Below are positions 1-64,000 of a stretch of DNA of 64,000 nt, one piece after another. Position numbers and translations under genes: made by a program. The stretch covers positions 62,001-126,000 of IMG/VR virus record IMGVR_UViG_3300045541_000131; one strand, 5' to 3'. The stretch's first letter is position 1. Each line of letters begins with the position of its first letter. The DNA comes from a virus. The notes beneath the pieces are model-generated. The model was not told the origin of the DNA. It made no database searches and was given only the letters and a program-made list of their open reading frames with translations.

Positions 1-246
1 ATGCGTAAGTATTATGCTGCCCTGGACCAAAAGCTCAAAGATAAAAATAAAAAGAAGCCCGAAGATATTAACAAGCTAGACAAAAGCAATTATGTAGTAA
101 TCAACAAACGAGTTAGCGAAGTTGCACCTCCTGGCATGGAAGATTGGATCAAAGATCGTAAAGCAGATTTCAAAAAGCGTTATGGTGATCGTTGGGAAGA
201 AGTACTCTATGCAACTGCATGGAAACGCAAGAACGCTGGAAAATAA
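1..246 (+). CDS. Conserved phage protein, possibly 5'-truncated by window edge
   Basis: The reading frame is open from the first base, so the ATG at position 1 may be an internal methionine of a longer protein. The 81 visible residues are strongly basic, with a Lys-rich stretch at residues 11-20, and end in a block with PPGMEDWIK (43-51) and VLYATAWK (68-75). I recall a similar tail in proteins of T4-like marine phages, but cannot name a function. A Rho-independent terminator follows 24 bases after the stop. Confidence 0.6.
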   Translation: MRKYYAALDQKLKDKNKKKPEDINKLDKSNYVVINKRVSEVAPPGMEDWIKDRKADFKKRYGDRWEEVLYATAWKRKNAGK

Positions 247-269
247 TATAGAAATATCAAGTAAATAAA

Positions 270-293
270 TGCAGGCTTAGTCCTGCATTTTTT
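270..293 (+). terminator. Rho-independent terminator abutting the next start codon
   Basis: TGCAGG (270-275) pairs with CCTGCA (282-287) around a 6-base loop, followed directly by six T. The next gene's ATG begins at 294, right after the T run. A TAAATA late-type element lies at 262-267 just upstream. Confidence 0.8.
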
Positions 294-1184
294 ATGGCCG
301 AACACAATATATCAATTGACAATTTTAGTGATGCTTACTTGCTGGGCTATGGTGCTGGCAGTATGGGAGACTTTTTAGCCAGTTTAATGATCTATTCGTT
401 TTATAAAAAATTCAACCAACCTCACCGCAGAGAAATAGCAGACTCTTTTTATTATGAGCCATGGTCCAAAAAATGGCTAGTCAATGACTCTACAACAGGA
501 AAATTTAGAACGTATTTAGAAGAACGAAAGAATATCATTCATTCATCGGATCCTACAAATACCACTAATCTTCGAAAATTTCATATAACTGAGGAAATGA
601 TCAACTCATCCGATGAGCTAGCACATTTTTTTGTTCGTAACTCCGGTCCAAATAAACTAAAAAAAATTCCTTATTTTTTTGTCAGCGAAAACATTACTTT
701 TTATAGCAGAACAGAAGTATCTGGCCAACGCCTAAAGAATATTAATTTTATATATTCCAGGTTCAAAGACACAGCACTGTATCCTTTGTATTTTTTATTA
801 CCCTTGTATAAAAATACAATATCTGCAAAAAGGTATTCTGCTTCTATATTTCAAACCAGAGACGAATTTATCAGCGACACTGAAAAAATTTTAACTGCCG
901 CAAAAAATAATAGACCAATAGTAAGAGGACAGTCTGAAGTACAAGACAAGATATTAGAAAAGAAAAATCATTACGACTTTGATATAATGAAATTACTTTT
1001 AGAGTATGATCCTCAGGGATTGGAATTTTTAATTACTGATGACGCTGAAAGTAAAAATATGATAGATTTGGCCAGACGAGACATGTTCGACATATTAGAT
1101 TTTTTCAATCTAGATCTAGGTGATTTAACTGTATCTGATACTGATCATCTGCACAAAATTTATGATCGTATCGAACGTTTATAG
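294..1184 (+). CDS. Hypothetical phage protein, 296 aa
   Basis: No family was recognised. The N-terminus has a glycine-rich turn (GYGAGSMGDF, residues 18-27) before a hydrophobic helix, a layout reminiscent of a nucleotide- or PAPS-binding loop. The minus-strand protein at 28534-29610 carries a similar G-x-M-G-x-F pattern near its N-terminus. The C-terminus reads FNLDLGDL and then a helix. No Shine-Dalgarno is visible because the ATG abuts the upstream terminator T run. AT-rich codon use resembles the minus-strand island genes more than the neighbouring replication genes. A sulfotransferase-like fold is possible but unproven. Confidence 0.65.
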   Translation: MAEHNISIDNFSDAYLLGYGAGSMGDFLASLMIYSFYKKFNQPHRREIADSFYYEPWSKKWLVNDSTTGKFRTYLEERKNIIHSSDPTNTTNLRKFHITEEMINSSDELAHFFVRNSGPNKLKKIPYFFVSENITFYSRTEVSGQRLKNINFIYSRFKDTALYPLYFLLPLYKNTISAKRYSASIFQTRDEFISDTEKILTAAKNNRPIVRGQSEVQDKILEKKNHYDFDIMKLLLEYDPQGLEFLITDDAESKNMIDLARRDMFDILDFFNLDLGDLTVSDTDHLHKIYDRIERL

Positions 1185-1195
1185 GTAAATACTTG

Positions 1196-1327
1196 ATGTT
1201 AAACAAAGTCTTTGAAATCTATTTCGATAGCTTGGTACAATTCTATCTGGGCATGTATTACATGCCTTATTTTTTGGCTGGGGCACAGACACCAAATGAA
1301 ATACTGGCAGGAATATGTAAGAAGTAG
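1196..1327 (+). CDS. Candidate small protein, 43 aa
   Basis: This short frame begins at ATG 1196, four bases after a TAAATA element (1186-1191), and ends at TAG 1327. The product starts MLNKVFEIYFDSLVQFYLG and is rich in Tyr/Phe, with a soluble tail ending GICKK. It fills the gap before the next gene and overlaps its likely start (1296) by 32 bases in another frame. AGGT at 1184-1187 could serve as a weak ribosome site. Coding status is inferred from position and amino-acid composition only. Confidence 0.4.
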   Translation: MLNKVFEIYFDSLVQFYLGMYYMPYFLAGAQTPNEILAGICKK

Positions 1328-1706
1328 TTACGAACTTGTTCTGGAAGCAGAAGGTAAAACAGCAGTATATCTCAATGATGATATAGAAAGTTATCTCGTG
1401 AGATTACTAGCTCGTTGGTTTGACCGTGCCGATATACCGCCCGAAACACCAGTGGCAATATTGCTAATGACTGCCATGCAAAAGCCACGGGAACATGAAC
1501 TAGCCCAAGTTGCTGACATTTGTTTATTTTATGACAGCTTTAAAATTAAACACCAACGTTGGCCTAATGCTAATTACTATAAAGACATGGGACAAATTGC
1601 CTACGGCATGGCCTATGTTGCCAGCAACGATAAACTATATAACCAGCTTGAAACAAAATTTTCTAGTTGCAGTAAAATACTGTCTAACTTAAAAATACAA
1701 CTTTAG
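1296..1706 (+). CDS. Hypothetical phage protein, 136 aa
   Basis: The frame is open from 1212, but the first 28 residues look like out-of-frame translation of the upstream small ORF (WACITCLIFW), so ATG 1296 (MKYWQEYV) is preferred. The protein has a helical acidic N-terminal half (SYELVLEAEGK, about 11-21; YLVRLLARWF, about 32-41) and a Tyr-rich C-terminal half. It seems to be a soluble protein with no recognised domain. A late-type promoter for dps follows its stop. Confidence 0.6.
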   Translation: MKYWQEYVRSSYELVLEAEGKTAVYLNDDIESYLVRLLARWFDRADIPPETPVAILLMTAMQKPREHELAQVADICLFYDSFKIKHQRWPNANYYKDMGQIAYGMAYVASNDKLYNQLETKFSSCSKILSNLKIQL

Positions 1707-1729
1707 TATTAGCTGTAATTTATTAAAAT

Positions 1730-1737
1730 GATAAATA
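1730..1737 (+). promoter_or_regulatory. T4-type late promoter upstream of dps
   Basis: GATAAATA closely matches the T4 late consensus TATAAATA. An initiation point about 5 bases downstream leaves a short leader with AGGAA (about 1744-1748) before the dps ATG at 1757. Confidence 0.55.
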
Positions 1738-1756
1738 ATAAAACAGGAATATAATT

Positions 1757-2197
1757 ATGGACGAACTAGTTCAAGCACTTAAAAAAGTTTTAGCCAATCA
1801 CTATGCCTTTAGTCTTAAGGCACAAAATTTCCATTGGAACGTGGAAGGTGCTGACTTCAGTCAATACCATGCGCTATTTGGACAGATTTATGACGAAGTT
1901 TATGGCGCAGTAGATGTTATTGCCGAACGTATTCGTACATTAGATGCTTATGCTCCTGGAAGTTTTCGTAGATTTGCTGATCTATCTGATATCGAAGATC
2001 AAATTGAAATTCCGTCAGCTATGAACATGATTCAAAAGCTTCTTACTGACATCAGCGTTATTCAATCTGGAATCAAAACTTGCTATGACTTGGCCGAACA
2101 AAATATGAATCACGGACTAAGTAATTTAATGGCCGAGCGTCAAGATGCATTTGCCAAACATGCATGGATGCTCAAAGCTACATTAAAGAATAGATGA
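1757..2197 (+). CDS. dps: Dps-like ferritin-family protein
   Basis: This 146-residue protein matches the DNA-starvation/iron-mineralising Dps family in length and motif: HWNVEG (26-31), YHALF (37-41) and DVIAERIR (53-60). Dps 12-mers oxidise Fe(II) at inter-subunit sites and may bind DNA, so a phage copy could protect phage DNA or sequester iron during infection. Aligning ferroxidase ligands to known Dps gives H26, H38, D53 and E57, but the Asp expected four residues after the second His is Gly42. The stop overlaps the start of the next gene (ATGA at 2194). A late-type promoter lies upstream. Confidence 0.88.
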   Translation: MDELVQALKKVLANHYAFSLKAQNFHWNVEGADFSQYHALFGQIYDEVYGAVDVIAERIRTLDAYAPGSFRRFADLSDIEDQIEIPSAMNMIQKLLTDISVIQSGIKTCYDLAEQNMNHGLSNLMAERQDAFAKHAWMLKATLKNR

Positions 2198-2451
2198 CAC
2201 CTGAACAAGCAATCAAAGAACTAGTTCGAGTTGAACTAAATGACAATCAAACTCACGCATTGATTTCTTTTATCAATGATCGCGGCGTTAGTGCTTTTAA
2301 AAACTCTAACCTACTCAAAGTAATCAATCGCGGAGAGTTCGACCAAGTACCTAAAGAACTCAATCGTTGGGTTATCAATTCTGGTCAAAAATATCAAAAT
2401 TTAGTTGAACTGCGCCAGCAAGAAGTTGAATTGTTTACCAAAACTCGTTGA
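2194..2451 (+). CDS. Stand-alone C-terminal lobe of a GH24 (T4-type) lysozyme
   Basis: The 85 residues align by eye with the second half of phage GH24 muramidases: LNDNQTHALISF (15-26) and FKNSNLLKVIN (35-45), then RW and ELRQQEVELF (73-82). The N-terminal lobe carrying the catalytic Glu and Asp (E11/D20 in T4 lysozyme) is absent, and nothing upstream encodes it because the preceding gene is dps. It is therefore predicted non-catalytic, either a remnant or a binding/accessory protein. It starts inside the dps stop codon (ATGA), so it is intact as a translated unit. The next promoter's -35 box contains its TGA stop. Confidence 0.7.
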   Translation: MTPEQAIKELVRVELNDNQTHALISFINDRGVSAFKNSNLLKVINRGEFDQVPKELNRWVINSGQKYQNLVELRQQEVELFTKTR

Positions 2452-2475
2452 CAAACCAAACTAGCATGTTATACT
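2448..2475 (+). promoter_or_regulatory. Sigma70-like promoter for the dsbA-pol operon
   Basis: TTGACA (2448-2453), a 16-base spacer and TATACT (2470-2475). The upstream gene's TGA stop lies inside the -35 box. A strong AAGGAG site precedes the ATG at 2505. Confidence 0.75.
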
Positions 2476-2504
2476 TGTGGTTCACTTAACTACAAGGAGT
2501 TACT

Positions 2505-2762
2505 ATGCCACAACGAATGTTTGGTCCCGACGAAAAAGCCAAGATTAAGAAACTGTTTGCCGAAGGCATGCAAGTCATGAGCGAAGTGGCTGCGCTCAAT
2601 GAAGGTCTTAATGATACCATTAAAGGCTTGGCCGAAGAATTGGACATGAAGCCTGCTACACTCAAGAAAGCTATCAAGATTGCTTATAAGAATGAGTTTG
2701 AAAAAGAACAAAACAGCTTTACCGAAGTTGAAGAAGTTCTTGAAATTGCAGGACACCGGTGA
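2505..2762 (+). CDS. dsbA: DsbA-like double-stranded DNA-binding protein
   Basis: This small, charged, helical protein of 85 residues resembles in size and pattern (EGMQVMSEVAALNEGLNDT, 20-38; KPATLKKAIKIAY, 49-61) the T4 DsbA family, which binds DNA near late promoters and modulates late transcription. The middle segment looks like a helix-turn-helix. It has its own sigma70-like promoter and strong ribosome site, and overlaps the next gene by four bases. Assignment rests on recalled family resemblance; the binding site is not predictable here. Confidence 0.6.
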   Translation: MPQRMFGPDEKAKIKKLFAEGMQVMSEVAALNEGLNDTIKGLAEELDMKPATLKKAIKIAYKNEFEKEQNSFTEVEEVLEIAGHR

Positions 2763-2998
2763 TAGATTATCTACGCCAACAAACTTGGCAATTCTGGTTT
2801 GAATGGGCCTGTACCTTTACACTAATCTTAGGTGTAGCTCTTACCAGTTATAACATTTACCCACTTAACCTTTGGATCAGCCTAGCCGGTAATTTCGGCT
2901 GGCTGGCCATTGGCTATATTTGGCGCAAATGGAGCTTGTTTGTTGTTCAGATAATCATTACAATAATCTATATTGCCGGACTATATAATATTCTATGA
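2759..2998 (+). CDS. Small three-helix membrane protein
   Basis: The 79-residue product starts at GTG 2759, coupled by GTGA overlap to the dsbA stop. Three hydrophobic segments are visible, about residues 14-36, 38-55 and 58-79, with aromatic W/Y residues at their edges. The pattern YNIYPLNLW between helices 1 and 2 is typical of a small conserved family of T4-like phages whose role I do not know. It overlaps the polymerase start by four bases, so it is co-translated with gene 43. An inner-membrane location is inferred. Confidence 0.7.
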   Translation: MIDYLRQQTWQFWFEWACTFTLILGVALTSYNIYPLNLWISLAGNFGWLAIGYIWRKWSLFVVQIIITIIYIAGLYNIL

Positions 2999-5640
2999 GC
3001 TATGTTGACGCTATCTACTTAAAAGAAAAAGACTTAATCAAAGTTGTCGAGCGGGTTGACGGGCAGAGAAAAGAACGACAATATCCTGCCCATTATCTTT
3101 TTTACTATCCCGATCCAAAAGGTCAATACACTGGTATTGATGGTAAGAGACTGGCTAAAGTTGCCGTGGCCAGTCGCAAGGCCTTTGAAAAAGAAAAGAA
3201 AATCTACGGACACAAACAACTGTATGAAAGTGATATCAAGCCACTAAATCGTTGTTTAGAAGCCAATTATCTCAATGCCGAAGCGCCAGAGCTTAATAAA
3301 GCATTCTTTGATATTGAAGTTGCCTTTGACAAAGTAAAAGGCTTTGCGGATCCCAGTGATCCTTTCAATCCTGTCACGGCTGTCACAGTCTATTGCGGCT
3401 GGATGGACAAGTTAATTACCTTATGCATCAAACCCGACAGCATGGAACTGGATCAGGCCGAAGCCATTGTGGCCAGATTTGAAAATACTATTCTTTGCGA
3501 CAGCGAAGAAGACATGCTGGATTTATTCCTAAGCCTATTAGAAGATGCTGATACTATCAGCGGTTGGAACAGCGAAGGCTATGACGTTCCTTACATGGTC
3601 AATCGTATCAGCAGGCTACTAGGTGCAGATCACACTCGTAGATTCTGTTTGTGGGACATGAAGCCACAACGCAGAGAATTTGAAAAGTATGGCAAAATAG
3701 CCGAGACCTTTGACTTTGTTGGCCGTGTACACTTAGACTACTTAGAATTGTATCGCAAGTATACCTATCATGAAATGCACAGTTACAGACTGGATGCCAT
3801 TGGCGAATACGAGTTGGGGGAGACAAAGGTCCAATACGAAGGTACATTGGATCAATTGTATAACAATGACTTTGAAAAGTTCATTGAATACAACAGACAA
3901 GATACTGCGCTCTTAGTCAAGCTGGATAGAAAGCTACAGTATATCGATCTCGTTAACGTACTGGCACATGCCAATACTGTTACGCTACGCACTACAATGG
4001 GCGCGGTGGCTGTAACGGATCAGGCTATTATCAATGAAGCACACAGCCGTGGACTTATGGTTCCTGATCGTAAGCGCGGCGATGATGCTGAAACACAAGC
4101 AGCAGGTGCCTATGTTGCTTATCCCAAGAAAGGCATGCACGACTGGATTGGATCAATGGACTTGAACAGTCTGTATCCCTCGCTGATTCGTGCGCTAAAC
4201 ATGAGTCCTGAAACAATCATCGGTCAAGTGCGTCTTACACAAACCAAAGGCGAACTTAGACAATGGCTGGCAGAAGGTAAAGGCTTTGCTGACTTCTGGG
4301 ACGGCAAGTTCTGTGTCTACGAATATGATGAAATCATGAATCGTAATCGCGGCTATGACTTGGTCATCGAATGGGAGGATGGTCGTGCTACTGAAATGTC
4401 AGCAGCCGAAGCCTATGAGTTGATTTATCTCAGTGGCAATCCATGGATGCTTAGTGCTAACGGCACAATCTTTACTTACGAAAAGCAAGGTGTTATTCCA
4501 GGCCTGCTGGCTCGTTGGTATGCCGAACGTAAAGAGCTACAAAAGAAAGCCAAGACAGCAACTGATCCTAAAGAGTTTGAATTCTGGGACAAGCGACAGC
4601 TAGTTAAAAAGATTAACTTGAATAGTTTGTACGGCGCTTTGCTTAACGCAGGCAGTAGGTTCTTTGATCAACGCATGGGTCAAAGTACTACACTAACAGG
4701 ACGCTGTGTTGCTCGTCATATGGCCGGCAAGACCAATGAACTGTTTACTGGTGAATACAACCACGTAGGCAAAACTATTATCTACGGTGACACTGACAGT
4801 TGTTATTTCAGTGCTTATCCTGTTTATCAAGGACAGATTGAACGCAATGAAATCGAATGGAATCGCGACAAAGTGGTTGAGCTTTATGACGCAGTAGCAG
4901 AAGAAGTCAACGCTAGCTTTACACCATTCATGAATCAAGCATTTAATTGCCCCAGCACTTATGGTGAAGTTATTAAAGCTGGTCGTGAAGTTGTTGCCAG
5001 CAAAGGCCTGTTCATTACTAAGAAGCGGTATGCAGTTCTTATCTATGACAAGGAAGGCAAGCGTAAAGACGTTGACGGTTCTTTGGGTGAAATTAAGGCC
5101 ATGGGTCTAGACCTTAAGCGAGCAGACACTCCCGAGTTCATGCAAAAATTCCTGGAAGAAATTCTGCTTATGGTACTAAATGGCCAAGACAGACTGGACA
5201 TTGTTGACGCCATTAATACTTTTAGAACCGCCTTCAAGGAGCGTCCAGGTTGGGAGAAAGGCACACCTAAACGTGTTAATAACTTGACCAAGCATACAGA
5301 GGTCTTTGAAAAGACTGGCAAGTGCGGAGTTGGACATGCACTGGCAGCTATTAACTGGAATCGTTTTAAGCGAGCTTTTGGTGACCAGCGTAGCATGGAT
5401 ATTACCGACGGCATGAAGGTTATTGTTTGTAAACTCAAATCTAATCCAATGGGCATTACCAGTATTGCTTATCCCATTGACGAACTTAGACTGCCTGATT
5501 GGTTTAAGGAGCTGCCATTTGATCATGCGGCCATGGAAGAAACTATTATCGATAACAAAGTGGACAACCTTATTGGTGTTCTTGAGTGGGATATTAGTGC
5601 TAGTGATCAAAAGACAGCCTTTGATTTGTTGTTCAGCTAA
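2995..5640 (+). CDS. 43: Family B DNA polymerase with 3'-5' exonuclease (gp43)
   Basis: This replicative polymerase, 881 residues against 898 in T4, copies the phage genome with the clamp encoded next. The exonuclease motifs are complete: Exo I FDIEV with D106/E108, Exo II GWNSEGYD ending D197, Exo III YNRQD ending D303. The polymerase motifs are also complete: motif A DLNSLYPS with D389, motif B KKINLNSLYG near 538-547, motif C YGDTDS with D599 and D601. It begins at an ATGA overlap with the membrane protein gene. No intein or split is seen, although gene 43 is often split in related phages. Confidence 0.97.
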   Translation: MSYVDAIYLKEKDLIKVVERVDGQRKERQYPAHYLFYYPDPKGQYTGIDGKRLAKVAVASRKAFEKEKKIYGHKQLYESDIKPLNRCLEANYLNAEAPELNKAFFDIEVAFDKVKGFADPSDPFNPVTAVTVYCGWMDKLITLCIKPDSMELDQAEAIVARFENTILCDSEEDMLDLFLSLLEDADTISGWNSEGYDVPYMVNRISRLLGADHTRRFCLWDMKPQRREFEKYGKIAETFDFVGRVHLDYLELYRKYTYHEMHSYRLDAIGEYELGETKVQYEGTLDQLYNNDFEKFIEYNRQDTALLVKLDRKLQYIDLVNVLAHANTVTLRTTMGAVAVTDQAIINEAHSRGLMVPDRKRGDDAETQAAGAYVAYPKKGMHDWIGSMDLNSLYPSLIRALNMSPETIIGQVRLTQTKGELRQWLAEGKGFADFWDGKFCVYEYDEIMNRNRGYDLVIEWEDGRATEMSAAEAYELIYLSGNPWMLSANGTIFTYEKQGVIPGLLARWYAERKELQKKAKTATDPKEFEFWDKRQLVKKINLNSLYGALLNAGSRFFDQRMGQSTTLTGRCVARHMAGKTNELFTGEYNHVGKTIIYGDTDSCYFSAYPVYQGQIERNEIEWNRDKVVELYDAVAEEVNASFTPFMNQAFNCPSTYGEVIKAGREVVASKGLFITKKRYAVLIYDKEGKRKDVDGSLGEIKAMGLDLKRADTPEFMQKFLEEILLMVLNGQDRLDIVDAINTFRTAFKERPGWEKGTPKRVNNLTKHTEVFEKTGKCGVGHALAAINWNRFKRAFGDQRSMDITDGMKVIVCKLKSNPMGITSIAYPIDELRLPDWFKELPFDHAAMEETIIDNKVDNLIGVLEWDISASDQKTAFDLLFS

Positions 5641-5657
5641 CTAAATAAAAATCACAG

Positions 5658-5679
5658 GATATGTTTGGTACATATCTTT
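5658..5679 (+). terminator. Weak hairpin after gene 43
   Basis: GATATG (5658-5663) pairs with CATATC (5671-5676) around a 7-base loop and is followed by TTTC. The short U tract makes it a weak terminator or an RNA processing element. Confidence 0.35.
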
Positions 5680-5690
5680 CCCCTAGCAAG

Positions 5691-5709
5691 CTATGTTTTG
5701 GCAACATAG
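5691..5709 (+). other. Second hairpin in the 43-45 gap
   Basis: CTATGTT (5691-5697) pairs with AACATAG (5703-5709) around a 5-base loop. It has no T tract and lies just before the -35 box of the clamp promoter, so it could be an operator or a leader element. Confidence 0.4.
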
Positions 5710-5712
5710 ATT

Positions 5713-5749
5713 TTGACTATCTAAACCTAAATACACTATACTAGTGTAT
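5713..5749 (+). promoter_or_regulatory. Clamp gene promoter with a palindrome over its -10 box
   Basis: TTGACT (5713-5718), an 18-base spacer and TATACT (5737-5742) form a sigma70-like promoter. A CTAAATA late-type element overlaps it at 5727-5733. ATACACTA (5731-5738) and TAGTGTAT (5742-5749) form a perfect 8-base inverted repeat around TAC, covering the -10 box and probable start point. This is suggestive of an operator. Confidence 0.5.
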
Positions 5750-5761
5750 AAGGAGAATATC

Positions 5762-6499
5762 TTGAAAGATTCTATTTTTGACATTGTCAGGCATACGGCA
5801 AGCCTTGGCTTCTTTGATTTAGCCAAAATTACCGGCACAGACCAAACTACTGAAATTTGGACCTGTGATGAAAAGAAAACTGTAGTGCTTGACGCTAGCC
5901 TTAACAATCCCGAGGCGGGACTTGTTGGCGAAGTTGGTCTTGGCAACTTGGGTTTCCTTAATGGTCTTAGCGGACTGTATAACAAGGATGGTGCTGAAGT
6001 TGAAGTGCTAACTGGCACTAAGAACGGCGTTGAAGTTCCAGACTATTTGCAGTTCACTGACAAGGACGGCAACAGCGACAAGTATCGTCTGATGAGCAAG
6101 GAAATTATCGACGAGCAACTACAGCAAAGTAAGTTCAAAGGCGTCAAGTGGGACGTTGAATTTGAGCCTACTAAGGCCAAGGTCAGCGAAATGTCTGCTA
6201 AGGCTGGCATCTACAGCAACATCGAACCTACATTTACTGTTAAGACTGAAAACGGCAACCTAGTATTTGTTTTCGGTAGCGACACAGGCGGCAGTCACTT
6301 TGGTAAGATGATCTTTGCAACTAATGTTGCTGGTTCAATCAAAGAAGGTTATGCTTGGCCTATTGACAAATTCCTTTCTATTGTTAAGTTAGGCATGGCC
6401 GGCGAGTGCCGTGTACACTTTAGCCAAGTGGCATGTATGATTACCATTAACAGTGGTATTGGCACATACAATTATATCCTTCCCGGACATACTCGTTAA
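5762..6499 (+). CDS. 45: Sliding clamp, gp45-like
   Basis: The 245-residue length and position directly after gene 43 fit the trimeric processivity clamp, which tethers polymerase to DNA and, in T4, also activates late transcription. TTG 5762 is chosen as start because AAGGAGAATATC precedes it; an in-frame GTG at 5744 lies in the promoter palindrome. The sequence has repeated beta-rich segments (GNLGFLNGLSGLY; KMIFATNVAG; WPIDKFLSIVKLG) consistent with a two-domain clamp. Identity rests on context and overall pattern, since clamps lack catalytic motifs. Confidence 0.75.
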   Translation: MKDSIFDIVRHTASLGFFDLAKITGTDQTTEIWTCDEKKTVVLDASLNNPEAGLVGEVGLGNLGFLNGLSGLYNKDGAEVEVLTGTKNGVEVPDYLQFTDKDGNSDKYRLMSKEIIDEQLQQSKFKGVKWDVEFEPTKAKVSEMSAKAGIYSNIEPTFTVKTENGNLVFVFGSDTGGSHFGKMIFATNVAGSIKEGYAWPIDKFLSIVKLGMAGECRVHFSQVACMITINSGIGTYNYILPGHTR

Positions 6500-6500
6500 T

Positions 6501-6878
6501 ATGGCAAAGAAAATGATTTGGGTTACCTTTCGCAAGGAAGGTATTCACCGCTACCCTGATGCTAGCACTAATCCCAAGCTAGCATCAAGCGACGAATATG
6601 ATGTCAGCTTTTTAGGCTATCCTCACAGACACATATTCCATTTTAAAGTTGCTATTGAAGTTTTTCATGACGACCGCGACATTGAGTTTATTCAGTTCAA
6701 ACGCTGGTTAGAAAAACTCTATAGTGAAAAGACTTTAGAACTTGATTTTAAATCCTGCGAAATGATCGCAATGGATTTGTACAAGGCTATTAACGGCCGC
6801 TATCCCCAACGCGAAGTTTGGATTGATGTAAGTGAGGACGGTGAAAATGGATGCCACATTCAATTTGAAAAGAACTAA
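6501..6878 (+). CDS. T-fold (QueD/6-pyruvoyl-tetrahydropterin synthase-like) protein
   Basis: This 125-residue protein shows a His pair in HRHIFHFKV (43-51), then FIQFKRWLE, SCEMIA and a final SEDGENG strand. That order recalls QueD/PTPS enzymes (HGH, DF..LK, T-E-N, ET), which make 6-carboxytetrahydropterin from the FolE product. However, I see no Cys before the HRH motif, where QueD has its catalytic Cys, so activity is doubtful. Similar proteins occur in T4-like phages as conserved hypotheticals. ATG 6501 is two bases after the clamp stop; an upstream in-frame ATG inside the clamp gene is rejected. Confidence 0.45.
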   Translation: MAKKMIWVTFRKEGIHRYPDASTNPKLASSDEYDVSFLGYPHRHIFHFKVAIEVFHDDRDIEFIQFKRWLEKLYSEKTLELDFKSCEMIAMDLYKAINGRYPQREVWIDVSEDGENGCHIQFEKN

Positions 6879-6888
6879 GGTAAAGCCT

Positions 6889-7245
6889 ATGAATAATTAT
6901 ACTAATCATGTAAGTCGTGCGATGATTAATATCAACGATATCAAATACGACTTACTAAAAATTTCTGAACTTTTTGACGGAGTTCTGCAAGAAGGTTTGG
7001 GTCATATGCCAGCAGATATGTATAACGCATATCTCAACGACCTTCGTGAATCTGACTGGATTCACGGATATGAAATTTCTGAAATTGTTCTTAAAGAACA
7101 AAGTTATACATATGATATAACTGTGCAGATCACTAATGATCGCACTCCTAAGAAACTAAAGATCCACGTTGGCCTTTACAAGAGTCCTTGGCCTGCTTTG
7201 GCACCAAGTATGCGATACACGGGTGCAGGTTATGTCGCTAAGTAA
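6889..7245 (+). CDS. Hypothetical protein, 118 aa
   Basis: No family was recognised. ATG 6889 (MNNYTNHVSRAM) follows AAGG at a sensible distance; the frame is open upstream within the previous gene but that part is unlikely to be translated. The protein mixes an N-terminal helix, an acidic middle (YLNDLRESDW) and a beta-rich C-terminal half ending GYVAK. It sits between the T-fold protein and the DpdA-like gene and overlaps the latter. Confidence 0.6.
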   Translation: MNNYTNHVSRAMININDIKYDLLKISELFDGVLQEGLGHMPADMYNAYLNDLRESDWIHGYEISEIVLKEQSYTYDITVQITNDRTPKKLKIHVGLYKSPWPALAPSMRYTGAGYVAK

Positions 7246-8776
7246 AAAAACAAGAATTGACATGCAAGCAAAGAATATGGATTATGCCATATTCTTACCT
7301 AGCATTAGCGGGTTTTACCAAGAGCAAGTCAGCAACCAACAGCAGGATCCAAACTGGATTCCTCGGAATCGTATTCCTGCAGAGTTCGAACTTGGGGTAG
7401 AAGGCCTTAACTTCCTTAACAAGGAACAAAGTTATTTCTACTATCCTGATGCATTGTATTCGGCAGGCCATGCACAGCTCAACACTCAAAAGAGCCTTAC
7501 CGAAGAAAGCATGATCCAACAACGAGATCGAAAGAATACTTTTATTCTTGGCGACTCAGGTGGATTCCAGATCGGTAAAGGTGTTATTAACTTTGACTGG
7601 CAGCACTTCTGGGAAAAGCAAGGCGATGCTGGCTATGTAGGCAAAGCAGATAAGACTCGTATGGCCATTCTTAACTGGCTAGAGTTTACTGCTGACTACA
7701 GCATGGTACTTGATATTCCTACTTGGGCGGCCGCTCCTATCAATCAGGAACGCACAGGCCTTAAGACATTCCAAGACTGTCTAAGTGGCACATTGTTTAA
7801 CAATGATTTCTTCCTGCGTAATCGTCAAGGCAAGACCAAGTTCCTGAACGTTCTACAAGGCGGTAACAATGTTGACGCCGAGATTTGGTACGAACAGGTC
7901 AAGCACTATCCCTTCGAAGGTTGGGCTATGGGCGGCAACAACATGAAGGACGTTGATCTCATGTTGCGTCGACTGATTAAACTGCGCGATGAAAAGTTGC
8001 TAGAGCCTGGTCGTGACGTTATTCACTTCCTGGGTACAAGTAAACTTGAACTGGCTTGTTTGCTAACTGCTATTCAACGTAATATTCGCAAGAGTATTAA
8101 TCCTGCTATGAAGGTAACATTTGACTGTGCTAGTCCGTTCTTAGCCACTGCTTATGGTCAGATTTATACTCAACACGTTCATCAGAATAAGCGATTTAGT
8201 TATATCATGGACAAGGCTATAGATGACAAGCGTCTATCAGGTAGCAAGTTGCCTTTCCCATGGGGCAGTCCAATCGGCGAGCGAGTCACTATGGGAGACT
8301 TGTGCTGGTACAAGCCCGGTGATGTTAACAAGTTCGGCAAAGAATGTAAGACATCATGGGACAGTTTCAGCTATGCCATCATGATGGCACATAATGTCTA
8401 TCAGCATATCGAAAGCGTTCAACGTGCCAATATGTTACTAGACTCTGCTTGTAGTTTATATCAACCCGATCCCGGCAAGTTTAGCAAAGCCAAAGGTGTT
8501 AGTGCTGAATTCAGCAATTGGGTACCACGTAGTGTTATCTATGGTGTTGAACTAATCAATCGTGTGTTTGCCAGCGAAACTCCTTACACTGAGCTAGATA
8601 ATGCACAGGCATTGTTAGCAGAACTCAACGGCAAGAAAACTCTTAAGAGCAGTGCCGAAGCATTTGGTGCCTTGTTTGCCAGTGATGACAAGGGCGACGA
8701 CAATGATGCTGAAGCTGCTGAAGCTTGGGACGAAGATCATGCCGAAGAACTGCTAGCGGAGGTTCGTAATGCCTAA
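7232..8776 (+). CDS. dpdA: DpdA-like DNA 7-deazaguanine transglycosylase (TGT superfamily)
   Basis: The protein, about 514 residues, has hallmarks of the tRNA-guanine transglycosylase fold: GDSGGFQIGKG in the first third, VLQGGN in the middle and WAMGGNN then HFLGTSK further on. In DpdA enzymes this barrel exchanges guanine in DNA for a 7-deazaguanine base, which protects phage DNA from restriction. FolE (13986), QueE (17190) and a T-fold protein (6501) in this window could supply the base. The C-terminal 35 residues are strongly acidic and disordered. The start is uncertain: ATG 7232 overlaps the previous gene, and ATG 7262 or 7277 are alternatives. A canonical tRNA TGT is less likely in this context. 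Confidence 0.72.
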   Translation: MSLSKKTRIDMQAKNMDYAIFLPSISGFYQEQVSNQQQDPNWIPRNRIPAEFELGVEGLNFLNKEQSYFYYPDALYSAGHAQLNTQKSLTEESMIQQRDRKNTFILGDSGGFQIGKGVINFDWQHFWEKQGDAGYVGKADKTRMAILNWLEFTADYSMVLDIPTWAAAPINQERTGLKTFQDCLSGTLFNNDFFLRNRQGKTKFLNVLQGGNNVDAEIWYEQVKHYPFEGWAMGGNNMKDVDLMLRRLIKLRDEKLLEPGRDVIHFLGTSKLELACLLTAIQRNIRKSINPAMKVTFDCASPFLATAYGQIYTQHVHQNKRFSYIMDKAIDDKRLSGSKLPFPWGSPIGERVTMGDLCWYKPGDVNKFGKECKTSWDSFSYAIMMAHNVYQHIESVQRANMLLDSACSLYQPDPGKFSKAKGVSAEFSNWVPRSVIYGVELINRVFASETPYTELDNAQALLAELNGKKTLKSSAEAFGALFASDDKGDDNDAEAAEAWDEDHAEELLAEVRNA

Positions 8777-9653
8777 GGCCTTAGTTATTGGCCTAGGCAT
8801 GGGCCAACAGTATCGTGACTGGATGGCAGAGATGGGCTATGAAGTTTTTACCTGTGACATAGACGCAGGTAAAAGCCCCGACTACACCAATATGAATGAA
8901 GCTATATTAGAGCATAAAAACTTTGATATTGTTTATATTGGCACGCCAAACTTTACGCATGAGATATTGGCCTATAATGTAGTTAATAACTGTCGCTTAT
9001 TGCTGATTGAAAAACCCGGTGTCGTTGACAGCATGTCTTGGCGTAACTTGGTCAAGTCTAATCCTAGTACTAGGATTATGATGGTTAAGAACAATCAATA
9101 TCGTCCCGAGATTGCCGAATTTAAACGACTGGCCAGTATGAGCGAGCGTGTATATGTTCGTTGGAACAATCGCAATCGTATTCCTCATCCTGGCAGTTGG
9201 TTTACTACTCGTAGTAAGGCATTTGGCGGTGTCAGTAGGGACTTGATTCCTCACATGTTAAGTTACTACTGTGCGTTGACAAACTATAGCACTGGTGTTA
9301 GACTATTTGCTCAGGCACAACAGCGACATGAACTCAAGGATATTCAAGATACTGATTACGGCAGCGTTAATCATAGTGGTGTTTACGATGTCGACGACTT
9401 CTGTGAATTTGAATTTAAAAATGCCGACACTCGTTGGGTATTAACAGCTAATTGGAAAGATGATCGGGCCGATGACAGTAGCATTACATTTGATGTTTCC
9501 GATCAGATTACAAAGTTTGAATTAGGCCTTTGTCCTAAGGAAGCGTATCAGACTATGATAGAAACTGCTGTGGCAAACCTAAATAATAATATATTCTGGG
9601 AAGAACAATTAGCTCAGGATCTTTGGATACACAAACAAATCGAACATCTATGA
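8769..9653 (+). CDS. Gfo/Idh/MocA-type NAD(P)-dependent oxidoreductase
   Basis: The 294-residue protein opens with a Rossmann strand and GLGMG loop (8-12), then YIGTPNFTHE and LLIEKPG, the EKP motif being the catalytic-lysine signature of this family. Such enzymes oxidise or reduce sugars, often sugar nucleotides. It begins inside the dpdA stop region and is followed at an ATGA overlap by an MDR dehydrogenase, a pairing common in sugar or polyol pathways. The substrate is unknown; a role in the phage glycan block (8.8-13.9 kb) is inferred from neighbours. Confidence 0.8.
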   Translation: MPKALVIGLGMGQQYRDWMAEMGYEVFTCDIDAGKSPDYTNMNEAILEHKNFDIVYIGTPNFTHEILAYNVVNNCRLLLIEKPGVVDSMSWRNLVKSNPSTRIMMVKNNQYRPEIAEFKRLASMSERVYVRWNNRNRIPHPGSWFTTRSKAFGGVSRDLIPHMLSYYCALTNYSTGVRLFAQAQQRHELKDIQDTDYGSVNHSGVYDVDDFCEFEFKNADTRWVLTANWKDDRADDSSITFDVSDQITKFELGLCPKEAYQTMIETAVANLNNNIFWEEQLAQDLWIHKQIEHL

Positions 9654-10546
9654 ATAGAGTATTAGCAACTACAGGGCAAGGTCAGTTCGTTGAAACTGAA
9701 TATACCGGCAGCTTAGATATTGAACCTAATCAGATTCTTGTTGAATCTGTAATGACTGGCGTATGTCGCAGTGACATTGATATGATGCAGGGCAACTTTG
9801 GTCCGTTGCCTATTAATATGCAGGGACACGAAGGATTAGGTCGTGTCATCGAAATTGGAAAGGAAGTAAAAGATGTTATCGTTGGAGACTATGTTGCAAC
9901 CCGAGGCGAACCAGCCTATGCCGACAGATATGTTGTTCGTCATAGAGAATATGTTAGGGTTCCAGAGGCTCATCCTCGATTTATATTGGAACCAGTGGCT
10001 TGCGGCATCAACGTTATACATCAACCTATTCGAGAAATCGCTGAACGCAGTGGGCCAGGACGTAAACTCCTAATCCTTGGCAGTGGCTTTTTGGCTTGGG
10101 TGGCTTATAACACTATCATGCTCAATCACTTAGAATTCGATATTACTGTTATTGGCAACAGTAATAAAGAACTTTGGGGACAACAACTGGCTCTATACTA
10201 CGGCGGCAAGTTTGATGTTGTTATTGATTTAAGTAGTAGAGATGATGTGTTTACCAAAGACATCCTACGCAATGAAGCATTGGTAGTATTTGGTGTTGAG
10301 AAAAAGATAACCACATCATTTGCCAATTTACTTTGGAAAGCCTGTACTATAGTATTTCCCAGCCCCAGAACTGACAAGTTTTACCAATGTATGGCAGATG
10401 CGGCTCGTTGGATAGAGGATGGCGATATTGATGTTGACACCTTCTGGACCAAAGTCTATAATAGGGATACCGAATGGCAGCAGGCATTTACCGACGGAGT
10501 AAACCGCCCCGAAGGTTACAGCAGAGGATATATTAAATGGCTTTGA
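9650..10546 (+). CDS. Medium-chain (zinc-type) alcohol/polyol dehydrogenase
   Basis: The start ATG 9650 overlaps the previous stop (ATGA). The 298-residue protein has the GroES-like N-terminal domain with GVCRSDID and QGHEGLGRV (the GHE zinc/catalytic motif), and a Rossmann domain beginning LLILGSGFLA, where the usual GxGxxG is slightly altered (GSGFLA). It is shorter than typical MDR enzymes of about 340-350 residues. It probably oxidises a sugar alcohol or acts on a sugar nucleotide together with the adjacent Gfo/Idh enzyme. Confidence 0.75.
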   Translation: MNRVLATTGQGQFVETEYTGSLDIEPNQILVESVMTGVCRSDIDMMQGNFGPLPINMQGHEGLGRVIEIGKEVKDVIVGDYVATRGEPAYADRYVVRHREYVRVPEAHPRFILEPVACGINVIHQPIREIAERSGPGRKLLILGSGFLAWVAYNTIMLNHLEFDITVIGNSNKELWGQQLALYYGGKFDVVIDLSSRDDVFTKDILRNEALVVFGVEKKITTSFANLLWKACTIVFPSPRTDKFYQCMADAARWIEDGDIDVDTFWTKVYNRDTEWQQAFTDGVNRPEGYSRGYIKWL

Positions 10547-11055
10547 ATACCGCAGAACGAAAGAACATTGTTTACTTTACTGGATATGAGGTAGAGCATA
10601 CCGTTTGTTATGGTATGAAAACTTTGTTTGTTGTAGGCACACCGCCCTTGGCAGAAATTCTTGAACGAGCACGACAAGACCCTGAAATCAAGCAAATCTA
10701 TTTTGGCACCAGTCAAAGTTTTACACCTCGCGAAACTAGTGAGTGGAGGACCTGGGATGATCGTATTACAGGTTGTTTAAATGCAGATTATTGGGTTACA
10801 CTAGACTTTGATTCGTCGTATGCTCAAGAAATGCACGAAGAAGGTTGGTGTGAGCATGACAAATTCGTGCCTATGATCAGTGTTAAGCTGCCTTATATTA
10901 AACTCTATAACTATAATACAACACTTAAGATTGATGATAATACATGGGGTGCTACTAACCCTGGTGTATGGACACACCAACTGCATGATTTGATGAGTAA
11001 GGACAAATATACCTACTGGGATCAATACACACAGGATACACCAACTAATGAGTAA
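10537..11055 (+). CDS. Hypothetical protein, 172 aa
   Basis: The family is not recognised. The N-terminus includes EVEHTVCYGMKTLFVVG, then a LAEILERARQDPEIKQIYFG segment that looks like an alpha/beta unit, and a C-terminal Trp/Tyr-rich tail. It overlaps the genes on both sides by 8-10 bases, so it is translated with the glycan block. A nucleotide- or sugar-binding accessory role is conceivable but not shown. Confidence 0.6.
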   Translation: MALNTAERKNIVYFTGYEVEHTVCYGMKTLFVVGTPPLAEILERARQDPEIKQIYFGTSQSFTPRETSEWRTWDDRITGCLNADYWVTLDFDSSYAQEMHEEGWCEHDKFVPMISVKLPYIKLYNYNTTLKIDDNTWGATNPGVWTHQLHDLMSKDKYTYWDQYTQDTPTNE

Positions 11056-12151
11056 TATATTTTTAGTTGACTTAGAAGCTGTCGAGACACGCTACACAGG
11101 ACAATGGAAGCATCATGTTCCCGAACTACTTAAAAAAGCAGGACATCAAGTTCAAGTTATCAGTGGCCCTGAAGACATTCCTAGTGCCACTACTCCTGGG
11201 GCCTTTCTTAATTTTGGCGGCACTAATATCTATAAGTCTCGACAAGTTGAGCAAATGGGTCGTTTATTTTGCTCCGGAGCAGTTAGGCCTGGTGATCATT
11301 TTCTTTTTACTGATGCTTGGCATCCTGGTATCATAAACTTAAAGTACATGAGTGAACTGTTGCAGATTCCTGTGACAATTCATGCATTATGGCATGCTGG
11401 CAGTTATGATCCGCATGACTTTCTAGGACGCCTTATCGGTGATGAGCCTTGGGTTCGTTATGCAGAAAAAAGTTTTTATCATGCCATTGACCATAACTAC
11501 TTTGCCACAGCCTTTCATATCGATATGTTTGTGCGTAATCTTCTTAATGACAATGGCTCTGCAGAAAATCCTTGGTTAGAAGATGACTTGGACATGATTA
11601 TGGCTAGCCAATCTGCCAAGTTTGTTCGCACAGGTTGGCCCATGGAATATATGGAAGCAACGCTAACTCCATACAAAAATATGACTAAGCGTGATCTTAT
11701 TTTATTTCCGCATCGTATCGCACCCGAGAAGCAAGTTGATATCTTTAGAGACTTAAAGCAACATTTGCCTCAGTATGAGTTTGTTGTTTGTCAAGATCAT
11801 CAGTTGACTAAGAATGAATATCATAACTTGCTAGGCCAAGCAAAACTAGTATTCAGTGCCAACTTACAAGAAACACTGGGTATCAGTTGTTATGAAGGTG
11901 CCATTGTTGATGCTATTCCAATGGTGCCTGATAGGCTAAGTTATCGAGAAATGTATTTCGAAAGTTTTAAGTATCCTAGTAAGTGGACAGAAAGTTTCGA
12001 TGCTTATTCTGTTTATCGACCGGATCTCTGCAGAAAGATCATGGAGCATATGGATCATTATGAAACTCGTTTGCCCATGCTTAAAAAGCAAACACAGTCG
12101 CTGACAGAACATTTTTTCAGCGCCAACAAGCTCTTGGAGAACATTAAGTGA
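11048..12151 (+). CDS. GT-B type glycosyltransferase (family 1/4-like)
   Basis: The 367-residue protein has two halves. The N-terminal one has KHHVPELLKKAGHQVQV, a typical acceptor-domain beta-alpha unit. The C-terminal one carries FPHRIAPEKQVDIF (the P-H-R-..K strand-loop) and SANLQETLGISCYEGAIVDA, the E-x7-E-like nucleotide-sugar binding signature of GT4 enzymes. It would transfer a sugar from an NDP-sugar to DNA, glycan or protein. In T4 phages GT-B enzymes glucosylate modified cytosine, but the neighbouring sugar-nucleotide genes point equally to a glycan. It is coupled by an 8-base overlap upstream and GTGA downstream. Confidence 0.78.
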   Translation: MSNIFLVDLEAVETRYTGQWKHHVPELLKKAGHQVQVISGPEDIPSATTPGAFLNFGGTNIYKSRQVEQMGRLFCSGAVRPGDHFLFTDAWHPGIINLKYMSELLQIPVTIHALWHAGSYDPHDFLGRLIGDEPWVRYAEKSFYHAIDHNYFATAFHIDMFVRNLLNDNGSAENPWLEDDLDMIMASQSAKFVRTGWPMEYMEATLTPYKNMTKRDLILFPHRIAPEKQVDIFRDLKQHLPQYEFVVCQDHQLTKNEYHNLLGQAKLVFSANLQETLGISCYEGAIVDAIPMVPDRLSYREMYFESFKYPSKWTESFDAYSVYRPDLCRKIMEHMDHYETRLPMLKKQTQSLTEHFFSANKLLENIK

Positions 12152-12528
12152 TTAAAGTAATTTTCACTGGCGGCCAGCCTAATATGTATCAGCTTGATCG
12201 CAGTTATAGTTTACCAAGTGTTACTGGCCAAGTTCGCTGGAACGGTTCTAGTAAATGTTTTGAAGTATGCGACAATAACAATGGCAATTATTCAGCCAGT
12301 GGTGGTTGGATGAAAATTGACAATACCATTGAAATGAATACTAACGGTCCTGACATTTGGGAAATGCATCGCTGGATCGAAGAAAAGAAACGAGAAGAGG
12401 CTGAACTCAAGGCACTACGCACTAAATACCCAGCACTAGACGAAGCTTACAATCACTACAATCTTATTAAGGAATTAGTTAAGGCTGGCCCTGAATACAG
12501 TAATGAAAAGGAACCCAATCGTCCATGA
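12148..12528 (+). CDS. Hypothetical protein, 126 aa
   Basis: This starts at GTG 12148 within the stop of the glycosyltransferase (GTGA). The first half is beta-rich with many Asn/Gly (CDNNNGNYSASGGW, about 41-54); the second half is a charged helix (EEKKREEAELKALR) with coiled-coil character. No family is recognised. It overlaps the cytidylyltransferase gene by four bases. Confidence 0.6.
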   Translation: MIKVIFTGGQPNMYQLDRSYSLPSVTGQVRWNGSSKCFEVCDNNNGNYSASGGWMKIDNTIEMNTNGPDIWEMHRWIEEKKREEAELKALRTKYPALDEAYNHYNLIKELVKAGPEYSNEKEPNRP

Positions 12529-12998
12529 TTTTCAATAAAGTTCGTGAGCTTAAAGATAAAGGCCTAAAAATCGGCATAACTTTTAGCACATTTGATCTGC
12601 TGCATGCAGGACATATTGCTATGTTAGCGGAGGCAAAAAATCACTGCGATTACTTGATTGTCGGTCTACAAACTGATCCTACTATTGATCGTCCCGGCAC
12701 AAAGAACAAACCTGTTCAAAGTGTCGTTGAGCGACAAATACAACTAGCTGCTGTTCGGTATGTTGACGAAATAGTAGTTTATCAAACAGAACAAGATTTG
12801 CTAGACATTATTCTTACTCTGCCTATTGATGTAAGAATCTTGGGCGTCGAATATCGTGACAAAGACTTCACTGGTAGATCGCAAGGACTTACTAGAAATA
12901 TCGAACATATCTATAATCGCCGTGATCATAGTTTCAGTTCTAGTAATCTTCGCAAGCGTGTCGTCGAAGCAGAATTAATGAAAGAATTAAAACAATGA
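12525..12998 (+). CDS. Cytidylyltransferase-like nucleotidyltransferase (TagD/HldE-C type)
   Basis: The 157-residue protein has the HxGH nucleotide-binding motif as STFDLLHAGHIAML (about 21-34) and a C-terminal SSSNLRKRV matching the ISSS/T-x-R signature of this superfamily. Such enzymes couple CTP or ATP to a phosphorylated alcohol or sugar (glycerol-3-phosphate, heptose-phosphate). It is coupled by four-base overlaps to genes on both sides and is followed by a UDP-glucose dehydrogenase-like gene, so it probably makes an activated sugar or polyol for the glycan block. Confidence 0.85.
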   Translation: MIFNKVRELKDKGLKIGITFSTFDLLHAGHIAMLAEAKNHCDYLIVGLQTDPTIDRPGTKNKPVQSVVERQIQLAAVRYVDEIVVYQTEQDLLDIILTLPIDVRILGVEYRDKDFTGRSQGLTRNIEHIYNRRDHSFSSSNLRKRVVEAELMKELKQ

Positions 12999-13918
12999 GA
13001 ATTGGTGTTATTGGATATGGATACGTAGGTAAAGCAGTTGCGGCTGCACATGACAGAAACTTGATTATGGTCAATGACCCATATGCTTTAGAAGAATGGG
13101 AACAGTATACCATTGATCAAATTAAAGAACATACTGGCTGGGTGTATGTTTGTGTCCCGACCCCGATGGCAGAAGATGGTAGTTGCGACACTAGTATTCT
13201 GCAAGGAGTATTGGATAGTTTAGCGGATTACGAAGGTATTGTTATTAGCAAATGTACCGCACCACCAGAATTTTACATTAATATTTCCAAAGAGTGCGGA
13301 AAATATAAAAAGTATAAATTCCGTTTAATTCATATGCCCGAGTTCTTAACCGCGGCCAATGCTCTGCACGATTATATGCATCCTGAACTAATTGTCATTG
13401 GAGGTAATGCCCACGATACCAGTTATGTTTCTCAATTTGTTATCGCTACTGATATGACCTATAAAACCAAGGCTAAGGTTATTAGAACAGACATCGGTAG
13501 TGCGGCCGCTATGAAATATTATGCCAATAGTTGGTTAGCCACTAAGGTTGTGTTTAATAATCAATTTGCCAAATGGTGTGAAAGCCAAGGTGTAAATTGG
13601 AATGATATGGCCGAAGTTTGCAAAGAAGATCAGAGATTAGGTAAAAGTCATTATCGTGTTCCTGGCGAAAATGGTGATGTTGGCTATGGTGGCGCTTGTT
13701 TTCCTAAAGATGTTAGTGCTATTTTGACATCGGCTGGAAAAAAGAATGTTGATATGAGTCTATTACAAAAGCAAGTTGATATTAATAATCAAATGCGAGA
13801 GCAACAGAGATTAGAACGGGAAGAGGCCGAACGACTTAAGAGTTCAATTCCAACTCGCCGAAATCGAAACGAAATTCCTCGTGGGCCGATTGCTCGACAA
13901 CCTCGCCGAAATCGTTGA
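12995..13918 (+). CDS. UDP-glucose/GDP-mannose dehydrogenase family protein
   Basis: The 307-residue protein starts with a Rossmann loop GYGYVGKA (7-14), has VPTPM near the NAD site, and GYGGACFPKD, the motif holding the family's catalytic Cys. Family members oxidise UDP-sugars to uronic acids in two NAD-dependent steps. Usual length is about 390-440, and here the third (UDP-binding) domain is mostly missing: after residue about 250 a Glu/Arg-rich tail follows (QQRLEREEAERLK). Whether it still binds a UDP-sugar is open. Its TGA stop lies inside the -35 box of the folE promoter. Confidence 0.8.
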   Translation: MRIGVIGYGYVGKAVAAAHDRNLIMVNDPYALEEWEQYTIDQIKEHTGWVYVCVPTPMAEDGSCDTSILQGVLDSLADYEGIVISKCTAPPEFYINISKECGKYKKYKFRLIHMPEFLTAANALHDYMHPELIVIGGNAHDTSYVSQFVIATDMTYKTKAKVIRTDIGSAAAMKYYANSWLATKVVFNNQFAKWCESQGVNWNDMAEVCKEDQRLGKSHYRVPGENGDVGYGGACFPKDVSAILTSAGKKNVDMSLLQKQVDINNQMREQQRLEREEAERLKSSIPTRRNRNEIPRGPIARQPRRNR

Positions 13919-13943
13919 CTATGCCTAAATACTATTGTATAAT
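13915..13943 (+). promoter_or_regulatory. Sigma70-like promoter of folE
   Basis: TTGACT (13915-13920), a 17-base spacer and TATAAT (13938-13943). The stop codon of the upstream gene (TGA, 13916-13918) is part of the -35 box. Confidence 0.75.
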
Positions 13944-13985
13944 CTAAATATACGTGTGACCCACCACAATAACTCGGAGAATAAA

Positions 13986-14687
13986 TTGACAGATACAAGT
14001 AAAAACCTAAGCCAAATCCTTCGCGAACGAATGAAGGCCGACAACAAACGATTCTGGGCCGGAGACAACATTAGTGACTACATTGCGCCCAGTGACAAAG
14101 AACACTTAATCAACGAAGCTACTAAAGCCTTTGAACAAGTATTGGACACTCTGCTAATTGACAGGGAAACTGATCCAAATAGTAAAGGTACAGCGCGGCG
14201 TCTTGCCAAGATGTACTTTAATGAGATAATGAGTGGTCGATATGAACCAAGGCCGGATGCGACAAGTTTTCCCAACGATTCGGTGGATCGTTACGAAGGC
14301 ATGCTAGTTGTTCGTAGTGAACTTCGTAGTATGTGTAGCCATCATCACCAGCCGGTGTCGGGAGTTGCTTATATTGGTATCATTGCTGCCGAGAAGCTTA
14401 TTGGCCTTAGCAAGTATACTCGTATTGCTCAATGGTGTGCTCGTCGCGGTACACTACAAGAAGAATTGGCTAATGACATTGCCAGAGAAATTGAAAAAGC
14501 TACTGGTGCCAAGAACCTGGGTGTTTATATTCAAGCCACACACGGATGCTGTGAAAATCGTGGCATTATGGCACATAGTAGTCTAACACAAACTACAGTA
14601 CTGAAAGGTTCTTTTAAAGAAGATCCGGGTGCTAAAAAAGAATTCTTTGACAATATTAAACTTCAGCAAGAGTTTGCTCCGAGGTAA
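13986..14687 (+). CDS. folE: GTP cyclohydrolase I
   Basis: This enzyme converts GTP to dihydroneopterin triphosphate, the first step toward 7-deazaguanines (and folate). TTG 13986 is chosen because CGGAGA sits just upstream; the frame is open further up only through the promoter. The 233 residues include the zinc ligands C117 and H120 in CSHHH and C188 in THGCC, plus GLSKYTRIAQWCARR (140-154). Together with QueE and the DpdA-like protein it points to phage DNA modification. It is driven by its own sigma70-like promoter. Confidence 0.93.
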   Translation: MTDTSKNLSQILRERMKADNKRFWAGDNISDYIAPSDKEHLINEATKAFEQVLDTLLIDRETDPNSKGTARRLAKMYFNEIMSGRYEPRPDATSFPNDSVDRYEGMLVVRSELRSMCSHHHQPVSGVAYIGIIAAEKLIGLSKYTRIAQWCARRGTLQEELANDIAREIEKATGAKNLGVYIQATHGCCENRGIMAHSSLTQTTVLKGSFKEDPGAKKEFFDNIKLQQEFAPR

Positions 14688-14689
14688 TT

Positions 14690-14875
14690 ATGAAAGATCC
14701 TATTGTGCAAGAATTGGTCGATGATCTTAAAAATTCTGTTGCTCGTGTCAATGCATTGATGGCAGAACTACAAAATCACAGCGTTGAAGTGCGTATAGAA
14801 TATAGAGACAGAAAAGGCGATGAACCACAGCGTATAAATTTGTGGCGTATTCAACAGCATAATGACTACCTCTAA
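14690..14875 (+). CDS. Small hypothetical protein, 61 aa
   Basis: It begins two bases after the folE stop. The N-terminal half is a predicted helix with heptad-like leucines/valines (IVQELVDDLKNSVARVNALM), and the rest is charged, ending HNDYL. The role is unknown. It overlaps the next gene by 14 bases. Confidence 0.55.
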   Translation: MKDPIVQELVDDLKNSVARVNALMAELQNHSVEVRIEYRDRKGDEPQRINLWRIQQHNDYL

Positions 14876-15227
14876 CAATATCGGAATCTATCATGTCACC
14901 GGTGGCGGCACAGGGATTAATTATCCTAATTCTGCTATTGCCAATGGGCAATATACAATCTCTGCCAGCAATAACCTAGGAATAGGACAAACACAACAAA
15001 GTGGAATAACTATAATGGCACCTGACGGCGAAGCGATTATAACCTTTCATACAGATGGCAGGATAGAAACAAAAGGCGGTTCAATACAGGCTCGAGATCT
15101 AACCGCAGTAATTAAACTAATGAAGCGTATGATGACTGACATGGCCAATGATGAAGAACTCGCCAAGAAGTTTCCTTACATCAAGGATGCTGCTCACGAG
15201 TGGGTTATGGATGAACTAAGGAAGTAA
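14862..15227 (+). CDS. Hypothetical protein, 121 aa, Gly/Thr-rich N-terminus
   Basis: The first 60 residues are low in charge and rich in Gly, Asn, Thr and Ile (YHVTGGGTGINYPNSA; SNNLGIGQTQQSGIT), resembling beta-structured fibre or carbohydrate-binding segments. The C-terminal 50 residues are helical and charged (KLMKRMMTDMANDEELAKK). Similar two-part proteins occur as minor phage proteins, but no function is assigned. Confidence 0.55.
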   Translation: MTTSNNIGIYHVTGGGTGINYPNSAIANGQYTISASNNLGIGQTQQSGITIMAPDGEAIITFHTDGRIETKGGSIQARDLTAVIKLMKRMMTDMANDEELAKKFPYIKDAAHEWVMDELRK

Positions 15228-15228
15228 G

Positions 15229-15597
15229 ATGAATATAGAAAAGTATTTTAGTTTTTACGGATCAGCAACACGGTCTGAATATTGGGGAGTGCAAATAATT
15301 TCTTATATTGTATTCTTTGTCTTTGCAATGATGGCTGCTTTAATCAGCACTGCATTGGGACCTTCCGGCGTTATTGCAGTAGGTGTTTTTATCTTTTTAT
15401 TGATTGTTCCACTAACTTGGATTGTAATGGCAACTACAGCAAGACGATGCAGGGACGCAGGCATTAATCCATGGTTTACTGCTGCAATTTTTATCCCGTA
15501 CCTGGCTATTATTCCGTGGATAGTTTTTGGATGTTTATCAACTGTAAAAGGAGAACAAAATGGTAACAAAGAAGAAAGCAACACCAGTGTCAACTGA
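15229..15597 (+). CDS. DUF805-family inner membrane protein
   Basis: The 122-residue protein shows the DUF805 pattern: an N-terminal YFSFYGSATRSEYWG (the F-x-G-R/S..R-x-E-W-W/Y-W-like block), hydrophobic helices at about 22-42, 45-67 and 82-104, and RRCRDAGINPW in place of the usual RRxHDxGxSGWW. DUF805 proteins are small bacterial membrane proteins of unknown role. A phage copy may have come from a host. Its 3' end overlaps the next gene by 38 bases. Confidence 0.8.
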   Translation: MNIEKYFSFYGSATRSEYWGVQIISYIVFFVFAMMAALISTALGPSGVIAVGVFIFLLIVPLTWIVMATTARRCRDAGINPWFTAAIFIPYLAIIPWIVFGCLSTVKGEQNGNKEESNTSVN

Positions 15598-15844
15598 CCC
15601 GGTGATTGTCAAAGGCAGTCATCTCACAGTGACAACGTGGGCCAATGGTCGCACCGAACTTAAATGGGACGACGAAGCATTGCTGAAAGATGTGCAAAAT
15701 GCTGTTCTAAAATACGAGTCAAATATTCCAGCAACTTCATCAAAGCCTGCTAAAAAGGTTGCGGCGAAGATGACTGTCGACAAAAAAGAACCAGCAAAGA
15801 AAACTGCTGCCAAAAAGACTACACCTAAGAAAACTAAAAAATGA
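15560..15844 (+). CDS. Lys/Ala-rich basic protein, possible DNA-binding tail
   Basis: The first 50 residues form a compact segment (VTTWANGRTELKWDDEALLKDV), followed by a 40-residue tail of Lys-Ala-Thr-Pro repeats (KKVAAK, KKTAAKKTTPKKTKK) like a histone H1 or HU-type tail. Such tails usually bind nucleic acid. ATG 15560 follows GGAG at 15550-15553, inside the end of the DUF805 gene. The stop overlaps the next small gene (ATGA). Confidence 0.65.
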   Translation: MVTKKKATPVSTDPVIVKGSHLTVTTWANGRTELKWDDEALLKDVQNAVLKYESNIPATSSKPAKKVAAKMTVDKKEPAKKTAAKKTTPKKTKK

Positions 15845-15984
15845 TCTTCTTAACTATTTTGATCTTTTTATTAGGATTTGCCTGCATGATTTTGGCTGCT
15901 GCCAAGGGTTGGATTAAACCTGGCTGTGCAGGCGACTGTTATCAGGGTCGCAGGGCTTGCAATTGTAGAGGACGCAATGACTAA
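15841..15984 (+). CDS. Small membrane protein with Cys/Arg-rich tail, 47 aa
   Basis: Starting inside the previous stop codon (ATGA), this short gene encodes one transmembrane helix (MIFLTILIFLLGFACMILAA) and a tail with four Cys residues (CAGDC, RRACNCRGRND). The arrangement looks like a single-pass membrane protein exposing a metal- or disulfide-forming tail. It ends eight bases into the phosphoribosyltransferase gene. Identity is unknown; coding is supported by coupling on both sides. Confidence 0.6.
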   Translation: MIFLTILIFLLGFACMILAAAKGWIKPGCAGDCYQGRRACNCRGRND

Positions 15985-16567
15985 AGTTTATTATACTTGG
16001 CGACAGTTTGATCGTGATGTAGTCGAGCTAGCAAGACAAATTTGGGTCAGCGGCTGGCAACCAGACTATATTGTAGGTATTAGTCGAGGTGGATTGCCTT
16101 TGGCAGTGGCACTCAGCAACTATATGAACATTCCAATGAAACCCTTGCAGGTCAGCTTGCGAGATGGAGGCGAATGTGTCAGTGACTTAGGCATGGCCGA
16201 AGATGCTTATGGTTATCCGAAGCAAGAAGTCATTGTTAGTGATGAAACAGATTTTGGTGCTGTTCTAGACGCTGCTAATGATTTACTTGAGCAGGGCCCT
16301 AACTACAAAAACATTCTCATTGTAGATGACATCAACGATAGCGGTGCCACATTTAATTGGATTACAGAAGACTGGCCCTCAGGCTGTATGCCTAATGATC
16401 CGGATTGGGCAGATGTGTGGAACAACAATGTAAAGTTTGCTACACTATGGGACAATCCGGCTAGTAAATTTAAATATTCTGTGGATTATACTATTCACAT
16501 AAAAGATCCCGAACAAGATCCATGGATCGTATTCCCATGGGAACAACCATTTACAGGTGAAGCATGA
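15977..16567 (+). CDS. Phosphoribosyltransferase (type I PRTase)
   Basis: The 196-residue protein has YIVGISRGGLPLAVAL near the start and the PRPP-binding loop ILIVDDINDSGATF (near 115-128). Type I PRTases join PRPP to a base; xanthine/hypoxanthine-type members are common in large phages. GAGGACGCA before ATG 15977 supports this start over the in-frame GTG at 15926. A C-terminal acidic/Trp-rich segment follows the core. It may recycle purines during DNA degradation or feed the modified-base pathway; substrate unproven. Confidence 0.85.
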   Translation: MTKVYYTWRQFDRDVVELARQIWVSGWQPDYIVGISRGGLPLAVALSNYMNIPMKPLQVSLRDGGECVSDLGMAEDAYGYPKQEVIVSDETDFGAVLDAANDLLEQGPNYKNILIVDDINDSGATFNWITEDWPSGCMPNDPDWADVWNNNVKFATLWDNPASKFKYSVDYTIHIKDPEQDPWIVFPWEQPFTGEA

Positions 16568-16998
16568 AAAGAAAAGGCTCTAAGAAAAAATCCGAAATGA
16601 CTATCAAATTTGATGTCGAACAGTTTATCATGGAAGATCATCCATGGCGTGATCCCATTAAGGAAAATGATAACATGTTTGTTTTCCGCGACGGGTTTCC
16701 GGTAAGTGAAGTTGGTCACTTTTTATTTGTGCCAAAGACTAACGACATGGATGATATATCAGCTTGCCTGGATGCGGCTGTAAAACAAGGTGCTGTGTTT
16801 GTAGATCAAGAAATATGTGATGCATTTAATGTTGGCATGAACTACGGCGAAGCTGCCGGGCAAACTGTCATGTGGCCGCATATTCATTTAATTCTTAGAA
16901 AGACAGGCGACTGTGAAAATCCTCGTGGCGGAGTAAGACATGTTATTCCGGGCAAAGGAGACTACACAAAATATGTCACGGATGCTAATTCAGATTAA
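16564..16998 (+). CDS. HIT-family protein with an incomplete histidine triad
   Basis: The 144-residue protein ends in the HIT signature region: QTVMWPHIHLILRKTGD followed by NPRGGVRHVIPGKGDY. HIT enzymes hydrolyse dinucleoside polyphosphates or nucleotidyl adducts with the middle His of H-x-H-x-H. Here the motif is HIHLIL, so the first two His are present and the third is Ile. It begins within the PRTase stop (ATGA) and is likely co-translated with it, suggesting nucleotide salvage. Confidence 0.8.
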   Translation: MKRKGSKKKSEMTIKFDVEQFIMEDHPWRDPIKENDNMFVFRDGFPVSEVGHFLFVPKTNDMDDISACLDAAVKQGAVFVDQEICDAFNVGMNYGEAAGQTVMWPHIHLILRKTGDCENPRGGVRHVIPGKGDYTKYVTDANSD

Positions 16999-17203
16999 TT
17001 TTTGGCAAGCCAAACAATTAGAATATTGGCTTAAGGACAACTATCCCGAATGTACCGTTTCGGCAATTGACTATGATCGTCACGTGCCTCCTGAAGAATT
17101 AGATTGGTATAGAGTAGATGGCCCAATTGATGTTGACTTATCCTGCATGATTCAGTTAAAATACGGAAAAGCAAAAGAAGAAACTACAAATGGAAAAATT
17201 TAA
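16973..17203 (+). CDS. Hypothetical protein, 76 aa
   Basis: Family unknown. ATG 16973 is preferred because GGAG lies about 12 bases upstream; 16982 is the alternative. The protein starts MSRMLIQINFWQAKQLEYWL and is rich in Tyr/Asp, ending in a Lys-rich tail. It overlaps both the HIT gene and queE. Confidence 0.5.
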   Translation: MSRMLIQINFWQAKQLEYWLKDNYPECTVSAIDYDRHVPPEELDWYRVDGPIDVDLSCMIQLKYGKAKEETTNGKI

Positions 17204-18050
17204 AGTCAGTGAAATATTTTATTCGGCACAAGGCGAAGGAAGATTCGTCGGTGTGCCCAGTATCTTTTTTAGAACTTTTGGTTGTAACTTTAAGTGTGCA
17301 GGATTTGGTTTACCCGCAGGTGAAAAAACCACAGAGCCAGACGAAATAGGTCGACAAGTTCATCTATATAAGTCTTTCATGGATTTGCCTTTGGCTAAAA
17401 CTGGTTGCGATAGTTATGCCAGCTGGCACCCTGCGTTTAAGCATTTAAGCCCTAACTACAGCGTTGATGAAGCCATTGATGCTATGCTGGCTTTGACGCC
17501 AAATCATCGTTGGGGACAAAGCAACGGCAATGATGTTCATTTGGTTATTACAGGCGGAGAGCCGTTACTTGGCTGGCAAATGCTGTATCCTGAACTGCTG
17601 GCTAATAAGCAAATGAAGGATCTTCGTAATCTAACTTTTGAAACTAACGGCACTCAACATCTGCACAAGGAATTTAAATACTTCTTGATGGATAACTTCC
17701 ATATTGCCAGAGAAGGTATTACCTTTAGCGTTAGCCCTAAACTTAGTGCCAGCGGCGAATCGTGGGAAGATGCAGTTAGACCTGAGGTTATTAAAGAGTA
17801 TCAACAGGTAGGCTTTACTTACTTGAAGTTTGTAATTGATAAACAAGAAGATTTCGACGAAGTTGATCGTGCTGTTCAAGAATACCGTCGAGTTGGCTTT
17901 ACTGGACCTGTCTATGTTATGCCCGTTGGCGGTACTGATGCTGCCTATTTTAGCAATACTAAACACATCGCCGACGAAGCATTGGCTCGCGGCTATCGTT
18001 ACAGTCCACGACTACATGTGGACATTTGGAGCAATGGTTGGGGAAAGTAA
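17190..18050 (+). CDS. queE: QueE: 7-carboxy-7-deazaguanine synthase (radical SAM)
   Basis: The 286-residue protein matches QueE: FYSAQGEGRFVGVPSIFFR (10-28), then FGCNFKC and GGEPLLGWQ for SAM binding. QueE rearranges the QueD product to CDG, the base used for preQ0 and derivatives. The cluster motif is unusual: C32 and C36 are in place, but the third Cys is C73, in GCDSYASW, which aligns with the WCDT-Y-W block of ordinary QueE. A 37-residue segment is therefore inserted in the CX3CX2C loop. A QueC gene was not found in the window. Confidence 0.9.
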   Translation: MEKFKVSEIFYSAQGEGRFVGVPSIFFRTFGCNFKCAGFGLPAGEKTTEPDEIGRQVHLYKSFMDLPLAKTGCDSYASWHPAFKHLSPNYSVDEAIDAMLALTPNHRWGQSNGNDVHLVITGGEPLLGWQMLYPELLANKQMKDLRNLTFETNGTQHLHKEFKYFLMDNFHIAREGITFSVSPKLSASGESWEDAVRPEVIKEYQQVGFTYLKFVIDKQEDFDEVDRAVQEYRRVGFTGPVYVMPVGGTDAAYFSNTKHIADEALARGYRYSPRLHVDIWSNGWGK

Positions 18051-18277
18051 CAGAAACGAGAACTAGAACATTAGTTAAGACTGTTATCTATAGAATATGG
18101 GTAATAGTATCAACTTATGTGATGTTATTGCTTACTGGTCAGAGCATGACACAGGCTCTGATTCCAACCATTATTATTAACTGTGTTTGGATGACGTCAT
18201 ATTATCTGTATGATCGACTATGGAGCCATATAGATTGGGGAAGAAATGAAAGCACAGACGCCAGCACAAGGAATTAG
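18038..18277 (+). CDS. DUF2061-family membrane protein
   Basis: The N-terminus ETRTRTLVKTVIYRIWV resembles the R-S-x-x-K-x-x-x-W/Y-R start of DUF2061 proteins, followed by two helices (about 17-35 and 41-58) and the end YYLYDRLWSHIDWG. TTG 18038, eight bases after GGAG within queE, is the likely start; TTG 18026 is the alternative. DUF2061 proteins are small inner-membrane proteins of unknown role. Confidence 0.65.
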   Translation: MGKVTETRTRTLVKTVIYRIWVIVSTYVMLLLTGQSMTQALIPTIIINCVWMTSYYLYDRLWSHIDWGRNESTDASTRN

Positions 18278-18599
18278 TCTTACCGGAGACTACGGCGGAG
18301 CTAAAAACTTTAAAGTAGAATGCGACTGCGGCAGCGATGATCATGCTGCTCATATGTGGATCGAGATACAACGTGATCAAGATGTCCCTGATGTAGAAGT
18401 TAGTTTTTATGTAACTACTTGGACTAAACAGTTCTGGGATGGATGGCCGGCTCGACTACGAGCCGTGTTTGATATCCTTGTTCAAGGTGTACACAAACAA
18501 GAACATCATATGTTGTTGAACAAGCAAAGTGCCGTAAACTTTGCTCATGCAATTTTAGATACTGTAAAAGAAATGGAAAAGAAAAATGGCAATGCCTGA
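18246..18599 (+). CDS. Hypothetical protein, 117 aa
   Basis: The family is not named. After an N-terminal GDYGGAKNFKVECDCGSDDHAAH segment (a CxC and His cluster, possibly metal-binding) the protein becomes beta-rich with many Trp, and ends in a charged helix with KEMEKKNGNA. It overlaps its neighbours by 14-32 bases. Confidence 0.6.
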   Translation: MKAQTPAQGISLTGDYGGAKNFKVECDCGSDDHAAHMWIEIQRDQDVPDVEVSFYVTTWTKQFWDGWPARLRAVFDILVQGVHKQEHHMLLNKQSAVNFAHAILDTVKEMEKKNGNA

Positions 18600-18774
18600 A
18601 AAAGTTATTATCCCTGCCGCAAAAGATCCCGGACGCGGACATTTTTATGTTAGCCTTTTTAAAAGCGCCATACGCATTGGTGCAGGTCTATATTTGATCT
18701 ATGGCAATCTTTTTATGGCCGGTATTTTCCTTATTGCGGCCGAAGTCCTTGGCGTAGTTGAGGAATTGGTATGA
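18586..18774 (+). CDS. Small membrane protein, 62 aa
   Basis: A polar N-terminus containing DPGRGHFY is followed by one or two hydrophobic stretches (IRIGAGLYLIYGNLF and AGIFLIAAEVLGVV). It is coupled to the next gene by a four-base overlap. A membrane location is inferred; function unknown. Confidence 0.55.
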   Translation: MAMPEKVIIPAAKDPGRGHFYVSLFKSAIRIGAGLYLIYGNLFMAGIFLIAAEVLGVVEELV

Positions 18775-19103
18775 ACTTCTTTAAAAACCTTTTTGGTAAA
18801 AAAGAACAGCCAAGTAATCCAAAAGAAAGTAAAGAGCCGTGGGTTAACGTTGTTAACACTGACTTCGACGAAAGTAACCCTAGACAAGGTTTCATGGAGT
18901 TAGAGTGGAATGACGCTTTTATCCAATTCCTCAAAGAGCATGGTTACACGGGCAAAAACGACGAAGAAATAGTAGACAAGTGGTTTACTGAATTGTGCAA
19001 GAACATTGGTGCTCAATTGGACGAAGAATCCAAATTTGTAGCAGATGCAGATGTTTTACCAAAACGTCGAAAGAAAGTTGACAAGAAATCCAATGAAAAG
19101 TAA
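18771..19103 (+). CDS. Hypothetical protein, 110 aa
   Basis: It begins MNFFKNLFGKKEQP, a short amphipathic N-terminus often seen in small phage proteins, then an acidic region (LEWNDAFIQFLKEHGY; DEEIVDKWFTELCKN) and a Lys/Arg-rich end (PKRRKKVDKKSNEK). No domain is recognised. It overlaps the next gene by 11 bases. Confidence 0.6.
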   Translation: MNFFKNLFGKKEQPSNPKESKEPWVNVVNTDFDESNPRQGFMELEWNDAFIQFLKEHGYTGKNDEEIVDKWFTELCKNIGAQLDEESKFVADADVLPKRRKKVDKKSNEK

Positions 19104-19305
19104 ACTTAACTGGAACTTTCGCATAAATTGGGTAGGAAACGATCACATTCTAATTGCTTACAAAAAACAAGACAATGATGAATGGGACGAGTTTTTACTT
19201 ACTGTACGAGAATATACTGAATGGATGAGTTTATTGCAAGATTTTAATTCTGCATTTCACGATCGTATTGAACAACAACTTCTTAACTCTTATTTAAATG
19301 GCTAA
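19093..19305 (+). CDS. Hypothetical protein, 70 aa
   Basis: ATG 19093 (MKSKLNWNFRI) is chosen; the frame is open upstream only through the previous gene's basic tail. The protein is rich in Trp/Asp/Glu (NDEWDEFLLTVREYTEWM) and helical at its end. It overlaps the 5' nuclease gene by eight bases. Function unknown. Confidence 0.5.
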   Translation: MKSKLNWNFRINWVGNDHILIAYKKQDNDEWDEFLLTVREYTEWMSLLQDFNSAFHDRIEQQLLNSYLNG

Positions 19306-20284
19306 AATGTATCTTCTAGTAGACGCCGCTAACATGTTCTTTCGTGCCCGTCATGTGGTACGAGGAGAGGACGCTGAAACTAAAGTTGGTATGGCATACC
19401 ATATTATGTTCAACAGCATTAACAAAGTATGGCGTGATTTTAAAGGTAGTCACGTTGTGGTCTGTCTCGAAGGCCGCAGTTGGCGTAAGGATGTCTACGA
19501 AGGCTACAAGCGTAATCGAGCCGATGCTCGTGCTGCACTTAGTCCAAAGGAAGCAGAAGAAGATAAAATCTTCTGGCAAGCATTCGATGAACTCAAAGAA
19601 TATCTCACTGCTAAAACAAATTGCACGGTACTTCGGCATGACCGTTGCGAGGCTGATGATTTTATTGCTCGTTGGATTCATAATCATCCCGACGATAATC
19701 ATGTTATTGTAAGTAGCGACAGCGACTTTTATCAACTATTGGCTCCTAATGTCAGGCAATATAATGGCATTACTAAACAGCTAATCACTGTCGAAGGTGT
19801 CTTTGATGAAAAAGGCAAACGAGTCTTAGATAAGAAAACCAAGGAACCCTTGCCAGCACCTGATCCTCAGTGGCTGCTATTTGAAAAATGTATGCGCGGT
19901 GATACTACTGACAATATATTCAGTGCTTATCCCGGTGTGCGTGAAAAGGGCAGTAAGAACAAGGTTGGACTTCGCGAAGCATTTGCTGACAGGGATACCA
20001 AAGGATACAATTGGAACAACATGATGCTACAGCGTTGGGTTGACCACGAAGGTATTGAGCATCGTGTCAGAGACAAGTATCTGTTCAATAAACAATTAAT
20101 TGACTTGACTGAACAGCCCGAAGATATTAAACTAGCACTAGACGAAACTATTGCCACTGCAACTGGCAAGACCCGTGTAAGTCAAGTCGGCTTACATTTT
20201 GTAAAGTTTTGTTCCAAATGGAATCTTGTTAATGTGGCAGACAAGATGACAGAGCATGGAGATTATCTGGGAGCGGCATACTAA
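19298..20284 (+). CDS. rnh: 5'-3' exonuclease / RNase H (T4 Rnh, FEN family)
   Basis: The 328-residue length and motifs fit T4 RNase H, which removes RNA primers and flaps from lagging-strand DNA. The N-terminal LLVDAANMFFRA gives the first metal-binding Asp, then KRNRAD, the acidic pair in RCEADDFIARW, and VSSDSDFYQLL. A later GDTTDNIFSAYPGVREKGSKNK gives the conserved GDxxDN and helix-hairpin-helix region. It probably works with gp43 and the clamp. It is coupled to the gene after it by a one-base overlap (TAATG). Confidence 0.92.
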   Translation: MAKMYLLVDAANMFFRARHVVRGEDAETKVGMAYHIMFNSINKVWRDFKGSHVVVCLEGRSWRKDVYEGYKRNRADARAALSPKEAEEDKIFWQAFDELKEYLTAKTNCTVLRHDRCEADDFIARWIHNHPDDNHVIVSSDSDFYQLLAPNVRQYNGITKQLITVEGVFDEKGKRVLDKKTKEPLPAPDPQWLLFEKCMRGDTTDNIFSAYPGVREKGSKNKVGLREAFADRDTKGYNWNNMMLQRWVDHEGIEHRVRDKYLFNKQLIDLTEQPEDIKLALDETIATATGKTRVSQVGLHFVKFCSKWNLVNVADKMTEHGDYLGAAY

Positions 20285-20751
20285 TGATTCTGGCAAAAAG
20301 CGTGATTAAAGACAAGTTTTGGATTCTTGAAGAAAATGCCAAGCGTGTTGGCATGATGAACTTCAAGGACAATAGTTATACTATTAATCTTAGGCGTAAA
20401 GATTTTACGGTAAAAGACACTACCGAACTTAAAAAGATGGGAATCGAGTTTGTAAATCGCGATCTCAAACACGGCGGCCACTTGGAAGTCATGGGTTATC
20501 CCACGGATCAAGAAGAAGTCTTTAATGTCAAGGAAATCGACGGTTATCCCACCTTTACCAAAAAAGCCGCTAGTAAAAGTACCCATGTGGCGGGATGGTA
20601 CGGACTAAAGTTTAAGAATGGATGGGTTTGTAGCCTATGCCCAAGACTAACTACAGTTAAAACCAACGTTCATGTTGGTCCATATAAAACTAAAATGGAA
20701 CTTAAAGTAGTACTAGGACAGCAAAAAACCGAAGATTTTGAAGATGATTAA
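20284..20751 (+). CDS. Hypothetical protein, 155 aa, downstream of rnh
   Basis: A conserved-looking soluble protein: it starts MILAKSVIKDKFWIL, has INLRRKDFTVKD, then WYGLKFKNGWVCSLCPRLTTV with a CxxC pair, and an acidic end. Proteins of similar length lie near rnh in T4-like phages, but no function is known to me. Its stop is followed by the hairpin switch at 20763. Confidence 0.6.
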   Translation: MILAKSVIKDKFWILEENAKRVGMMNFKDNSYTINLRRKDFTVKDTTELKKMGIEFVNRDLKHGGHLEVMGYPTDQEEVFNVKEIDGYPTFTKKAASKSTHVAGWYGLKFKNGWVCSLCPRLTTVKTNVHVGPYKTKMELKVVLGQQKTEDFEDD

Positions 20752-20762
20752 ATAATGCTTTA

Positions 20763-20800
20763 ATGCGTTTCTCTGATAAATACAAATAGGAGAAACGCAT
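20763..20800 (+). promoter_or_regulatory. Late promoter inside an RBS-sequestering hairpin
   Basis: ATGCGTTTCTC (20763-20773) and GAGAAACGCAT (20790-20800) form a perfect 11-base inverted repeat. The right arm contains part of the AGGAG ribosome site and the first two bases of the next ATG. The loop holds GATAAATA (20775-20782). Early read-through RNA would fold and hide the start, while RNA begun at the late promoter (about 20787) lacks the left arm. This is the logic known for T4 genes e, soc and 49. Confidence 0.7.
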
Positions 20801-21116
20801 GGCAAGACCTAAGCCTACTATACTTTTAACTCATGTAGACCCTAGCACTTATAAAAGTGAAGAAATTCTAGAAGCTGAAGCCATCTATGCAGTTTTCTAT
20901 AAAGGACGACCATTTAATCTACGCAGTCATTTGAACAGTTTACAGGATTATCCTGGTCCTAAATATAAAAAGGTCAGTTTTAGTAATCCAGGTCATGCAT
21001 TCAATTTGATGGAAAAAATGAATAAACTATTCAAGTGTCAAGACTTTAGTGTTGTTGAGCTTACCGAAGGTGCTGTGGTTAATGAGTACGAGCTGGTCAA
21101 AAAATCAGAAAAGTAA
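20799..21116 (+). CDS. Late-regulated hypothetical protein, 105 aa
   Basis: It starts MARPKPTILLTHVDPS, a pattern common in T4-like marine phage proteins of about 100 residues, and contains FYKGRPFNLRSHLNS and NLMEKMNKLFK. Function unknown. Its start codon lies in the right arm of the hairpin at 20763-20800, so translation probably needs the late transcript. A strong terminator follows. Confidence 0.7.
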   Translation: MARPKPTILLTHVDPSTYKSEEILEAEAIYAVFYKGRPFNLRSHLNSLQDYPGPKYKKVSFSNPGHAFNLMEKMNKLFKCQDFSVVELTEGAVVNEYELVKKSEK

Positions 21117-21139
21117 ACTGATCCTCCAAGAGATACAAA

Positions 21140-21168
21140 AGTCAGTGGATATTCCGCTGACTTTTTTT
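21140..21168 (+). terminator. Strong Rho-independent terminator
   Basis: A 10-pair stem (21140-21149 with 21153-21162, one G-T wobble) closes a TAT loop, followed by T up to 21168. The next ATG is at 21169, again directly after the T run. Confidence 0.85.
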
Positions 21169-21423
21169 ATGATTTTCAAGAACGAAAAAGGCACCAGATT
21201 TACTGGTACTGGCTTTGAACTAGCTAAATCTATTTGGAAAACTTATACAGTCAATCTGCCAGATAATTATCGCATACTAAATAGAACGCTGCTTATGCTG
21301 GACGATAGAATGGACTGGCCTTACTATCTCAGCAAGCGAAAACTAGTGCTATTCAGCGAGATAGATGCTTTCGAATTTACACTTTATCAAGGCGATATAA
21401 ATCAATGGGCCCGCAAGGATTAA
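21169..21423 (+). CDS. Hypothetical protein, 84 aa
   Basis: ATG 21169 abuts the terminator T run, with no Shine-Dalgarno; the frame is open upstream but would be out of register with the preceding gene. The protein begins MIFKNEKGTRFTGTGFELAK and has LPDNYRILNRTLLMLDD. No family is recognised. It overlaps the dioxygenase gene by 19 bases. Confidence 0.5.
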   Translation: MIFKNEKGTRFTGTGFELAKSIWKTYTVNLPDNYRILNRTLLMLDDRMDWPYYLSKRKLVLFSEIDAFEFTLYQGDINQWARKD

Positions 21424-22103
21424 AAGAACAACTGCTAGAACAAGGATTTGTTGTAGTAAAAAATACAATACCAAAGATCATCATTGATCATATTAACGAG
21501 CGTTGGTGGGAGCTAAGACCCGATCGTGGTCATGCTGTAGATAACAAATACTTTCCCAGAGGCAAAGTTCTTGAATGTCCGGAGTTTGCTTTGTGGTGGA
21601 GTCAACAGCTACACGATTGGATGGAAGTACAAGCAGTGGGAAGAATACTGCTAAATCATGTAGGACATTTATTTACAGATCCTGCGGTATATGTAGCAGA
21701 CATCATTACTAACACACCTAAAAACAAATACATCAAGCCCCACATCGACAGCCCGTATCGTTTTGATCGTTGGCACGAAAGGTTTGATCTGCTTGGTGTT
21801 CAATGTATTATTCCTCTTTGCGAGTTTACACAAGCCAACGGAGGAACAGGATTATTACCAGGTAGTCATAAAAAGAATTGGGTGGTACAAGATAGCTATC
21901 GCGGTGTTTATAATGAAGAATTTTTACAAGGTGTTGTGCAACCGCATATGATGCCAGGAGATGCATTAATTTATTTTCCCCGTGTTCTTCACAGTACCAT
22001 GCCCAATAATACTGAATACGATCGCAGGGCATTATTAGTACACATTACCAGCAAAGAAATGATTAACCAAATGAAATTGGTAGACAATATTTGGTTAGAA
22101 TAA
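21405..22103 (+). CDS. PhyH-like Fe(II)/2-oxoglutarate dioxygenase
   Basis: The 232-residue protein has the double-stranded beta-helix motifs of phytanoyl-CoA dioxygenase-like enzymes: HID at H113/D115 (KPHIDSP), the distal His H196 (VLHSTMPN), and an Arg (YDRRALL, 207-208) for 2-oxoglutarate. LPGSH and GDALIYF are also typical. These enzymes hydroxylate small molecules or macromolecule side groups. Two more oxygenase-like genes lie in the island (37709 and 44289). Confidence 0.85.
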   Translation: MGPQGLKEQLLEQGFVVVKNTIPKIIIDHINERWWELRPDRGHAVDNKYFPRGKVLECPEFALWWSQQLHDWMEVQAVGRILLNHVGHLFTDPAVYVADIITNTPKNKYIKPHIDSPYRFDRWHERFDLLGVQCIIPLCEFTQANGGTGLLPGSHKKNWVVQDSYRGVYNEEFLQGVVQPHMMPGDALIYFPRVLHSTMPNNTEYDRRALLVHITSKEMINQMKLVDNIWLE

Positions 22104-22138
22104 TCAAAAACCTGTCAACTGACTTGGTATCCTAGGCG

Positions 22139-22169
22139 TTAAATATATAAGCAAGTAAATTTACTTGCT
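22139..22169 (+). promoter_or_regulatory. TTAAATA element and 20-base palindrome before the secreted-protein gene
   Basis: TTAAATA (22139-22145) resembles the late element. AGCAAGTAAA and TTTACTTGCT (22150-22169) form a perfect palindrome, which would lie at the very 5' end of a late RNA as a protective hairpin. AAGGAG near 22181 stays free for the ATG at 22194. Confidence 0.45.
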
Positions 22170-22193
22170 GAGATTTCGTCAAAGGAGATAAAC

Positions 22194-22439
22194 ATGAAAT
22201 CACTTATCGCTATCGTTGCTGCTCTGGCCGTTGGTACTGCATTTGCTAATGCCCCTGCTAAAACTGAAGAAGTTAAGAAGCCTGCGGCTGCTACTACTCC
22301 AGCTCCTGCCACACCTAAGGAAATGCCTAAGGTAGAAAAGCCAAAGACCAAGGCTGAAAAGGAGGCTGAAAAGAAAGCTGCCACCAAAAGTGAGCCTGCT
22401 AAGGCAGAGCCCGCTAAAACCGAAGCTGCTAAGAAGTAA
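22194..22439 (+). CDS. Secreted Ala/Lys/Pro-rich low-complexity protein
   Basis: A clear Sec-type signal peptide (MKSLIAIVAALAVGTAFA, 1-18) is followed by about 60 residues of Ala, Lys, Glu, Pro and Thr repeats (KKPAAATTPAPATPKE; EKPKTKAEKEAEKKAATK). The mature chain should be disordered and periplasmic or extracellular. AAGGAG lies well placed upstream. Bacterial proteins of this type occur, but a phage role (envelope alteration, lysis, adhesion) is a guess. Long antisense frames here come from composition. Confidence 0.7.
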   Translation: MKSLIAIVAALAVGTAFANAPAKTEEVKKPAAATTPAPATPKEMPKVEKPKTKAEKEAEKKAATKSEPAKAEPAKTEAAKK

Positions 22440-22662
22440 TCCGCATAGAGTTGCACTAGTTATCATTGATGGATTCGATCCATTAGAAATTGAAATAAAC
22501 GATGACTTTATCTATGTTGGATATACACGCCGGCCAGATGAGTTAGATTTTATTGCTGACAATGACGACGATGAACTCAGTGATTATGTAAAGCTAAGAC
22601 TTTTTCTCGCAAGAGAAATGGCACTTAGAGCATACAAAAGGAAACAAGAGGAAGCCGCTTAA
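22390..22662 (+). CDS. Hypothetical protein, up to 90 aa, start uncertain
   Basis: The conserved part seems to be VALVIIDGFDPLEIEINDDF onward with an acidic DNDDDELSDY and a C-terminal helix AREMALRAYKRKQEEAA. Position 22390 is a GTG within the previous gene, and no ATG lies before this part, so a later non-ATG start is possible. The stop lies in the terminator loop. Confidence 0.5.
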   Translation: MSLLRQSPLKPKLLRSNPHRVALVIIDGFDPLEIEINDDFIYVGYTRRPDELDFIADNDDDELSDYVKLRLFLAREMALRAYKRKQEEAA

Positions 22663-22676
22663 TGCGGCTTCTTTTT
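22651..22676 (+). terminator. Rho-independent terminator overlapping a gene end
   Basis: GAAGCCGC (22651-22658) pairs with GCGGCTTC (22664-22671) around TTAAT, followed by five T. The stop codon of the upstream gene is in the loop. Confidence 0.85.
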
Positions 22677-22685
22677 GACAAAATT

Positions 22686-22862
22686 ATGATCCAGCATTAC
22701 ATCGTTCGCTATGATGATCACAAGGATCAATATTGCGTGTTAGAAGTTTTAGAGTGCGAATTAAAACTACATAGCATGTACAACACTCTTGCAGGAGCGA
22801 GATCCAATGCCGACAAACTCAATGAGCAATACCAAAAGTCTTTGGCAAGTCAACATCACTGA
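22686..22862 (+). CDS. Small hypothetical protein, 58 aa
   Basis: The in-frame ATG at 22662 lies in the terminator, so ATG 22686 (MIQHYIVRYDDHKDQ) is preferred. The product is charged with a Tyr-rich start and a Gln/His end, and has LNEQYQKSLASQHH. No function is assigned. It overlaps the next gene. Confidence 0.45.
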   Translation: MIQHYIVRYDDHKDQYCVLEVLECELKLHSMYNTLAGARSNADKLNEQYQKSLASQHH

Positions 22863-22992
22863 TATTAACGGTCAAGTGGTTGAAGAAATAACTTTTGAAT
22901 TCCGTAAGGAAGCCGAGTTTTTTGCTCGACAATACAATCAGGATCCAGAACCAAACACCCAAGCTCAACTTCCTGTAGAAACCAAATATTGA
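22807..22992 (+). CDS. Small hypothetical protein, 61 aa
   Basis: ATG 22807 follows GGAG at about ten bases; ATG 22822 is an alternative. Sequence: a beta-like start (SLWQVNITDINGQVVEEI), a helix (RKEAEFFARQYNQ) and a polar tail. The TGA stop is inside the -35 box of the next promoter. Confidence 0.5.
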   Translation: MPTNSMSNTKSLWQVNITDINGQVVEEITFEFRKEAEFFARQYNQDPEPNTQAQLPVETKY

Positions 22993-23017
22993 CACAAATT
23001 GGTTTTGGTGCTACACT
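22989..23017 (+). promoter_or_regulatory. Early promoter, TTGACACAAATT family
   Basis: TTGACA (22989-22994), 17-base spacer, TACACT (23012-23017). AAGGAG before ATG 23045 follows. The -35 box contains the previous gene's TGA. Confidence 0.72.
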
Positions 23018-23044
23018 AGCAAAATCGTAAACAAGGAGATGGCT

Positions 23045-23248
23045 ATGAGCCGTATGCGTGATTTGGTTATTGACATCCAAGATGCCATTGAGCAAGGCAG
23101 CGAATCCTTTGTGGAAATTGCCGAGCGTTTTAATGTGACATTCGCTGATGTCAAGGCCATTTCTGACGCCCTTGACGACTACTATGATATGCTGGCTCGT
23201 AGCCATACCGCAGTAGATGTGGGCTGTGAGTTTGATCCCAAATATTGA
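23045..23248 (+). CDS. Small helical protein with a possible helix-turn-helix
   Basis: ATG 23045 follows AAGGAG by six bases, so the upstream in-frame ATG 23039 is rejected. The 67 residues include SFVEIAERFNVTFADVKAIS (about 22-41), which fits the spacing of a DNA-binding helix-turn-helix. Early expression and size suit a host-takeover or regulatory protein; no target is known. Confidence 0.55.
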   Translation: MSRMRDLVIDIQDAIEQGSESFVEIAERFNVTFADVKAISDALDDYYDMLARSHTAVDVGCEFDPKY

Positions 23249-23273
23249 CACTAAATTGGTTTGAGCTTACAAT
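23245..23273 (+). promoter_or_regulatory. Early promoter, TTGACACTAAATT variant
   Basis: TTGACA (23245-23250), 17-base spacer, TACAAT (23268-23273). The previous gene's TGA (23246-23248) lies in the -35 box. Confidence 0.7.
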
Positions 23274-23303
23274 AGCATTATCGTGAACAAAACGGAGACC
23301 ACA

Positions 23304-23585
23304 ATGGCTACCGAAATCTATAATCAGTTGACCGAGCAGGAAAAGCGCGAAGTTCGCATGTATGGCTGTACCGTTGAGCAGATGCGTGAAGCGGTTGAAG
23401 ACAGCTTTACCTTTCGCTTCTCGGGTCCTGCTATGATGGCTGCTAGCCTTATGAGCGACTGCCAGGAGATGCTGGCACACGACAACGGTGGCACCTACGA
23501 CTTTATGGCAGTAGAAGATGTGCGTCAAACGCTGAATCGTGCTAAGTGGATTCTGTTCACTTATGTTATGGAAAAGCGAGCCTAA
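23304..23585 (+). CDS. Hypothetical early protein, 93 aa
   Basis: ATG 23304 follows GGAG by six bases; an in-frame GTG at 23283 has no such site. The protein is mostly helical (TEQEKREVRMYGCTVEQMRE; AMMAASLMSDCQEML) with many Met residues. Small early proteins of this type are common in large phages; role unknown. Confidence 0.6.
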   Translation: MATEIYNQLTEQEKREVRMYGCTVEQMREAVEDSFTFRFSGPAMMAASLMSDCQEMLAHDNGGTYDFMAVEDVRQTLNRAKWILFTYVMEKRA

Positions 23586-23595
23586 AGAGACTGTT

Positions 23596-23844
23596 ATGCC
23601 CAGCATGAGTTATTGCCTCTGTGAGAATACCAGTGCCGACATGCAGGAAATTTTAAGCCGCATGTTTGACAATGGCGTCAAATATGTCAAGGGTATGAAT
23701 CGCTACGAGCGTGATGCCTACAACGAACTCTACGAGCAGTGCCGTGAGTTTATGGCTCAATACGAAGAAATTGAAGACAAGCAAATGGAGTCAAGAGATA
23801 CAGACTATCTGGATTCTGACACTCACTTAGAGCAAGTAGAATGA
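23596..23844 (+). CDS. Hypothetical early protein, 82 aa
   Basis: ATG 23596 (MPSMSYCLCENTS) is preferred over the frame-open upstream region inside the previous gene. It has CLC near the start, RYERDAYNELYEQCREF in the middle and an acidic C-terminus (DTDYLDSDTHLEQVE). It is linked to the next gene by a four-base overlap. Confidence 0.55.
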   Translation: MPSMSYCLCENTSADMQEILSRMFDNGVKYVKGMNRYERDAYNELYEQCREFMAQYEEIEDKQMESRDTDYLDSDTHLEQVE

Positions 23845-24032
23845 ACGAACGAATTCTAGAACTTATCCGTGATGTAGGATTCACTAACAGTGATCTAGGT
23901 GATGGCAGAGATCAAATGTTGATTGAATTCGCCGAGTTGATTGTGCGAGAATGTGTAGGTATTGCTGATGAATACGATGGTGTTGGTTCTACTATTGTAA
24001 GCAGGATCAAACAACATTTCGGAGTTGAATGA
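23841..24032 (+). CDS. MNERI-family small protein, copy 1
   Basis: A 63-residue protein beginning MNERILELIRDVGF, with FAELIVREC in the middle and IKQHFGVE at the end. Two further homologs follow at 24032 and 24348, so this is the first of three tandem paralogs. Similar short proteins are frequent in many phages. The TTC GGA GTT codons for FGV give a GGAG ribosome site seven bases before the next start. Confidence 0.65.
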   Translation: MNERILELIRDVGFTNSDLGDGRDQMLIEFAELIVRECVGIADEYDGVGSTIVSRIKQHFGVE

Positions 24033-24367
24033 TGAACGAACGAATTAAAGAACTTGTTTTCCAGGCTGGATTCATTGGAGAAAGCATGAATCCTATTATT
24101 GGGACTAGTCAAGCAACGGCATTGGAAAATTTCGCCGAATTAATTATTAAAAAGTGCGTCACGATTGGCAACTATGCTTACGACGGCGGTGAATATCCTG
24201 GGACAATGATCAAAGAATATTTCGGAGTTGAAAAACTACCTGCTTGTAAACACGATTGGTATAGTGCCCGAAACCCAGTTATACAAAATGGCAGTATTTG
24301 CGTTATTTGTGGTGTTATCGATCCCAGAGAACCGGAGGAGTTAAATCGTGAACGAACGAATTCGTGA
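24032..24367 (+). CDS. MNERI-family protein, copy 2, with zinc-ribbon tail
   Basis: It begins MNERIKELVFQAGF and keeps ENFAELIIKKC and IKEYFGVE, like its neighbours, then adds about 37 residues with a C-x-H...C-x-x-C set (ACKHDW; SICVICG), a likely zinc ribbon. ATG 24032 has GGAG seven bases upstream; ATG 24029 is the overlapping alternative. The extra domain suggests gain of a new role after duplication. Confidence 0.6.
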   Translation: MNERIKELVFQAGFIGESMNPIIGTSQATALENFAELIIKKCVTIGNYAYDGGEYPGTMIKEYFGVEKLPACKHDWYSARNPVIQNGSICVICGVIDPREPEELNRERTNS

Positions 24368-24566
24368 ACTTGAGAAACAGGCGACGGAAACAGTGAAATG
24401 TGGTCTAAACGGTACTTCCACTACTGAAAGTTTTAATCGTAAAAAGTTTGCCGAGTTGATTGTCAGGGAATGTGCTAGTATTGATTTTAGACACAAAGTT
24501 GGATTGTCATCCGATGATGATTTTGAAATCAGTAAGGTTATTAAACAACATTTCGGAGTCAAATGA
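24348..24566 (+). CDS. MNERI-family small protein, copy 3
   Basis: A GTG start at 24348 with GGAGG upstream; the product begins MNERIRELEKQATE and shares KFAELIVRECASI and IKQHFGVK with copies 1 and 2. It overlaps copy 2 by 20 bases. Again the FGV codons supply the GGAG site for the next gene. Confidence 0.6.
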   Translation: MNERIRELEKQATETVKCGLNGTSTTESFNRKKFAELIVRECASIDFRHKVGLSSDDDFEISKVIKQHFGVK

Positions 24567-24808
24567 TGATTAAGATTGACGGACTTACTCGCGAACAATG
24601 CGACATGTTGAACATTATTTGGGGTTTCAAGAGTCGGGAAGATTTTGAAGAATGGCAATTAGGCTTGCCCTTTGACCAACTGATGGTCAGTGCCGCACTG
24701 GTTGAATTGATTGCCCTTGCTATTTTGGAAGAAGACATGGGCGATAAATATCGAGCCGAAGCCCAAGCGGTTATCCAAAAGATTCAATCAAAATTTGACA
24801 CAAATTGA
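24566..24808 (+). CDS. Hypothetical early protein, 80 aa
   Basis: ATG 24566 (or 24563, overlapping the previous stop) follows GGAG. The product has LTREQCDMLNIIWGF near the start, FDQLMVSAALVELIALAILEED, and a helical end. It is mostly helical and acidic. Its TGA stop is seven bases into the next promoter spacer. Confidence 0.55.
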   Translation: MIKIDGLTREQCDMLNIIWGFKSREDFEEWQLGLPFDQLMVSAALVELIALAILEEDMGDKYRAEAQAVIQKIQSKFDTN

Positions 24809-24823
24809 ACAATCCACTATAAT
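24795..24823 (+). promoter_or_regulatory. Early promoter, TTGACACAAATT family
   Basis: TTGACA (24795-24800), 17-base spacer, TATAAT (24818-24823), a near-consensus promoter nine bases before the small basic gene at 24833. Confidence 0.82.
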
Positions 24824-24832
24824 ACAAGAATT

Positions 24833-24988
24833 ATGAAACGAGAAGTTATCACTGTCCAAATCCCGCGCCAAAAGCGCCGTGCTGACTTCTTGTTCCATAA
24901 CGGTGCTTATCGCCCGCAGACTGTCAAAAGCCGGAAAGTCTACAACCGTAAACAAATGGCTAAACCGAATATTGACACAAATTGGTGA
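24833..24988 (+). CDS. Small basic protein, 51 aa
   Basis: The gene lies right behind a near-consensus promoter. The product begins MKREVITVQIPRQKRR and is very basic, with KSRKVYNRKQ near its end, suggesting nucleic-acid binding. The last residues, IDTNW, are encoded by the -35 region of the next promoter, and the stop at 24988 lies in its spacer. A leader of about ten bases lacks a clear Shine-Dalgarno. Confidence 0.5.
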   Translation: MKREVITVQIPRQKRRADFLFHNGAYRPQTVKSRKVYNRKQMAKPNIDTNW

Positions 24989-25001
24989 TAGGTACTATAA
25001 T
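24972..25001 (+). promoter_or_regulatory. Early promoter, TTGACACAAATT family
   Basis: TTGACA (24972-24977), 18-base spacer, TATAAT (24996-25001). It overlaps the 3' end of the small basic gene and leaves a leader of about 60 bases before 25068. Confidence 0.8.
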
Positions 25002-25067
25002 AGAGGTATGATGAGCAATGGTGCTAATCATACATTTTTGACACACAGAGAGAAAGGTATTTTTATC

Positions 25068-25328
25068 ATGGCTACTTCTAAGACTTTTAAGGTTATCGGC
25101 ATTTCTACCCTCAAGGGTAAGACTAAGGTTCGTTATGCGAACGACTTGGCGACTCGTATCAAGAATCTGGTTAAGAACGGTCACACCGGTGTCGAGCTGT
25201 TCGAGCTGCCCGCTGCTATGACCAAGGAAGCAGGTCTCGCTTACGCTCGTGAGCAGAACCTGTTTGCTATCCCGGCAGACACTGATGTTTCTGCTGACGA
25301 AGTCGTTGCCGCCGCCCAAGGCGAGTAA
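25068..25328 (+). CDS. Hypothetical early protein, 86 aa
   Basis: ATG 25068 (MATSKTFKVIGISTLKGK) is supported by AAAGG upstream and by the promoter at 24972; longer frame-open starts lie before the promoter. The codons are more GC-rich than nearby. The sequence has KVRYANDLATRIKNLVKNG and ends acidic (VSADEVVAAAQGE). It looks like a strongly expressed small soluble protein, function unknown. A hairpin follows. Confidence 0.65.
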   Translation: MATSKTFKVIGISTLKGKTKVRYANDLATRIKNLVKNGHTGVELFELPAAMTKEAGLAYAREQNLFAIPADTDVSADEVVAAAQGE

Positions 25329-25339
25329 TCCTAACTAAG

Positions 25340-25368
25340 GCAGGGGCGCAATGCCCCTGCTGTTGTTT
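25340..25368 (+). terminator. GC-rich hairpin terminator
   Basis: GCAGGGGC (25340-25347) pairs with GCCCCTGC (25353-25360) around GCAAT. The following TGTTGTTT is a poor but usable U tract. Confidence 0.65.
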
Positions 25369-25373
25369 ATACT

Positions 25374-25514
25374 ATGGAAAACTTTCTTATCAGCGTTGAA
25401 CGCGAAGCCGATGGCTCTTATGTGGCTATCTTCTCCGATGGCCAAAGTGTGCCGCTCGATGCTCAAACTTATCACGATGCTGTTCTTGAAGCAGATCATC
25501 TCGAGGTTGCGTAA
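25374..25514 (+). CDS. Small hypothetical protein, 46 aa
   Basis: MENFLISVEREADGSYVAIF and a following FSDGQSVPLDAQTYHDAV look like a beta-hairpin plus a helix. It is coupled to the next gene by TAATG (25512-25516). Too short for domain assignment; the coupling supports translation. Confidence 0.5.
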   Translation: MENFLISVEREADGSYVAIFSDGQSVPLDAQTYHDAVLEADHLEVA

Positions 25515-25813
25515 TGGGTAAAATCAATCAAGCCGGCAGGCACTACGAAGTTTTCGATCCCTTCAACAAGAAGCATCGACAAATCTTTCACGAAGCACTC
25601 AAGTACAAGACTTGGGGTCGCAGTCCTATTCGGTTCTGGTTGGACGAAACTACTGACAACCTCATGGACCAGTGTACCAAGAAGATTGCCAAATACTATC
25701 TTCTTAAAGAATTCGGTAAGTTGGAAAACGACGAACCTTTTGAAGGCGTTCGTATTCGCCCCAATCCCGATTCCGGCGCTGTGAAGCGCAGTCAATCTAT
25801 TGACAGTTTTTAA
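25514..25813 (+). CDS. Hypothetical early protein, 99 aa
   Basis: Start ATG 25514 overlaps the preceding stop. The product has YEVFDPFNKKHRQIFHEALK, WGRSPIRFWLDE and LMDQCTKKIAKYYLLKEFGK. It is basic and aromatic-rich. No family recognised. The next promoter begins directly after its TAA. Confidence 0.55.
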   Translation: MGKINQAGRHYEVFDPFNKKHRQIFHEALKYKTWGRSPIRFWLDETTDNLMDQCTKKIAKYYLLKEFGKLENDEPFEGVRIRPNPDSGAVKRSQSIDSF

Positions 25814-25842
25814 TCGACACAAATTCCCGTTGGCACTATAAT
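25814..25842 (+). promoter_or_regulatory. Early promoter of the MoxR/VWA module
   Basis: TCGACA (25814-25819), 17-base spacer, TATAAT (25837-25842), with the ACACAAATT extension shared with other promoters nearby. AAGGAG precedes ATG 25871. Confidence 0.8.
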
Positions 25843-25870
25843 ACGAGTATTGTTTAACAAGGAGCCCTAA

Positions 25871-26977
25871 ATGGCAAAGCAAGAGAAAATCGAAGGTCGC
25901 ACCGTTAAGATCAGCGAAGCGAAGCGTTATATCCGCAAGGCCTTTGCAGCCAAGCGTCCCGTGTTCCTGTGGGGAGCACCTGGCATCGGCAAGTCAGATA
26001 TTGCCGCTCAACTAGCAGAAGACATGGGCGGTGCCCTTGTTGATATTCGTCTTAACCTGTGGGAACCCACTGATATCAAGGGTATTCCGTTTTTTAACGC
26101 TAACTCCAGCAAGATGGAGTGGGCGCCACCCGCTGAACTGCCTACTGAAGAGTTTGCCAGTCAGTATCCTATCGTGGTTCTGTTCCTTGACGAACTGGCT
26201 AGTGCTCCGCCCGCTGTTCAAACTGCGGCTTATCAGCTGATTCTTAATCGCCGTGTTGGCACTTATAAGCTGCCTGACAATGTGGTTATGATGGCAGCAG
26301 GTAATCGAATGACCGACAAGGGTGTGACTTATCGCATGCCTACTCCGTTGGCTAATCGTTTCATGCACTTCGAACTTCGTGTGGACTTTGCTGACTGGAA
26401 CCTGTGGGCTCTGCAGAATCGTGTGCATCCCGATGTGGTTGGTTACTTGAACTGGGCTAAGAATGATCTCTACAATTTCGATCCTACTGTTCATGATCGT
26501 TCGTTCGCCACTCCGCGCTCGTGGAGTTTCGTGAGCGATGTTATTGACGACACTATGACCGAGAACGAGCAGACCGATATGGTTGCCTCCTGCATTGGCG
26601 AAGGTCTTGCTATCAAGTTTATGGCACATCGCAAGATTGCCGCCGACTTGCCTAACCCCAGCGATGTGCTAGCAGGTAAGGTCAAGGACCTTAAGGTCAA
26701 GGAAGTCAGTGCTATGTACTCGCTGACTACTAGTCTCTGCTACGAGCTCAAGGACGGCTACGAGAATGCCAAAAAGAGCGGCAAGTTGGATACATGGCAT
26801 AGCCAGTGCGAGAACTTTATCCAGTACATGATGGATAACTTCGAAGCCGAAATGGTTATCATGGGAGCTCATACTGCACTCAAGAACTACAACCTGCCGT
26901 TTGATCACAAGAAGCTCAAGAACTTCCCCGAGTTCTTCAAGCGGTACGCTCACTTGGTTGTTGATGTTAGTAACTAA
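25871..26977 (+). CDS. MoxR-type AAA+ ATPase
   Basis: This 368-residue protein carries Walker A GAPGIGKS (35-42), Walker B VVLFLDEL with D107/E108, and a sensor-1 AAGN (about 141-144). MoxR ATPases act as chaperones that insert cofactors or activate complexes, usually with a VWA partner. Such a partner follows at 27351. The leader contains a strong promoter and AAGGAG. Why the phage carries the pair is unknown; host remodelling or virion maturation are both possible. Confidence 0.9.
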   Translation: MAKQEKIEGRTVKISEAKRYIRKAFAAKRPVFLWGAPGIGKSDIAAQLAEDMGGALVDIRLNLWEPTDIKGIPFFNANSSKMEWAPPAELPTEEFASQYPIVVLFLDELASAPPAVQTAAYQLILNRRVGTYKLPDNVVMMAAGNRMTDKGVTYRMPTPLANRFMHFELRVDFADWNLWALQNRVHPDVVGYLNWAKNDLYNFDPTVHDRSFATPRSWSFVSDVIDDTMTENEQTDMVASCIGEGLAIKFMAHRKIAADLPNPSDVLAGKVKDLKVKEVSAMYSLTTSLCYELKDGYENAKKSGKLDTWHSQCENFIQYMMDNFEAEMVIMGAHTALKNYNLPFDHKKLKNFPEFFKRYAHLVVDVSN

Positions 26978-27299
26978 GACTGTACATGAAAAGGGATCTA
27001 AGATCCCTTTTTCTACGACTACACTTACCTTAGTCTACGGAGAAATTGAATATATCAGAAGTGTGTTCGGCACCGATGCTGTAACTAGATGGATGATTAT
27101 TGAATATTTCGAACAGGCTCGCGAAACATGGCATAAAGGTTCTTATGGCCGTGTCGCAAGTCTAGAAGACTTAAAAAAGTGGTGTCATACACAAGGCATA
27201 GGCAGACTACATTATTATGTACCGCCTGGTAGTCTGGATGTCTATTTCAAAGAAGGCCCGCATGTTTTCCTATTCAATTTGAAGTTTGGAATTAATTGA
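26964..27299 (+). CDS. Hypothetical protein, up to 111 aa, start uncertain
   Basis: The frame has no ATG between 26964 and the internal one at about 27093. ATG 26964 overlaps the ATPase gene and would place the terminator at 26989 inside the coding region. GTG near 27060 (VFGTDAV) is a downstream alternative. The conserved part appears to be EYFEQARETWHKGSYGRV and RLHYYVPPGSLDVYFKEG. Its TGA stop lies in the -35 box of the next promoter. Confidence 0.45.
   Translation: MLVTKTVHEKGSKIPFSTTTLTLVYGEIEYIRSVFGTDAVTRWMIIEYFEQARETWHKGSYGRVASLEDLKKWCHTQGIGRLHYYVPPGSLDVYFKEGPHVFLFNLKFGIN
26989..27012 (+). terminator. Rho-independent terminator after the MoxR gene
   Basis: GGGATC (26993-26998) pairs with GATCCC (27002-27007) around TAA, with flanking A/T pairs and TTTTT (27008-27012). 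It separates the two halves of the MoxR/VWA module. Confidence 0.82.
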
Positions 27300-27324
27300 C
27301 ACTTAATACCAAATGTCGTATAAT
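27296..27324 (+). promoter_or_regulatory. Early promoter of the VWA gene
   Basis: TTGACA (27296-27301), 17-base spacer, TATAAT (27319-27324). AAGGAG lies shortly before ATG 27351. The previous gene's TGA is in the -35 box. Confidence 0.82.
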
Positions 27325-27350
27325 AAGTATATTACAAAGGAGTATTTGCA

Positions 27351-28547
27351 ATGAAACTAGATGTGCGTGATCGGCTTACTAAGGCCCGTGTTAAGATGCT
27401 ACTCAAGCATCCGTTCTGGGGTAACTTGGCTACCCGCTTGAAGTTGGTAGAAGCCAGCGACTGGTGCTCTACTGCCGCTACCGACGGTCGCCACTTTTAC
27501 TACTGCACTGATTTTATCAACAAGCTCGACGACGACGAGCTGGTGTTCTTGTTTGGTCACGAAGTAGGCCATTGCGTATTCAATCACATGACTCGTCGTG
27601 GCGAGCGTGATCCGCAAGTGTGGAACATGGCAGGTGACTATATTGTCAACGACATGCTACTGCAAAACAATGTAGGCAAGAGAATCACTACTGTTCCTAT
27701 TCTGCACGACATCAAGTACCGCGACATGGTCACCGAAGAAGTCTATGACGAGCTGATGAAGAACGCTGTCAAGATCCAAATGACCTTGGACATGCACATG
27801 GACGGCTCAGGCGAAGAAGGCGAAAAAAACGGCCTGGGCAGTGACGGCAAGTCTAAAAGCTCTAAGATCAAAATTGACGAAGAGACCGCTAAGAAGATTC
27901 GCGACGAACTCAAGGAGGCTGTACTGCAATCGGCACAGGCTGCTGGTGCTGGCAATACGCCCGCGGGCATCAAGCGACTGATCCAACAGTTTACCGCTCC
28001 CAAGATGCGTTGGCAAGACATCTTGCGTATTCAACTCGAGAGCAGTCTCAAGAATAACTATTCGTTCATGCGTCCCAGCCGCAAGGGTTGGCATACTGGT
28101 GCTGTTCTTCCTGGCATGTTGCCTGCTGAACACTTGGATGTTGCTATTGCGCTAGATGTGTCGGGCAGTATCAGCGAAGACATGATCCGCGACTTCCTCA
28201 GCGAAGTTAAGGGCATGATGGATATGTATACTACCTATGCCATTCATGTGTTCTGCTTTGATACTGCCGTTTACAATCCGGTTACCTTTACCGAAGACAG
28301 TGGCGATGACATTCACGACTACGAGCCCATGGGCGGCGGTGGCACTGACTTTGAGTGTGCCTTTAATTACATGAAGGAAGAAGGCATCGAGCCCAAGCAG
28401 TTCATCATGTTCACTGACGGCTACCCGTTCGGGTCATGGGGCGATGAAAAGTATTGTGACACCGTGTTTGTTATTCACGGCAATGACCAAATTGAAGCAC
28501 CGTTTGGCATCACTGCACACTACGAATACGAACCTAGTACAGTGTAA
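27351..28547 (+). CDS. DUF2201-like putative metallopeptidase with VWA domain
   Basis: The 398-residue protein has an HEVGH zinc-site motif at 70-74 (FGHEVGHCVFNH) and, after a charged linker, a VWA domain with MIDAS DVSGS (269-273), GGGGTDFE and FTDGYPF. This architecture, next to a MoxR ATPase, is typical of MoxR/VWA pairs that remodel target complexes. The HExxH motif suggests a metallopeptidase-like fold, but activity is not proven. The terminator at 28574 follows, inside the convergent minus-strand gene. Confidence 0.88.
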   Translation: MKLDVRDRLTKARVKMLLKHPFWGNLATRLKLVEASDWCSTAATDGRHFYYCTDFINKLDDDELVFLFGHEVGHCVFNHMTRRGERDPQVWNMAGDYIVNDMLLQNNVGKRITTVPILHDIKYRDMVTEEVYDELMKNAVKIQMTLDMHMDGSGEEGEKNGLGSDGKSKSSKIKIDEETAKKIRDELKEAVLQSAQAAGAGNTPAGIKRLIQQFTAPKMRWQDILRIQLESSLKNNYSFMRPSRKGWHTGAVLPGMLPAEHLDVAIALDVSGSISEDMIRDFLSEVKGMMDMYTTYAIHVFCFDTAVYNPVTFTEDSGDDIHDYEPMGGGGTDFECAFNYMKEEGIEPKQFIMFTDGYPFGSWGDEKYCDTVFVIHGNDQIEAPFGITAHYEYEPSTV

Positions 28548-29610
28548 ACTGATCGCTGTTTATAATTTTTTGTAAAATGTCGGATTGTTGCAAAACATCC
28601 GACATTTTTTTTGTTGTAGTAGTGTGATCAATTCCGAAAACATTACAAATATATTTTATGTGGCTTTCAGCCTTATCTAACAAACTAATGATAGAAGAAT
28701 TATCAGCAGTAGCGAAATAAGGATCGACTTTTATTAATTGATCTAAATTTTTGTTGATAATAAGATCGTGCATGTCAACATCAATAACTGTTGCTAGTTT
28801 ATTTGCTATCAAAGGCTTAAAAATTCTTTGAGCTTTGTTATTAAATTCGAATTCGATTTCTTTTTCTGACCATTGGAAGCTATTTTTTAGACGGCGGATA
28901 GCGTCTTTCGTATTAAAAAAATCTAATTTATTAAATACTGGTAGGGTTGTATTTTTTATAGTATTTTGAAAATAACAATGCTTATAGAATACCAAAACTT
29001 CACCTAACCAAAATTTATCTACAGGGAAAAAACAATTAACTATTTTGCGATAGAAAAAAGGTTGAAAAAAAGTTCTTTCTGGAAATAAATTAGATATACT
29101 GCTGGGAGCAAATTCATGTAGTTCCGAGTCATGAAATTTAACGAACGGAAAGTCGCAGTCTTTAAAGGTGTTATTATTACGATGGTATAACTCCAATACC
29201 AATTCGTGTAATTTCGTATCATCCATTTCACCAAATATATTATCAGTTTTGCCATAAACCGAATTGGTTTTTTGAGATATAAATTTTGAATTCCATTTAT
29301 CAATTGCATATTGGAATGTCACGTGAGCAAAAGCAAGATCTATTTCGATCAGATCAGAATGATAATTGCTAAGGATTTGATATATCTTTTTATATTTTTC
29401 ACGGCGATATTTTCTGTTTTGGCCAAAGATATTTCCTATACGATCTTCTACCGACCACTCAAAAGTACCATCATGAGCAAAATTCCTGACGGCCATTTCA
29501 TTGTTGTAATCAAGATGCTTGTCTACCATTAGCCTTAAAAAGAAAGCACCCATATGGCCAGGAATCCAAGAAACAGGAACTAAGTCCTTGAGATAATCAA
29601 ATTTTTCCAT
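28534..29610 (-). CDS. Hypothetical protein, 358 aa
   Basis: The product begins MEKFDYLKDLVPVSWIPGHM, where G-H-M-G-A-F precedes a helix like the G-S-M-G-D-F of the protein at 294-1184. The remainder is rich in Phe/Asn/Lys with AT-rich codons. No family was recognised. The gene has a late-like AATAAATA element six bases before its ATG and no Shine-Dalgarno. Its last codons lie over the plus-strand terminator. Confidence 0.6.
   Translation of the reverse strand: MEKFDYLKDLVPVSWIPGHMGAFFLRLMVDKHLDYNNEMAVRNFAHDGTFEWSVEDRIGNIFGQNRKYRREKYKKIYQILSNYHSDLIEIDLAFAHVTFQYAIDKWNSKFISQKTNSVYGKTDNIFGEMDDTKLHELVLELYHRNNNTFKDCDFPFVKFHDSELHEFAPSSISNLFPERTFFQPFFYRKIVNCFFPVDKFWLGEVLVFYKHCYFQNTIKNTTLPVFNKLDFFNTKDAIRRLKNSFQWSEKEIEFEFNNKAQRIFKPLIANKLATVIDVDMHDLIINKNLDQLIKVDPYFATADNSSIISLLDKAESHIKYICNVFGIDHTTTTKKMSDVLQQSDILQKIINSDQFTLY
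28574..28612 (+). terminator. Terminator embedded in the opposite gene
   Basis: AAAATGTCGGAT (28574-28585) and ATCCGACATTTT (28597-28608) form a perfect 12-pair stem with an 11-base loop and a T run on the plus strand to 28612. It ends VWA transcription, but lies within the 3' end of the minus-strand gene, and can act on both strands. Confidence 0.8.
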
Positions 29611-29616
29611 TATAGT

Positions 29617-29674
29617 TATTTATTCATTGACTCTTGTAGCACTTCTGCTATAATAAGACTTCATACTATAAATA
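29617..29674. promoter_or_regulatory. Stacked divergent promoters
   Basis: On the minus strand AATAAATA (29617-29624) faces the gene starting at 29610. On the plus strand TTGACT (29627-29632), a 16-base spacer and TATAAT (29649-29654) form a sigma70-like promoter, and TATAAATA (29667-29674) is an exact T4 late element, both leading to the gene at 29707, which has AAGGAG. Confidence 0.65.
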
Positions 29675-29706
29675 AACTTGGTATATAATTAAACAAAGGA
29701 GTTTAT

Positions 29707-29919
29707 ATGACCATTCAAGATCTAAGTGTACTATTAGCTGCTATTGATGTCGCTGTTAAGCGCGGCACGTTTAGCGTTTTGGAAGTCGGACAAGTTTCTG
29801 CTGTTGCTGAAAAGCTCAATAATTTCCTAATTGAAGCTAAGAATCAAGCCGAAGCTCAACAAGCCGAACAACAAACAGCTGAAGCTCAAGCTGCTGATTC
29901 TGAACAGGCTGCTGCTTAA
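29707..29919 (+). CDS. Small conserved phage protein, 70 aa, Gln/Ala-rich tail
   Basis: The first 45 residues (MTIQDLSVLLAAIDVAVKRG, then FSVLEVGQVSAVAEKLNNFL) form two or three helices. The pattern recurs in T4-like cyanophage and marine phage small proteins. The tail is a low-complexity Ala/Gln/Glu run. Both an early and a late promoter lie upstream, so it may be expressed throughout infection. Function unknown. Confidence 0.65.
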   Translation: MTIQDLSVLLAAIDVAVKRGTFSVLEVGQVSAVAEKLNNFLIEAKNQAEAQQAEQQTAEAQAADSEQAAA

Positions 29920-29931
29920 TCGGAGATTGCA

Positions 29932-30528
29932 ATGCCCCAATTTATTAAACATGTTGGGCAAGTCGACGCAACCGGCAGGAAGTGTGTTGTGGTATTCAGA
30001 GAGGTACCGGGCGATACATCTTCCTGCTTGATTGTCGAAACCGAAAGCTTGCCACAGCAATATCATGATGATCTAATGACGGCTGTCGAATCGGAAAGTG
30101 CCCAAAGCGATCTCGACTTTTACAAGTATGCTAGTCGTAGTTCATTCCATGATGGAAGAAATATGCTAGAAGCATTACATCTGAGTGGATGGCTTAAAAA
30201 GTCTAGTAGCGGTGACATTACCATGTTACCAACTCGTGATATTTCAATCAAACTAAACGAGCTCAATTCTCAAATTAGTGACCTGGATAATACCGGAAGA
30301 ACGACTAGCGGCGACATCAGTGGCCAAGCAGAAGTTGCTGAAACTAAAAGCCCAGGTGTATTAGATGATTCGCAACTTGCTAATCAAATGCGTAGTCAGG
30401 CAGCGTATTTTCAAAAAGAAGCTCAGCGTTTGCTAGCAGAAGCCGAAGCTCTTGATCCTGCTAAGGCAGTGACAGCAGTTAGCTCGCCCGATGTTAAGCC
30501 AAAAAGAAAATACACTAAAAAAAAGTAA
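29932..30528 (+). CDS. Hypothetical protein, 198 aa, basic C-terminus
   Basis: N-terminal part beta-rich (VDATGRKCVVVFREVPGD), then a helical middle (LMTAVESESAQSDLDF; SFHDGRNMLEALHLSGWL) and a long low-complexity linker ending KPKRKYTKKK. The layout fits a DNA-associated or virion scaffold-type protein, but no family is known to me. GGAG precedes ATG 29932. Confidence 0.6.
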   Translation: MPQFIKHVGQVDATGRKCVVVFREVPGDTSSCLIVETESLPQQYHDDLMTAVESESAQSDLDFYKYASRSSFHDGRNMLEALHLSGWLKKSSSGDITMLPTRDISIKLNELNSQISDLDNTGRTTSGDISGQAEVAETKSPGVLDDSQLANQMRSQAAYFQKEAQRLLAEAEALDPAKAVTAVSSPDVKPKRKYTKKK

Positions 30529-30544
30529 TTAAGGAATCTGACAC

Positions 30545-30850
30545 ATGGCAATTAGGAGAAAGGATCGAAGTTTTGAAGAGATCCTTAAAGATGTGGTCAT
30601 GGAAGAAGTTCCTATAGAATACATTACCCACATTCAACTCAAACTGAATAATGGCGAGATATTAGAATTTACTCAAGAAGACCTAGTCGGCATGAAAGAC
30701 GCCAGCGAAGTCCTGCGTGCTCGAGGTTTAGAGCACTTAAGAGAAAATATTTTAGACATCGAAGTTTTTATCGACAGTGCTAAAATTAAGAACAAAGTTG
30801 TTCATTACGTTAAACATTTATTGCAAAGCCAATTCGGCGAGGGAAAATGA
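30545..30850 (+). CDS. Hypothetical protein, 101 aa
   Basis: It begins MAIRRKDRSFEEILKDVVME and contains THIQLKLNNGEILEFT and HYVKHLLQSQFG. Soluble, mixed alpha/beta. AGGAATC lies upstream. It overlaps thyX by four bases, so it may be co-translated with that gene. Confidence 0.6.
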   Translation: MAIRRKDRSFEEILKDVVMEEVPIEYITHIQLKLNNGEILEFTQEDLVGMKDASEVLRARGLEHLRENILDIEVFIDSAKIKNKVVHYVKHLLQSQFGEGK

Positions 30851-31695
30851 CACAGAGATCAGAAATTAATTTTGACGAAGATAAGAACTATGTTCCTGTA
30901 TTGGATCATGGTTTCGTCGGTCTAGTTGACCATATGGGCAGTGATAGTGCTATTGTGCAGGCTGCTCGTGTCAGTTATGGTGCTGGCACTAAACAAGTTC
31001 AAGACGATCGTAACCTTATTCGTTATTTGATGCGTCACGAACATACTACTCCCTTTGAAATGTGCGAAGTCAAATTCCACATCAAGCTGCCTATCTTTGT
31101 CATGCGTCAGCTAGTGCGCCATCGCACTGCCAGTATGAACGAATATAGTGCTCGTTATAGTGTTATGACTGACGAGTTTTATATTCCCGAGCTAGAACAG
31201 ATTCAGCGTCAAAGTTCTACTAACAAACAAGGTCGCGAAGAAAGCGAATGGGGTTTTGAAGAACGACGCAATGTTCAGCATGCCTTTCAGCGTAGCTTCT
31301 TTAATGCTTATAAAGAGTACGCTAGTCTATTAGGCAAAGACAACGACGGGCTTACACGCGAGTTAGCCAGAAGTGTGCTGCCAGTGGGTGGTTATACTGA
31401 ATTGTATTGGAAAGCCAACTTGAAGAATTTCTTACACATGGCTCGCTTGCGTATGGATCCTCATGCCCAATGGGAGATTCAGGAATACGCTCGTGCCATG
31501 TACGACCTAGCCAAGCCTTTGTTTCCCGAAGCATGTCAGGCCTTTGAGGACTATGCCGTTAACACAGCTAAGTTTAGTTCGGCTGAATTTGAACTACTGA
31601 AGACGCTAATTGATCCTACGAAATGGGACGAATCTAAGGTCTCTGGACTTAGCAAACGAGAGCTTACTGAATTTAAAGCAAAGTTAGGTCTGTAA
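30847..31695 (+). CDS. thyX: Flavin-dependent thymidylate synthase ThyX
   Basis: ThyX makes dTMP from dUMP using FAD and methylenetetrahydrofolate. The signature R-H-R-x-x-S-x-N-E-x-S-x-R is present as RHRTASMNEYSARY (91-104). The 282-residue protein is slightly longer than most bacterial ThyX proteins. It supplies thymidine for phage DNA synthesis. The last 12 bases overlap the convergent minus-strand gene, with no terminator visible between them. Confidence 0.96.
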   Translation: MTQRSEINFDEDKNYVPVLDHGFVGLVDHMGSDSAIVQAARVSYGAGTKQVQDDRNLIRYLMRHEHTTPFEMCEVKFHIKLPIFVMRQLVRHRTASMNEYSARYSVMTDEFYIPELEQIQRQSSTNKQGREESEWGFEERRNVQHAFQRSFFNAYKEYASLLGKDNDGLTRELARSVLPVGGYTELYWKANLKNFLHMARLRMDPHAQWEIQEYARAMYDLAKPLFPEACQAFEDYAVNTAKFSSAEFELLKTLIDPTKWDESKVSGLSKRELTEFKAKLGL

Positions 31696-32238
31696 AGGAT
31701 CTACACTTATTTCGTTGATGTGAACATCACCGGGCTGCTCAAGTATCCAACGGATATATTCAGCAGCCTTTCTTATTGGCATTGTTTTTCTATCTGGATG
31801 TTTGTGCTGAACATTGCTAAGTGAACCAAAGCTGATTAGCGTAACTCGAGGATTGTTGGCCCACACGCCTGTCATGCCTAAACTGTTGGCATAATCTCTC
31901 AGAGCTTTCTTTTCTGCGTTGTATAACCAATCAGTGGCTTTGTTTACCCTATCTGTAGTGCTGCCAATACAAATGATTAATGTACGCTTGTTTTCTGCTT
32001 TAAGTTTTTTATAAACTGCTTCAAGCAATAGCGTTTGATTAAATTTCCATAATGCGCTACAAAGAATGACTATATCATAGTCTACTGTCATGGCGGCGAA
32101 TTCTTGCTGTTTGTCACCTTTAGTTAGATCCATACCCATAGTCGATCTACTTACAAAGGTTAGTTCGTAGTCAGCTAATTCTTGTTTTATTTCATGAGCT
32201 AACCCATATTCAGGATTGCCTGCTACAAGTATTTTCAT
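31684..32238 (-). CDS. Rossmann-fold (SDR-like) protein
   Basis: The 184-residue protein starts MKILVAGNPEYGLAHEIKQE, a Rossmann strand-loop, and has YDIVILCSALW and NAEKKALRDYANSLG, where the Y-x-x-x-K pattern recalls SDR active sites (YNAEK). SDR enzymes reduce or oxidise sugars, polyols and lipids. It is the last gene of a seven-gene minus-strand run and starts at an ATGA overlap with the radical SAM gene before it. Confidence 0.6.
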   Translation of the reverse strand: MKILVAGNPEYGLAHEIKQELADYELTFVSRSTMGMDLTKGDKQQEFAAMTVDYDIVILCSALWKFNQTLLLEAVYKKLKAENKRTLIICIGSTTDRVNKATDWLYNAEKKALRDYANSLGMTGVWANNPRVTLISFGSLSNVQHKHPDRKTMPIRKAAEYIRWILEQPGDVHINEISVDPLQT

Positions 32239-33548
32239 TTGAACAGTTCCTCGTATTCATGGGCAATATCTAATATACTGTGGCCGCGAGCTTGATCTAG
32301 GTATTTGGTAAACTTAACGAACTCAGGGAGTTTGTCGCTGTAGTCTGCTCCTAGTGCGTACTTGGTTATGCTGTTTAAAATACTGGCAGCATTTTTAGCT
32401 ATATCATCCTCGAAGTTATCTGCAAAGTAAGCTATTTCTCTAGCGTAGTATTCAACTAGTTGCTGTTTAAGCTCCGGGGTCAATATTCTAATGTTTACTC
32501 TCTTAGGGCCATGTGCTACGTGATGAGTTATGATAGGACGCTTCTTAGTTGAGTTAATCTTTTTAAATCCGCTTTCCAGTAGCTTCCAACGCATAAATGT
32601 AGGTATGTGCCAAACATTATATGCTGTTACTGTACAGGCCATCCATGGCAGTATGTTGCTATTCTTTTGTGCGTACTCATCTAGTTTTTGTAGATTTTTA
32701 TATGCTTGTGTCCACTTTAAAGGCCAACGTTGATATTCTACTACCGCACCCATACCGTCCATGCTGGCACCAACTCTTACCTGCTTGAACTTTGTCCACA
32801 TGTCTAGTACACGATTAGGCAAGTTACTCATGTTAGTATTGTATTCTAGAATCATTTTGCCAGCTTGTCCCATGTCAATACATTTTTGCAAGAACTCATA
32901 ATGACGTTCAATCATCATAGGTTCACCGCCGGCCATATAAACATGCTTTAGGTTAGGAATGTTAGCTTCAATCTGCTGCCAAAATGTTTCGCTACTGTGC
33001 CAGTCATAGTCTCGAGTAGTTAATCTTCCGTTTTCATTGCGTGTTAGTTTAACTGTGCCATGTGTGTCTTTGTACTCGTTGCTGCCGTGATATTCAGTCC
33101 ATTGTTCATACCAAGTGTGACTATCTGTTGGGCCGCACATACGGCAAGCAAGATTACATAAGTTACCAAAACGTAGATCATAATATTCTAAGTTTGGCTC
33201 TTTAATTGTGCCATCTTCAGCAGTAACATATCTAGCATCGTCAATGCTGAACTTCCAGTTATCTAGTTCATATTGCCTGCGACTGTTAAGGCCGGCAGCT
33301 TCTTCTTGCTGACAGCGACCACATTCCTGGCTCCATTCACCAACTAGCATATTCTTACGAACTTCACGCATAAGCTCAGCATTTCGAGCTTCAGTCATGT
33401 TGTCCATGGCAGCATTGTATGGTGTGCCGTCTGGTTTGCGAACAACGCCTTGATTTTCAGTTACATTAGCTTGACAGCATATACGGATATCGCCGTTGTT
33501 GCGTACTGCTTGAAATATCCATGGTATAGGACAAAAAGTAGTTGTCAT
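32235..33548 (-). CDS. Radical SAM protein with N-terminal auxiliary-cluster domain (class A)
   Basis: ATG 33548 overlaps the previous stop (TAATG), so the open frame to 33563 is not needed. The 437 residues start with FCPIPW and CC at C6, C24 and C25, then CGRC (C76, C79), a set of Cys able to bind a second Fe-S cluster. The radical SAM core follows with CNLACRMC (C131, C135, C138) and AGGEP (206-210). A final RGHS...EELF tail is shared with relatives. Such twitch/SPASM-type enzymes oxidise or couple small molecules or peptides. Substrate unknown. Confidence 0.8.
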   Translation of the reverse strand: MTTTFCPIPWIFQAVRNNGDIRICCQANVTENQGVVRKPDGTPYNAAMDNMTEARNAELMREVRKNMLVGEWSQECGRCQQEEAAGLNSRRQYELDNWKFSIDDARYVTAEDGTIKEPNLEYYDLRFGNLCNLACRMCGPTDSHTWYEQWTEYHGSNEYKDTHGTVKLTRNENGRLTTRDYDWHSSETFWQQIEANIPNLKHVYMAGGEPMMIERHYEFLQKCIDMGQAGKMILEYNTNMSNLPNRVLDMWTKFKQVRVGASMDGMGAVVEYQRWPLKWTQAYKNLQKLDEYAQKNSNILPWMACTVTAYNVWHIPTFMRWKLLESGFKKINSTKKRPIITHHVAHGPKRVNIRILTPELKQQLVEYYAREIAYFADNFEDDIAKNAASILNSITKYALGADYSDKLPEFVKFTKYLDQARGHSILDIAHEYEELFK

Positions 33549-34348
33549 TAGAATTTCATCCAATTTATATATTTTTCTATCGGGCCGGCTGGCACCACAA
33601 AATCATCATGATTAATAACCAGTTCTTCGTATTTTTTATTTTCGATTAGATTAGATATTTTTTCAAATAATATCAAGTTATTCTCGTCGGACAAGTGATT
33701 TTTTCGTTGATCTCTTAATACTCGGTGCTGTTGTACGTCAGCATATCCAAGATGAAGTCCGTTGTCTGAATATTTACTTTTATAATCTAATTGTTCTAAT
33801 TCCCAAAAACACAATTTAAGTAAACTATTGTTGTCCATCGACGATGCGTCAATGAATATCAGATTTTTTTCTTTTTTAATTTTTTCAGCAAGAATTTTAT
33901 TTGTATCTTCGATGTAATCAAAGTCTATCCAATTCTCATAACTAAATTTGACATTCTCGACGATTTGTAATTTTTTTAATAATTTAGAGTCATTGGGTTT
34001 GTTTTTTATCACCGCTTTTAATCGATTTTCTAATATTTCTATAGACGAGTGTCCAATGTACCACGAATGGTTAATGTTTCTTAATTCGTCGACATCCTTC
34101 AATAGTAAACTTAGTTTATCAGAATGAAATCTATTTGTAGATGGGCAGACAAAAATATTAACATCGTGGCTATGTTTATTGCGAAGGTAATCAATATAAC
34201 ACTTGTATGGCGATTTGCCTGGATTTGCGTAATTAATTACTTGGTATTTTGTTTTTAATAATTCTACCCAGCTAGGACCTAAATCAAGACTATCATGATT
34301 GACTTCAGCAAAACTATCCCCGTATATACCTACAGAGATATTACTCAT
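33548..34348 (-). CDS. SGNH/GDSL hydrolase-like protein
   Basis: The start ATG 34348 gives MSNISVGIYGDSFAEV, with the nucleophile block GDSF near residue 11, and the C-terminal NGLHLGYA holding the H of the D-x-x-H-like block. The length of 266 residues is normal. SGNH proteins add or remove acyl groups on sugars or peptides, so this may tailor the product of the radical SAM enzymes on either side. It is sandwiched between two radical SAM genes with overlaps of one to eight bases. Confidence 0.65.
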   Translation of the reverse strand: MSNISVGIYGDSFAEVNHDSLDLGPSWVELLKTKYQVINYANPGKSPYKCYIDYLRNKHSHDVNIFVCPSTNRFHSDKLSLLLKDVDELRNINHSWYIGHSSIEILENRLKAVIKNKPNDSKLLKKLQIVENVKFSYENWIDFDYIEDTNKILAEKIKKEKNLIFIDASSMDNNSLLKLCFWELEQLDYKSKYSDNGLHLGYADVQQHRVLRDQRKNHLSDENNLILFEKISNLIENKKYEELVINHDDFVVPAGPIEKYINWMKF

Positions 34349-35507
34349 AAGTTTTATCTCCGGGGAATAACGGTAACTTTGTGCCTGGGGCACGTTTTGG
34401 TATCTTGCTATCAGCACTACTTACACAGCTCTTACCCCCGCAAGGCATTGGCTTGTCATAGAGCTTAAAACCTGTTTCAATGTGACCCAAAGGAACTTCG
34501 ACGCAACTATAACTACGCTTTACTGTTCCATCCGGTTCGCGAATAATAATACTGCGATAACCACTGCTACACTCCCAACCCTGAAAGTTATTAAAGTTAA
34601 AAGCATTAAAACGTTCAGCTTGATCCATGAACCATGGCTTGCCGTCCTTGTCGATGAATTCAACTTGATAATGTGCCGGCACATCAACTTGCTGTTTACG
34701 TTGTGGGTCAGCTCGGTCAATCATGTAAGTTGGCTTAGGTCTCTCTATTAGGCCAGCCGCTCGAGCCTTTTGCTCAGTATAAGCTCTCTGTGGCATGCCG
34801 TTGTGTAGCTTGGCTAGCATGTCTTCAGTATAGCCTTCTACCACACGACTGGCAGTAGGATCGCTTTGTGGCTTTAGTGTAACATTAATACCACGCTCAT
34901 GGAAGTAAAGTGCTAGGTCATAAATCTCATAGAATTGCTCAGGAACCATAACCATGTTAATGGTTATTTGTGTGTCATACTCCTGGCACAATACTAGCTT
35001 GTCAGCAAATTCGGCAACCTTCTCCTGTGTGTTAACATGCTCTCTGTGGCAGCTGGCCGTAATACTAGCACGATGGAAATGACGAACTGCCGGCACATAC
35101 TTTTGTTCAAACCACTTTAAAGGTCTGCTCATATTGCTGGTCATATGAACGCTGGTATAGTTTGTATTGGCTACATCTGCGTTTAGATGTTCTAGTATGT
35201 CAATATAAGCAGGATGAAATGTAGGTTCGCCTCCACTTAGACTAAAGTGGAAACTGTTAAAGCCGCGCTCGCGGGCCTGTCGTTTTATCTCGTCTACAGT
35301 TTTAAGCATCAACGGTGTAGGACGATGATCTTTCGTATCGCTACGAGCATATGGCCAACAATAGCTACAACGATAATTACAGTAGCGACCTAGTAGCCAA
35401 CTAACTGTAAACATATCACGATATAACATTGTGCGTTGTCCTACGCGAACAAGATCCTTGTAGGGTATTTTGGTAAAATCGTAATCGCTGGTTTTTAAAT
35501 CACTCAT
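34341..35507 (-). CDS. Radical SAM protein with C-terminal Cys cluster (class C)
   Basis: The core motif CNYRCSYC (C43, C47, C50) is near the N-terminus, with SGGEP (91-95). The C-terminal third has a Cys set (GWECSSG; RSYSC; PCGGKSCVSS) like a SPASM/twitch domain after the core. The start ATG 35507 lies inside the palindrome ATTTTATTAATAAAAT. Activity is predicted; substrate unknown. Related to the gene at 50220. Confidence 0.8.
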   Translation of the reverse strand: MSDLKTSDYDFTKIPYKDLVRVGQRTMLYRDMFTVSWLLGRYCNYRCSYCWPYARSDTKDHRPTPLMLKTVDEIKRQARERGFNSFHFSLSGGEPTFHPAYIDILEHLNADVANTNYTSVHMTSNMSRPLKWFEQKYVPAVRHFHRASITASCHREHVNTQEKVAEFADKLVLCQEYDTQITINMVMVPEQFYEIYDLALYFHERGINVTLKPQSDPTASRVVEGYTEDMLAKLHNGMPQRAYTEQKARAAGLIERPKPTYMIDRADPQRKQQVDVPAHYQVEFIDKDGKPWFMDQAERFNAFNFNNFQGWECSSGYRSIIIREPDGTVKRSYSCVEVPLGHIETGFKLYDKPMPCGGKSCVSSADSKIPKRAPGTKLPLFPGDKTYE

Positions 35508-35521
35508 TTTATTAATAAAAT
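35506..35521. repeat. 16-base AT palindrome over a start codon
   Basis: ATTTTATTAATAAAAT is a perfect inverted repeat and includes the ATG of the radical SAM gene at 35507. It may be a binding site or affect start-codon access. Confidence 0.4.
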
Positions 35522-35524
35522 TCT

Positions 35525-36232
35525 TTATAAATTTGTTATATAAAAAGTCTGAAATGGAGGCTGTACATATTCGTCTATGTCAATATTTACTTCTTCGCCA
35601 GACAACCATTTTAAAACATTTCTAAAGAAAATTGCATTGTTTTCAGCTGACATGTGTGCATGTCTATAATCTGCCGTCTGGGCCCAATTTATGTCTAAGC
35701 TCCAGCCGTCTAACTCTTTGAAAGAAATATCCTTCATATATGATTTTCCTTTATAAAAATTAGATGTCGCTGAGCAAGCAGGAATTAATACTGCGTCGGG
35801 TCTTTTATCTAAAATATCTTTAATCATAAGGTTATACACATATGAATCATAATCATCATTTTGTATATATTGAAAATAATCCTTTACCGCAGTTAAAATT
35901 TTTAACTTTTGTAAATCGTTATCATTATACTTTTTAAGTTGACTCAGTTGGAACAATTGTCTTTCAACTGACGGCAGGCCCGCTTGATGTCGTCTGAGAT
36001 CTTTGATGTGGTGATCGGGCAAATATATTCTATTAACATCAGTGACTACAAAAATAATTTTATCAAAATCATGATGATTTTTTAAAAACTGATCCACTGA
36101 ATAAAACAGACTAGATCCTTGCTCGGCAAAATTTTTGACATCATGTATCTCAGACAGCAAATCCATCCAACTTGCTGTGGGGTTCCTAGGATTATTTGCA
36201 GCAAAGCTATCGCCAAATATAGCTATTTTCAT
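35525..36232 (-). CDS. SGNH/GDSL hydrolase-like protein
   Basis: MKIAIFGDSFAANNP gives the GDS nucleophile at residues 7-9. The 235-residue chain ends with DYRHAHMSAENNA, which holds a D-x-x-H-like pair and a possible catalytic His. The gene is coupled to the one before by ATGA at 36229. Likely an esterase or acyltransferase; target unknown. Confidence 0.65.
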   Translation of the reverse strand: MKIAIFGDSFAANNPRNPTASWMDLLSEIHDVKNFAEQGSSLFYSVDQFLKNHHDFDKIIFVVTDVNRIYLPDHHIKDLRRHQAGLPSVERQLFQLSQLKKYNDNDLQKLKILTAVKDYFQYIQNDDYDSYVYNLMIKDILDKRPDAVLIPACSATSNFYKGKSYMKDISFKELDGWSLDINWAQTADYRHAHMSAENNAIFFRNVLKWLSGEEVNIDIDEYVQPPFQTFYITNL

Positions 36233-36462
36233 TCTTCGCTTTCATAAACGAACTTAATGTCCCGGCCCGGGCCAACTTCACTGGGCATGCCGCCGTATTC
36301 TTTTATATACCATTCTATGGCGGCTACATACCAACCTTGACTATTATGTCTACTGGCAATATTAAACTTGTAAATATTATCATTGGTGGCAGGCATGGTG
36401 CTGATAACTCGAGCGGCCTCTAACTGTAGTCGACGTAAAGGTAAATCTTTTATATCAGTCAT
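36229..36462 (-). CDS. Small hypothetical protein, 77 aa
   Basis: Begins MTDIKDLPLRRLQLEAARVI, with WYVAAIEWYIKEYGGMPSEV in the middle and an acidic end. No family recognised. Coupled by four-base overlaps to both neighbours. Confidence 0.55.
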   Translation of the reverse strand: MTDIKDLPLRRLQLEAARVISTMPATNDNIYKFNIASRHNSQGWYVAAIEWYIKEYGGMPSEVGPGRDIKFVYESEE

Positions 36463-37658
36463 AGGTCTAAGTTGTCCAATAGTTTAACTAATTGATCTGT
36501 CTTTTTGTAAGACTGTTTCTTTAAAAGAAATTCTTCGGCTATTTGTTTGTAATTGGGTTTGTACGAACTGCCAATCCTGCGGCGCATTTGCTGTAGGTAA
36601 TCTTGAAAATTTTCTTTGTATACATAATTTATATCTGTTGCCCGCGCTATAGCCGCTTCAGCTAGGTCAATGTATTTGACATAAGATTCTGGCAAATATG
36701 CTATGTCCATTTCATCTGGCCAGCTGGTAAAATTGCCGTACCATGTAAATTCTTTTGTCGGTGCGTGTTGTCTAAACTGTTCATGTACCCAATCAATATA
36801 TTGATGAAATGTTTTGAGACTAAACACGTTGGCTGTGGGACTCATTACTATAAGTTCTGTGTTGGCATGGCTAATATACTTGACAAAGTTTTCGCCGAAC
36901 CGCTGCCAATTTAACCCGTGTCGAATAAGCTCTGCTGTTTCACCGTAACTTTCATTGCTGATTCCTATACCCCAAACTAGCTTGCTGGTATCTAACTTAG
37001 CGATAATTTTATCCATTAGAAATCGCTTGCTGTTGGCATTGGTGCAGATTTCCAAACGAATCTTCTTTGTTGTATTAGCAGCACAAGATTCAATGAAATC
37101 AACTAGTTCATAAAAACGTTCGCTGGCTGTAGGTTCACCGCCTAAGAAAATAAACACCAATTGTTCAGCAGTCAGGTCAGTTCTGCTGATATAGTTTTGA
37201 ATCCAGGACTTAAACACTTCATAATCATTTTCTTTGGTTAAGTCTTGATAGGGTTCGTTTTGTTCCTGCGCTACTTTACTGCTGCTCCATGCACTACAGT
37301 AGATACAGCTCATGTCACAGGTTCTATCTGTTTTTATTTCAATGTAATTAATGTGCCTATCGTCATTGAGAATTTCTCGATGATTTTCAATGTAAGAATC
37401 CTGCCAACGATTGGCCCAATCCCTATAGGCACTTTGACCTTTACTGTAGTCGTTCCAACAGCTAACACAGTCAGAATGTGCGATATTGGACAGACTTTGA
37501 AGCCTGCGACTTTGTATTTTATCGCTGTTGCTGATAAATTGTTCGGTTAATGTTTCCGGAAACGAATAGGTTTTAGCCTTACAGCAGTGCTTTAATGTTC
37601 TGGTTTCAAAGTCAATGTTAATATCTGTCCAGGATTTGGAGCAGTAAGTTTTTGTCAT
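36459..37658 (-). CDS. Radical SAM protein with N-terminal auxiliary Cys domain (class A)
   Basis: ATG 37658 is chosen; the frame is open to a TTG at 37688 without support. The 399-residue protein has YC at C6 and CC at C25/C26, then C64 and C67 (DCVSCW), the core CDMSCIYC (C114, C118, C121) and LGGEP. The auxiliary domain therefore precedes the core. Like other members it ends in a short helical tail but lacks the RGT-type ending. It is the first gene of the shorter minus-strand run, and a divergent plus-strand gene starts 50 bases away. Confidence 0.78.
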   Translation of the reverse strand: MTKTYCSKSWTDINIDFETRTLKHCCKAKTYSFPETLTEQFISNSDKIQSRRLQSLSNIAHSDCVSCWNDYSKGQSAYRDWANRWQDSYIENHREILNDDRHINYIEIKTDRTCDMSCIYCSAWSSSKVAQEQNEPYQDLTKENDYEVFKSWIQNYISRTDLTAEQLVFIFLGGEPTASERFYELVDFIESCAANTTKKIRLEICTNANSKRFLMDKIIAKLDTSKLVWGIGISNESYGETAELIRHGLNWQRFGENFVKYISHANTELIVMSPTANVFSLKTFHQYIDWVHEQFRQHAPTKEFTWYGNFTSWPDEMDIAYLPESYVKYIDLAEAAIARATDINYVYKENFQDYLQQMRRRIGSSYKPNYKQIAEEFLLKKQSYKKTDQLVKLLDNLDL

Positions 37659-37696
37659 GATAAATTTATTTTGACAAGAAAATGTCAATGCAGTTC

Positions 37697-37703
37697 ATAA
37701 ATA
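37697..37703. promoter_or_regulatory. Bidirectional late-type elements in a divergent gap
   Basis: ATAAATA (37697-37703) on the plus strand lies five bases before ATG 37709. On the opposite strand TATTTATAT gives TATAAATA, an exact late element, though it faces the radical SAM gene at 37658 at some distance. Confidence 0.5.
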
Positions 37704-37708
37704 TTTAT

Positions 37709-38443
37709 ATGAGCGATATACTAAACGAATATGGTATCAGCAAAGAACCAATCGAATCCTTTGCTAAAAGAAATGACTTCGCTGCCAACAAGCCTTACCC
37801 ACAAAATTTAACTTCTGGCCAGGAAGTTAACAAAAGCCCGGACATTGCCTTCCTACCAATCGACTGGGAAACTGAACAAGATTGGCAGGGTATGCACGAA
37901 GAAGCTAAAAGGTTAAGCAAGCACTTTGTTCCCCATAGACATCATGAAAGTCATCGTGGATGGAGCAGTTTGTGTATTCACGGCCTAAGCAGCATTCATA
38001 CTGAAAGCAGTCATACTTATGGATTCACTGATGATACTGCGCCATGGCGTTGGACTGATGTAGCAGATTGGTGTCCGAAAATTACTGACTTCTTTAAGAA
38101 TCAATTTGATTATAAGAAGTATTTTAGAATTAGAATAATGAAGTTAGCTCCGGGCGGTTATGTAATACCACACAAAGACAGTTTGAAACAGGAAGAAAAT
38201 CATATAGGCCCTATTAATTTTGCACTGAACAATCCCGAAGGCTGTAAATTTTACATGGACAACGTGGGATACTTACCATGGCAACAAGGTCGTGCAATTA
38301 AGTTAAATTTATACAACGTTCATGCGGTTTACAATGACAGCAACGAAGATAGATATCATGTAATCATTCATGGTCATATGGGTCCAAGTTGGATGGATAG
38401 AATTTACAATAACTACAATACATGGAAAAAGGTTTATGCTTAA
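37709..38443 (+). CDS. Aspartyl/asparaginyl hydroxylase-like (2OG-Fe(II)) oxygenase
   Basis: ATG 37709 (MSDILNEYG) has no Shine-Dalgarno but lies five bases from a late-type element; an in-frame ATG at 37682 is the alternative. The 244 residues contain GGYVIPHKDS (H-x-D-type metal ligands) and YNVHAVYNDSNEDRYHVIIHG (distal His and Arg), fitting the AspH/Asp-Arg hydroxylase family. These enzymes hydroxylate side chains or small molecules. It is followed by a gene of unknown function and a radical SAM fusion, all on the plus strand. Confidence 0.72.
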   Translation: MSDILNEYGISKEPIESFAKRNDFAANKPYPQNLTSGQEVNKSPDIAFLPIDWETEQDWQGMHEEAKRLSKHFVPHRHHESHRGWSSLCIHGLSSIHTESSHTYGFTDDTAPWRWTDVADWCPKITDFFKNQFDYKKYFRIRIMKLAPGGYVIPHKDSLKQEENHIGPINFALNNPEGCKFYMDNVGYLPWQQGRAIKLNLYNVHAVYNDSNEDRYHVIIHGHMGPSWMDRIYNNYNTWKKVYA

Positions 38444-39923
38444 AACATTTGCAAATGCCCTAGTAAAAGACAAATCAAATATTGGAATAGATCCCATAGT
38501 AAGACAAAGTTTAATGACATTCTATCAACGTAACATGTACATTGATAGGATAAAGAACAATCCAGTTAGATCAATTGTTGAAAGTACAGAAGATGCTTGC
38601 ATTCAATCGGCTGAACAGGAAAACTTTGACTATGTTATTTTAACCTGGGAAGGTAACATTTTTGATATTCACAACTATCACGAAAAATGTATCGATGCTG
38701 TCAATGACTTAGACGCAAAAACTAACGGCAACTGGTTAGTCTGCGGCCAGATCATTGACCAATACGAGAATAGAGTCTTGTATAATGATACTAACAAGGA
38801 TCAGTGGCGTAATAGCTTTTGGTTATTTCCTATTACTGCTATTGTGAACATTAAAAAATGGCGCGAGCTAGGTAAGCCTGCTTGGGGTAACGAAGGCGAG
38901 TTTAACGAACTGGTCAATGTCGTTGCTAGCGAAGAATGTATTCACGACAACTACACTCCATTAGAAATTCGTGCAGGCGCAGGCACCAGCATGACCAAGA
39001 CAAAAAAGTCTTGGAATATTGTTAATACATCTTTGCTCAATGGGTTGACCGTTTATAACTTGCCTGTCGAAGTTCGCAGTGTACAAAACTATCTTTATCC
39101 TGAAGTTAACGTTGATAGATATAATCAATTTTGGTTAAGTTTATATAACATGCCAAAACTAACAGACCAGTACAAGCGAGTTTTAAACTCTATTATTACC
39201 AGTAAATATCCCAAACGAATCAATGACAGCACTTGGCAGTTTTTTATTAGAAATACCGAAGACTATGAACCAAGATATCCCGAGTTGGGCACAGTTGACT
39301 GGTCAACTGTTCAAACACTAATGATGCCTAGCAGCGGCTTTAAAGACTTTATTGTCAGCATGGGCAAAAACGGGCCAAGAAAAACTTTTGAATACATACA
39401 CTTTGATATTATTCCTCAATGTGTTGAAATCAAGCGGCAGATCATTGAACTATGGGATGGCAAAAGAACGTCGTTTGAATCCGTAATGTCCACAATTGGT
39501 AAAAAGTATAGATCGAATCCACATGATGCTTTTCATATGCATTCCATGAAAACATTCGAAGAAGCTTACAATCATATACTGCCATTTTTTAACAGTGAAC
39601 AAGACCTGGAAGAACAGTGGCTAAAGTTTAAGGCCTGCACTCACAAATACATCGAAGCAGACATGCTAACTGATCCCTATGATGCAATCAAACTAATCCA
39701 GCACAAAACCATTTATCTATGTCTCAGTGACATAGCCGGTTGGCGCAATAATATCATGAGCTATGGATATAAAAATCTACGCAACGATATCATCAATTGC
39801 GTGCAAAGCATCAGAAATAAAGGCATTGACGGATTTGTAGACTATAAAGACCCCGGTACTGACTTGCAAATGTGGCAAAGTTTTGATCGTGCCATTGAAC
39901 ATCTTGGAATAGATATCGTATGA
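38436..39923 (+). CDS. Large hypothetical protein, 495 aa
   Basis: ATG 38436 lies within the preceding gene's end; the frame-open part further upstream is a shadow. No domain is recognised. The first third has FDYVILTWEGNIFD and WLVCGQIIDQYENRVLY, possibly an alpha/beta fold; the C-terminal part has Trp- and Tyr-rich helices. It is coupled to the radical SAM fusion downstream by four bases. A role in the same pathway is inferred from coupling alone. Confidence 0.65.
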   Translation: MLKTFANALVKDKSNIGIDPIVRQSLMTFYQRNMYIDRIKNNPVRSIVESTEDACIQSAEQENFDYVILTWEGNIFDIHNYHEKCIDAVNDLDAKTNGNWLVCGQIIDQYENRVLYNDTNKDQWRNSFWLFPITAIVNIKKWRELGKPAWGNEGEFNELVNVVASEECIHDNYTPLEIRAGAGTSMTKTKKSWNIVNTSLLNGLTVYNLPVEVRSVQNYLYPEVNVDRYNQFWLSLYNMPKLTDQYKRVLNSIITSKYPKRINDSTWQFFIRNTEDYEPRYPELGTVDWSTVQTLMMPSSGFKDFIVSMGKNGPRKTFEYIHFDIIPQCVEIKRQIIELWDGKRTSFESVMSTIGKKYRSNPHDAFHMHSMKTFEEAYNHILPFFNSEQDLEEQWLKFKACTHKYIEADMLTDPYDAIKLIQHKTIYLCLSDIAGWRNNIMSYGYKNLRNDIINCVQSIRNKGIDGFVDYKDPGTDLQMWQSFDRAIEHLGIDIV

Positions 39924-42004
39924 AAACCTACAAATTAATAACAGATGAAATTGTTAATCATGAAAAAGGTATGATTAACAGCATATTCACTAGATTTATA
40001 GGTACTGCTGATAGCTTGTTTCCCTTGTTTATGAGAAGCTGTGGTTATCGAGCAGACATTCCTGACGCGGATTACGAGTTCGTTATATTTGATAAAAATC
40101 CCAAACACTTAAAAATGTTCCAAGAAATGCTAAAGTGGGACGGCGTATTCGATCCGTCTGTTTTTGCATTTAAGTCTGGTCCTGAGCCCAACTTTGCCAG
40201 CTTCTTCGATCATGTTAATCAGTCAGCAGCTATAGCTGATGTCACTGTAGAGAAATTTTTCTACATTAAAAATAGAACCATTGGCAAGATAGCGCGACAC
40301 GGGTTTGTTGACTTTAAAAAATGTTGGGATAAATTTAGGCAGTCAAAATTTACTTTTATACACATTGATGTAATCAAAGAAAATCAAGAATTTCTTGAAA
40401 TACTTTACAAGTTATCGCTTGACATCAAAGGTCAATTTGTTAGGCTAAATTTCAACCCAGAAAATTCTGCAGATTACTCGGAATCAATTGACAATATTTT
40501 ACATTCTCTTTGGCTAAGATCTTTTAAGTCTTATTCTAGCATTGTTGAAATAGCCGACAGCAACAACAAAATACACGAAGATTATGCCGGTAAGATATAT
40601 GCAAAACGTCATTCTAAATTTTGCATACTTCCTTGGATGCATGTACAGTACAAGCCCAGCGGTCAAGCAAAGCTTTGCTGTCGATATGATACCGTTAAAG
40701 AAAGCAACGACTGGCAAGAAGCATTTGATAAAAATCAAGAATCGGAATTAAATAACTTGTCTGAATTGTATCAAGAACGATCTAAACTGCATTTGATTCA
40801 AAACAACACCATCGAAGATAGTTTTTACAGTAACTATTGGAACAAAGCCAGATCATTGACATTAGAAAACAAACCTATATCCGGTTGTCACAAATGCTAC
40901 TTGGAAGAAGATCACAATGCCGACGAAGTTGCTATATCTATGCGATTGGGATCTAGTATACTTTATAACGATGGTTATCTGCATAAACGACCGGGCTACG
41001 AAAAACCTAAAATAGAATTTTTAGAAGTTGGATTTGGAAACTATTGTAACTTGGCTTGTTTAACATGTAACAGCACCTTGAGTACAACATGGCACGACGA
41101 CGAAGTAAAGTTAAATGCTATTGCAGATAAACCTTTACAACGACTGATATTTCCTAAACTAGATAATCTTAAATTTGAGCCCAATGCAGAAACACTAAAA
41201 ACATTAAGGCTAATTAAATTTACCGGCGGTGAGCCGATGATCAATCCCGAGTTTATAAAGTTCATTGACTTGATCTGTGAGCAGGGCACTCCTGAAAATA
41301 TCAGTTTAGAAATATACACAAACTGTAGTTACATACCCAGTCAAAAGCTTTTGACCAACTTGACCAGATTTAAAGATGTACAATTAAATCTCAGCATTGA
41401 TGCTTATGGCATCAGCAACGATTATATTAGATATGGTAGTTCTTGGGAATCCAATAATAAACAAACCGTTGTTAACTCAATGAACTATTGGCTAGAGCAT
41501 GGAAAGAATAACAGCAACTTTCACATTATAATGTCAACTACACTGAGCTTGCTTAATGTATTTCAAATACCTAAGCTAATGACTTGGTGGTTTGACACTT
41601 ATAGAGATTCAGGTAATAAGGTTGTTATTCGCTTAGGGCCCAAGCCACGCGGAGAATACGACGGCTTCTTTAAACTACAAATGGCATTTGATCCCAATTA
41701 CATCAGTGTAGATTGTTTGCCAGCCAGCTACTATAAAGAACTAATAGAATGGTGCGATAACTACGAAAAAGAATTCATGAGCCAGTACACTGAATACGAA
41801 GCATTACCAGAATGTTTGCGTGCCAGTGTTGTCAAACTAAAGAAAACTTTAAGTAGATGCCGTGGCAATGTTAAAAATTCGCAGTTGTTCCTAGACTATC
41901 TCAGCAAAATGGATAGTATTAGAGGTAATAGTGCAGAAGCAACTATTCCCGAACCATTAAATAAAGTTAAACAATACTTGCAAGCTCAGGATAAACAGAC
42001 TTAA
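39920..42004 (+). CDS. Fused protein: unknown N-terminal domain plus class A radical SAM
   Basis: The 694-residue protein has about 225 N-terminal residues of unknown fold (DYEFVIFDKNPKHLKMF, then KFTFIHIDVIKENQEFLE), followed by a full class A enzyme: FCILPW (C235), CC (C253/C254), C323/C326 and the core CNLACLTC (C376, C380, C383), then TGGEP. It is the only radical SAM gene of the island on the plus strand. The N-terminal part could be a substrate or carrier domain. The 3' end overlaps the convergent gene at 41967 by 38 bases. Confidence 0.8.
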   Translation: MKTYKLITDEIVNHEKGMINSIFTRFIGTADSLFPLFMRSCGYRADIPDADYEFVIFDKNPKHLKMFQEMLKWDGVFDPSVFAFKSGPEPNFASFFDHVNQSAAIADVTVEKFFYIKNRTIGKIARHGFVDFKKCWDKFRQSKFTFIHIDVIKENQEFLEILYKLSLDIKGQFVRLNFNPENSADYSESIDNILHSLWLRSFKSYSSIVEIADSNNKIHEDYAGKIYAKRHSKFCILPWMHVQYKPSGQAKLCCRYDTVKESNDWQEAFDKNQESELNNLSELYQERSKLHLIQNNTIEDSFYSNYWNKARSLTLENKPISGCHKCYLEEDHNADEVAISMRLGSSILYNDGYLHKRPGYEKPKIEFLEVGFGNYCNLACLTCNSTLSTTWHDDEVKLNAIADKPLQRLIFPKLDNLKFEPNAETLKTLRLIKFTGGEPMINPEFIKFIDLICEQGTPENISLEIYTNCSYIPSQKLLTNLTRFKDVQLNLSIDAYGISNDYIRYGSSWESNNKQTVVNSMNYWLEHGKNNSNFHIIMSTTLSLLNVFQIPKLMTWWFDTYRDSGNKVVIRLGPKPRGEYDGFFKLQMAFDPNYISVDCLPASYYKELIEWCDNYEKEFMSQYTEYEALPECLRASVVKLKKTLSRCRGNVKNSQLFLDYLSKMDSIRGNSAEATIPEPLNKVKQYLQAQDKQT

Positions 42005-43229
42005 AATCTGTGTTGTTATGCTGATCCATAAAACGAATGTACTCGGCGGTTTCTGTTAATTCGTTGCTGTAGTCTTCGGCATTCATATAGTTAACAGCAT
42101 AATCGCCGTAACGAATAATACGGCGTTTTTGTTGTTCGACTAACTTAGCAGTTTTCCACTTTTCATGCGTCCACAGTTCTGCATCTGTGTCCAGCGTAGC
42201 TTTGAAGGCTGTCCACTCGTCGGTGATTTTTTGTTTGATGGCCAGGGGCAATACTTTAGGATTAATAGCCCGGGGATACTGTACAATACTCGTGTGAAAC
42301 AATCCGCCAGCAGCATTAACAAACTTAACAATGTCTACAAGTCTGCTGATATTGTAAATGCTAACCGTAGTTGTTAGGCTCATTTCAATATTAGTCAAAG
42401 CATGTAACTTTTGAACATTGGCGATGATCTTATTGATGTCGCCGTTGGTTCTAAAATAACCAAATGTTTTATCATCGCCGTCGATGCTGACACGCAAAAT
42501 AATCTTCTTAAACTTAGGCCAATGGTCCAAAACATTATAAAAGCCAATACCCAGCGCCACAAGATTACTGTTATAACTTAGTGTAATATTATGAGCATAA
42601 TCTTGCATGGCGTCAATCATTTCCCAGTGGCGTTTTTGTTGCAAAGGTTCTCCCCCAGCTATTAATACTTCACGCAAATAAGGAATGGCAGATTTAAATT
42701 CTTCAAAGCTGCGCTCAGGCAAACTGATATGTTTCTTTTCTAGTCTACCCGCTCCCCATTTAGTAAAGAACGCTTTTACTTCGGCGTCCTTAAATGCCAA
42801 ATTCTCCCATTGACTGCTGTAAGTAGGACTGCAATGTCTACATCGTAAGTTACAAGTATTATCAAATCTAATTTCAATGCTGCGTGGGCGATAAGGCATC
42901 GAATAGTCATGAGCAACATCGGCTAATATTTCATCAAAGTTCATTTGATACTGGTTGCCGCCGTAAGTTTCGTTACAAGTTTGTCTTGTACTAGCAACTC
43001 CACTGTCTTCAAAGTCCCAGCAACTGCGACAACCCTGCGGCCGTTCACCATTTAATAATGCACGGCGCAGTTCACGAGTTTGTTCACTGTTCCAAATTTC
43101 ACCGAGACTTTGACTGCGATAGTCGCCGATACGATCAGGATAACGCCAGCATGCACCTACTTTACCTTCATGCTTGATGTTTTGATGTATAAATGGCATT
43201 ATACAAAATGTTTTGCTGTTATTTTGCAT
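41967..43229 (-). CDS. Radical SAM protein, class A
   Basis: The 420 residues show FCIMPF (C9), a GACW (C27) in place of CC, C67/C70 (GCRSCW), the core CNLRCRHC (C126, C130, C133) and AGGEP. The end HNNTDFKSVYPEL resembles the RGT..FPE tail of relatives. It lies at the 3' end of the long minus-strand run, its start overlapping the upstream gene by 11 bases, and overlaps the plus-strand fusion gene at its end. An auxiliary Fe-S cluster is predicted, with one Cys fewer than usual. Confidence 0.8.
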   Translation of the reverse strand: MQNNSKTFCIMPFIHQNIKHEGKVGACWRYPDRIGDYRSQSLGEIWNSEQTRELRRALLNGERPQGCRSCWDFEDSGVASTRQTCNETYGGNQYQMNFDEILADVAHDYSMPYRPRSIEIRFDNTCNLRCRHCSPTYSSQWENLAFKDAEVKAFFTKWGAGRLEKKHISLPERSFEEFKSAIPYLREVLIAGGEPLQQKRHWEMIDAMQDYAHNITLSYNSNLVALGIGFYNVLDHWPKFKKIILRVSIDGDDKTFGYFRTNGDINKIIANVQKLHALTNIEMSLTTTVSIYNISRLVDIVKFVNAAGGLFHTSIVQYPRAINPKVLPLAIKQKITDEWTAFKATLDTDAELWTHEKWKTAKLVEQQKRRIIRYGDYAVNYMNAEDYSNELTETAEYIRFMDQHNNTDFKSVYPELASIV

Positions 43230-44292
43230 ATTTTAAAACATTGTCTTTGACTAGATCTCTATGATAATATAATGTAGTGTTTTCTACATTGCCGCAAGTC
43301 TGTAAACAAGTTATTAAATTTCCTTGTTCAACTGTCTTGCTCCACTGATTGCTTATTTTATTAAATTTATCAAGTATGTCCATGATATCGTGCTGCGCTA
43401 GATCAAATTCTTGTTTATTATAAAGAGTATTAAATTGATAACTACCCGGGCTATCATGCGTATATGTGCCAAGGTAGCAGCAGGGAAATACTGATCCGTC
43501 TGCTGACAAAAATATTTCTCTTCTCTGTAAACTTTTACAATTAACTTGATTATTGTTTAATGAAGAGAATCTATTTAGATCAAATTTAAAAAACGACACA
43601 GGAACATGTTCTTCTTTACCAATATTGGAATGTCTATAAATGTGGTTGTCAGGCGGTTCTAAAATATCTATTTGTTCCCCATCCTTCATTATTTTCCAAT
43701 CTTTTTTAGACTTAAATTTTTGAGTAACTTTAACTCTAAACTCTACTCCCATGTCATGAGCTATTCGACTGGCCAGATCAATTTCATGTTCATTGTGTTT
43801 GAATACAATAAAGTTCCATGTAGCTTTGCCGCCAGCTTTGACATAAGCTTCTAAATTAGCTAAGACTTTGTTGTAATTTACTCCAATGCGATATCTTCCT
43901 AGTGTTTCTTGGCTGGCACCATCTAATGAAAAGTTAATCAATACTTTGGGATGTGCCAATTTAGCCCACCAGTCTGGATCTCTATAGCCGCCATTAGTAT
44001 CAATGCCTATGCCGGAATACATATGACAATGTTGTGCCAGATGCTGAATAAATTCAGGTAAATTCTTGTTCAAGCAAGGATCGCCATAAACACCGCTAAA
44101 GTAAATGTAGTTAAGCTTTTTAGTTAGCTCTTTGGTGAATAGTTTATAAAAAATTTCGGGCTTGAGATCTTGTTCTATTAGACCCGGTTGAACAAAGCCA
44201 TCACTGGTATATCTGCTGCACATTGGACAGCGACTATTACATCTGCTGCTGGCCTCAACATGAACAATTCGAATATCGTCTAGGTTTATCAT
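43219..44292 (-). CDS. Radical SAM protein with C-terminal SPASM-like domain (class B)
   Basis: In this group the core motif CNSRCPMC (C18, C22, C25) is at the very N-terminus, and the GGEP motif is replaced by SGVYGDP. The auxiliary Cys set is C-terminal (NCKSLQR; SVFPCCYLG; CLQTCG). This is the classic SPASM order. The 357-residue protein is coupled to the oxygenase gene upstream (ATGA). Similar genes lie at 49172 and 54795. Confidence 0.78.
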   Translation of the reverse strand: MINLDDIRIVHVEASSRCNSRCPMCSRYTSDGFVQPGLIEQDLKPEIFYKLFTKELTKKLNYIYFSGVYGDPCLNKNLPEFIQHLAQHCHMYSGIGIDTNGGYRDPDWWAKLAHPKVLINFSLDGASQETLGRYRIGVNYNKVLANLEAYVKAGGKATWNFIVFKHNEHEIDLASRIAHDMGVEFRVKVTQKFKSKKDWKIMKDGEQIDILEPPDNHIYRHSNIGKEEHVPVSFFKFDLNRFSSLNNNQVNCKSLQRREIFLSADGSVFPCCYLGTYTHDSPGSYQFNTLYNKQEFDLAQHDIMDILDKFNKISNQWSKTVEQGNLITCLQTCGNVENTTLYYHRDLVKDNVLKYAK

Positions 44293-45119
44293 TTTTTAAC
44301 TGTAGTCATCATTGACAACCCACATTTTAGTGTAACATTATTTTTCTTAAAGTTAATGCCACTGTGTGCTTGACAACGGTCAAATACGATCAGGCCGCCA
44401 CGTTTCCAGTTATGTACTGCTTCTAGTTCAAAGCCTTCTAGCCATTTTTTCGGAAAATGTCCAAAGTATTTGTTATAGTCATCATCGCTAACTGTTTGCT
44501 TGTTCCAGTCTATATCAGTGCGAACATTGCCTTGTCGATCATAGCATTCTAGCTTTTCGTAGTCGCGTACTGTATAGAACACATTAGTGTCATACTTTGG
44601 GTCACCTTTGGCAAAGTTAGTGCCATACATAATAAAACGATTTTTAAATATAGCTGTACCGCAATCAGGCTCTTCGGTGTCTTTGTTAGTATGACAGACC
44701 CATAGTGGTATTAGAAATTGTTTTCCTGGCACATGATTAGTTGTAGTCAATGAATGTGGATTTCCAGTGTCAATGTGAAGATTGTAAGGAGTACTAGTTA
44801 TTAAAAAGTTACCGGCCCATAGTTCATCATTTTCTAACTCGGGAATTACAGTTTTAAGCTTGTCAAAGAACTTATCTTGTATTAGTCTGTTATCAACATT
44901 AAAATGCAGCGTTCCATTCTTTTTAACTCGTCTGGTATAGTGTTGTCTATACATTAAATCTTCTAGCCAAGTTAATTCTTCGTCACTAAAAAAGTTGTCA
45001 ACTGAATAGCTGCTGTCGCTCCAGGTCTTTTTCCAGCTATCATGTTCGCTGGGATCAACAAGAATATTTTCTTTAACTTCGGGATCTCCCAATACACGCT
45101 CTAAATTTCTATACTCCAT
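44289..45119 (-). CDS. 2OG-Fe(II) oxygenase-like protein
   Basis: YNLHIDTGNPH gives the H-x-D metal pair and CQAHSGINF the distal His, within a 276-residue beta-rich protein with LIPLWVCHTN. Resemblance is to prolyl- or PhyH-like dioxygenases that hydroxylate small molecules or peptides. It overlaps the SGNH gene upstream by 11 bases and the radical SAM gene downstream by four. No clear 2-oxoglutarate Arg was assigned. Confidence 0.65.
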   Translation of the reverse strand: MEYRNLERVLGDPEVKENILVDPSEHDSWKKTWSDSSYSVDNFFSDEELTWLEDLMYRQHYTRRVKKNGTLHFNVDNRLIQDKFFDKLKTVIPELENDELWAGNFLITSTPYNLHIDTGNPHSLTTTNHVPGKQFLIPLWVCHTNKDTEEPDCGTAIFKNRFIMYGTNFAKGDPKYDTNVFYTVRDYEKLECYDRQGNVRTDIDWNKQTVSDDDYNKYFGHFPKKWLEGFELEAVHNWKRGGLIVFDRCQAHSGINFKKNNVTLKCGLSMMTTVKK

Positions 45120-45855
45120 TGCAGTATCCTTTCATATGTTTATATATGCCTTCTGCAATATATTGATTGCCATCATGATCAAAATGATTGCAATCTATTA
45201 TTAAATTTACATCTTTGCCAACTTTATATCCTTGTTGTTTCGTATGTCCAACTATTGCTCTGTCATTGAAAGTTATATAAGGTATTGATTCGTTGGCAAT
45301 TTGTTTTTTGTAATGGTTTACGGGACCCAACATGATTGGAAAATAATGCTCAACATTATAACTCGTTAACAACCTATGTAAACAAAATATATCGCGATTT
45401 ATTTCAGCTGCATCATATTGATCAACCGAAAAAATTCCATAATAAGTTCTTAGGAAATCATCTAATACTGGATCGGTCGTTTTGTCAACTAAAAAACTTC
45501 CTAACATATTAATATGATATCCATTTCTTTCTTTGTCAAAGAATATATCCTGCGGAATAAATGTTTTTTTAGCTGAAGGAAATTCAGTTCTGGACGTTTC
45601 TGTTAGCGCAACTATTACTAGATAGTTGTCTATATTATCGGCGTTATCAATTAAAAAATCAGTGATAACTCTTAATGATCTTTTATTGGATGCTCCGCCA
45701 ATGGCTAAATTAATTGACTTTTTAAAGCCAACTGTTTTTTCGAGTTTTTTAACCCAACTTCTTTCATGGCATGTTTCTCGAGCGTTGTCGTTTAAAAATG
45801 TACCGTAGGTATGACTACAGCCCACAGCAACTAAAATTTTATCACTGTATGCCAT
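45109..45855 (-). CDS. SGNH/GDSL hydrolase-like protein
   Basis: Begins MAYSDKILVAVGCSHTYG: a G-C-S-H block stands where GDS is normal, as in some atypical SGNH proteins. A later CNHFDHDGN gives the D-x-x-H-like region. Of 248 residues, it has FNDRAIVGH with an Asn-type turn. Coupled on both sides. Catalysis is likely but substrate unknown. Confidence 0.6.
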   Translation of the reverse strand: MAYSDKILVAVGCSHTYGTFLNDNARETCHERSWVKKLEKTVGFKKSINLAIGGASNKRSLRVITDFLIDNADNIDNYLVIVALTETSRTEFPSAKKTFIPQDIFFDKERNGYHINMLGSFLVDKTTDPVLDDFLRTYYGIFSVDQYDAAEINRDIFCLHRLLTSYNVEHYFPIMLGPVNHYKKQIANESIPYITFNDRAIVGHTKQQGYKVGKDVNLIIDCNHFDHDGNQYIAEGIYKHMKGYCNGV

Positions 45856-47029
45856 TGAATATATCCTTGAACTCAGGGAATACAGAATAAATGTCGCAAT
45901 TTTGTTTTTTTCCTAACTCCTCGACATATTTTTTAGTTTCGGGCAATAGATGACTATCGTCATCGTCCAAATACTTGAGCAATACTTTTACTTCAGGATA
46001 TTCTTTATACTCAGTCTCGTAAAGTTCTCTTATATAATTTTTATATGTTAAAGGCAGCACTGACGGCTTTAACAAATTATGTCGCAATATTTCGCCGCCA
46101 AAGTTATGAGTCTGACGTCCTAATAAATTATTTTCGCGAAGATACTTATAGACTTTTGGAATATGTATCATGTTCCAAAATGCCACCGTTGGAGTAATAG
46201 TCACATGCACATTTGGCAACTGTCTAACTTTTTTTAAGTTTTCAACTACTTTTGCCCAGTCGCTGCCGGATCTAATAAATTCAAATTGTTCCCATCCAGC
46301 ATCAATACTGGCATTTAATCCAACCTTCTTAAAATTTTTCCAATAGTCAAATATATTGTACTTTTTCGTTTCTAATATTGTTAAGTTACTGTTATAGGCT
46401 AATCTAATATCAAATTTTCGATGCTTAATGCAAATATCTAATATATCATAGTGTTCTTTCATTATCAAAGGCTCGCCGCCGGCAAAATAAAATTCCACTA
46501 CATCGTTAATGCTGGCTTCAAACCTAGCTAAAATTTGACTTATGTTTTCGTCCCCCAGAGTTAACAGAATACGATCCAAACGGCCCGAATCATATAACTT
46601 TGCTGCTATTCGACTGCTAGCGTCTGGGCTGCAATATTGACATTTAAGATTACATAAATTAGAAAATCTTATGTCATAAGTATAAATTTTTTCGTTGTTT
46701 ATTAAATCTTCAGGTGTGTCAAATTGTTTAAGTATATGTCTAATTAGATCAATATGCTGCTGACGATAGTGATTGTTCACAGGATCTTCGCATGACCGGC
46801 ATGAATGGGGCAATTTATCAGAGTCAATAAATTGTCGCCTAAAGTCTGTTAGTTTATCATTCTTTTTGCTTATAAGATCATCAAACGACTGAGAAGATAT
46901 ATCGCCATAGGAATATTCCATATTATTACAGCAGACTTTGGTAGATCCGGCTTGACCTAAATAAGTATGAAAAAAAGGTCTGGTACAAAAACCTGGCGAC
47001 TTTATTAACTTGTCTGACCAATGTGTCAT
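45842..47029 (-). CDS. Radical SAM protein, class A
   Basis: Cys set FCTRPF (C15), CC (C33/C34), C77/C80 (SCRSC), core CNLKCQYC (C126, C130, C133) and AGGEP. Ends ..IYSVFPEFKDIF like others. 395 residues. It overlaps the SGNH gene by 14 bases and the next radical SAM gene (47026) by four. Two predicted 4Fe-4S clusters. Confidence 0.82.
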   Translation of the reverse strand: MTHWSDKLIKSPGFCTRPFFHTYLGQAGSTKVCCNNMEYSYGDISSQSFDDLISKKNDKLTDFRRQFIDSDKLPHSCRSCEDPVNNHYRQQHIDLIRHILKQFDTPEDLINNEKIYTYDIRFSNLCNLKCQYCSPDASSRIAAKLYDSGRLDRILLTLGDENISQILARFEASINDVVEFYFAGGEPLIMKEHYDILDICIKHRKFDIRLAYNSNLTILETKKYNIFDYWKNFKKVGLNASIDAGWEQFEFIRSGSDWAKVVENLKKVRQLPNVHVTITPTVAFWNMIHIPKVYKYLRENNLLGRQTHNFGGEILRHNLLKPSVLPLTYKNYIRELYETEYKEYPEVKVLLKYLDDDDSHLLPETKKYVEELGKKQNCDIYSVFPEFKDIFNGIQ

Positions 47030-48423
47030 TTAAAAATGTCTTTCATTTCAGGAAATGTCTCATAGAAGTTGGTGCCGCGTTGAGCGTCTAACAATTCTAA
47101 GTATTCTTTCATTTCAGGCAGTCTACGGCTCCAGTCTTCGCTTTTAGCAAAACGTACCATGCCGCGAAGTCTGCTGATACCATAGTCAGCATTTAGCCAC
47201 TGCTCTTCGGTGACCTTGCCCGCATGCCATGTAGGCACACCTTTTTGCCAATTCTGTTTCCACCATGGGATAAACTCTTCGTACTTGGCTTCGATTTCAT
47301 CTTTAAACCAAGAAGGAAGAATCTTAACATTTAGGTGCGGTGGATGATAAACAAAATGATAGTTAACGCCGCCTGCACCAAAAGGCCACATGTTAATTTT
47401 CTTAAATCCAAACTCTAGTTTCCAGCGCAGGAATTCAGGTATATAATAAATGTTTAAAGCTTGCACAGCACAGGCAATGGTGATTTCAACATTATCTGTG
47501 GTTTCGTTATCTAGCTGATGGAAAGCTTCAACAGTTCTTGCCCACTTGCTGGGATAACGAATATATTCATTACGCTCGCCCACTGCATCTACACTATAAT
47601 GAAAACGCACTAGTTTAAAATGGCTCCATAATTCAAACAAATCTTCTCGCCACTCTACGCCATTACTGTTATAACGTATTTCCATGTCTTTGGCATAGCC
47701 CTGACGAATACATTCTTCCAATATATCATAGTGTTCTTCAATAATTAAAGGTTCTCCGCCAGCAAAGTAAAGTTGCTTCATGTGTGGCACTTGTTCCCAA
47801 AGTTGTTCCCAGAATTTAGGATTGTTCTTATGCCAATTATAGCTAGCGCCGTTTTCTTGTCCTTTATTTCCCCACTGCATTGTATCTTTAAGCGTTTCGT
47901 TTTGAACCTTAGGATACATTTTTTGCCACTCGGGAATCCACAAGCTGCTATCATGCGGACTGCACATTACACAAGCTAGATTACATTTAGTGCCAAAACG
48001 CATGTCAATGTAGCTGATTTTAGGAGGTATGCTGCCATCTTCTGCTGTGTCGCGCACTAACTGATCAACATCAACTCGTTTACTCCAGTATTCAGTTTCC
48101 CATTGACGCTTGCTACGATGTCCTTCGCGTTCTTCCTTATAGCATTTAATACAGCTAGGAGGCTCCTGTCCTGCTAACATCTGCAAGCGGTTATTTTTCA
48201 TGTAGTCATTATTCCAGCTACTTAAAAAATCTGTGTGGTTTAGATTAGCAGGTTTACCGTCGGCATTCTTAAGAACACCTACTTCTCCGCCGTAAACTTT
48301 ATCGTTAGTTGGTCCAACACTGCTGGCGTTAGCAGTACAGCATACACGCATATGGCCATTGGGTCTAGTGCTTAAATGTATCCATGGCAAGATACAAAAA
48401 GTTTTGCTGGGTAAATTTGACAT
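47026..48423 (-). CDS. Radical SAM protein, class A
   Basis: 465 residues: FCILPW (C10), CC (C28/C29), C91/C94 (CIKC), core CNLACVMC (C147, C151, C154) and FAGGEP. The tail is RGTNFYETFPEMKDIF, the clearest example of the family ending. No Shine-Dalgarno is visible, and a TAAATA element ends five bases before the ATG, so the mRNA could be leaderless. It is most like the gene at 32235 in layout. Confidence 0.83.
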   Translation of the reverse strand: MSNLPSKTFCILPWIHLSTRPNGHMRVCCTANASSVGPTNDKVYGGEVGVLKNADGKPANLNHTDFLSSWNNDYMKNNRLQMLAGQEPPSCIKCYKEEREGHRSKRQWETEYWSKRVDVDQLVRDTAEDGSIPPKISYIDMRFGTKCNLACVMCSPHDSSLWIPEWQKMYPKVQNETLKDTMQWGNKGQENGASYNWHKNNPKFWEQLWEQVPHMKQLYFAGGEPLIIEEHYDILEECIRQGYAKDMEIRYNSNGVEWREDLFELWSHFKLVRFHYSVDAVGERNEYIRYPSKWARTVEAFHQLDNETTDNVEITIACAVQALNIYYIPEFLRWKLEFGFKKINMWPFGAGGVNYHFVYHPPHLNVKILPSWFKDEIEAKYEEFIPWWKQNWQKGVPTWHAGKVTEEQWLNADYGISRLRGMVRFAKSEDWSRRLPEMKEYLELLDAQRGTNFYETFPEMKDIFK

Positions 48424-48440
48424 ATTAGTATTTACTAAAA

Positions 48441-49175
48441 CTAATCTGCTGTTTGAATTAGCGGAAGTAAACGTTCTTTTATTTTATGATGGGCACTTTG
48501 GTTATAATGACCGCCTATTGATCTATCATTATTCAATGATAGATCCCGTAAACAAATAATCGAGTCGGAGGAATTGATATTGTCCTTTAAAAATTTAACA
48601 TGTTTGGGGATCGAATCTTTTCGAAAATTCAACTCCTGGTATAATTCAATTACATAAAACAGTATTTTTTTAGATTTTACATATTCAATCAACATCAAAA
48701 TATCCATCAGATCTTCAACAGCCCATTGATACGGTTTAAAGGCCATTATTTTACTTCGTACATATTGGGTATATTGAAAATTATCAGCATTAATATTAGC
48801 TAATTGAATACTTCCCGCGGTGTTGTCATTAATTATTAATTCTCTCATGGAAGGGGGAATTTGAAAAAATATTTGATCAACGTGTGTTCCAGAATTTATC
48901 ATTTGCATGGTTAAAAAAACACATTCTCTCAAACTAGCACCGAGTTTGCCGTGATTATAAGTTTTTATACTGTCGCTGCTTAATAATGCTGGATATGACA
49001 ATGCCTTACAAGCGTCGGTATACTTTTCCCTTAAAGAAGAATCAGACATATATGGCTTGCGTCTTTTGTAATAATCCATGAAATCTAAACAATTTGATAT
49101 CCAGGGAAAAAACTCATCATCAGCTAGTTCGTCACCAGCAGTTAAACTACAACCAAAAAAATGTACATGCTTCAT
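48441..49175 (-). CDS. SGNH-like hydrolase protein
   Basis: MKHVHFFGCSLTAGDE gives an atypical nucleophile block (GCSLT), and near the C-terminus GGHYNQSAHHKIKE holds paired His. 244 residues. It is coupled by four bases to the radical SAM gene before it, and so repeats the radSAM-SGNH alternation. A true active site is less certain than in the genes at 33548 and 35525. Confidence 0.55.
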   Translation of the reverse strand: MKHVHFFGCSLTAGDELADDEFFPWISNCLDFMDYYKRRKPYMSDSSLREKYTDACKALSYPALLSSDSIKTYNHGKLGASLRECVFLTMQMINSGTHVDQIFFQIPPSMRELIINDNTAGSIQLANINADNFQYTQYVRSKIMAFKPYQWAVEDLMDILMLIEYVKSKKILFYVIELYQELNFRKDSIPKHVKFLKDNINSSDSIICLRDLSLNNDRSIGGHYNQSAHHKIKERLLPLIQTAD

Positions 49176-50236
49176 AATGTTTTAAAATTTCCGATTGGCG
49201 TCTTTTGTAATTTTTTGACACTACATACTTCAGTGCAGCGAAATATTCTGCTGGATTTTTCAACAGAATGGGTGTCACTTTTCCAGCTGGCGGTCAAATC
49301 ATTGCCATAAAATTCATGCGATAGCACTTGTTCTACAGAATGTAAGTTCAAATCATTCCAATCACTGCTAGCATACGCATCAAATAATCGCTGTTTCATC
49401 AAATCATATTTACCTTGGTCTGCTGTAATAAAACCATTGTGCAAGAAACAGCAGGGCCACAATCTAGCATCATAACCGATAAAAAACATTTTTCTTGTTT
49501 GTGTGTCACAAGAAATACCATCATTGACATAAGTGCTCAATGACTGATTTAATTCTTCAATTGATGTTTTTTTCTTATAAGGCTCAGGTGCATCAACGCT
49601 TTTTTTCTTTTTTATCATATCGATACCAATGGCGCTGACATGACTACGATCATGACGACTCATGAATTCAGCGAAGCCCATTTGTCGACTTAATTCTTTT
49701 GCTTGCTCAACCTGATGGCTGTTCCAGGGAAAAGTTAAAAACTGCCAGCTGGCATAACCTCCTGCTTGAATAAAGGCCTGGGCATTAGACATTATTTTAG
49801 ACCATGTTGTATTTTGTCTATATATGTGATTAGTATCTTCTAGTCCATCGATGCTGAATCTTACTACATGTTTATGAAACTTTTTAAGAATATTAGCCAT
49901 TCGAGTCCAATATTCTTTGTTTCTTAAACTGGCATTAGTATGAATTAATATGCGATAATCTTTTACAGTAGCAGCATAATCTAGGAATTCTAAGAATTCT
50001 GGATGCATTAATGGATCGTCTATAGTGCCACAAAATTCTAATTCTGTTGCCGAAGCAAAACTCGGCGCAGTAAGAATTTTTTTGAATACATCAAAACTTA
50101 TGTATTGTTTGCTGGGAATAATATCTTTGGCATTAGAAAAAGTCACAGTGTCTGTGCGAACACAGCCCAAACACAATGCATTGCACATTGAGCTGAGTTC
50201 AAATTGCAATCTAATGGGATCATTTAGATAATTCAT
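49172..50236 (-). CDS. Radical SAM protein with C-terminal Cys set (class B)
   Basis: Core CNALCLGC (C18, C22, C25) is N-terminal. The usual GGEP is FCGTIDDP. The C-terminal half carries ISCDTQTRK, WPCCFLHNG and CTEVCS. 354 residues. The 3' end of the next gene's start overlaps by four bases and the upstream gene overlaps by 17. SPASM order, substrate unknown. Confidence 0.76.
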   Translation of the reverse strand: MNYLNDPIRLQFELSSMCNALCLGCVRTDTVTFSNAKDIIPSKQYISFDVFKKILTAPSFASATELEFCGTIDDPLMHPEFLEFLDYAATVKDYRILIHTNASLRNKEYWTRMANILKKFHKHVVRFSIDGLEDTNHIYRQNTTWSKIMSNAQAFIQAGGYASWQFLTFPWNSHQVEQAKELSRQMGFAEFMSRHDRSHVSAIGIDMIKKKKSVDAPEPYKKKTSIEELNQSLSTYVNDGISCDTQTRKMFFIGYDARLWPCCFLHNGFITADQGKYDLMKQRLFDAYASSDWNDLNLHSVEQVLSHEFYGNDLTASWKSDTHSVEKSSRIFRCTEVCSVKKLQKTPIGNFKTL

Positions 50237-51170
50237 TATGTTTAGGTATCAGCACATCAGCAGTACACATGCACCATTCTGTGTGACAAATTGAGGGCTC
50301 GGTGGACAATGTTTCAAAATTTGATATGTCTGCAATTTTTTTAGCTTGTCTGCAAGTAGATTGCAGTATTTGTCCATAGCTGGTAATGGAAATATGATCA
50401 ATGCCCATATTACAATTCCATCCAACAAAACTATTTTGTCTATTGTTTACACATTCCACTTCATCAAACACACGAGTATTTTCGTTGTCGCGAATTAAAT
50501 TCTGACCATAGCGATTATGCTGCTTGGGGATAAAGATATTATCTTTGTAAATTGTATTGCTGTTTTCTGCCAACCATTTTAATTGTTCTTCTGTATATTC
50601 GTAGCTAACATCAAATTTATCTACGTGGTCTCGTTTGAAAACTCTGCTAGGTGCAATGGTCACACGCGGCATGTTTTTAAATTTGTAATAAGCATTCAAA
50701 GCTTTGTCCCACAACGGTGGATACATTAATGTAAACACGCCAACATTTGTTTGTGTGCCAATATATTCTACTTTTTCAAATATTTCTTCATCTACAACTG
50801 TTTCGGGATGATAGCTTATGGTTACTTTATATGCTTTCTTTGCGTACTCTTGCCACCAATCTAAACTGCGAGTTCCATTGGTATTAACATAAGCACACCA
50901 ATCATGGGCGTGGCAAAAGTCTAGTATGGGTTCCAGACTGGGACTAATTGTAGGTTCGCCGCCGTTGATAAAAATATGCACACTGCGGCCTTTTACTTGT
51001 TGATAAAGCTTATGTAAGAAATTGTCAATTATTTTTTGATCATCTTCCCTACTGTAAATAAAATTTTGGCCGCGATGAAACATTGGCGGACAATAGCTGC
51101 AATGATAAGTGCATAAGCTGTTTAGTGTCCAGTCAACGACAAATCTATTTGTATCATTGAATATTTTCAT
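50220..51170 (-). CDS. Radical SAM protein (class C)
   Basis: Core CTYHCSYC (C20, C24, C27) and NGGEP, with a C-terminal set GWNCNMG, STCRQAKK and CHTEWCMCTAD. 316 residues, similar layout to the gene at 34341. It overlaps the genes on both sides. Oxidation or epimerisation of a small substrate is plausible. Confidence 0.78.
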   Translation of the reverse strand: MKIFNDTNRFVVDWTLNSLCTYHCSYCPPMFHRGQNFIYSREDDQKIIDNFLHKLYQQVKGRSVHIFINGGEPTISPSLEPILDFCHAHDWCAYVNTNGTRSLDWWQEYAKKAYKVTISYHPETVVDEEIFEKVEYIGTQTNVGVFTLMYPPLWDKALNAYYKFKNMPRVTIAPSRVFKRDHVDKFDVSYEYTEEQLKWLAENSNTIYKDNIFIPKQHNRYGQNLIRDNENTRVFDEVECVNNRQNSFVGWNCNMGIDHISITSYGQILQSTCRQAKKIADISNFETLSTEPSICHTEWCMCTADVLIPKHNELSK

Positions 51171-52408
51171 TTTATATCAACTAACCAAGGGAAAGTTTGC
51201 TTCCAGTCAGTTCCGCGACGGCTGTCCATTGTAGTTAAAAACTTTTTCAAATATAATATGTTGTTGTATGGCTGACTACGACTATTTTCAATTTCACTGA
51301 AAATTCCTTTAGTGTATTCTTGAGCTACAGGATCATATTTGTACATAATTTTATTAAGCTCAATCAACTCGTCAAAATATTTTGTATACGTTCCGCTTGG
51401 CATAATATGTGGATCTAAATATTTTGGATCAATACATTTGTTATAATTAACTGAAATTAAACGCTGTTTTTGCCAATGGATAACTTTTCTAACAAGATCA
51501 GCAATATAAGGAATACTCAATGCACTAACTGTCCAGTTCATGCCAGGATGCACTTCGGGGCATTCGTAAACAAGGTAGTTCATGTTTTCTTCAAACGTTG
51601 CCAAGTCTAGACCGTATCTTACATATTCGCTGGCAGGCCCCCAACAATCAATACTGGCTATAATTTGTACACGCTCTACTGTGCCGGCTAATTTACGAAT
51701 CTTTTCCATGTTGCGTCTAAACAACTCAGGCTTAATTTGCATATTGCTGTATATTTCAACGTCAACATTGGGATTGGGATGAGCAATCATCCAATCAATA
51801 CAATCAAAGCATTCTGTTTGAATGAATGGTTCGCCGCCTAATATATCAAAGGCCTTTAAACTACTGTAGTTTTCTTCCATCCACTTGTAGAATTTTTCTA
51901 ACCTTTGCTTGTAAGTGGCGTCTAATTCCCAGGGATCAAAGTCATAGGTCTTGCCCTGGCTGTATTTCCATTCTTCTTTGACCCAGGCGCTGCTGAGATT
52001 GGGGCCGCAGTACAAACATTTTAAGTTACATTTGTTATTAAAGTGTACACTAAGCTGAGTAGGTTTTACTCTGGTCAAGGAAGGATTTTGATACAGTTCA
52101 ACGGGCACATATTTTTTATTATCAGGTCGGCTTAGAAAGTTAACTCTGTCGCTCATGCCACCAGCTAGTTCTTGGTCCCTGCAATGTTCACAGCCGCGGC
52201 CGTCACTGGGCCATTCGCCGCGCAGCATTTTTTCTCTGTGCAAAACTACAGGTGCAGTATTGTGAAAATCATAGTCATCGGGGATATCAGCATTTTGATT
52301 TCTATGACAACTGCTGCTTTTATTTTCCCAAAGATATAAGCTGACTTGACTCCATTTTTGGAGACAAACTGTTTTGCCCTGAGGCGGGAACCATTTTCCA
52401 ATTTCCAT
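51167..52408 (-). CDS. Radical SAM protein, class A
   Basis: VCLQKW (C15), SSSCH (C34, one Cys instead of CC), C73/C76 (CEHC), core CNLKCLYC (C127, C131, C134) and LGGEP. The tail RRGTDWKQTFPWLVDIK is the family ending. 413 residues. A late-like AATAAATA on the minus strand lies 22 bases upstream of its ATG, within a 29-base gap that is the largest in this run. Confidence 0.82.
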   Translation of the reverse strand: MEIGKWFPPQGKTVCLQKWSQVSLYLWENKSSSCHRNQNADIPDDYDFHNTAPVVLHREKMLRGEWPSDGRGCEHCRDQELAGGMSDRVNFLSRPDNKKYVPVELYQNPSLTRVKPTQLSVHFNNKCNLKCLYCGPNLSSAWVKEEWKYSQGKTYDFDPWELDATYKQRLEKFYKWMEENYSSLKAFDILGGEPFIQTECFDCIDWMIAHPNPNVDVEIYSNMQIKPELFRRNMEKIRKLAGTVERVQIIASIDCWGPASEYVRYGLDLATFEENMNYLVYECPEVHPGMNWTVSALSIPYIADLVRKVIHWQKQRLISVNYNKCIDPKYLDPHIMPSGTYTKYFDELIELNKIMYKYDPVAQEYTKGIFSEIENSRSQPYNNILYLKKFLTTMDSRRGTDWKQTFPWLVDIK

Positions 52409-52429
52409 AGTATGTTTTATAGTGTCGAA

Positions 52430-52437
52430 TATTTATT
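52430..52437 (-). promoter_or_regulatory. Late-type promoter inside the long minus-strand run
   Basis: AATAAATA on the minus strand, 21 bases upstream of the ATG at 52408. Initiation about five bases later would leave a short leader without a Shine-Dalgarno. Confidence 0.4.
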
Positions 52438-53610
52438 CTAACATTTGTCAAACCAATTAATGTATTCTGGAAATACAGTTCTCCAATTTCTTTTTTTAAT
52501 TAGATCCAGCTGTGTAATGGCGTGTCGGAACTTTTCGGCATTGTTAACATCATTGAGTAAAATGCCCTGTAGATTTTTATGAAAATTTCCTTCAAACTTG
52601 TGATCTATGTTGGCTTGGCGAATATAGTTGTCCAGAGAAATTAATTCTGAATTAAATCTCTGATCTAATATCTCGGGTCTGAAAAATTGTTGATGAGTGT
52701 AATTGTATAAAAAATTTACATTGTAATTACCAAAGTATTTGATAAAATCCACAATCTTTACGATTGTAAACGCATTAAATGTCATCCTGATATTAGTTTT
52801 ATCAGCCATGCTGTGATGTATTTTAAAGTTTTCAACAAATGTTATCCAGTTTAATCCATCACGAACATATTCGGCACGCTCTTCTAAATTTTCTATACTA
52901 AGGATAACAGTGATTTTTATTCTATCCTTAAGGCCAGACTCTTTTATGTTGTTGTAGAACTTTAGGATATTGGAACTTTTTGTGTTACCGTTTGTAGATA
53001 TTCCAATGCTAATTGTATTTTCTACGTTCTTGTCCAAGAAGGCTCGGGCAAGTGTTATTACATCATCTTCAAAATTTTCAACTATAAACGGCTCGCCACC
53101 TGTAATACCAAAATCAATTGCTCTAATATTTTCAGGCAGGTCTTTAATAAAGTCTGCTATATGTTGAATAGTAATTGACGAATAGTTTTTTCTGGGTATA
53201 ATACTGTAAACAGCAACCGAATCACTGTGCAGCCACTGACCTAAACTAACAATACTTGTGCTATAGTCAGGGCTACAGTAAAAGCAGGTTTGATTACAAA
53301 GGTTGGATAATTGTAAATTTATAGTAACTAAATTTTCGTTAGCACCTAAGTTTTTATGCTGACGCCAGCTGACTGAATTTTTATTTTCTTGTCGCCAACA
53401 ATCGTTGCATCTACTAGTTTGCACCCCACTAGCAAGATCCTGGCGGGCTTTAACAGTTTCCCTGTTATTATCAAAGTATTTGTGCTGTAATCGTTGAACT
53501 TCTGATTCTTCAACTATTATCGGAATGAACTTACAGCAATGACTAAATTTGTTTTGATTAAAATTAATGTCGTATGAATTGTTTAATTCCGAGCAATATA
53601 TCGAAGTCAT
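52438..53610 (-). CDS. Radical SAM protein, class A (duplicate pair, member 1)
   Basis: IYC (C6), HCC (C25/C26), C68/C71, core CNQTCFYC (C105, C109, C112) and TGGEPF. 390 residues, tail NWRTVFPEYINWFD. Cys positions are identical to those of the next gene (53614), with similar sequence through most of the length, so they are tandem duplicates. The gene is read three bases after its partner. Confidence 0.82.
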   Translation of the reverse strand: MTSIYCSELNNSYDINFNQNKFSHCCKFIPIIVEESEVQRLQHKYFDNNRETVKARQDLASGVQTSRCNDCWRQENKNSVSWRQHKNLGANENLVTINLQLSNLCNQTCFYCSPDYSTSIVSLGQWLHSDSVAVYSIIPRKNYSSITIQHIADFIKDLPENIRAIDFGITGGEPFIVENFEDDVITLARAFLDKNVENTISIGISTNGNTKSSNILKFYNNIKESGLKDRIKITVILSIENLEERAEYVRDGLNWITFVENFKIHHSMADKTNIRMTFNAFTIVKIVDFIKYFGNYNVNFLYNYTHQQFFRPEILDQRFNSELISLDNYIRQANIDHKFEGNFHKNLQGILLNDVNNAEKFRHAITQLDLIKKRNWRTVFPEYINWFDKC

Positions 53611-53613
53611 GAT

Positions 53614-54795
53614 TTATTCAATGGCATCAAACCATTCTATGTATTCAGGAAATACTGTTCGCCAGTTTTTATTTTTAATTGTATCAATATTAGTTATCGC
53701 TCGTTTAAACAACCTTGCATTATCTTTGTCGTCTTTAATCATGTCAGGTAAGAATTTGTAAAATTGTTTTTCAAATCTATGGCCAACATCTTCTGCTGTA
53801 ATATATTGATTTAACCTTTCTAATTCATAATTAAATCTTTTGTCTAATACTTCCATTCTGAGAAAATTCTGAAACGGGTAATTGTAATTAAACTTAACAT
53901 TACTATAGCCCATGAAATATTTAAAAAATTCAGTAATTTTTACTACCGAAAAGGGATTCATAGTTAGTCGTATACTCGATGCATCAGCCATACTGTGATG
54001 AATTTTAAAGTTTTCTTCGAAATTGGACCAAATCAATCCATCCCTTACATATTCTGCTCGCTCTTCAATATTTTCTAGACTAGAAACAATACCAAATGTA
54101 ATTCTATGTTTTAAATTTAATTGATTAAATTTATCGTAAAAATCCATAACCTTTCCGGGTTTTGTATTAGTATTAGTTGATATTACTATGGATACTTGTC
54201 TGGCATCATTGGTAAACAAGAAGACTTTGGCCAACTCGACCATATTATCTTCAAAATCTTCTAATAGAAAAGGCTCTCCACCGGAGATGCTGAGATTTAA
54301 TTGTTCGACTGATTGATCTAAATTTTTTACAAAGTCAATAACAGTTTGAAAACTTATCGATGCTGGAGTATAATTACTTTTAGTAGTGTTTCGAACTTCT
54401 GCGGTGCTAGTATGTATCCATGATCCGTATTTGGCTATTGTGCTACTAGACTCGGGTAAACAATAAAAACAAGATTGATTACACAATGAACTTAATTGAA
54501 TATTGAGATAAAGTTCATTATCTTTAATTCTGTTACTTTTAATCAAGCGCCAACTTGGAAGATTTTTCCCTTCGTTATCCCAACAATCCTGACATCTAGG
54601 CGTTTGTATTCCATTAGCTAAGTCACTGCGGGCCCGTAAAGTTTCAGAATTTTCGTTGAAATAGCGATATCCTAAATTATTTAATTCTGAAGGACTTACT
54701 GATATTCCCTTAAATCTACAGCAATGACTAAATTGTCCGTTATGTAAACTAATATCATAATTTCTATACAATAAATCACAACTAATAGAATCCAT
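53614..54795 (-). CDS. Radical SAM protein, class A (duplicate pair, member 2)
   Basis: SISC (C6), HCC (C25/C26), C68/C71, core CNQSCFYC (C105, C109, C112) and SGGEPF. 393 residues, tail NWRTVFPEYIEWFD. It shares AEYVRDGL and KIHHSMAD with member 1. The stop is three bases before that gene. Start overlaps the upstream stop by one base (TAATG at 54795). Confidence 0.82.
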   Translation of the reverse strand: MDSISCDLLYRNYDISLHNGQFSHCCRFKGISVSPSELNNLGYRYFNENSETLRARSDLANGIQTPRCQDCWDNEGKNLPSWRLIKSNRIKDNELYLNIQLSSLCNQSCFYCLPESSSTIAKYGSWIHTSTAEVRNTTKSNYTPASISFQTVIDFVKNLDQSVEQLNLSISGGEPFLLEDFEDNMVELAKVFLFTNDARQVSIVISTNTNTKPGKVMDFYDKFNQLNLKHRITFGIVSSLENIEERAEYVRDGLIWSNFEENFKIHHSMADASSIRLTMNPFSVVKITEFFKYFMGYSNVKFNYNYPFQNFLRMEVLDKRFNYELERLNQYITAEDVGHRFEKQFYKFLPDMIKDDKDNARLFKRAITNIDTIKNKNWRTVFPEYIEWFDAIE

Positions 54796-55970
54796 TATGA
54801 AAATTGCTCCTTGAAGGCATCGTATTTAGTTCCGCAAATTTTGGCACACATTGCGGCTTTGCCTTCGGCACAACTAGACTTGTTCCAACTGTCGGGAATT
54901 ACACGCTGAAAGTAGTCGCCGTTGATAATTTGTTCAAGGCTATGATTTTTAGCATTTAAATTATCTAAACCAACTTCGTCGATAAACTTCCAAACCTGAG
55001 CACTTTTTTCTTTATAATACCAAACATACATTTGACCTGCTAGCCAACAACAAGGTTGCACTACGCCCTCGGCAGTAATGTACAAGTTCTTTTCTTTGGC
55101 CACTTTACAGTCAATTACTGCCTCGTCCCAAATGTGTTCTACTGGTTTCTTCTTAGCGGGATCAATGCTAAAGCTTTGCAGACCCTGTAAGTCAACTAGT
55201 TTGTCTACTGTAACTACGTTGTCTACTGTAATAGCCTGTGCGTTGGCAGGATTAGCAGCAGCCTTAAGTTGATCTAGTACAGCATTACGATACTTGGGAT
55301 TCGTCGGTGCTTGCAGTAAGGTAGTTAGGCCTTTGCGATTTTGTGCTTGATGCACGTCTTTCGTTTGAGCTTTTGTATTGCTGAAAAATCTTGCGGACTT
55401 TTTAAACTGAAACTTTTCAAAGCCCATATCTTTACTTAACTGTTCGGCAGCTTCAACTTGATGTTCATTATGAGCAAATACAATAAAGTCCCACCGAGCT
55501 CTGCCTCCTGCTGCAATAAAGGCTCGAACATTGTCCATGATCTTAGACCATACAGTGCCCTGACGATACAAGTGATTAGTATCTTCTAGGCCATCTAAGC
55601 CAAACACTACATAACCCTTACGCCCAATTACTTGTGCTAGTTCTGTCCACCATTCGGGCTTCTTCATTGAACCATTGGTATGCATACTTAAGAACAAGTC
55701 TGGATTTTGTTGCCTAAAGTAAGCAAATGCTTCTAGTGTATCTTTTGCTACAGCAGGATCGCCGTAGTTGCCACACATGTAAATGCGTTTTAGCTGCTTG
55801 ACGAAATCTACTGGAAATATACGTTCAACATCGCTGATACTAAGTTCACGATTATTAAGATGAGGATTAATGTCTCCACCATTTAAGTTCCTTGCACACA
55901 TAGGACAAGAAGCATTACATGCTTCTGTCATTTCTAAATGAACGACTTCGATGTCGTTGTAATTATACAC
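54795..55970 (-). CDS. Radical SAM protein, class B
   Basis: Core CNASCPMC (C18, C22, C25) near the N-terminus, GNYGDP in place of GGEP, and C-terminal VQPCCWLAG and CAEGKAAMCAKICG. 391 residues, with an Ala/Val-rich insert around residues 220-260 not seen in its relatives. Sequence near the N-terminus (HLEMTEACNASCPMC) resembles the gene at 43219. Coupled to the GT-like gene by eight bases. Confidence 0.78.
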   Translation of the reverse strand: MYNYNDIEVVHLEMTEACNASCPMCARNLNGGDINPHLNNRELSISDVERIFPVDFVKQLKRIYMCGNYGDPAVAKDTLEAFAYFRQQNPDLFLSMHTNGSMKKPEWWTELAQVIGRKGYVVFGLDGLEDTNHLYRQGTVWSKIMDNVRAFIAAGGRARWDFIVFAHNEHQVEAAEQLSKDMGFEKFQFKKSARFFSNTKAQTKDVHQAQNRKGLTTLLQAPTNPKYRNAVLDQLKAAANPANAQAITVDNVVTVDKLVDLQGLQSFSIDPAKKKPVEHIWDEAVIDCKVAKEKNLYITAEGVVQPCCWLAGQMYVWYYKEKSAQVWKFIDEVGLDNLNAKNHSLEQIINGDYFQRVIPDSWNKSSCAEGKAAMCAKICGTKYDAFKEQFS

Positions 55971-56640
55971 CTAACCACTCCATAAATTTAGTTTCTAACC
56001 ATTTAAAGTCGTTAACTAAGTTAATATTATTGCCTGGTTGAGCAGCATATAATTCGCCGGCCCTTGCGCCGTGAATAGAAAAATATCCGTGTTTAGATTC
56101 TAGGCCAGCATTGAGCCACATATTAAGTCTATCTAAACTTTCTTGATCGTTATTGTTTTTGTTAATGCCGGCACTGAGTTTAACTGCTTCTCTAAATGCT
56201 GTGCGCCATGTTGCATAAGGATTATAATTAAATCTATGCTCGCTGGCTAGAACATTTACTTTAATATAACTATCTGCTAATGTAGTAGTCATGTCTGGCC
56301 GATCTAATCGTTCAGCACTAAAACAATCTTTACTAAACAATTTGATGCCGCCATGGCCATATACTAGACCATTCACAGGATTCTTAGCGCGAAATACTGC
56401 TACACTCTTGGGCTTTAGGTCAATGATTTTGTCAAAGTTAAAGCTATCCACTATCCAGGAGTCGCCATCTACCACATAGAAACGATCTACTGGGCAATTT
56501 TCGGCTAGATATTTGTGACTTTCAAAAATGTTACCGGGTGCAGACACAGGCATAGCATGCGGTACTTTGGACTTTAATTGTTCAAAATTTTGATATTTGT
56601 CAGTTTCGTCGGTGTATAAAAAGTAAACAGGTATTGTCAT
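55963..56640 (-). CDS. Glycosyltransferase-like protein with DGD motif (short form)
   Basis: ATG 56640 (MTIPVYFLYTDETDKYQNF) is preferred to the frame-open 56682. It has YVVDGDSW, a D-x-D-like metal motif of GT-A enzymes, and NPVNGLVYGHGGIKLF, conserved with the next two genes. 225 residues. It lies just before (in reading order) the class B radical SAM gene. A sugar or sugar-phosphate transfer role is inferred; no donor is known. Confidence 0.6.
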   Translation of the reverse strand: MTIPVYFLYTDETDKYQNFEQLKSKVPHAMPVSAPGNIFESHKYLAENCPVDRFYVVDGDSWIVDSFNFDKIIDLKPKSVAVFRAKNPVNGLVYGHGGIKLFSKDCFSAERLDRPDMTTTLADSYIKVNVLASEHRFNYNPYATWRTAFREAVKLSAGINKNNNDQESLDRLNMWLNAGLESKHGYFSIHGARAGELYAAQPGNNINLVNDFKWLETKFMEWLGV

Positions 56641-56641
56641 A

Positions 56642-57649
56642 TTAATATCTAGGTAGTGTAAATCCAAATAAAGGCAATGCACTATGATTTAGCATTGCAG
56701 GCCAACCAAAGTTTTTAGGAGGATTAATGTTAACATGTTTGAACCAACGACTTTGATCAGCATCTAGTTCAACTAAAGGTAAGTTGAGTTCTTTAACTAA
56801 TGCTTCCATAACTCTGTGACTGTCTTCATCGGGATCTGTAGTTAGCTCTTCGATGTCAGCCCAATAGTTCTTAAACCAGTCATAGTCGCTGATTAGACTG
56901 TGATCAAAGTTTTCAATGTATAAGTTATAGGCACCCAGTCTTGCACCGTAAATCGCCCAAGCACCATTTTCAACATCGCGACCTACTGTCATCCAGATGA
57001 GCCAACGAGCAAAGTTACCAGGATACATCTTGTGATTAAAGTCTTCTACTTTAACTTTATGTCCTTGATCTAGACCCATCTTAACACCTTCGCGGAATCC
57101 TGCTCTAAATGCTTGGAATGCACTGGCATTGTTCATGACAGTGCCGTAGGTGTTGTTCATTTGCTTGTAATTGTCAAAGTCCCAGCAGAAGTCTACATTG
57201 TTGTCGTTGTCGTCTTTGGTGGCTGCTTCGTGTGTACGCATACTCATGACATAAGGAGCATACCAAAGCTTAACTCCGCCGTTGCCATAGACTAGGCCGT
57301 TGACAATATTACGACTGCTCCAGCTGAATGTTGACTTACTTTCACTTTCAGGCACTTCGATAGTCTGACGCCATATGCTAGGATCAACAAAGCAGTCGCC
57401 ATCCACTGTAAAAAATCTATTGTTTTCTGCAAAACGAGCACAGGCTTTGTGAGCGGCATCTAATCCTTTGACCCCATGAACTCTGTGTACTAAGTTTTTA
57501 TTAGGATGAGTGGCTTGCAGTCTTTCAAAATTAGCGTCAGCATTAGGTTCGTCGTAACTTAAGAATACTACAGGTATATCCCTAAGACGAAGATTAGTGT
57601 TAGTTAAATTATTAATATTACTGGTGTTTATAGAATTCATTAAACTCAT
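56642..57649 (-). CDS. Glycosyltransferase-like protein with DGD motif
   Basis: 335 residues with FLSYDEPNADANFERL (as in the C-terminal domain of the next gene), GVKGLDAAHKACARF, FTVDGDCFVD (D-x-D) and NIVNGLVYGNGGVKLW. This family is known from large marine phages, and GT-A type activity is likely but unproven. It overlaps the next gene by 32 bases and starts at ATG 57649. Confidence 0.65.
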   Translation of the reverse strand: MSLMNSINTSNINNLTNTNLRLRDIPVVFLSYDEPNADANFERLQATHPNKNLVHRVHGVKGLDAAHKACARFAENNRFFTVDGDCFVDPSIWRQTIEVPESESKSTFSWSSRNIVNGLVYGNGGVKLWYAPYVMSMRTHEAATKDDNDNNVDFCWDFDNYKQMNNTYGTVMNNASAFQAFRAGFREGVKMGLDQGHKVKVEDFNHKMYPGNFARWLIWMTVGRDVENGAWAIYGARLGAYNLYIENFDHSLISDYDWFKNYWADIEELTTDPDEDSHRVMEALVKELNLPLVELDADQSRWFKHVNINPPKNFGWPAMLNHSALPLFGFTLPRY

Positions 57650-59630
57650 GTGACATCCAATCGTAGTCGTTGATTAATTTTAATTTGTCTAGATCGTCAA
57701 AATACTTTTCGCCGTAATTGCGACCAGCAACTGCACCGCCTAATGCATAGCTACCGTATGGGCGATCTGCACCTACTGTGGTCCATATTTCTAGTCTATT
57801 TTCAGCATCTTCTTGTTCCTTAGCGTTAGTGATGCCTTGTTTTACTTTGGCACTTAACTTGGCACATTCTCTGAATGCACTGCGCCAAGTGCTAAACGGA
57901 CCAGTGTTAAATGTATTGACATTACTAACTTTGTTCATATAAATCAGTTTGCCTAGTCCGGTAGTTAAGTCAACTTTCCATGTAGTAGCTTCTAATAACA
58001 ACTTACGAGGGAATAGTTTAACGCCACCCCATCCGTACTCTAAGTCATTGATAGGGTTGATGCTGGTCCACAAATGCACACAGTCCATATTGAACACATT
58101 GGGACGATAGTCAAACTTCCAATTATCAATAAGCTCTGCATCGCCGTCGACTACATAGAACATGTCTGTAGTAGCCAACTCGGCAGCGGCCTTGTGCGCT
58201 TCAAAAATGCCTTTGACATTTTTAACTCGTTTAGCACTGGGACAAACTTCAAGCACACGCTGCCAATTGGCTTCGGCATTAGGCTCATTGTAGCTGATAA
58301 ACACCACATCATGATTATCTAGAGCAACACCAATATAGCCCATGGTTTTAACACCGGCGGGCTGTTTTCTTGGTGTTATCTTAGCAGCCCAAATCTTTTC
58401 CACATCTGTGTGCAGCTCGTCTGGCAGCATCCAAACATGCTCGTAGTTCAAATCATAGTAAGGTATTTCGTCTGTGATATAGTAGTTAAGCTTCGGAATA
58501 TCTTTGTTATAGATAATCTTAGGCGACACATAGCCCATATCCTTGACACCCTGACTGTTGTTAGGCTTTAAGCGCATAGCCCAAACATGATCTAGGCCAG
58601 CACTAAACTTGGGATTGAGATACCATACCATTTCATAGTTGTAGTCAAAATCGTAGTAAGGTAAGTCAAAGTCAAAGTCAAATTCTATTTCTGGTACATC
58701 AGGATTATATTCAATCATGGGTCTTACAAAGCCCATGTCTTTGGTGCCAATGGGATTGTAAGGGGATAATCTTGCTACCCATACCTTATCGTTAGTAGGA
58801 TTAAATTTATGGTCCAAATACCATACATGCTCGTAGACAAAATCCTGATAGGGCAATGACAAGTTAATGTTAAAGCCGACATGAGGAACTTCGTGATTAA
58901 ATTCAATTACAGGGCCTGCTGTGCCCATTTCCTTGTAACCTGTAGCAGTGTCAGGAATAAATTTTGCTAGCCAAATTTTATTTTCTTCGTAGTCGTATTG
59001 TGAACTTGAATCATGATTGTATCGCTCGTCTAGATTCCATACTAGTTCATAATTAAAGTCATGATGATAGTAAGGAATGTCGAACTTAAAATCATAATCA
59101 ATCTTAGGTAAATCAGGATTGTAAACTAACGCAGGCTTAATATCGCCCATGTCAATAAATTCTGTTACATCAACATCAGCTGCTCGAACTCGGGCTAGCC
59201 AAATCTTGTCCGCAGTATCAACAAACTTTGGATCTACATACCAAACATGTTCGCTGTGCAAATCTTCAATCTTAATTTTATAATTGTTTATTTTTTCTCT
59301 TAGAGCTTGATTCAGGAATTTGACATCTTCGTTAAATTCAACTGTCTTTTCTATATCTAATTCACAATGAACTAACTGCCAGCCGTGTGATTCTTTCCAT
59401 GAGCTCTTAAATTTTTTCACCAGCCATAAGTTATCAATAGCCCAAACTACACATCCGTCGCTGTCAATTTCTGTTGGGTCAATATAGTTTAAAATCCATG
59501 GATCATACTTAGGATTAACAACGACAAACTCGTCATTACCTGACCCGAGTGCGTGAAGTCTTCGGTCAAAGTTATCGGGATCCTGTTCCCAAGTTATATT
59601 TTCTACTATGCTTTTATCTATCTTAATCAT
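57618..59630 (-). CDS. Repeat protein with C-terminal glycosyltransferase-like domain
   Basis: 670 residues. From about 120 to 430 run four full repeats and one partial of about 64-72 residues, each with EHVWYLD..KF, a K/V-W-A/V-A/R segment, K-D/E-M-G, and Y/F-N-P/H..P followed by PYYDF. The C-terminal 230 residues match the preceding genes (ISYNEPNAEANWQ; VVDGDAEL; GWGGVKLF). The repeats may bind a polymer or place the enzyme on a glycan. It is coupled by four bases to the carbamoyltransferase. Confidence 0.75.
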   Translation of the reverse strand: MIKIDKSIVENITWEQDPDNFDRRLHALGSGNDEFVVVNPKYDPWILNYIDPTEIDSDGCVVWAIDNLWLVKKFKSSWKESHGWQLVHCELDIEKTVEFNEDVKFLNQALREKINNYKIKIEDLHSEHVWYVDPKFVDTADKIWLARVRAADVDVTEFIDMGDIKPALVYNPDLPKIDYDFKFDIPYYHHDFNYELVWNLDERYNHDSSSQYDYEENKIWLAKFIPDTATGYKEMGTAGPVIEFNHEVPHVGFNINLSLPYQDFVYEHVWYLDHKFNPTNDKVWVARLSPYNPIGTKDMGFVRPMIEYNPDVPEIEFDFDFDLPYYDFDYNYEMVWYLNPKFSAGLDHVWAMRLKPNNSQGVKDMGYVSPKIIYNKDIPKLNYYITDEIPYYDLNYEHVWMLPDELHTDVEKIWAAKITPRKQPAGVKTMGYIGVALDNHDVVFISYNEPNAEANWQRVLEVCPSAKRVKNVKGIFEAHKAAAELATTDMFYVVDGDAELIDNWKFDYRPNVFNMDCVHLWTSINPINDLEYGWGGVKLFPRKLLLEATTWKVDLTTGLGKLIYMNKVSNVNTFNTGPFSTWRSAFRECAKLSAKVKQGITNAKEQEDAENRLEIWTTVGADRPYGSYALGGAVAGRNYGEKYFDDLDKLKLINDYDWMSHEFNEFYKHQ
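58400..59260 (-). repeat. Tandem protein repeats, about 64-72 residues each
   Basis: The DNA encodes a set of four to five imperfect repeats with a Trp/Tyr-rich core (EHVWYLD, KDMGY, PYYDF). Bounds are approximate because the first and last units are degenerate. Confidence 0.6.
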
Positions 59631-61099
59631 GTTAATACTTGAACATTATATTTGGTGTAAAAATCCCGAGCATCGTTAAGATTATTAACCATTGGCATGC
59701 CTTTAATGTTAAGACTTGTATTCAGTAGCATAGGGCATCCAGTTAAACTATACCAATCTTCTAGTAATTTTCTGAAACCCGGACTATCATTTTTGCCGAC
59801 AGTTTGAACTCGACTAGTGCCGTCAGCATGTATTATAGCAGGAAACAGTTTGGGCTGTCTACATTTTGCCACAAACTGCATATAAGGGCTGGCATTAATA
59901 TTTTTGGGCATATCAAAATATTCATGTACATGCTCTTCCAGTATAGCAGGCGCAAATGGTCTAAACTTTTGTCTGCGCTTAATGGCGTTGACAGTATCTT
60001 TAATCTCGGGGCCGCGTGGATCTGCCAATAGACTACGATGCCCTAATGCTCTTGGTCCAAACTCTGCTCGACCAGACGCTATGCCAACAATTTTTTCTTT
60101 TTGCAAAACTTCAATGGTTCTGTCAACAGGATAATTGCTGCCTAAATCGTAACCTAAATATGGGCCAGGCCAAGCAACATGTTCGCCAAAGTAAGCACAG
60201 ACAGCACCGATGCTACTGCCAGCATCACCGGGATTAGGCATGATCCAAACATTATCCCAGTCTCCAGTTATTTCACTGTTGGCTACACAGTTAAGAGCAC
60301 AGCCTCCCATGACGATTAAATTCTTGCTGGACAATCTTGCTTGGACCCATGTGCTAATACCTTGTAGCAGTTCTGTGTATATTTGCTGTGTGGCTGCGGC
60401 AATGTCGTAGATATCTTGCTGCCGCAGCAAATCTAAGCGCCAGTCTGGGCAACCTTTGTGTAAATTGCGTTTGAATTTAATATTAGGACCAGCTATCTTC
60501 TTAAAGAAGTCTTCATATATTGCTGCCTTAAGTCTATTAGGATCACCGTAAGCGGCCATGCCCATTAGAATATATTCTTCTTCGTTGGGCTTTAGGCCAC
60601 AGCGTTGTGTCATAGCACTAAACCAAAGTCCTACGCTGTGGGGATAACTTTGACTGTAATACTTTGTTAAGTTATTGCCTCGGCCTTGCCAAACTGTTAG
60701 CGTTTCAAATTCACCAATACTGTCGATACAAACTACCGTAGCATCTGAAAATCCACTAGTGTAATAGCCGGCAGCAGCGTGGCTTTCGTGATGTCGTTGT
60801 ATTTTTAGCGGAGCATATAAACTGTATTGATGTAAATATGACTTAATGTCGTTTTCTTTTTTCAGCCAACCTTGGCCAGCAGTAAATTGCCGTAGAGTTT
60901 TAAGAAATGGACTTTCATACCAAACGATCAAATCCGGGCGACCGAATTGTTCGGCGTCCCTTATAAGGCCTTGGCACAAATGGCCGTCATTCTTGATGCC
61001 GCTGTAACGTTCGCTATGTGCTGCAAATTTTAATTCTTTATCATGCCAAACGCTAACGGCAGCATCATGACTGTTGGCACTTATTCCCCAAATGTTCAT
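59627..61099 (-). CDS. NodU/CmcH-type carbamoyltransferase
   Basis: 490 residues. RHHESHAAAGYY is the His-rich metal/substrate site of the Kae1-like N-terminal domain, MGGCALNCVANSEI the ATP/YrdC-associated segment, and GRAEFGPRALGHRSLLADPR the C-terminal signature of O-carbamoyltransferases. These enzymes carbamoylate sugar or antibiotic hydroxyls from carbamoyl phosphate. It overlaps the aldolase gene by four bases. This is one of the most specific clues that the island makes a decorated small molecule or glycan. Confidence 0.85.
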   Translation of the reverse strand: MNIWGISANSHDAAVSVWHDKELKFAAHSERYSGIKNDGHLCQGLIRDAEQFGRPDLIVWYESPFLKTLRQFTAGQGWLKKENDIKSYLHQYSLYAPLKIQRHHESHAAAGYYTSGFSDATVVCIDSIGEFETLTVWQGRGNNLTKYYSQSYPHSVGLWFSAMTQRCGLKPNEEEYILMGMAAYGDPNRLKAAIYEDFFKKIAGPNIKFKRNLHKGCPDWRLDLLRQQDIYDIAAATQQIYTELLQGISTWVQARLSSKNLIVMGGCALNCVANSEITGDWDNVWIMPNPGDAGSSIGAVCAYFGEHVAWPGPYLGYDLGSNYPVDRTIEVLQKEKIVGIASGRAEFGPRALGHRSLLADPRGPEIKDTVNAIKRRQKFRPFAPAILEEHVHEYFDMPKNINASPYMQFVAKCRQPKLFPAIIHADGTSRVQTVGKNDSPGFRKLLEDWYSLTGCPMLLNTSLNIKGMPMVNNLNDARDFYTKYNVQVLT

Positions 61100-62187
61100 C
61101 TGTAAATAAAAGGATCCCGTTTTCTTAATTCAGCTAGTCGTTCTTGCAGTCTGCGTTGAAAGTCGGCTTCTTCTTCATCAAACTCACTGTCAAAGTTTCT
61201 ATATAACTTCAGAATGTTGTTGATGCGAGATTTTAATTCTGAGTTGAATTGTGTTGCATCAATGGCGGCAATAATATCTATGTATTCTTTGCTGGCAAAG
61301 CAATAATGGCCGCTGACACTAACTGCAACATCGCGATCAGTAACACCATCTTCAACCCAGCGATACCAGTATCCTTGGGAATAGACTAAATCGGCAAACT
61401 TTTCCCAAAGGTCTTTTGGAGCAAATTCCTTCAATAAATCTGTTTGAATTTTTCCCAGCTGCGGAGCAATATTCAAACTGTCAATGCCTGCTTGTACTCT
61501 TAAATTGATATCGTTTTCAGTAAAGTAATCAGCGTTGTGTTCTTTAAATAAAAATCCAGCGTTATTGATCTGTAACTTTGCTTGACGATTATGTCCAATG
61601 TCAAATACTCCGCGTTGATGTGACTTGGTTAAGCTGCCGGTTTGTGTTACAAAAAATTTAACATTTTTACTGTATTTGGCCAAAAATTCCAGCTGACTGT
61701 CAATTCTGCCCAAGCTGCTGTTTAAATCAATACCTGTGTTATCTTCACTGCCAAACTCAAGCATGATGTCAGGATTAAGGCCCAGTGTAAAATCAATAAG
61801 GTCAGTGGCCACAGCCAAAGGATCATCTTTTACTCTACTAACATCGATATGAATTAAGTCAAAGCCGTTTTCAATGTCTTCTTGAATTGTTTTTTTACAA
61901 CGAACAACTGCTTCGTTTAAAGTTAAGTTTCTGTCAGCATCACTAAAATATGGACCACAATGATCGCGACACAACAATAAATTATCACCGCGATATGATC
62001 GCAACTGTTCAGCTAGTTCTTTAGTCGTGCATACATAACCAGAATCAAAATCTACTTGATTTCTGCTGGCAATAATCATTAGTGGATAATATTTTTCTTT
62101 AGTGTAATCGGCTAGGATTGTAATAATCTCGCGACTCATTGGACCAAAGCCCAATTTAAATTTTTTAATATTGTCTGTGGAACTCAT
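61096..62187 (-). CDS. GatZ/KbaZ-like TIM-barrel aldolase subunit
   Basis: 363 residues with MIIASRNQVDFDSGYV, LLLCRDHCGPYF and DLIHIDVS, resembling the tagatose-bisphosphate aldolase GatZ/KbaZ family (class II aldolase barrel with H and D metal-like residues). It may act as the aldolase or be a related sugar-binding enzyme. It overlaps the AroE-like gene by 23 bases. A long acidic/basic helix is found at the C-terminus. Confidence 0.6.
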   Translation of the reverse strand: MSSTDNIKKFKLGFGPMSREIITILADYTKEKYYPLMIIASRNQVDFDSGYVCTTKELAEQLRSYRGDNLLLCRDHCGPYFSDADRNLTLNEAVVRCKKTIQEDIENGFDLIHIDVSRVKDDPLAVATDLIDFTLGLNPDIMLEFGSEDNTGIDLNSSLGRIDSQLEFLAKYSKNVKFFVTQTGSLTKSHQRGVFDIGHNRQAKLQINNAGFLFKEHNADYFTENDINLRVQAGIDSLNIAPQLGKIQTDLLKEFAPKDLWEKFADLVYSQGYWYRWVEDGVTDRDVAVSVSGHYCFASKEYIDIIAAIDATQFNSELKSRINNILKLYRNFDSEFDEEEADFQRRLQERLAELRKRDPFIYR

Positions 62188-62887
62188 CGAATAATTCTCC
62201 TGGTGCCGTAATGCCAGTATAAATCTTAAACTGTGACAAAAATTGTTGCTTGTAAAATTCTATTCCAGACAAGTATTTAATGCCCGCTGTCTTACATTGT
62301 TCGGCTAAAGTATTATCTTTAATGGCCAAATCAATGACCAATTTTACACCTTGGGGCAAAAGTTCGTAAGGACTGTCAGTGCTGGCTGTTCCAAGTGCAG
62401 TAGCATTGATAATAACGTCCGTTGGCAAATCTTTATTTGCCCAGGTTCCTAATTTTCTAGCTGCGATGTTAATTTTGCCATAATTTTCTTCTTCTAGAAA
62501 TTTTATAAACATACTGGCCATTGCACCCGAACCTAATATAGTAATACGGTCAACATCATGAATTTGTTTGCAGGCCCATTCAACACCAGCTAAATCAGCA
62601 TTATGGCCTATTAGTTTTTTATCGTCGACAACGACAGTGTTACAACTTTGATATATGTCGACATATCCTGTTCTGTTATCTAACATGCCAAGTATTTCTT
62701 TTTTATAAGGCATACTGATACTAATGCCCGAAACACCTTCCTCAAGGGCATAAACAATACTTTGTCCTAAATTCTCAGTGCCGCGAGATTCATATACTGC
62801 ATCAATGTTGTAGTGTTCAAAAAATTTATTGTAAAAATACTGACCGGTTTTACCGGGATACTGACTTAGACTTATAAATTTTTTCAT
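62165..62887 (-). CDS. Shikimate/quinate dehydrogenase-like protein
   Basis: 240 residues with SISMPYKKE (K62, the catalytic Lys position), GHNAD (N96/D98) in place of the usual GxNTD, a Rossmann GSGAMA (119-124) and IINATALGT. The N-terminal PGKTGQYFYN block is typical of the substrate site. AroE reduces dehydroshikimate with NADPH. The phage protein may act on a related cyclic polyol. Coupled at both ends. Confidence 0.78.
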   Translation of the reverse strand: MKKFISLSQYPGKTGQYFYNKFFEHYNIDAVYESRGTENLGQSIVYALEEGVSGISISMPYKKEILGMLDNRTGYVDIYQSCNTVVVDDKKLIGHNADLAGVEWACKQIHDVDRITILGSGAMASMFIKFLEEENYGKINIAARKLGTWANKDLPTDVIINATALGTASTDSPYELLPQGVKLVIDLAIKDNTLAEQCKTAGIKYLSGIEFYKQQFLSQFKIYTGITAPGELFDEFHRQY

Positions 62888-63216
62888 TGCTTATATGCTT
62901 CTATTTTAACAATCTTACCTTCACTATTAAAGGTAACAATATCTACTACCTTCAATGCGTTACCGTCAACTTCAACAAGAATTTTTGACATAGATGTTGT
63001 GCCATAAACTGCGATTAGACTGGGAGTTACTTGTATATTTCCTACAGAGTCAAATAGTTTTTGATTAAATTCTAAAACTAAGCTGCGACCAGTATAATTT
63101 ACATCCCAGTCAATAAGTTGGATATTTTCGTCGAACATTCTTTTTAGTTCGGCAGAATCTTTGTTGCTAAACGCACGAAAATAATCCCTGGTTAAGTTTT
63201 CAACTATAGTTTGCAT
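62884..63216 (-). CDS. SnoaL/NTF2-like protein
   Basis: 110 residues with an N-terminal helix pair and a curved sheet pattern (YFRAFSNKDSAELKRMF; GKIVKIEAYKQ at the end), fitting the NTF2/SnoaL fold. Such domains bind or isomerise small hydrophobic substrates. Overlaps the APH-like gene by 17 bases and the AroE-like gene by four. Function in this cluster unknown. Confidence 0.6.
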   Translation of the reverse strand: MQTIVENLTRDYFRAFSNKDSAELKRMFDENIQLIDWDVNYTGRSLVLEFNQKLFDSVGNIQVTPSLIAVYGTTSMSKILVEVDGNALKVVDIVTFNSEGKIVKIEAYKQ

Positions 63217-64000
63217 TTTCTAATTCCTGAAAAAGTTTAATACCTAAATACCATAAAAACAAATCAAAAGGTGCTGTATGTAACGGGCTCATGTTCCAAA
63301 ATATAATTGGAACTAATGTTTGCACTTTTTTATAGTCTAATCCTTGTTCAGTGACAAACTCTTTTAATTGTTTTTGATAAACATCCGAATGATTGATACT
63401 AGGCACACCGATAGTTACAGAATCACCGTTAATCTCAAAAGTAAAATTGTGTTTTTTAATATCAGAATAATTAATTATAAATCCGCCTAGAATTTTACCA
63501 AGATCATAGTAAATGTCTCCGTATTCAACTACCCTGGCAAACTCATGTCTCCAATCAATGGCTTTGAATGATAGGTTGTCGTCAATGATAACATTGTCAA
63601 ATTGCAAGTCACCGTGTATAAATCCAGCAGCATAACTTGTTGATAACCAGTCCCAGTCAATTTTATCTAAATAATATTTGTAGTCATTGACTTTTAATCC
63701 ATTAACATATTCAACGGTTGAAAGTCCAGGATATTTTTCCAAGAATTTATTAATTCGATTTAAAGTTTTTGTCTTGTAAAAATCATTGCAAGCCTCTTGC
63801 AAATCCATATCAACGGGTTGCCAGAGATTTGTTTTTAACCAATCAAGAAATTTTGGAAATATAGAAGGATCGTCAAAATTATATAAAGTCTGTCCTGGAT
63901 GGAAATCATAGGCCATATAATTGCCCACATACTGGCAATTTGCAGGAAAAACATCAAGGTTGGCTTGAAATTTTTCATATTTCTTTTTAGATGTCGAAGC
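63200..64000 (-). CDS. Aminoglycoside/choline phosphotransferase-like kinase, N-terminus beyond window
   Basis: The reading frame is open to the window edge at 64000, so the N-terminal part is missing; a GTG at 63928 is not the real start. The visible C-terminal 266 residues contain FIHGDLQFDNVIID (H-G-D-x-x-x-x-N catalytic loop) and KAIDWRHE (I-D-W metal Asp), the signatures of APH/choline kinase enzymes. It probably phosphorylates a sugar or amino alcohol used by the island. It is the first visible gene of the long minus-strand run. Confidence 0.8.
   Translation of the reverse strand, partial: ASTSKKKYEKFQANLDVFPANCQYVGNYMAYDFHPGQTLYNFDDPSIFPKFLDWLKTNLWQPVDMDLQEACNDFYKTKTLNRINKFLEKYPGLSTVEYVNGLKVNDYKYYLDKIDWDWLSTSYAAGFIHGDLQFDNVIIDDNLSFKAIDWRHEFARVVEYGDIYYDLGKILGGFIINYSDIKKHNFTFEINGDSVTIGVPSINHSDVYQKQLKEFVTEQGLDYKKVQTLVPIIFWNMSPLHTAPFDLFLWYLGIKLFQELENANYS

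What the first reader, a model, noticed from the sequence alone, without database searches (positions are those of the whole stretch)
20763..20800. T4-like hairpin switch with a late promoter in its loop
An 11-base perfect inverted repeat hides the ribosome site and first bases of the start codon in read-through RNA, while the late element in the loop produces an RNA without the left arm. This is the known logic of T4 e, soc and 49, and here controls an uncharacterised 105-residue gene.
Basis: partly seen in the sequence, partly recalled or inferred. Interest (0 to 1): 0.7.

Follow-up and report, generated by a model that had tools for sequence, protein, structure and literature searches.

The report
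Hairpin-gated late gene in marine phage
A virus of bacteria carries a small RNA hairpin that probably keeps one of its genes silent early in infection and is then bypassed by a late promoter sitting inside the hairpin loop; the trick is known from phage T4, but here it guards an unstudied gene and recurs, with rebuilt hairpins, in many related phages.

Summary
A perfect 11-bp inverted repeat (20763-20773/20790-20800) encloses GATAAATA (20775-20782). Its 3' arm covers most of the Shine-Dalgarno and the AU of the AUG of a 105-codon gene, and a terminator follows at 21137-21165. With T4-type geometry, late RNA starts near 20788 and loses the whole 5' arm: start-region accessibility rises from 0.09 to 0.87, as in T4 e, soc and 49 run as controls.

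The gene family (at least 599 IMG/VR matches, plus PA5oct, Paride, Phosso, Atu_ph07 and SCTP-2) almost always has TAAATA just upstream. In many lineages a matching 5' arm is rebuilt with different bases, which favours RNA pairing over a DNA operator. In the nearest long relative ATAAATA precedes portal, tail-fibre and virion genes, and that phage encodes a gp55-type late sigma; the window's own contig is a fragment lacking that region.

The logic is known (T4 e, soc, 49, I-TevI); the gene and clade are new. The gating is not universal in the family. A sharp TAAATA-N5-ATG class suggests leaderless late mRNAs. Nothing has been shown by experiment.

The parts
20763..20773 (+). 5' arm of the hairpin (ATGCGTTTCTC), present only in read-through RNA
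   Evidence: perfect complement of 20790-20800
20775..20782 (+). T4-type late promoter element GATAAATA, in the hairpin loop
   Evidence: TAAATA found within 60 nt upstream of the same gene in 84 sequences (window and relatives) used for the cluster test
20788..20788 (+). predicted late transcription start (6 nt after the element); late leader AGGAGAAACGC
   Evidence: inferred from T4 late promoter geometry; the TAAATA-N5-ATG spike fits the same spacing
20788..20792 (+). Shine-Dalgarno AGGAG, 6 nt before the ATG
20790..20800 (+). 3' arm of the hairpin (GAGAAACGCAT), covering part of the Shine-Dalgarno and AU of the start codon
20799..21116 (+). 105-residue gene of unknown function, conserved phage family
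   Evidence: no Pfam or PHROG match, no significant PDB match
21137..21165 (+). intrinsic terminator after the gene (13-bp stem, T run), predicting a late mRNA of about 380 nt
   Evidence: -17.4 kcal/mol, z -6.6
19298..20751 (+). upstream co-oriented genes (RNase H/FEN-type 5'-3' exonuclease; 155-aa protein) whose read-through RNA would carry the closed hairpin
   Evidence: no + strand terminator-like site between 18465 and 21137

Best explanation
A T4-type transcription-coupled translational switch. RNA that reads in from the upstream replication genes folds a 12-bp hairpin that closes the Shine-Dalgarno and the start codon, so the 105-residue protein is hardly made. Once the phage late sigma factor acts, RNA polymerase starts from GATAAATA inside the hairpin DNA. 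The new RNA begins near 20788 (AGGAGAAACGC-AUG), lacks the 5' arm, and is translated well until the terminator at 21137-21165. Shown: the anatomy, the predicted accessibility change, arm covariation in relatives, the promoter motif's link to late genes, and the sigma gene in close relatives. Inferred: read-through early RNA, the exact start site, and the low and high translation states.
For: Hairpin z -7.0. Accessibility of the start region 0.09 in read-through RNA, 0.87 in late RNA, 0.59 with shuffled upstream RNA (P 0.005); T4 e 0.01/0.63, soc 0.01/0.82, 49 0.07/0.59 by the same script. Relatives carry different but matching arms: L010 ATGTGTATCTCT/GGAGATACACAT, L005 TGCTGTTTTT/GAGAACAGCA, L008 TATGTTTAATCT/AGATTAAACATA, L006, L011, L013, L028 (each P<=0.02). 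In a 35-sequence group one pair is G-C 18, A-U 14, G-U 3 with no mismatch. Over 31 clusters pairing of the start region with RNA upstream of the predicted start exceeds shuffles (9 at P<=0.05, Fisher 2e-7). ATAAATA in relative G001 precedes portal (phrog_213, 9e-110), tail-fibre and virion genes. gp55-type sigma in 8 of 10 long relatives including G001. Precedent: PMC3014915, PMC2988022.
Against: No expression data. The element is GATAAATA, not TATAAATA. No gp55 match on this contig, though the contig lacks counterparts of nearly all of the first 150 kb of G001, where that gene lies. Many clusters show no significant gating (for example L019, L026, L032, L036, L070, L074; in the L060 group the start codon pairs with RNA inside the late transcript). 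Shuffle tests on related sequences are approximate.
Confidence: 0.8

Rival explanations
1. The inverted repeat is a DNA operator: a dimeric repressor binds the two half-sites flanking the late promoter and blocks it, as I-TevI does at its own late promoter.
For: The half-sites flank the promoter symmetrically in the window type; an autorepressor operator overlapping a late promoter is known for I-TevI (PMC2988022).
Against: Arm sequences differ between close relatives while staying complementary, G-U pairs are tolerated, loop length varies, the 3' arm usually ends on or beside the start codon, and in one large group both arms lie downstream of the promoter.
Confidence: 0.07
2. The hairpin is a binding site for a translational repressor (RegA-like or the 105-residue protein itself) and acts on RNA irrespective of where it starts.
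For: T4 uses such a leader hairpin for gene 43 (PMC3014915).
Against: The predicted late RNA lacks the 5' arm and does not fold stably; loop sequences are not conserved apart from the promoter element.
Confidence: 0.07
3. Chance complementarity or a by-product of A/T-rich promoter and Shine-Dalgarno sequence.
For: Perfect 11-bp repeats occur about 0.9 times per shuffled window; some relatives lack the hairpin.
Against: It is the only one with TAAATA in the loop and an ATG at its end; recurrent, covarying arms in relatives; other late-promoter genes show no median shift.
Confidence: 0.03

Closest known systems
Phage T4 soc leader hairpin
   Same: 11-bp helix from upstream RNA covering the translation start, late TAAATA in the hairpin, small gene, same accessibility signature
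   Different: Different gene: soc is an outer capsid protein, whereas this protein has no known role; different phage clade
Phage T4 e and 49 late hairpins, I-TevI, and mobE of phage Aeh1
   Same: Read-through RNA hides the ribosome site; a late promoter inside or next to the 5' arm yields RNA without it (PMC3014915, PMC2988022)
   Different: Studied by experiment there, only predicted here; here the promoter form is GATAAATA and the phage is related to the PA5oct/Atu_ph07/SCTP-2 jumbo phages rather than to Tevenvirinae
PA5oct-group homologue (EST35_0330, 63% identical)
   Same: Orthologous gene near the same RNase H-type gene, GATAAATA 27 nt upstream
   Different: The pairing there is weaker and differently built (P 0.11)

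Membership tests
T4-type hairpin-gated late gene (e, soc, 49, I-TevI) | inverted repeat that pairs upstream RNA with Shine-Dalgarno and/or start codon | tested here: met
T4-type hairpin-gated late gene (e, soc, 49, I-TevI) | late promoter placed so that its RNA lacks the 5' arm | tested here: met
   GATAAATA in loop; predicted start 20788 is downstream of the whole 5' arm; by sequence only, start not mapped
T4-type hairpin-gated late gene (e, soc, 49, I-TevI) | pairing preserved by compensatory change in relatives | tested here: met
   not in every relative
T4-type hairpin-gated late gene (e, soc, 49, I-TevI) | phage encodes a gp55-type late sigma factor | tested here: inconclusive
   absent from this 138-kb fragment; present in close relative G001 at 3.6e-79 and in 7 more
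T4-type hairpin-gated late gene (e, soc, 49, I-TevI) | gene lies in read-through RNA from upstream early or middle genes | tested here: inconclusive
   co-oriented replication genes upstream, no terminator-like site in between; no RNA data
T4-type hairpin-gated late gene (e, soc, 49, I-TevI) | read-through RNA poorly translated, late RNA well translated | not testable with these tools
   needs reporters or proteomics
DNA operator inverted repeat | conserved half-site sequence and fixed half-site spacing | tested here: not met
   half-sites and spacing vary while complementarity is kept
Rfam RNA family | match to a curated covariance model | tested here: not met
   no match up to E = 1

The most novel reading that the evidence does not exclude
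In this clade of large phages, late genes are kept silent in read-through RNA by two interchangeable devices at a gp55-type promoter: either the promoter sits exactly 5 nt before the ATG so that late mRNA is leaderless and there is no Shine-Dalgarno, or a leadered late gene carries a hairpin whose 5' arm is upstream of the start. The 105-residue gene has switched between the two (L014-L022 type versus window type) and has rebuilt its hairpin several times, so timing of this unknown protein is under strong selection.
Probability: 0.4. Interest if true: 0.65.

Novelty: new member of a known kind. Interest (0 to 1): 0.47.

Why it matters
It extends a textbook T4 regulatory trick to widespread, mostly uncultured large phages and marks one strongly conserved, unstudied protein as something these phages seem to avoid making early. 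The repeated rebuilding of the hairpin gives natural compensatory mutants, and isolates such as PA5oct and Paride carry orthologues, so timing and function can be tested directly.

Tried and rejected
Family and structure searches for the 105-residue protein: no Pfam or PHROG match for the window protein; a weak SspH match in 9 of 14 relatives (best 0.00037), not accepted as homology; no significant PDB profile or fold match; viral fold library only uncharacterised proteins. My early idea of an RNase H1 hybrid-binding domain rests on sequence impression only and was not supported by any search. Own-contig search for gp55 negative, explained by the contig being a fragment. Rfam negative. DNA-operator reading rejected on covariation and variable spacing. 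A pair count on alignment A3 failed for a length error and was replaced by the explicit arm table. Literature searches for leaderless transcripts from T4-type late promoters found no direct report among the listed papers of the held library.

Full report
What is there. The window contains ATGCGTTTCTC-TGATAAATACAAATAG-GAGAAACGCAT at 20763-20800. The arms are perfect over 11 bp, with a wobble pair as a twelfth. The 3' arm holds GAG of the AGGAG Shine-Dalgarno and the A and U of the start codon of a 105-codon gene (20799-21116). GATAAATA lies in the loop. The hairpin alone folds at -16.8 kcal/mol, z = -7.0, with no shuffle as good. Perfect 11-bp repeats are expected about once per shuffled window, but none in 60 shuffles had TAAATA in the loop, and this one also ends on an ATG. 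Downstream, a 13-bp terminator stem with a T run (21137-21165) closes the unit, so a late RNA would be about 380 nt and carry this gene alone. Upstream lie co-oriented genes, among them an RNase H/FEN-type exonuclease, with no terminator-like site on the + strand in between.

The promoter. In the nearest long relative (G001, 231 kb, home of locus L010), ATAAATA stands at short distance before portal (phrog_213, 9e-110), tail-fibre, virion structural and other genes. G001 and seven other long relatives, including PA5oct, Phosso, Atu_ph07 and SCTP-2, encode a gp55-type late sigma factor (phrog_12791). The window's own contig has no match, but it is a 138-kb fragment lacking counterparts of nearly all of G001 0-150 kb, where the sigma gene lies. 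The motif is depleted elsewhere in the window. All this fits a T4-type late promoter in the form NATAAATA.

The switch. With T4 geometry (+1 six bases after the element, from established T4 knowledge), late RNA begins at 20788: AGGAGAAACGC-AUG. Partition-function folding gives start-region accessibility 0.09 in read-through RNA, 0.87 in late RNA and 0.59 when the upstream RNA is shuffled (P 0.005). The experimentally known T4 cases e, soc and 49 gave 0.01 to 0.63, 0.01 to 0.82 and 0.07 to 0.59 with the same script; I-TevII was not significant. The published mechanism for e, soc, 49 and I-TevI is described in PMC3014915 and PMC2988022.

Comparative test. TAAATA occurs close upstream of its start in nearly all loci. 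The hairpin arms change sequence but stay complementary: ATGCGTTTCTCT/GGAGAAACGCAT in the window, ATGTGTATCTCT/GGAGATACACAT in L010, TGTGTTTTTCT/GGAGAAACACA in L006, TGCTGTTTTT/GAGAACAGCA in L005, TATGTTTAATCT/AGATTAAACATA in L008, CTACGTTG/CAACGTAG in L013, TCTGCTCAT/ATGAGCAGA in L028. In a second, large group the hairpin is ATAT(G/A)CGTA...TACG(C/T)ATAT immediately after the promoter, so that the predicted late RNA keeps only a short end of the 5' arm; its variable pair is G-C in 18, A-U in 14 and G-U in 3 sequences with no mismatch, and the loop length varies. Over 31 sequence clusters the pairing of the start region with RNA upstream of the predicted start exceeds shuffles in 9 at P<=0.05 (Fisher 2e-7). 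Over 81 distinct sequences the median accessibility is 0.36 in read-through RNA, 0.66 in late RNA and 0.52 in shuffles. Other late-promoter genes in the same genomes show no such median shift (0.44 vs 0.47, 0.52 vs 0.49, 0.44 vs 0.45). Sequence turnover with kept complementarity, variable spacing and a 3' arm tied to the start codon favour RNA pairing over a DNA operator.

Limits. Many clusters have no significant gate, and in the L060 group the start codon pairs with RNA that remains in the late transcript. Cluster tests do not remove all relatedness. Nothing is known of expression in this phage, and the start site is a prediction.

The protein. No Pfam or PHROG family matches the window protein; the AlphaFold model is fairly confident (mean pLDDT 86) but resembles no solved structure significantly, and in the viral library only uncharacterised proteins. 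The strongly conserved core is YPGPKYKKVSFSNPGHA-x-NL. Its function is open; its timing suggests a late role, or a protein harmful if made early (inference).

Leaderless class. Among TAAATA sites near starts, a spacing of exactly 5 nt is sharply favoured: 11 in the own contig against 0-2 at any other spacing, 7 in G001, and 20 in relatives, where a second broad peak at 26-31 nt comes largely from the gene family itself. With +1 six bases after the element these RNAs would start at the A of ATG. In relatives L014, L016, L018 and L020-L022 the 105-residue gene itself has this form (spacing 5; 8 in L017). An alternative is that TAAATA at this place is a translation signal; only 5'-end mapping can decide.

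Verdict. The finding is right and its interpretation is the best one. It is a new instance, in a new clade and gene, of a known regulatory kind.

Noticed in passing
whole contig G000 and relative G001; in the window e.g. 37709 (+), 48423 (-), and 29610 (-, spacing 6): TAAATA exactly 5 nt before the ATG of long ORFs (11 in own contig, 7 in G001) suggests leaderless late mRNAs without Shine-Dalgarno.
   Followed up: partly
window 37697-37709: Overlapping late elements on both strands (CATAAATATTTATATG) between divergent genes at 37688 (-) and 37709 (+): a possible bidirectional late promoter.
   Followed up: no
G000:C1:49378 (outside the window); G001:C1:54431, 83878, 89525; PA5oct 135020, 242770, 90324: Further late-promoter genes whose start region is paired with RNA upstream of the predicted late start: candidate hairpin switches.
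   Followed up: partly
window 32235-55970, mostly - strand: A long run of radical-SAM/SPASM-like proteins interleaved with other enzyme-like proteins, unusual for a phage (read from the ORF list, not searched).
   Followed up: no
L045:4950-4991, also L049 and L064: The same gene is preceded by a long, nearly perfect hairpin (TTCTGTACTACTTTAATAAATACATTAAAGCGGTACAGAA) with the late element partly inside the stem rather than in a simple loop.
   Followed up: no
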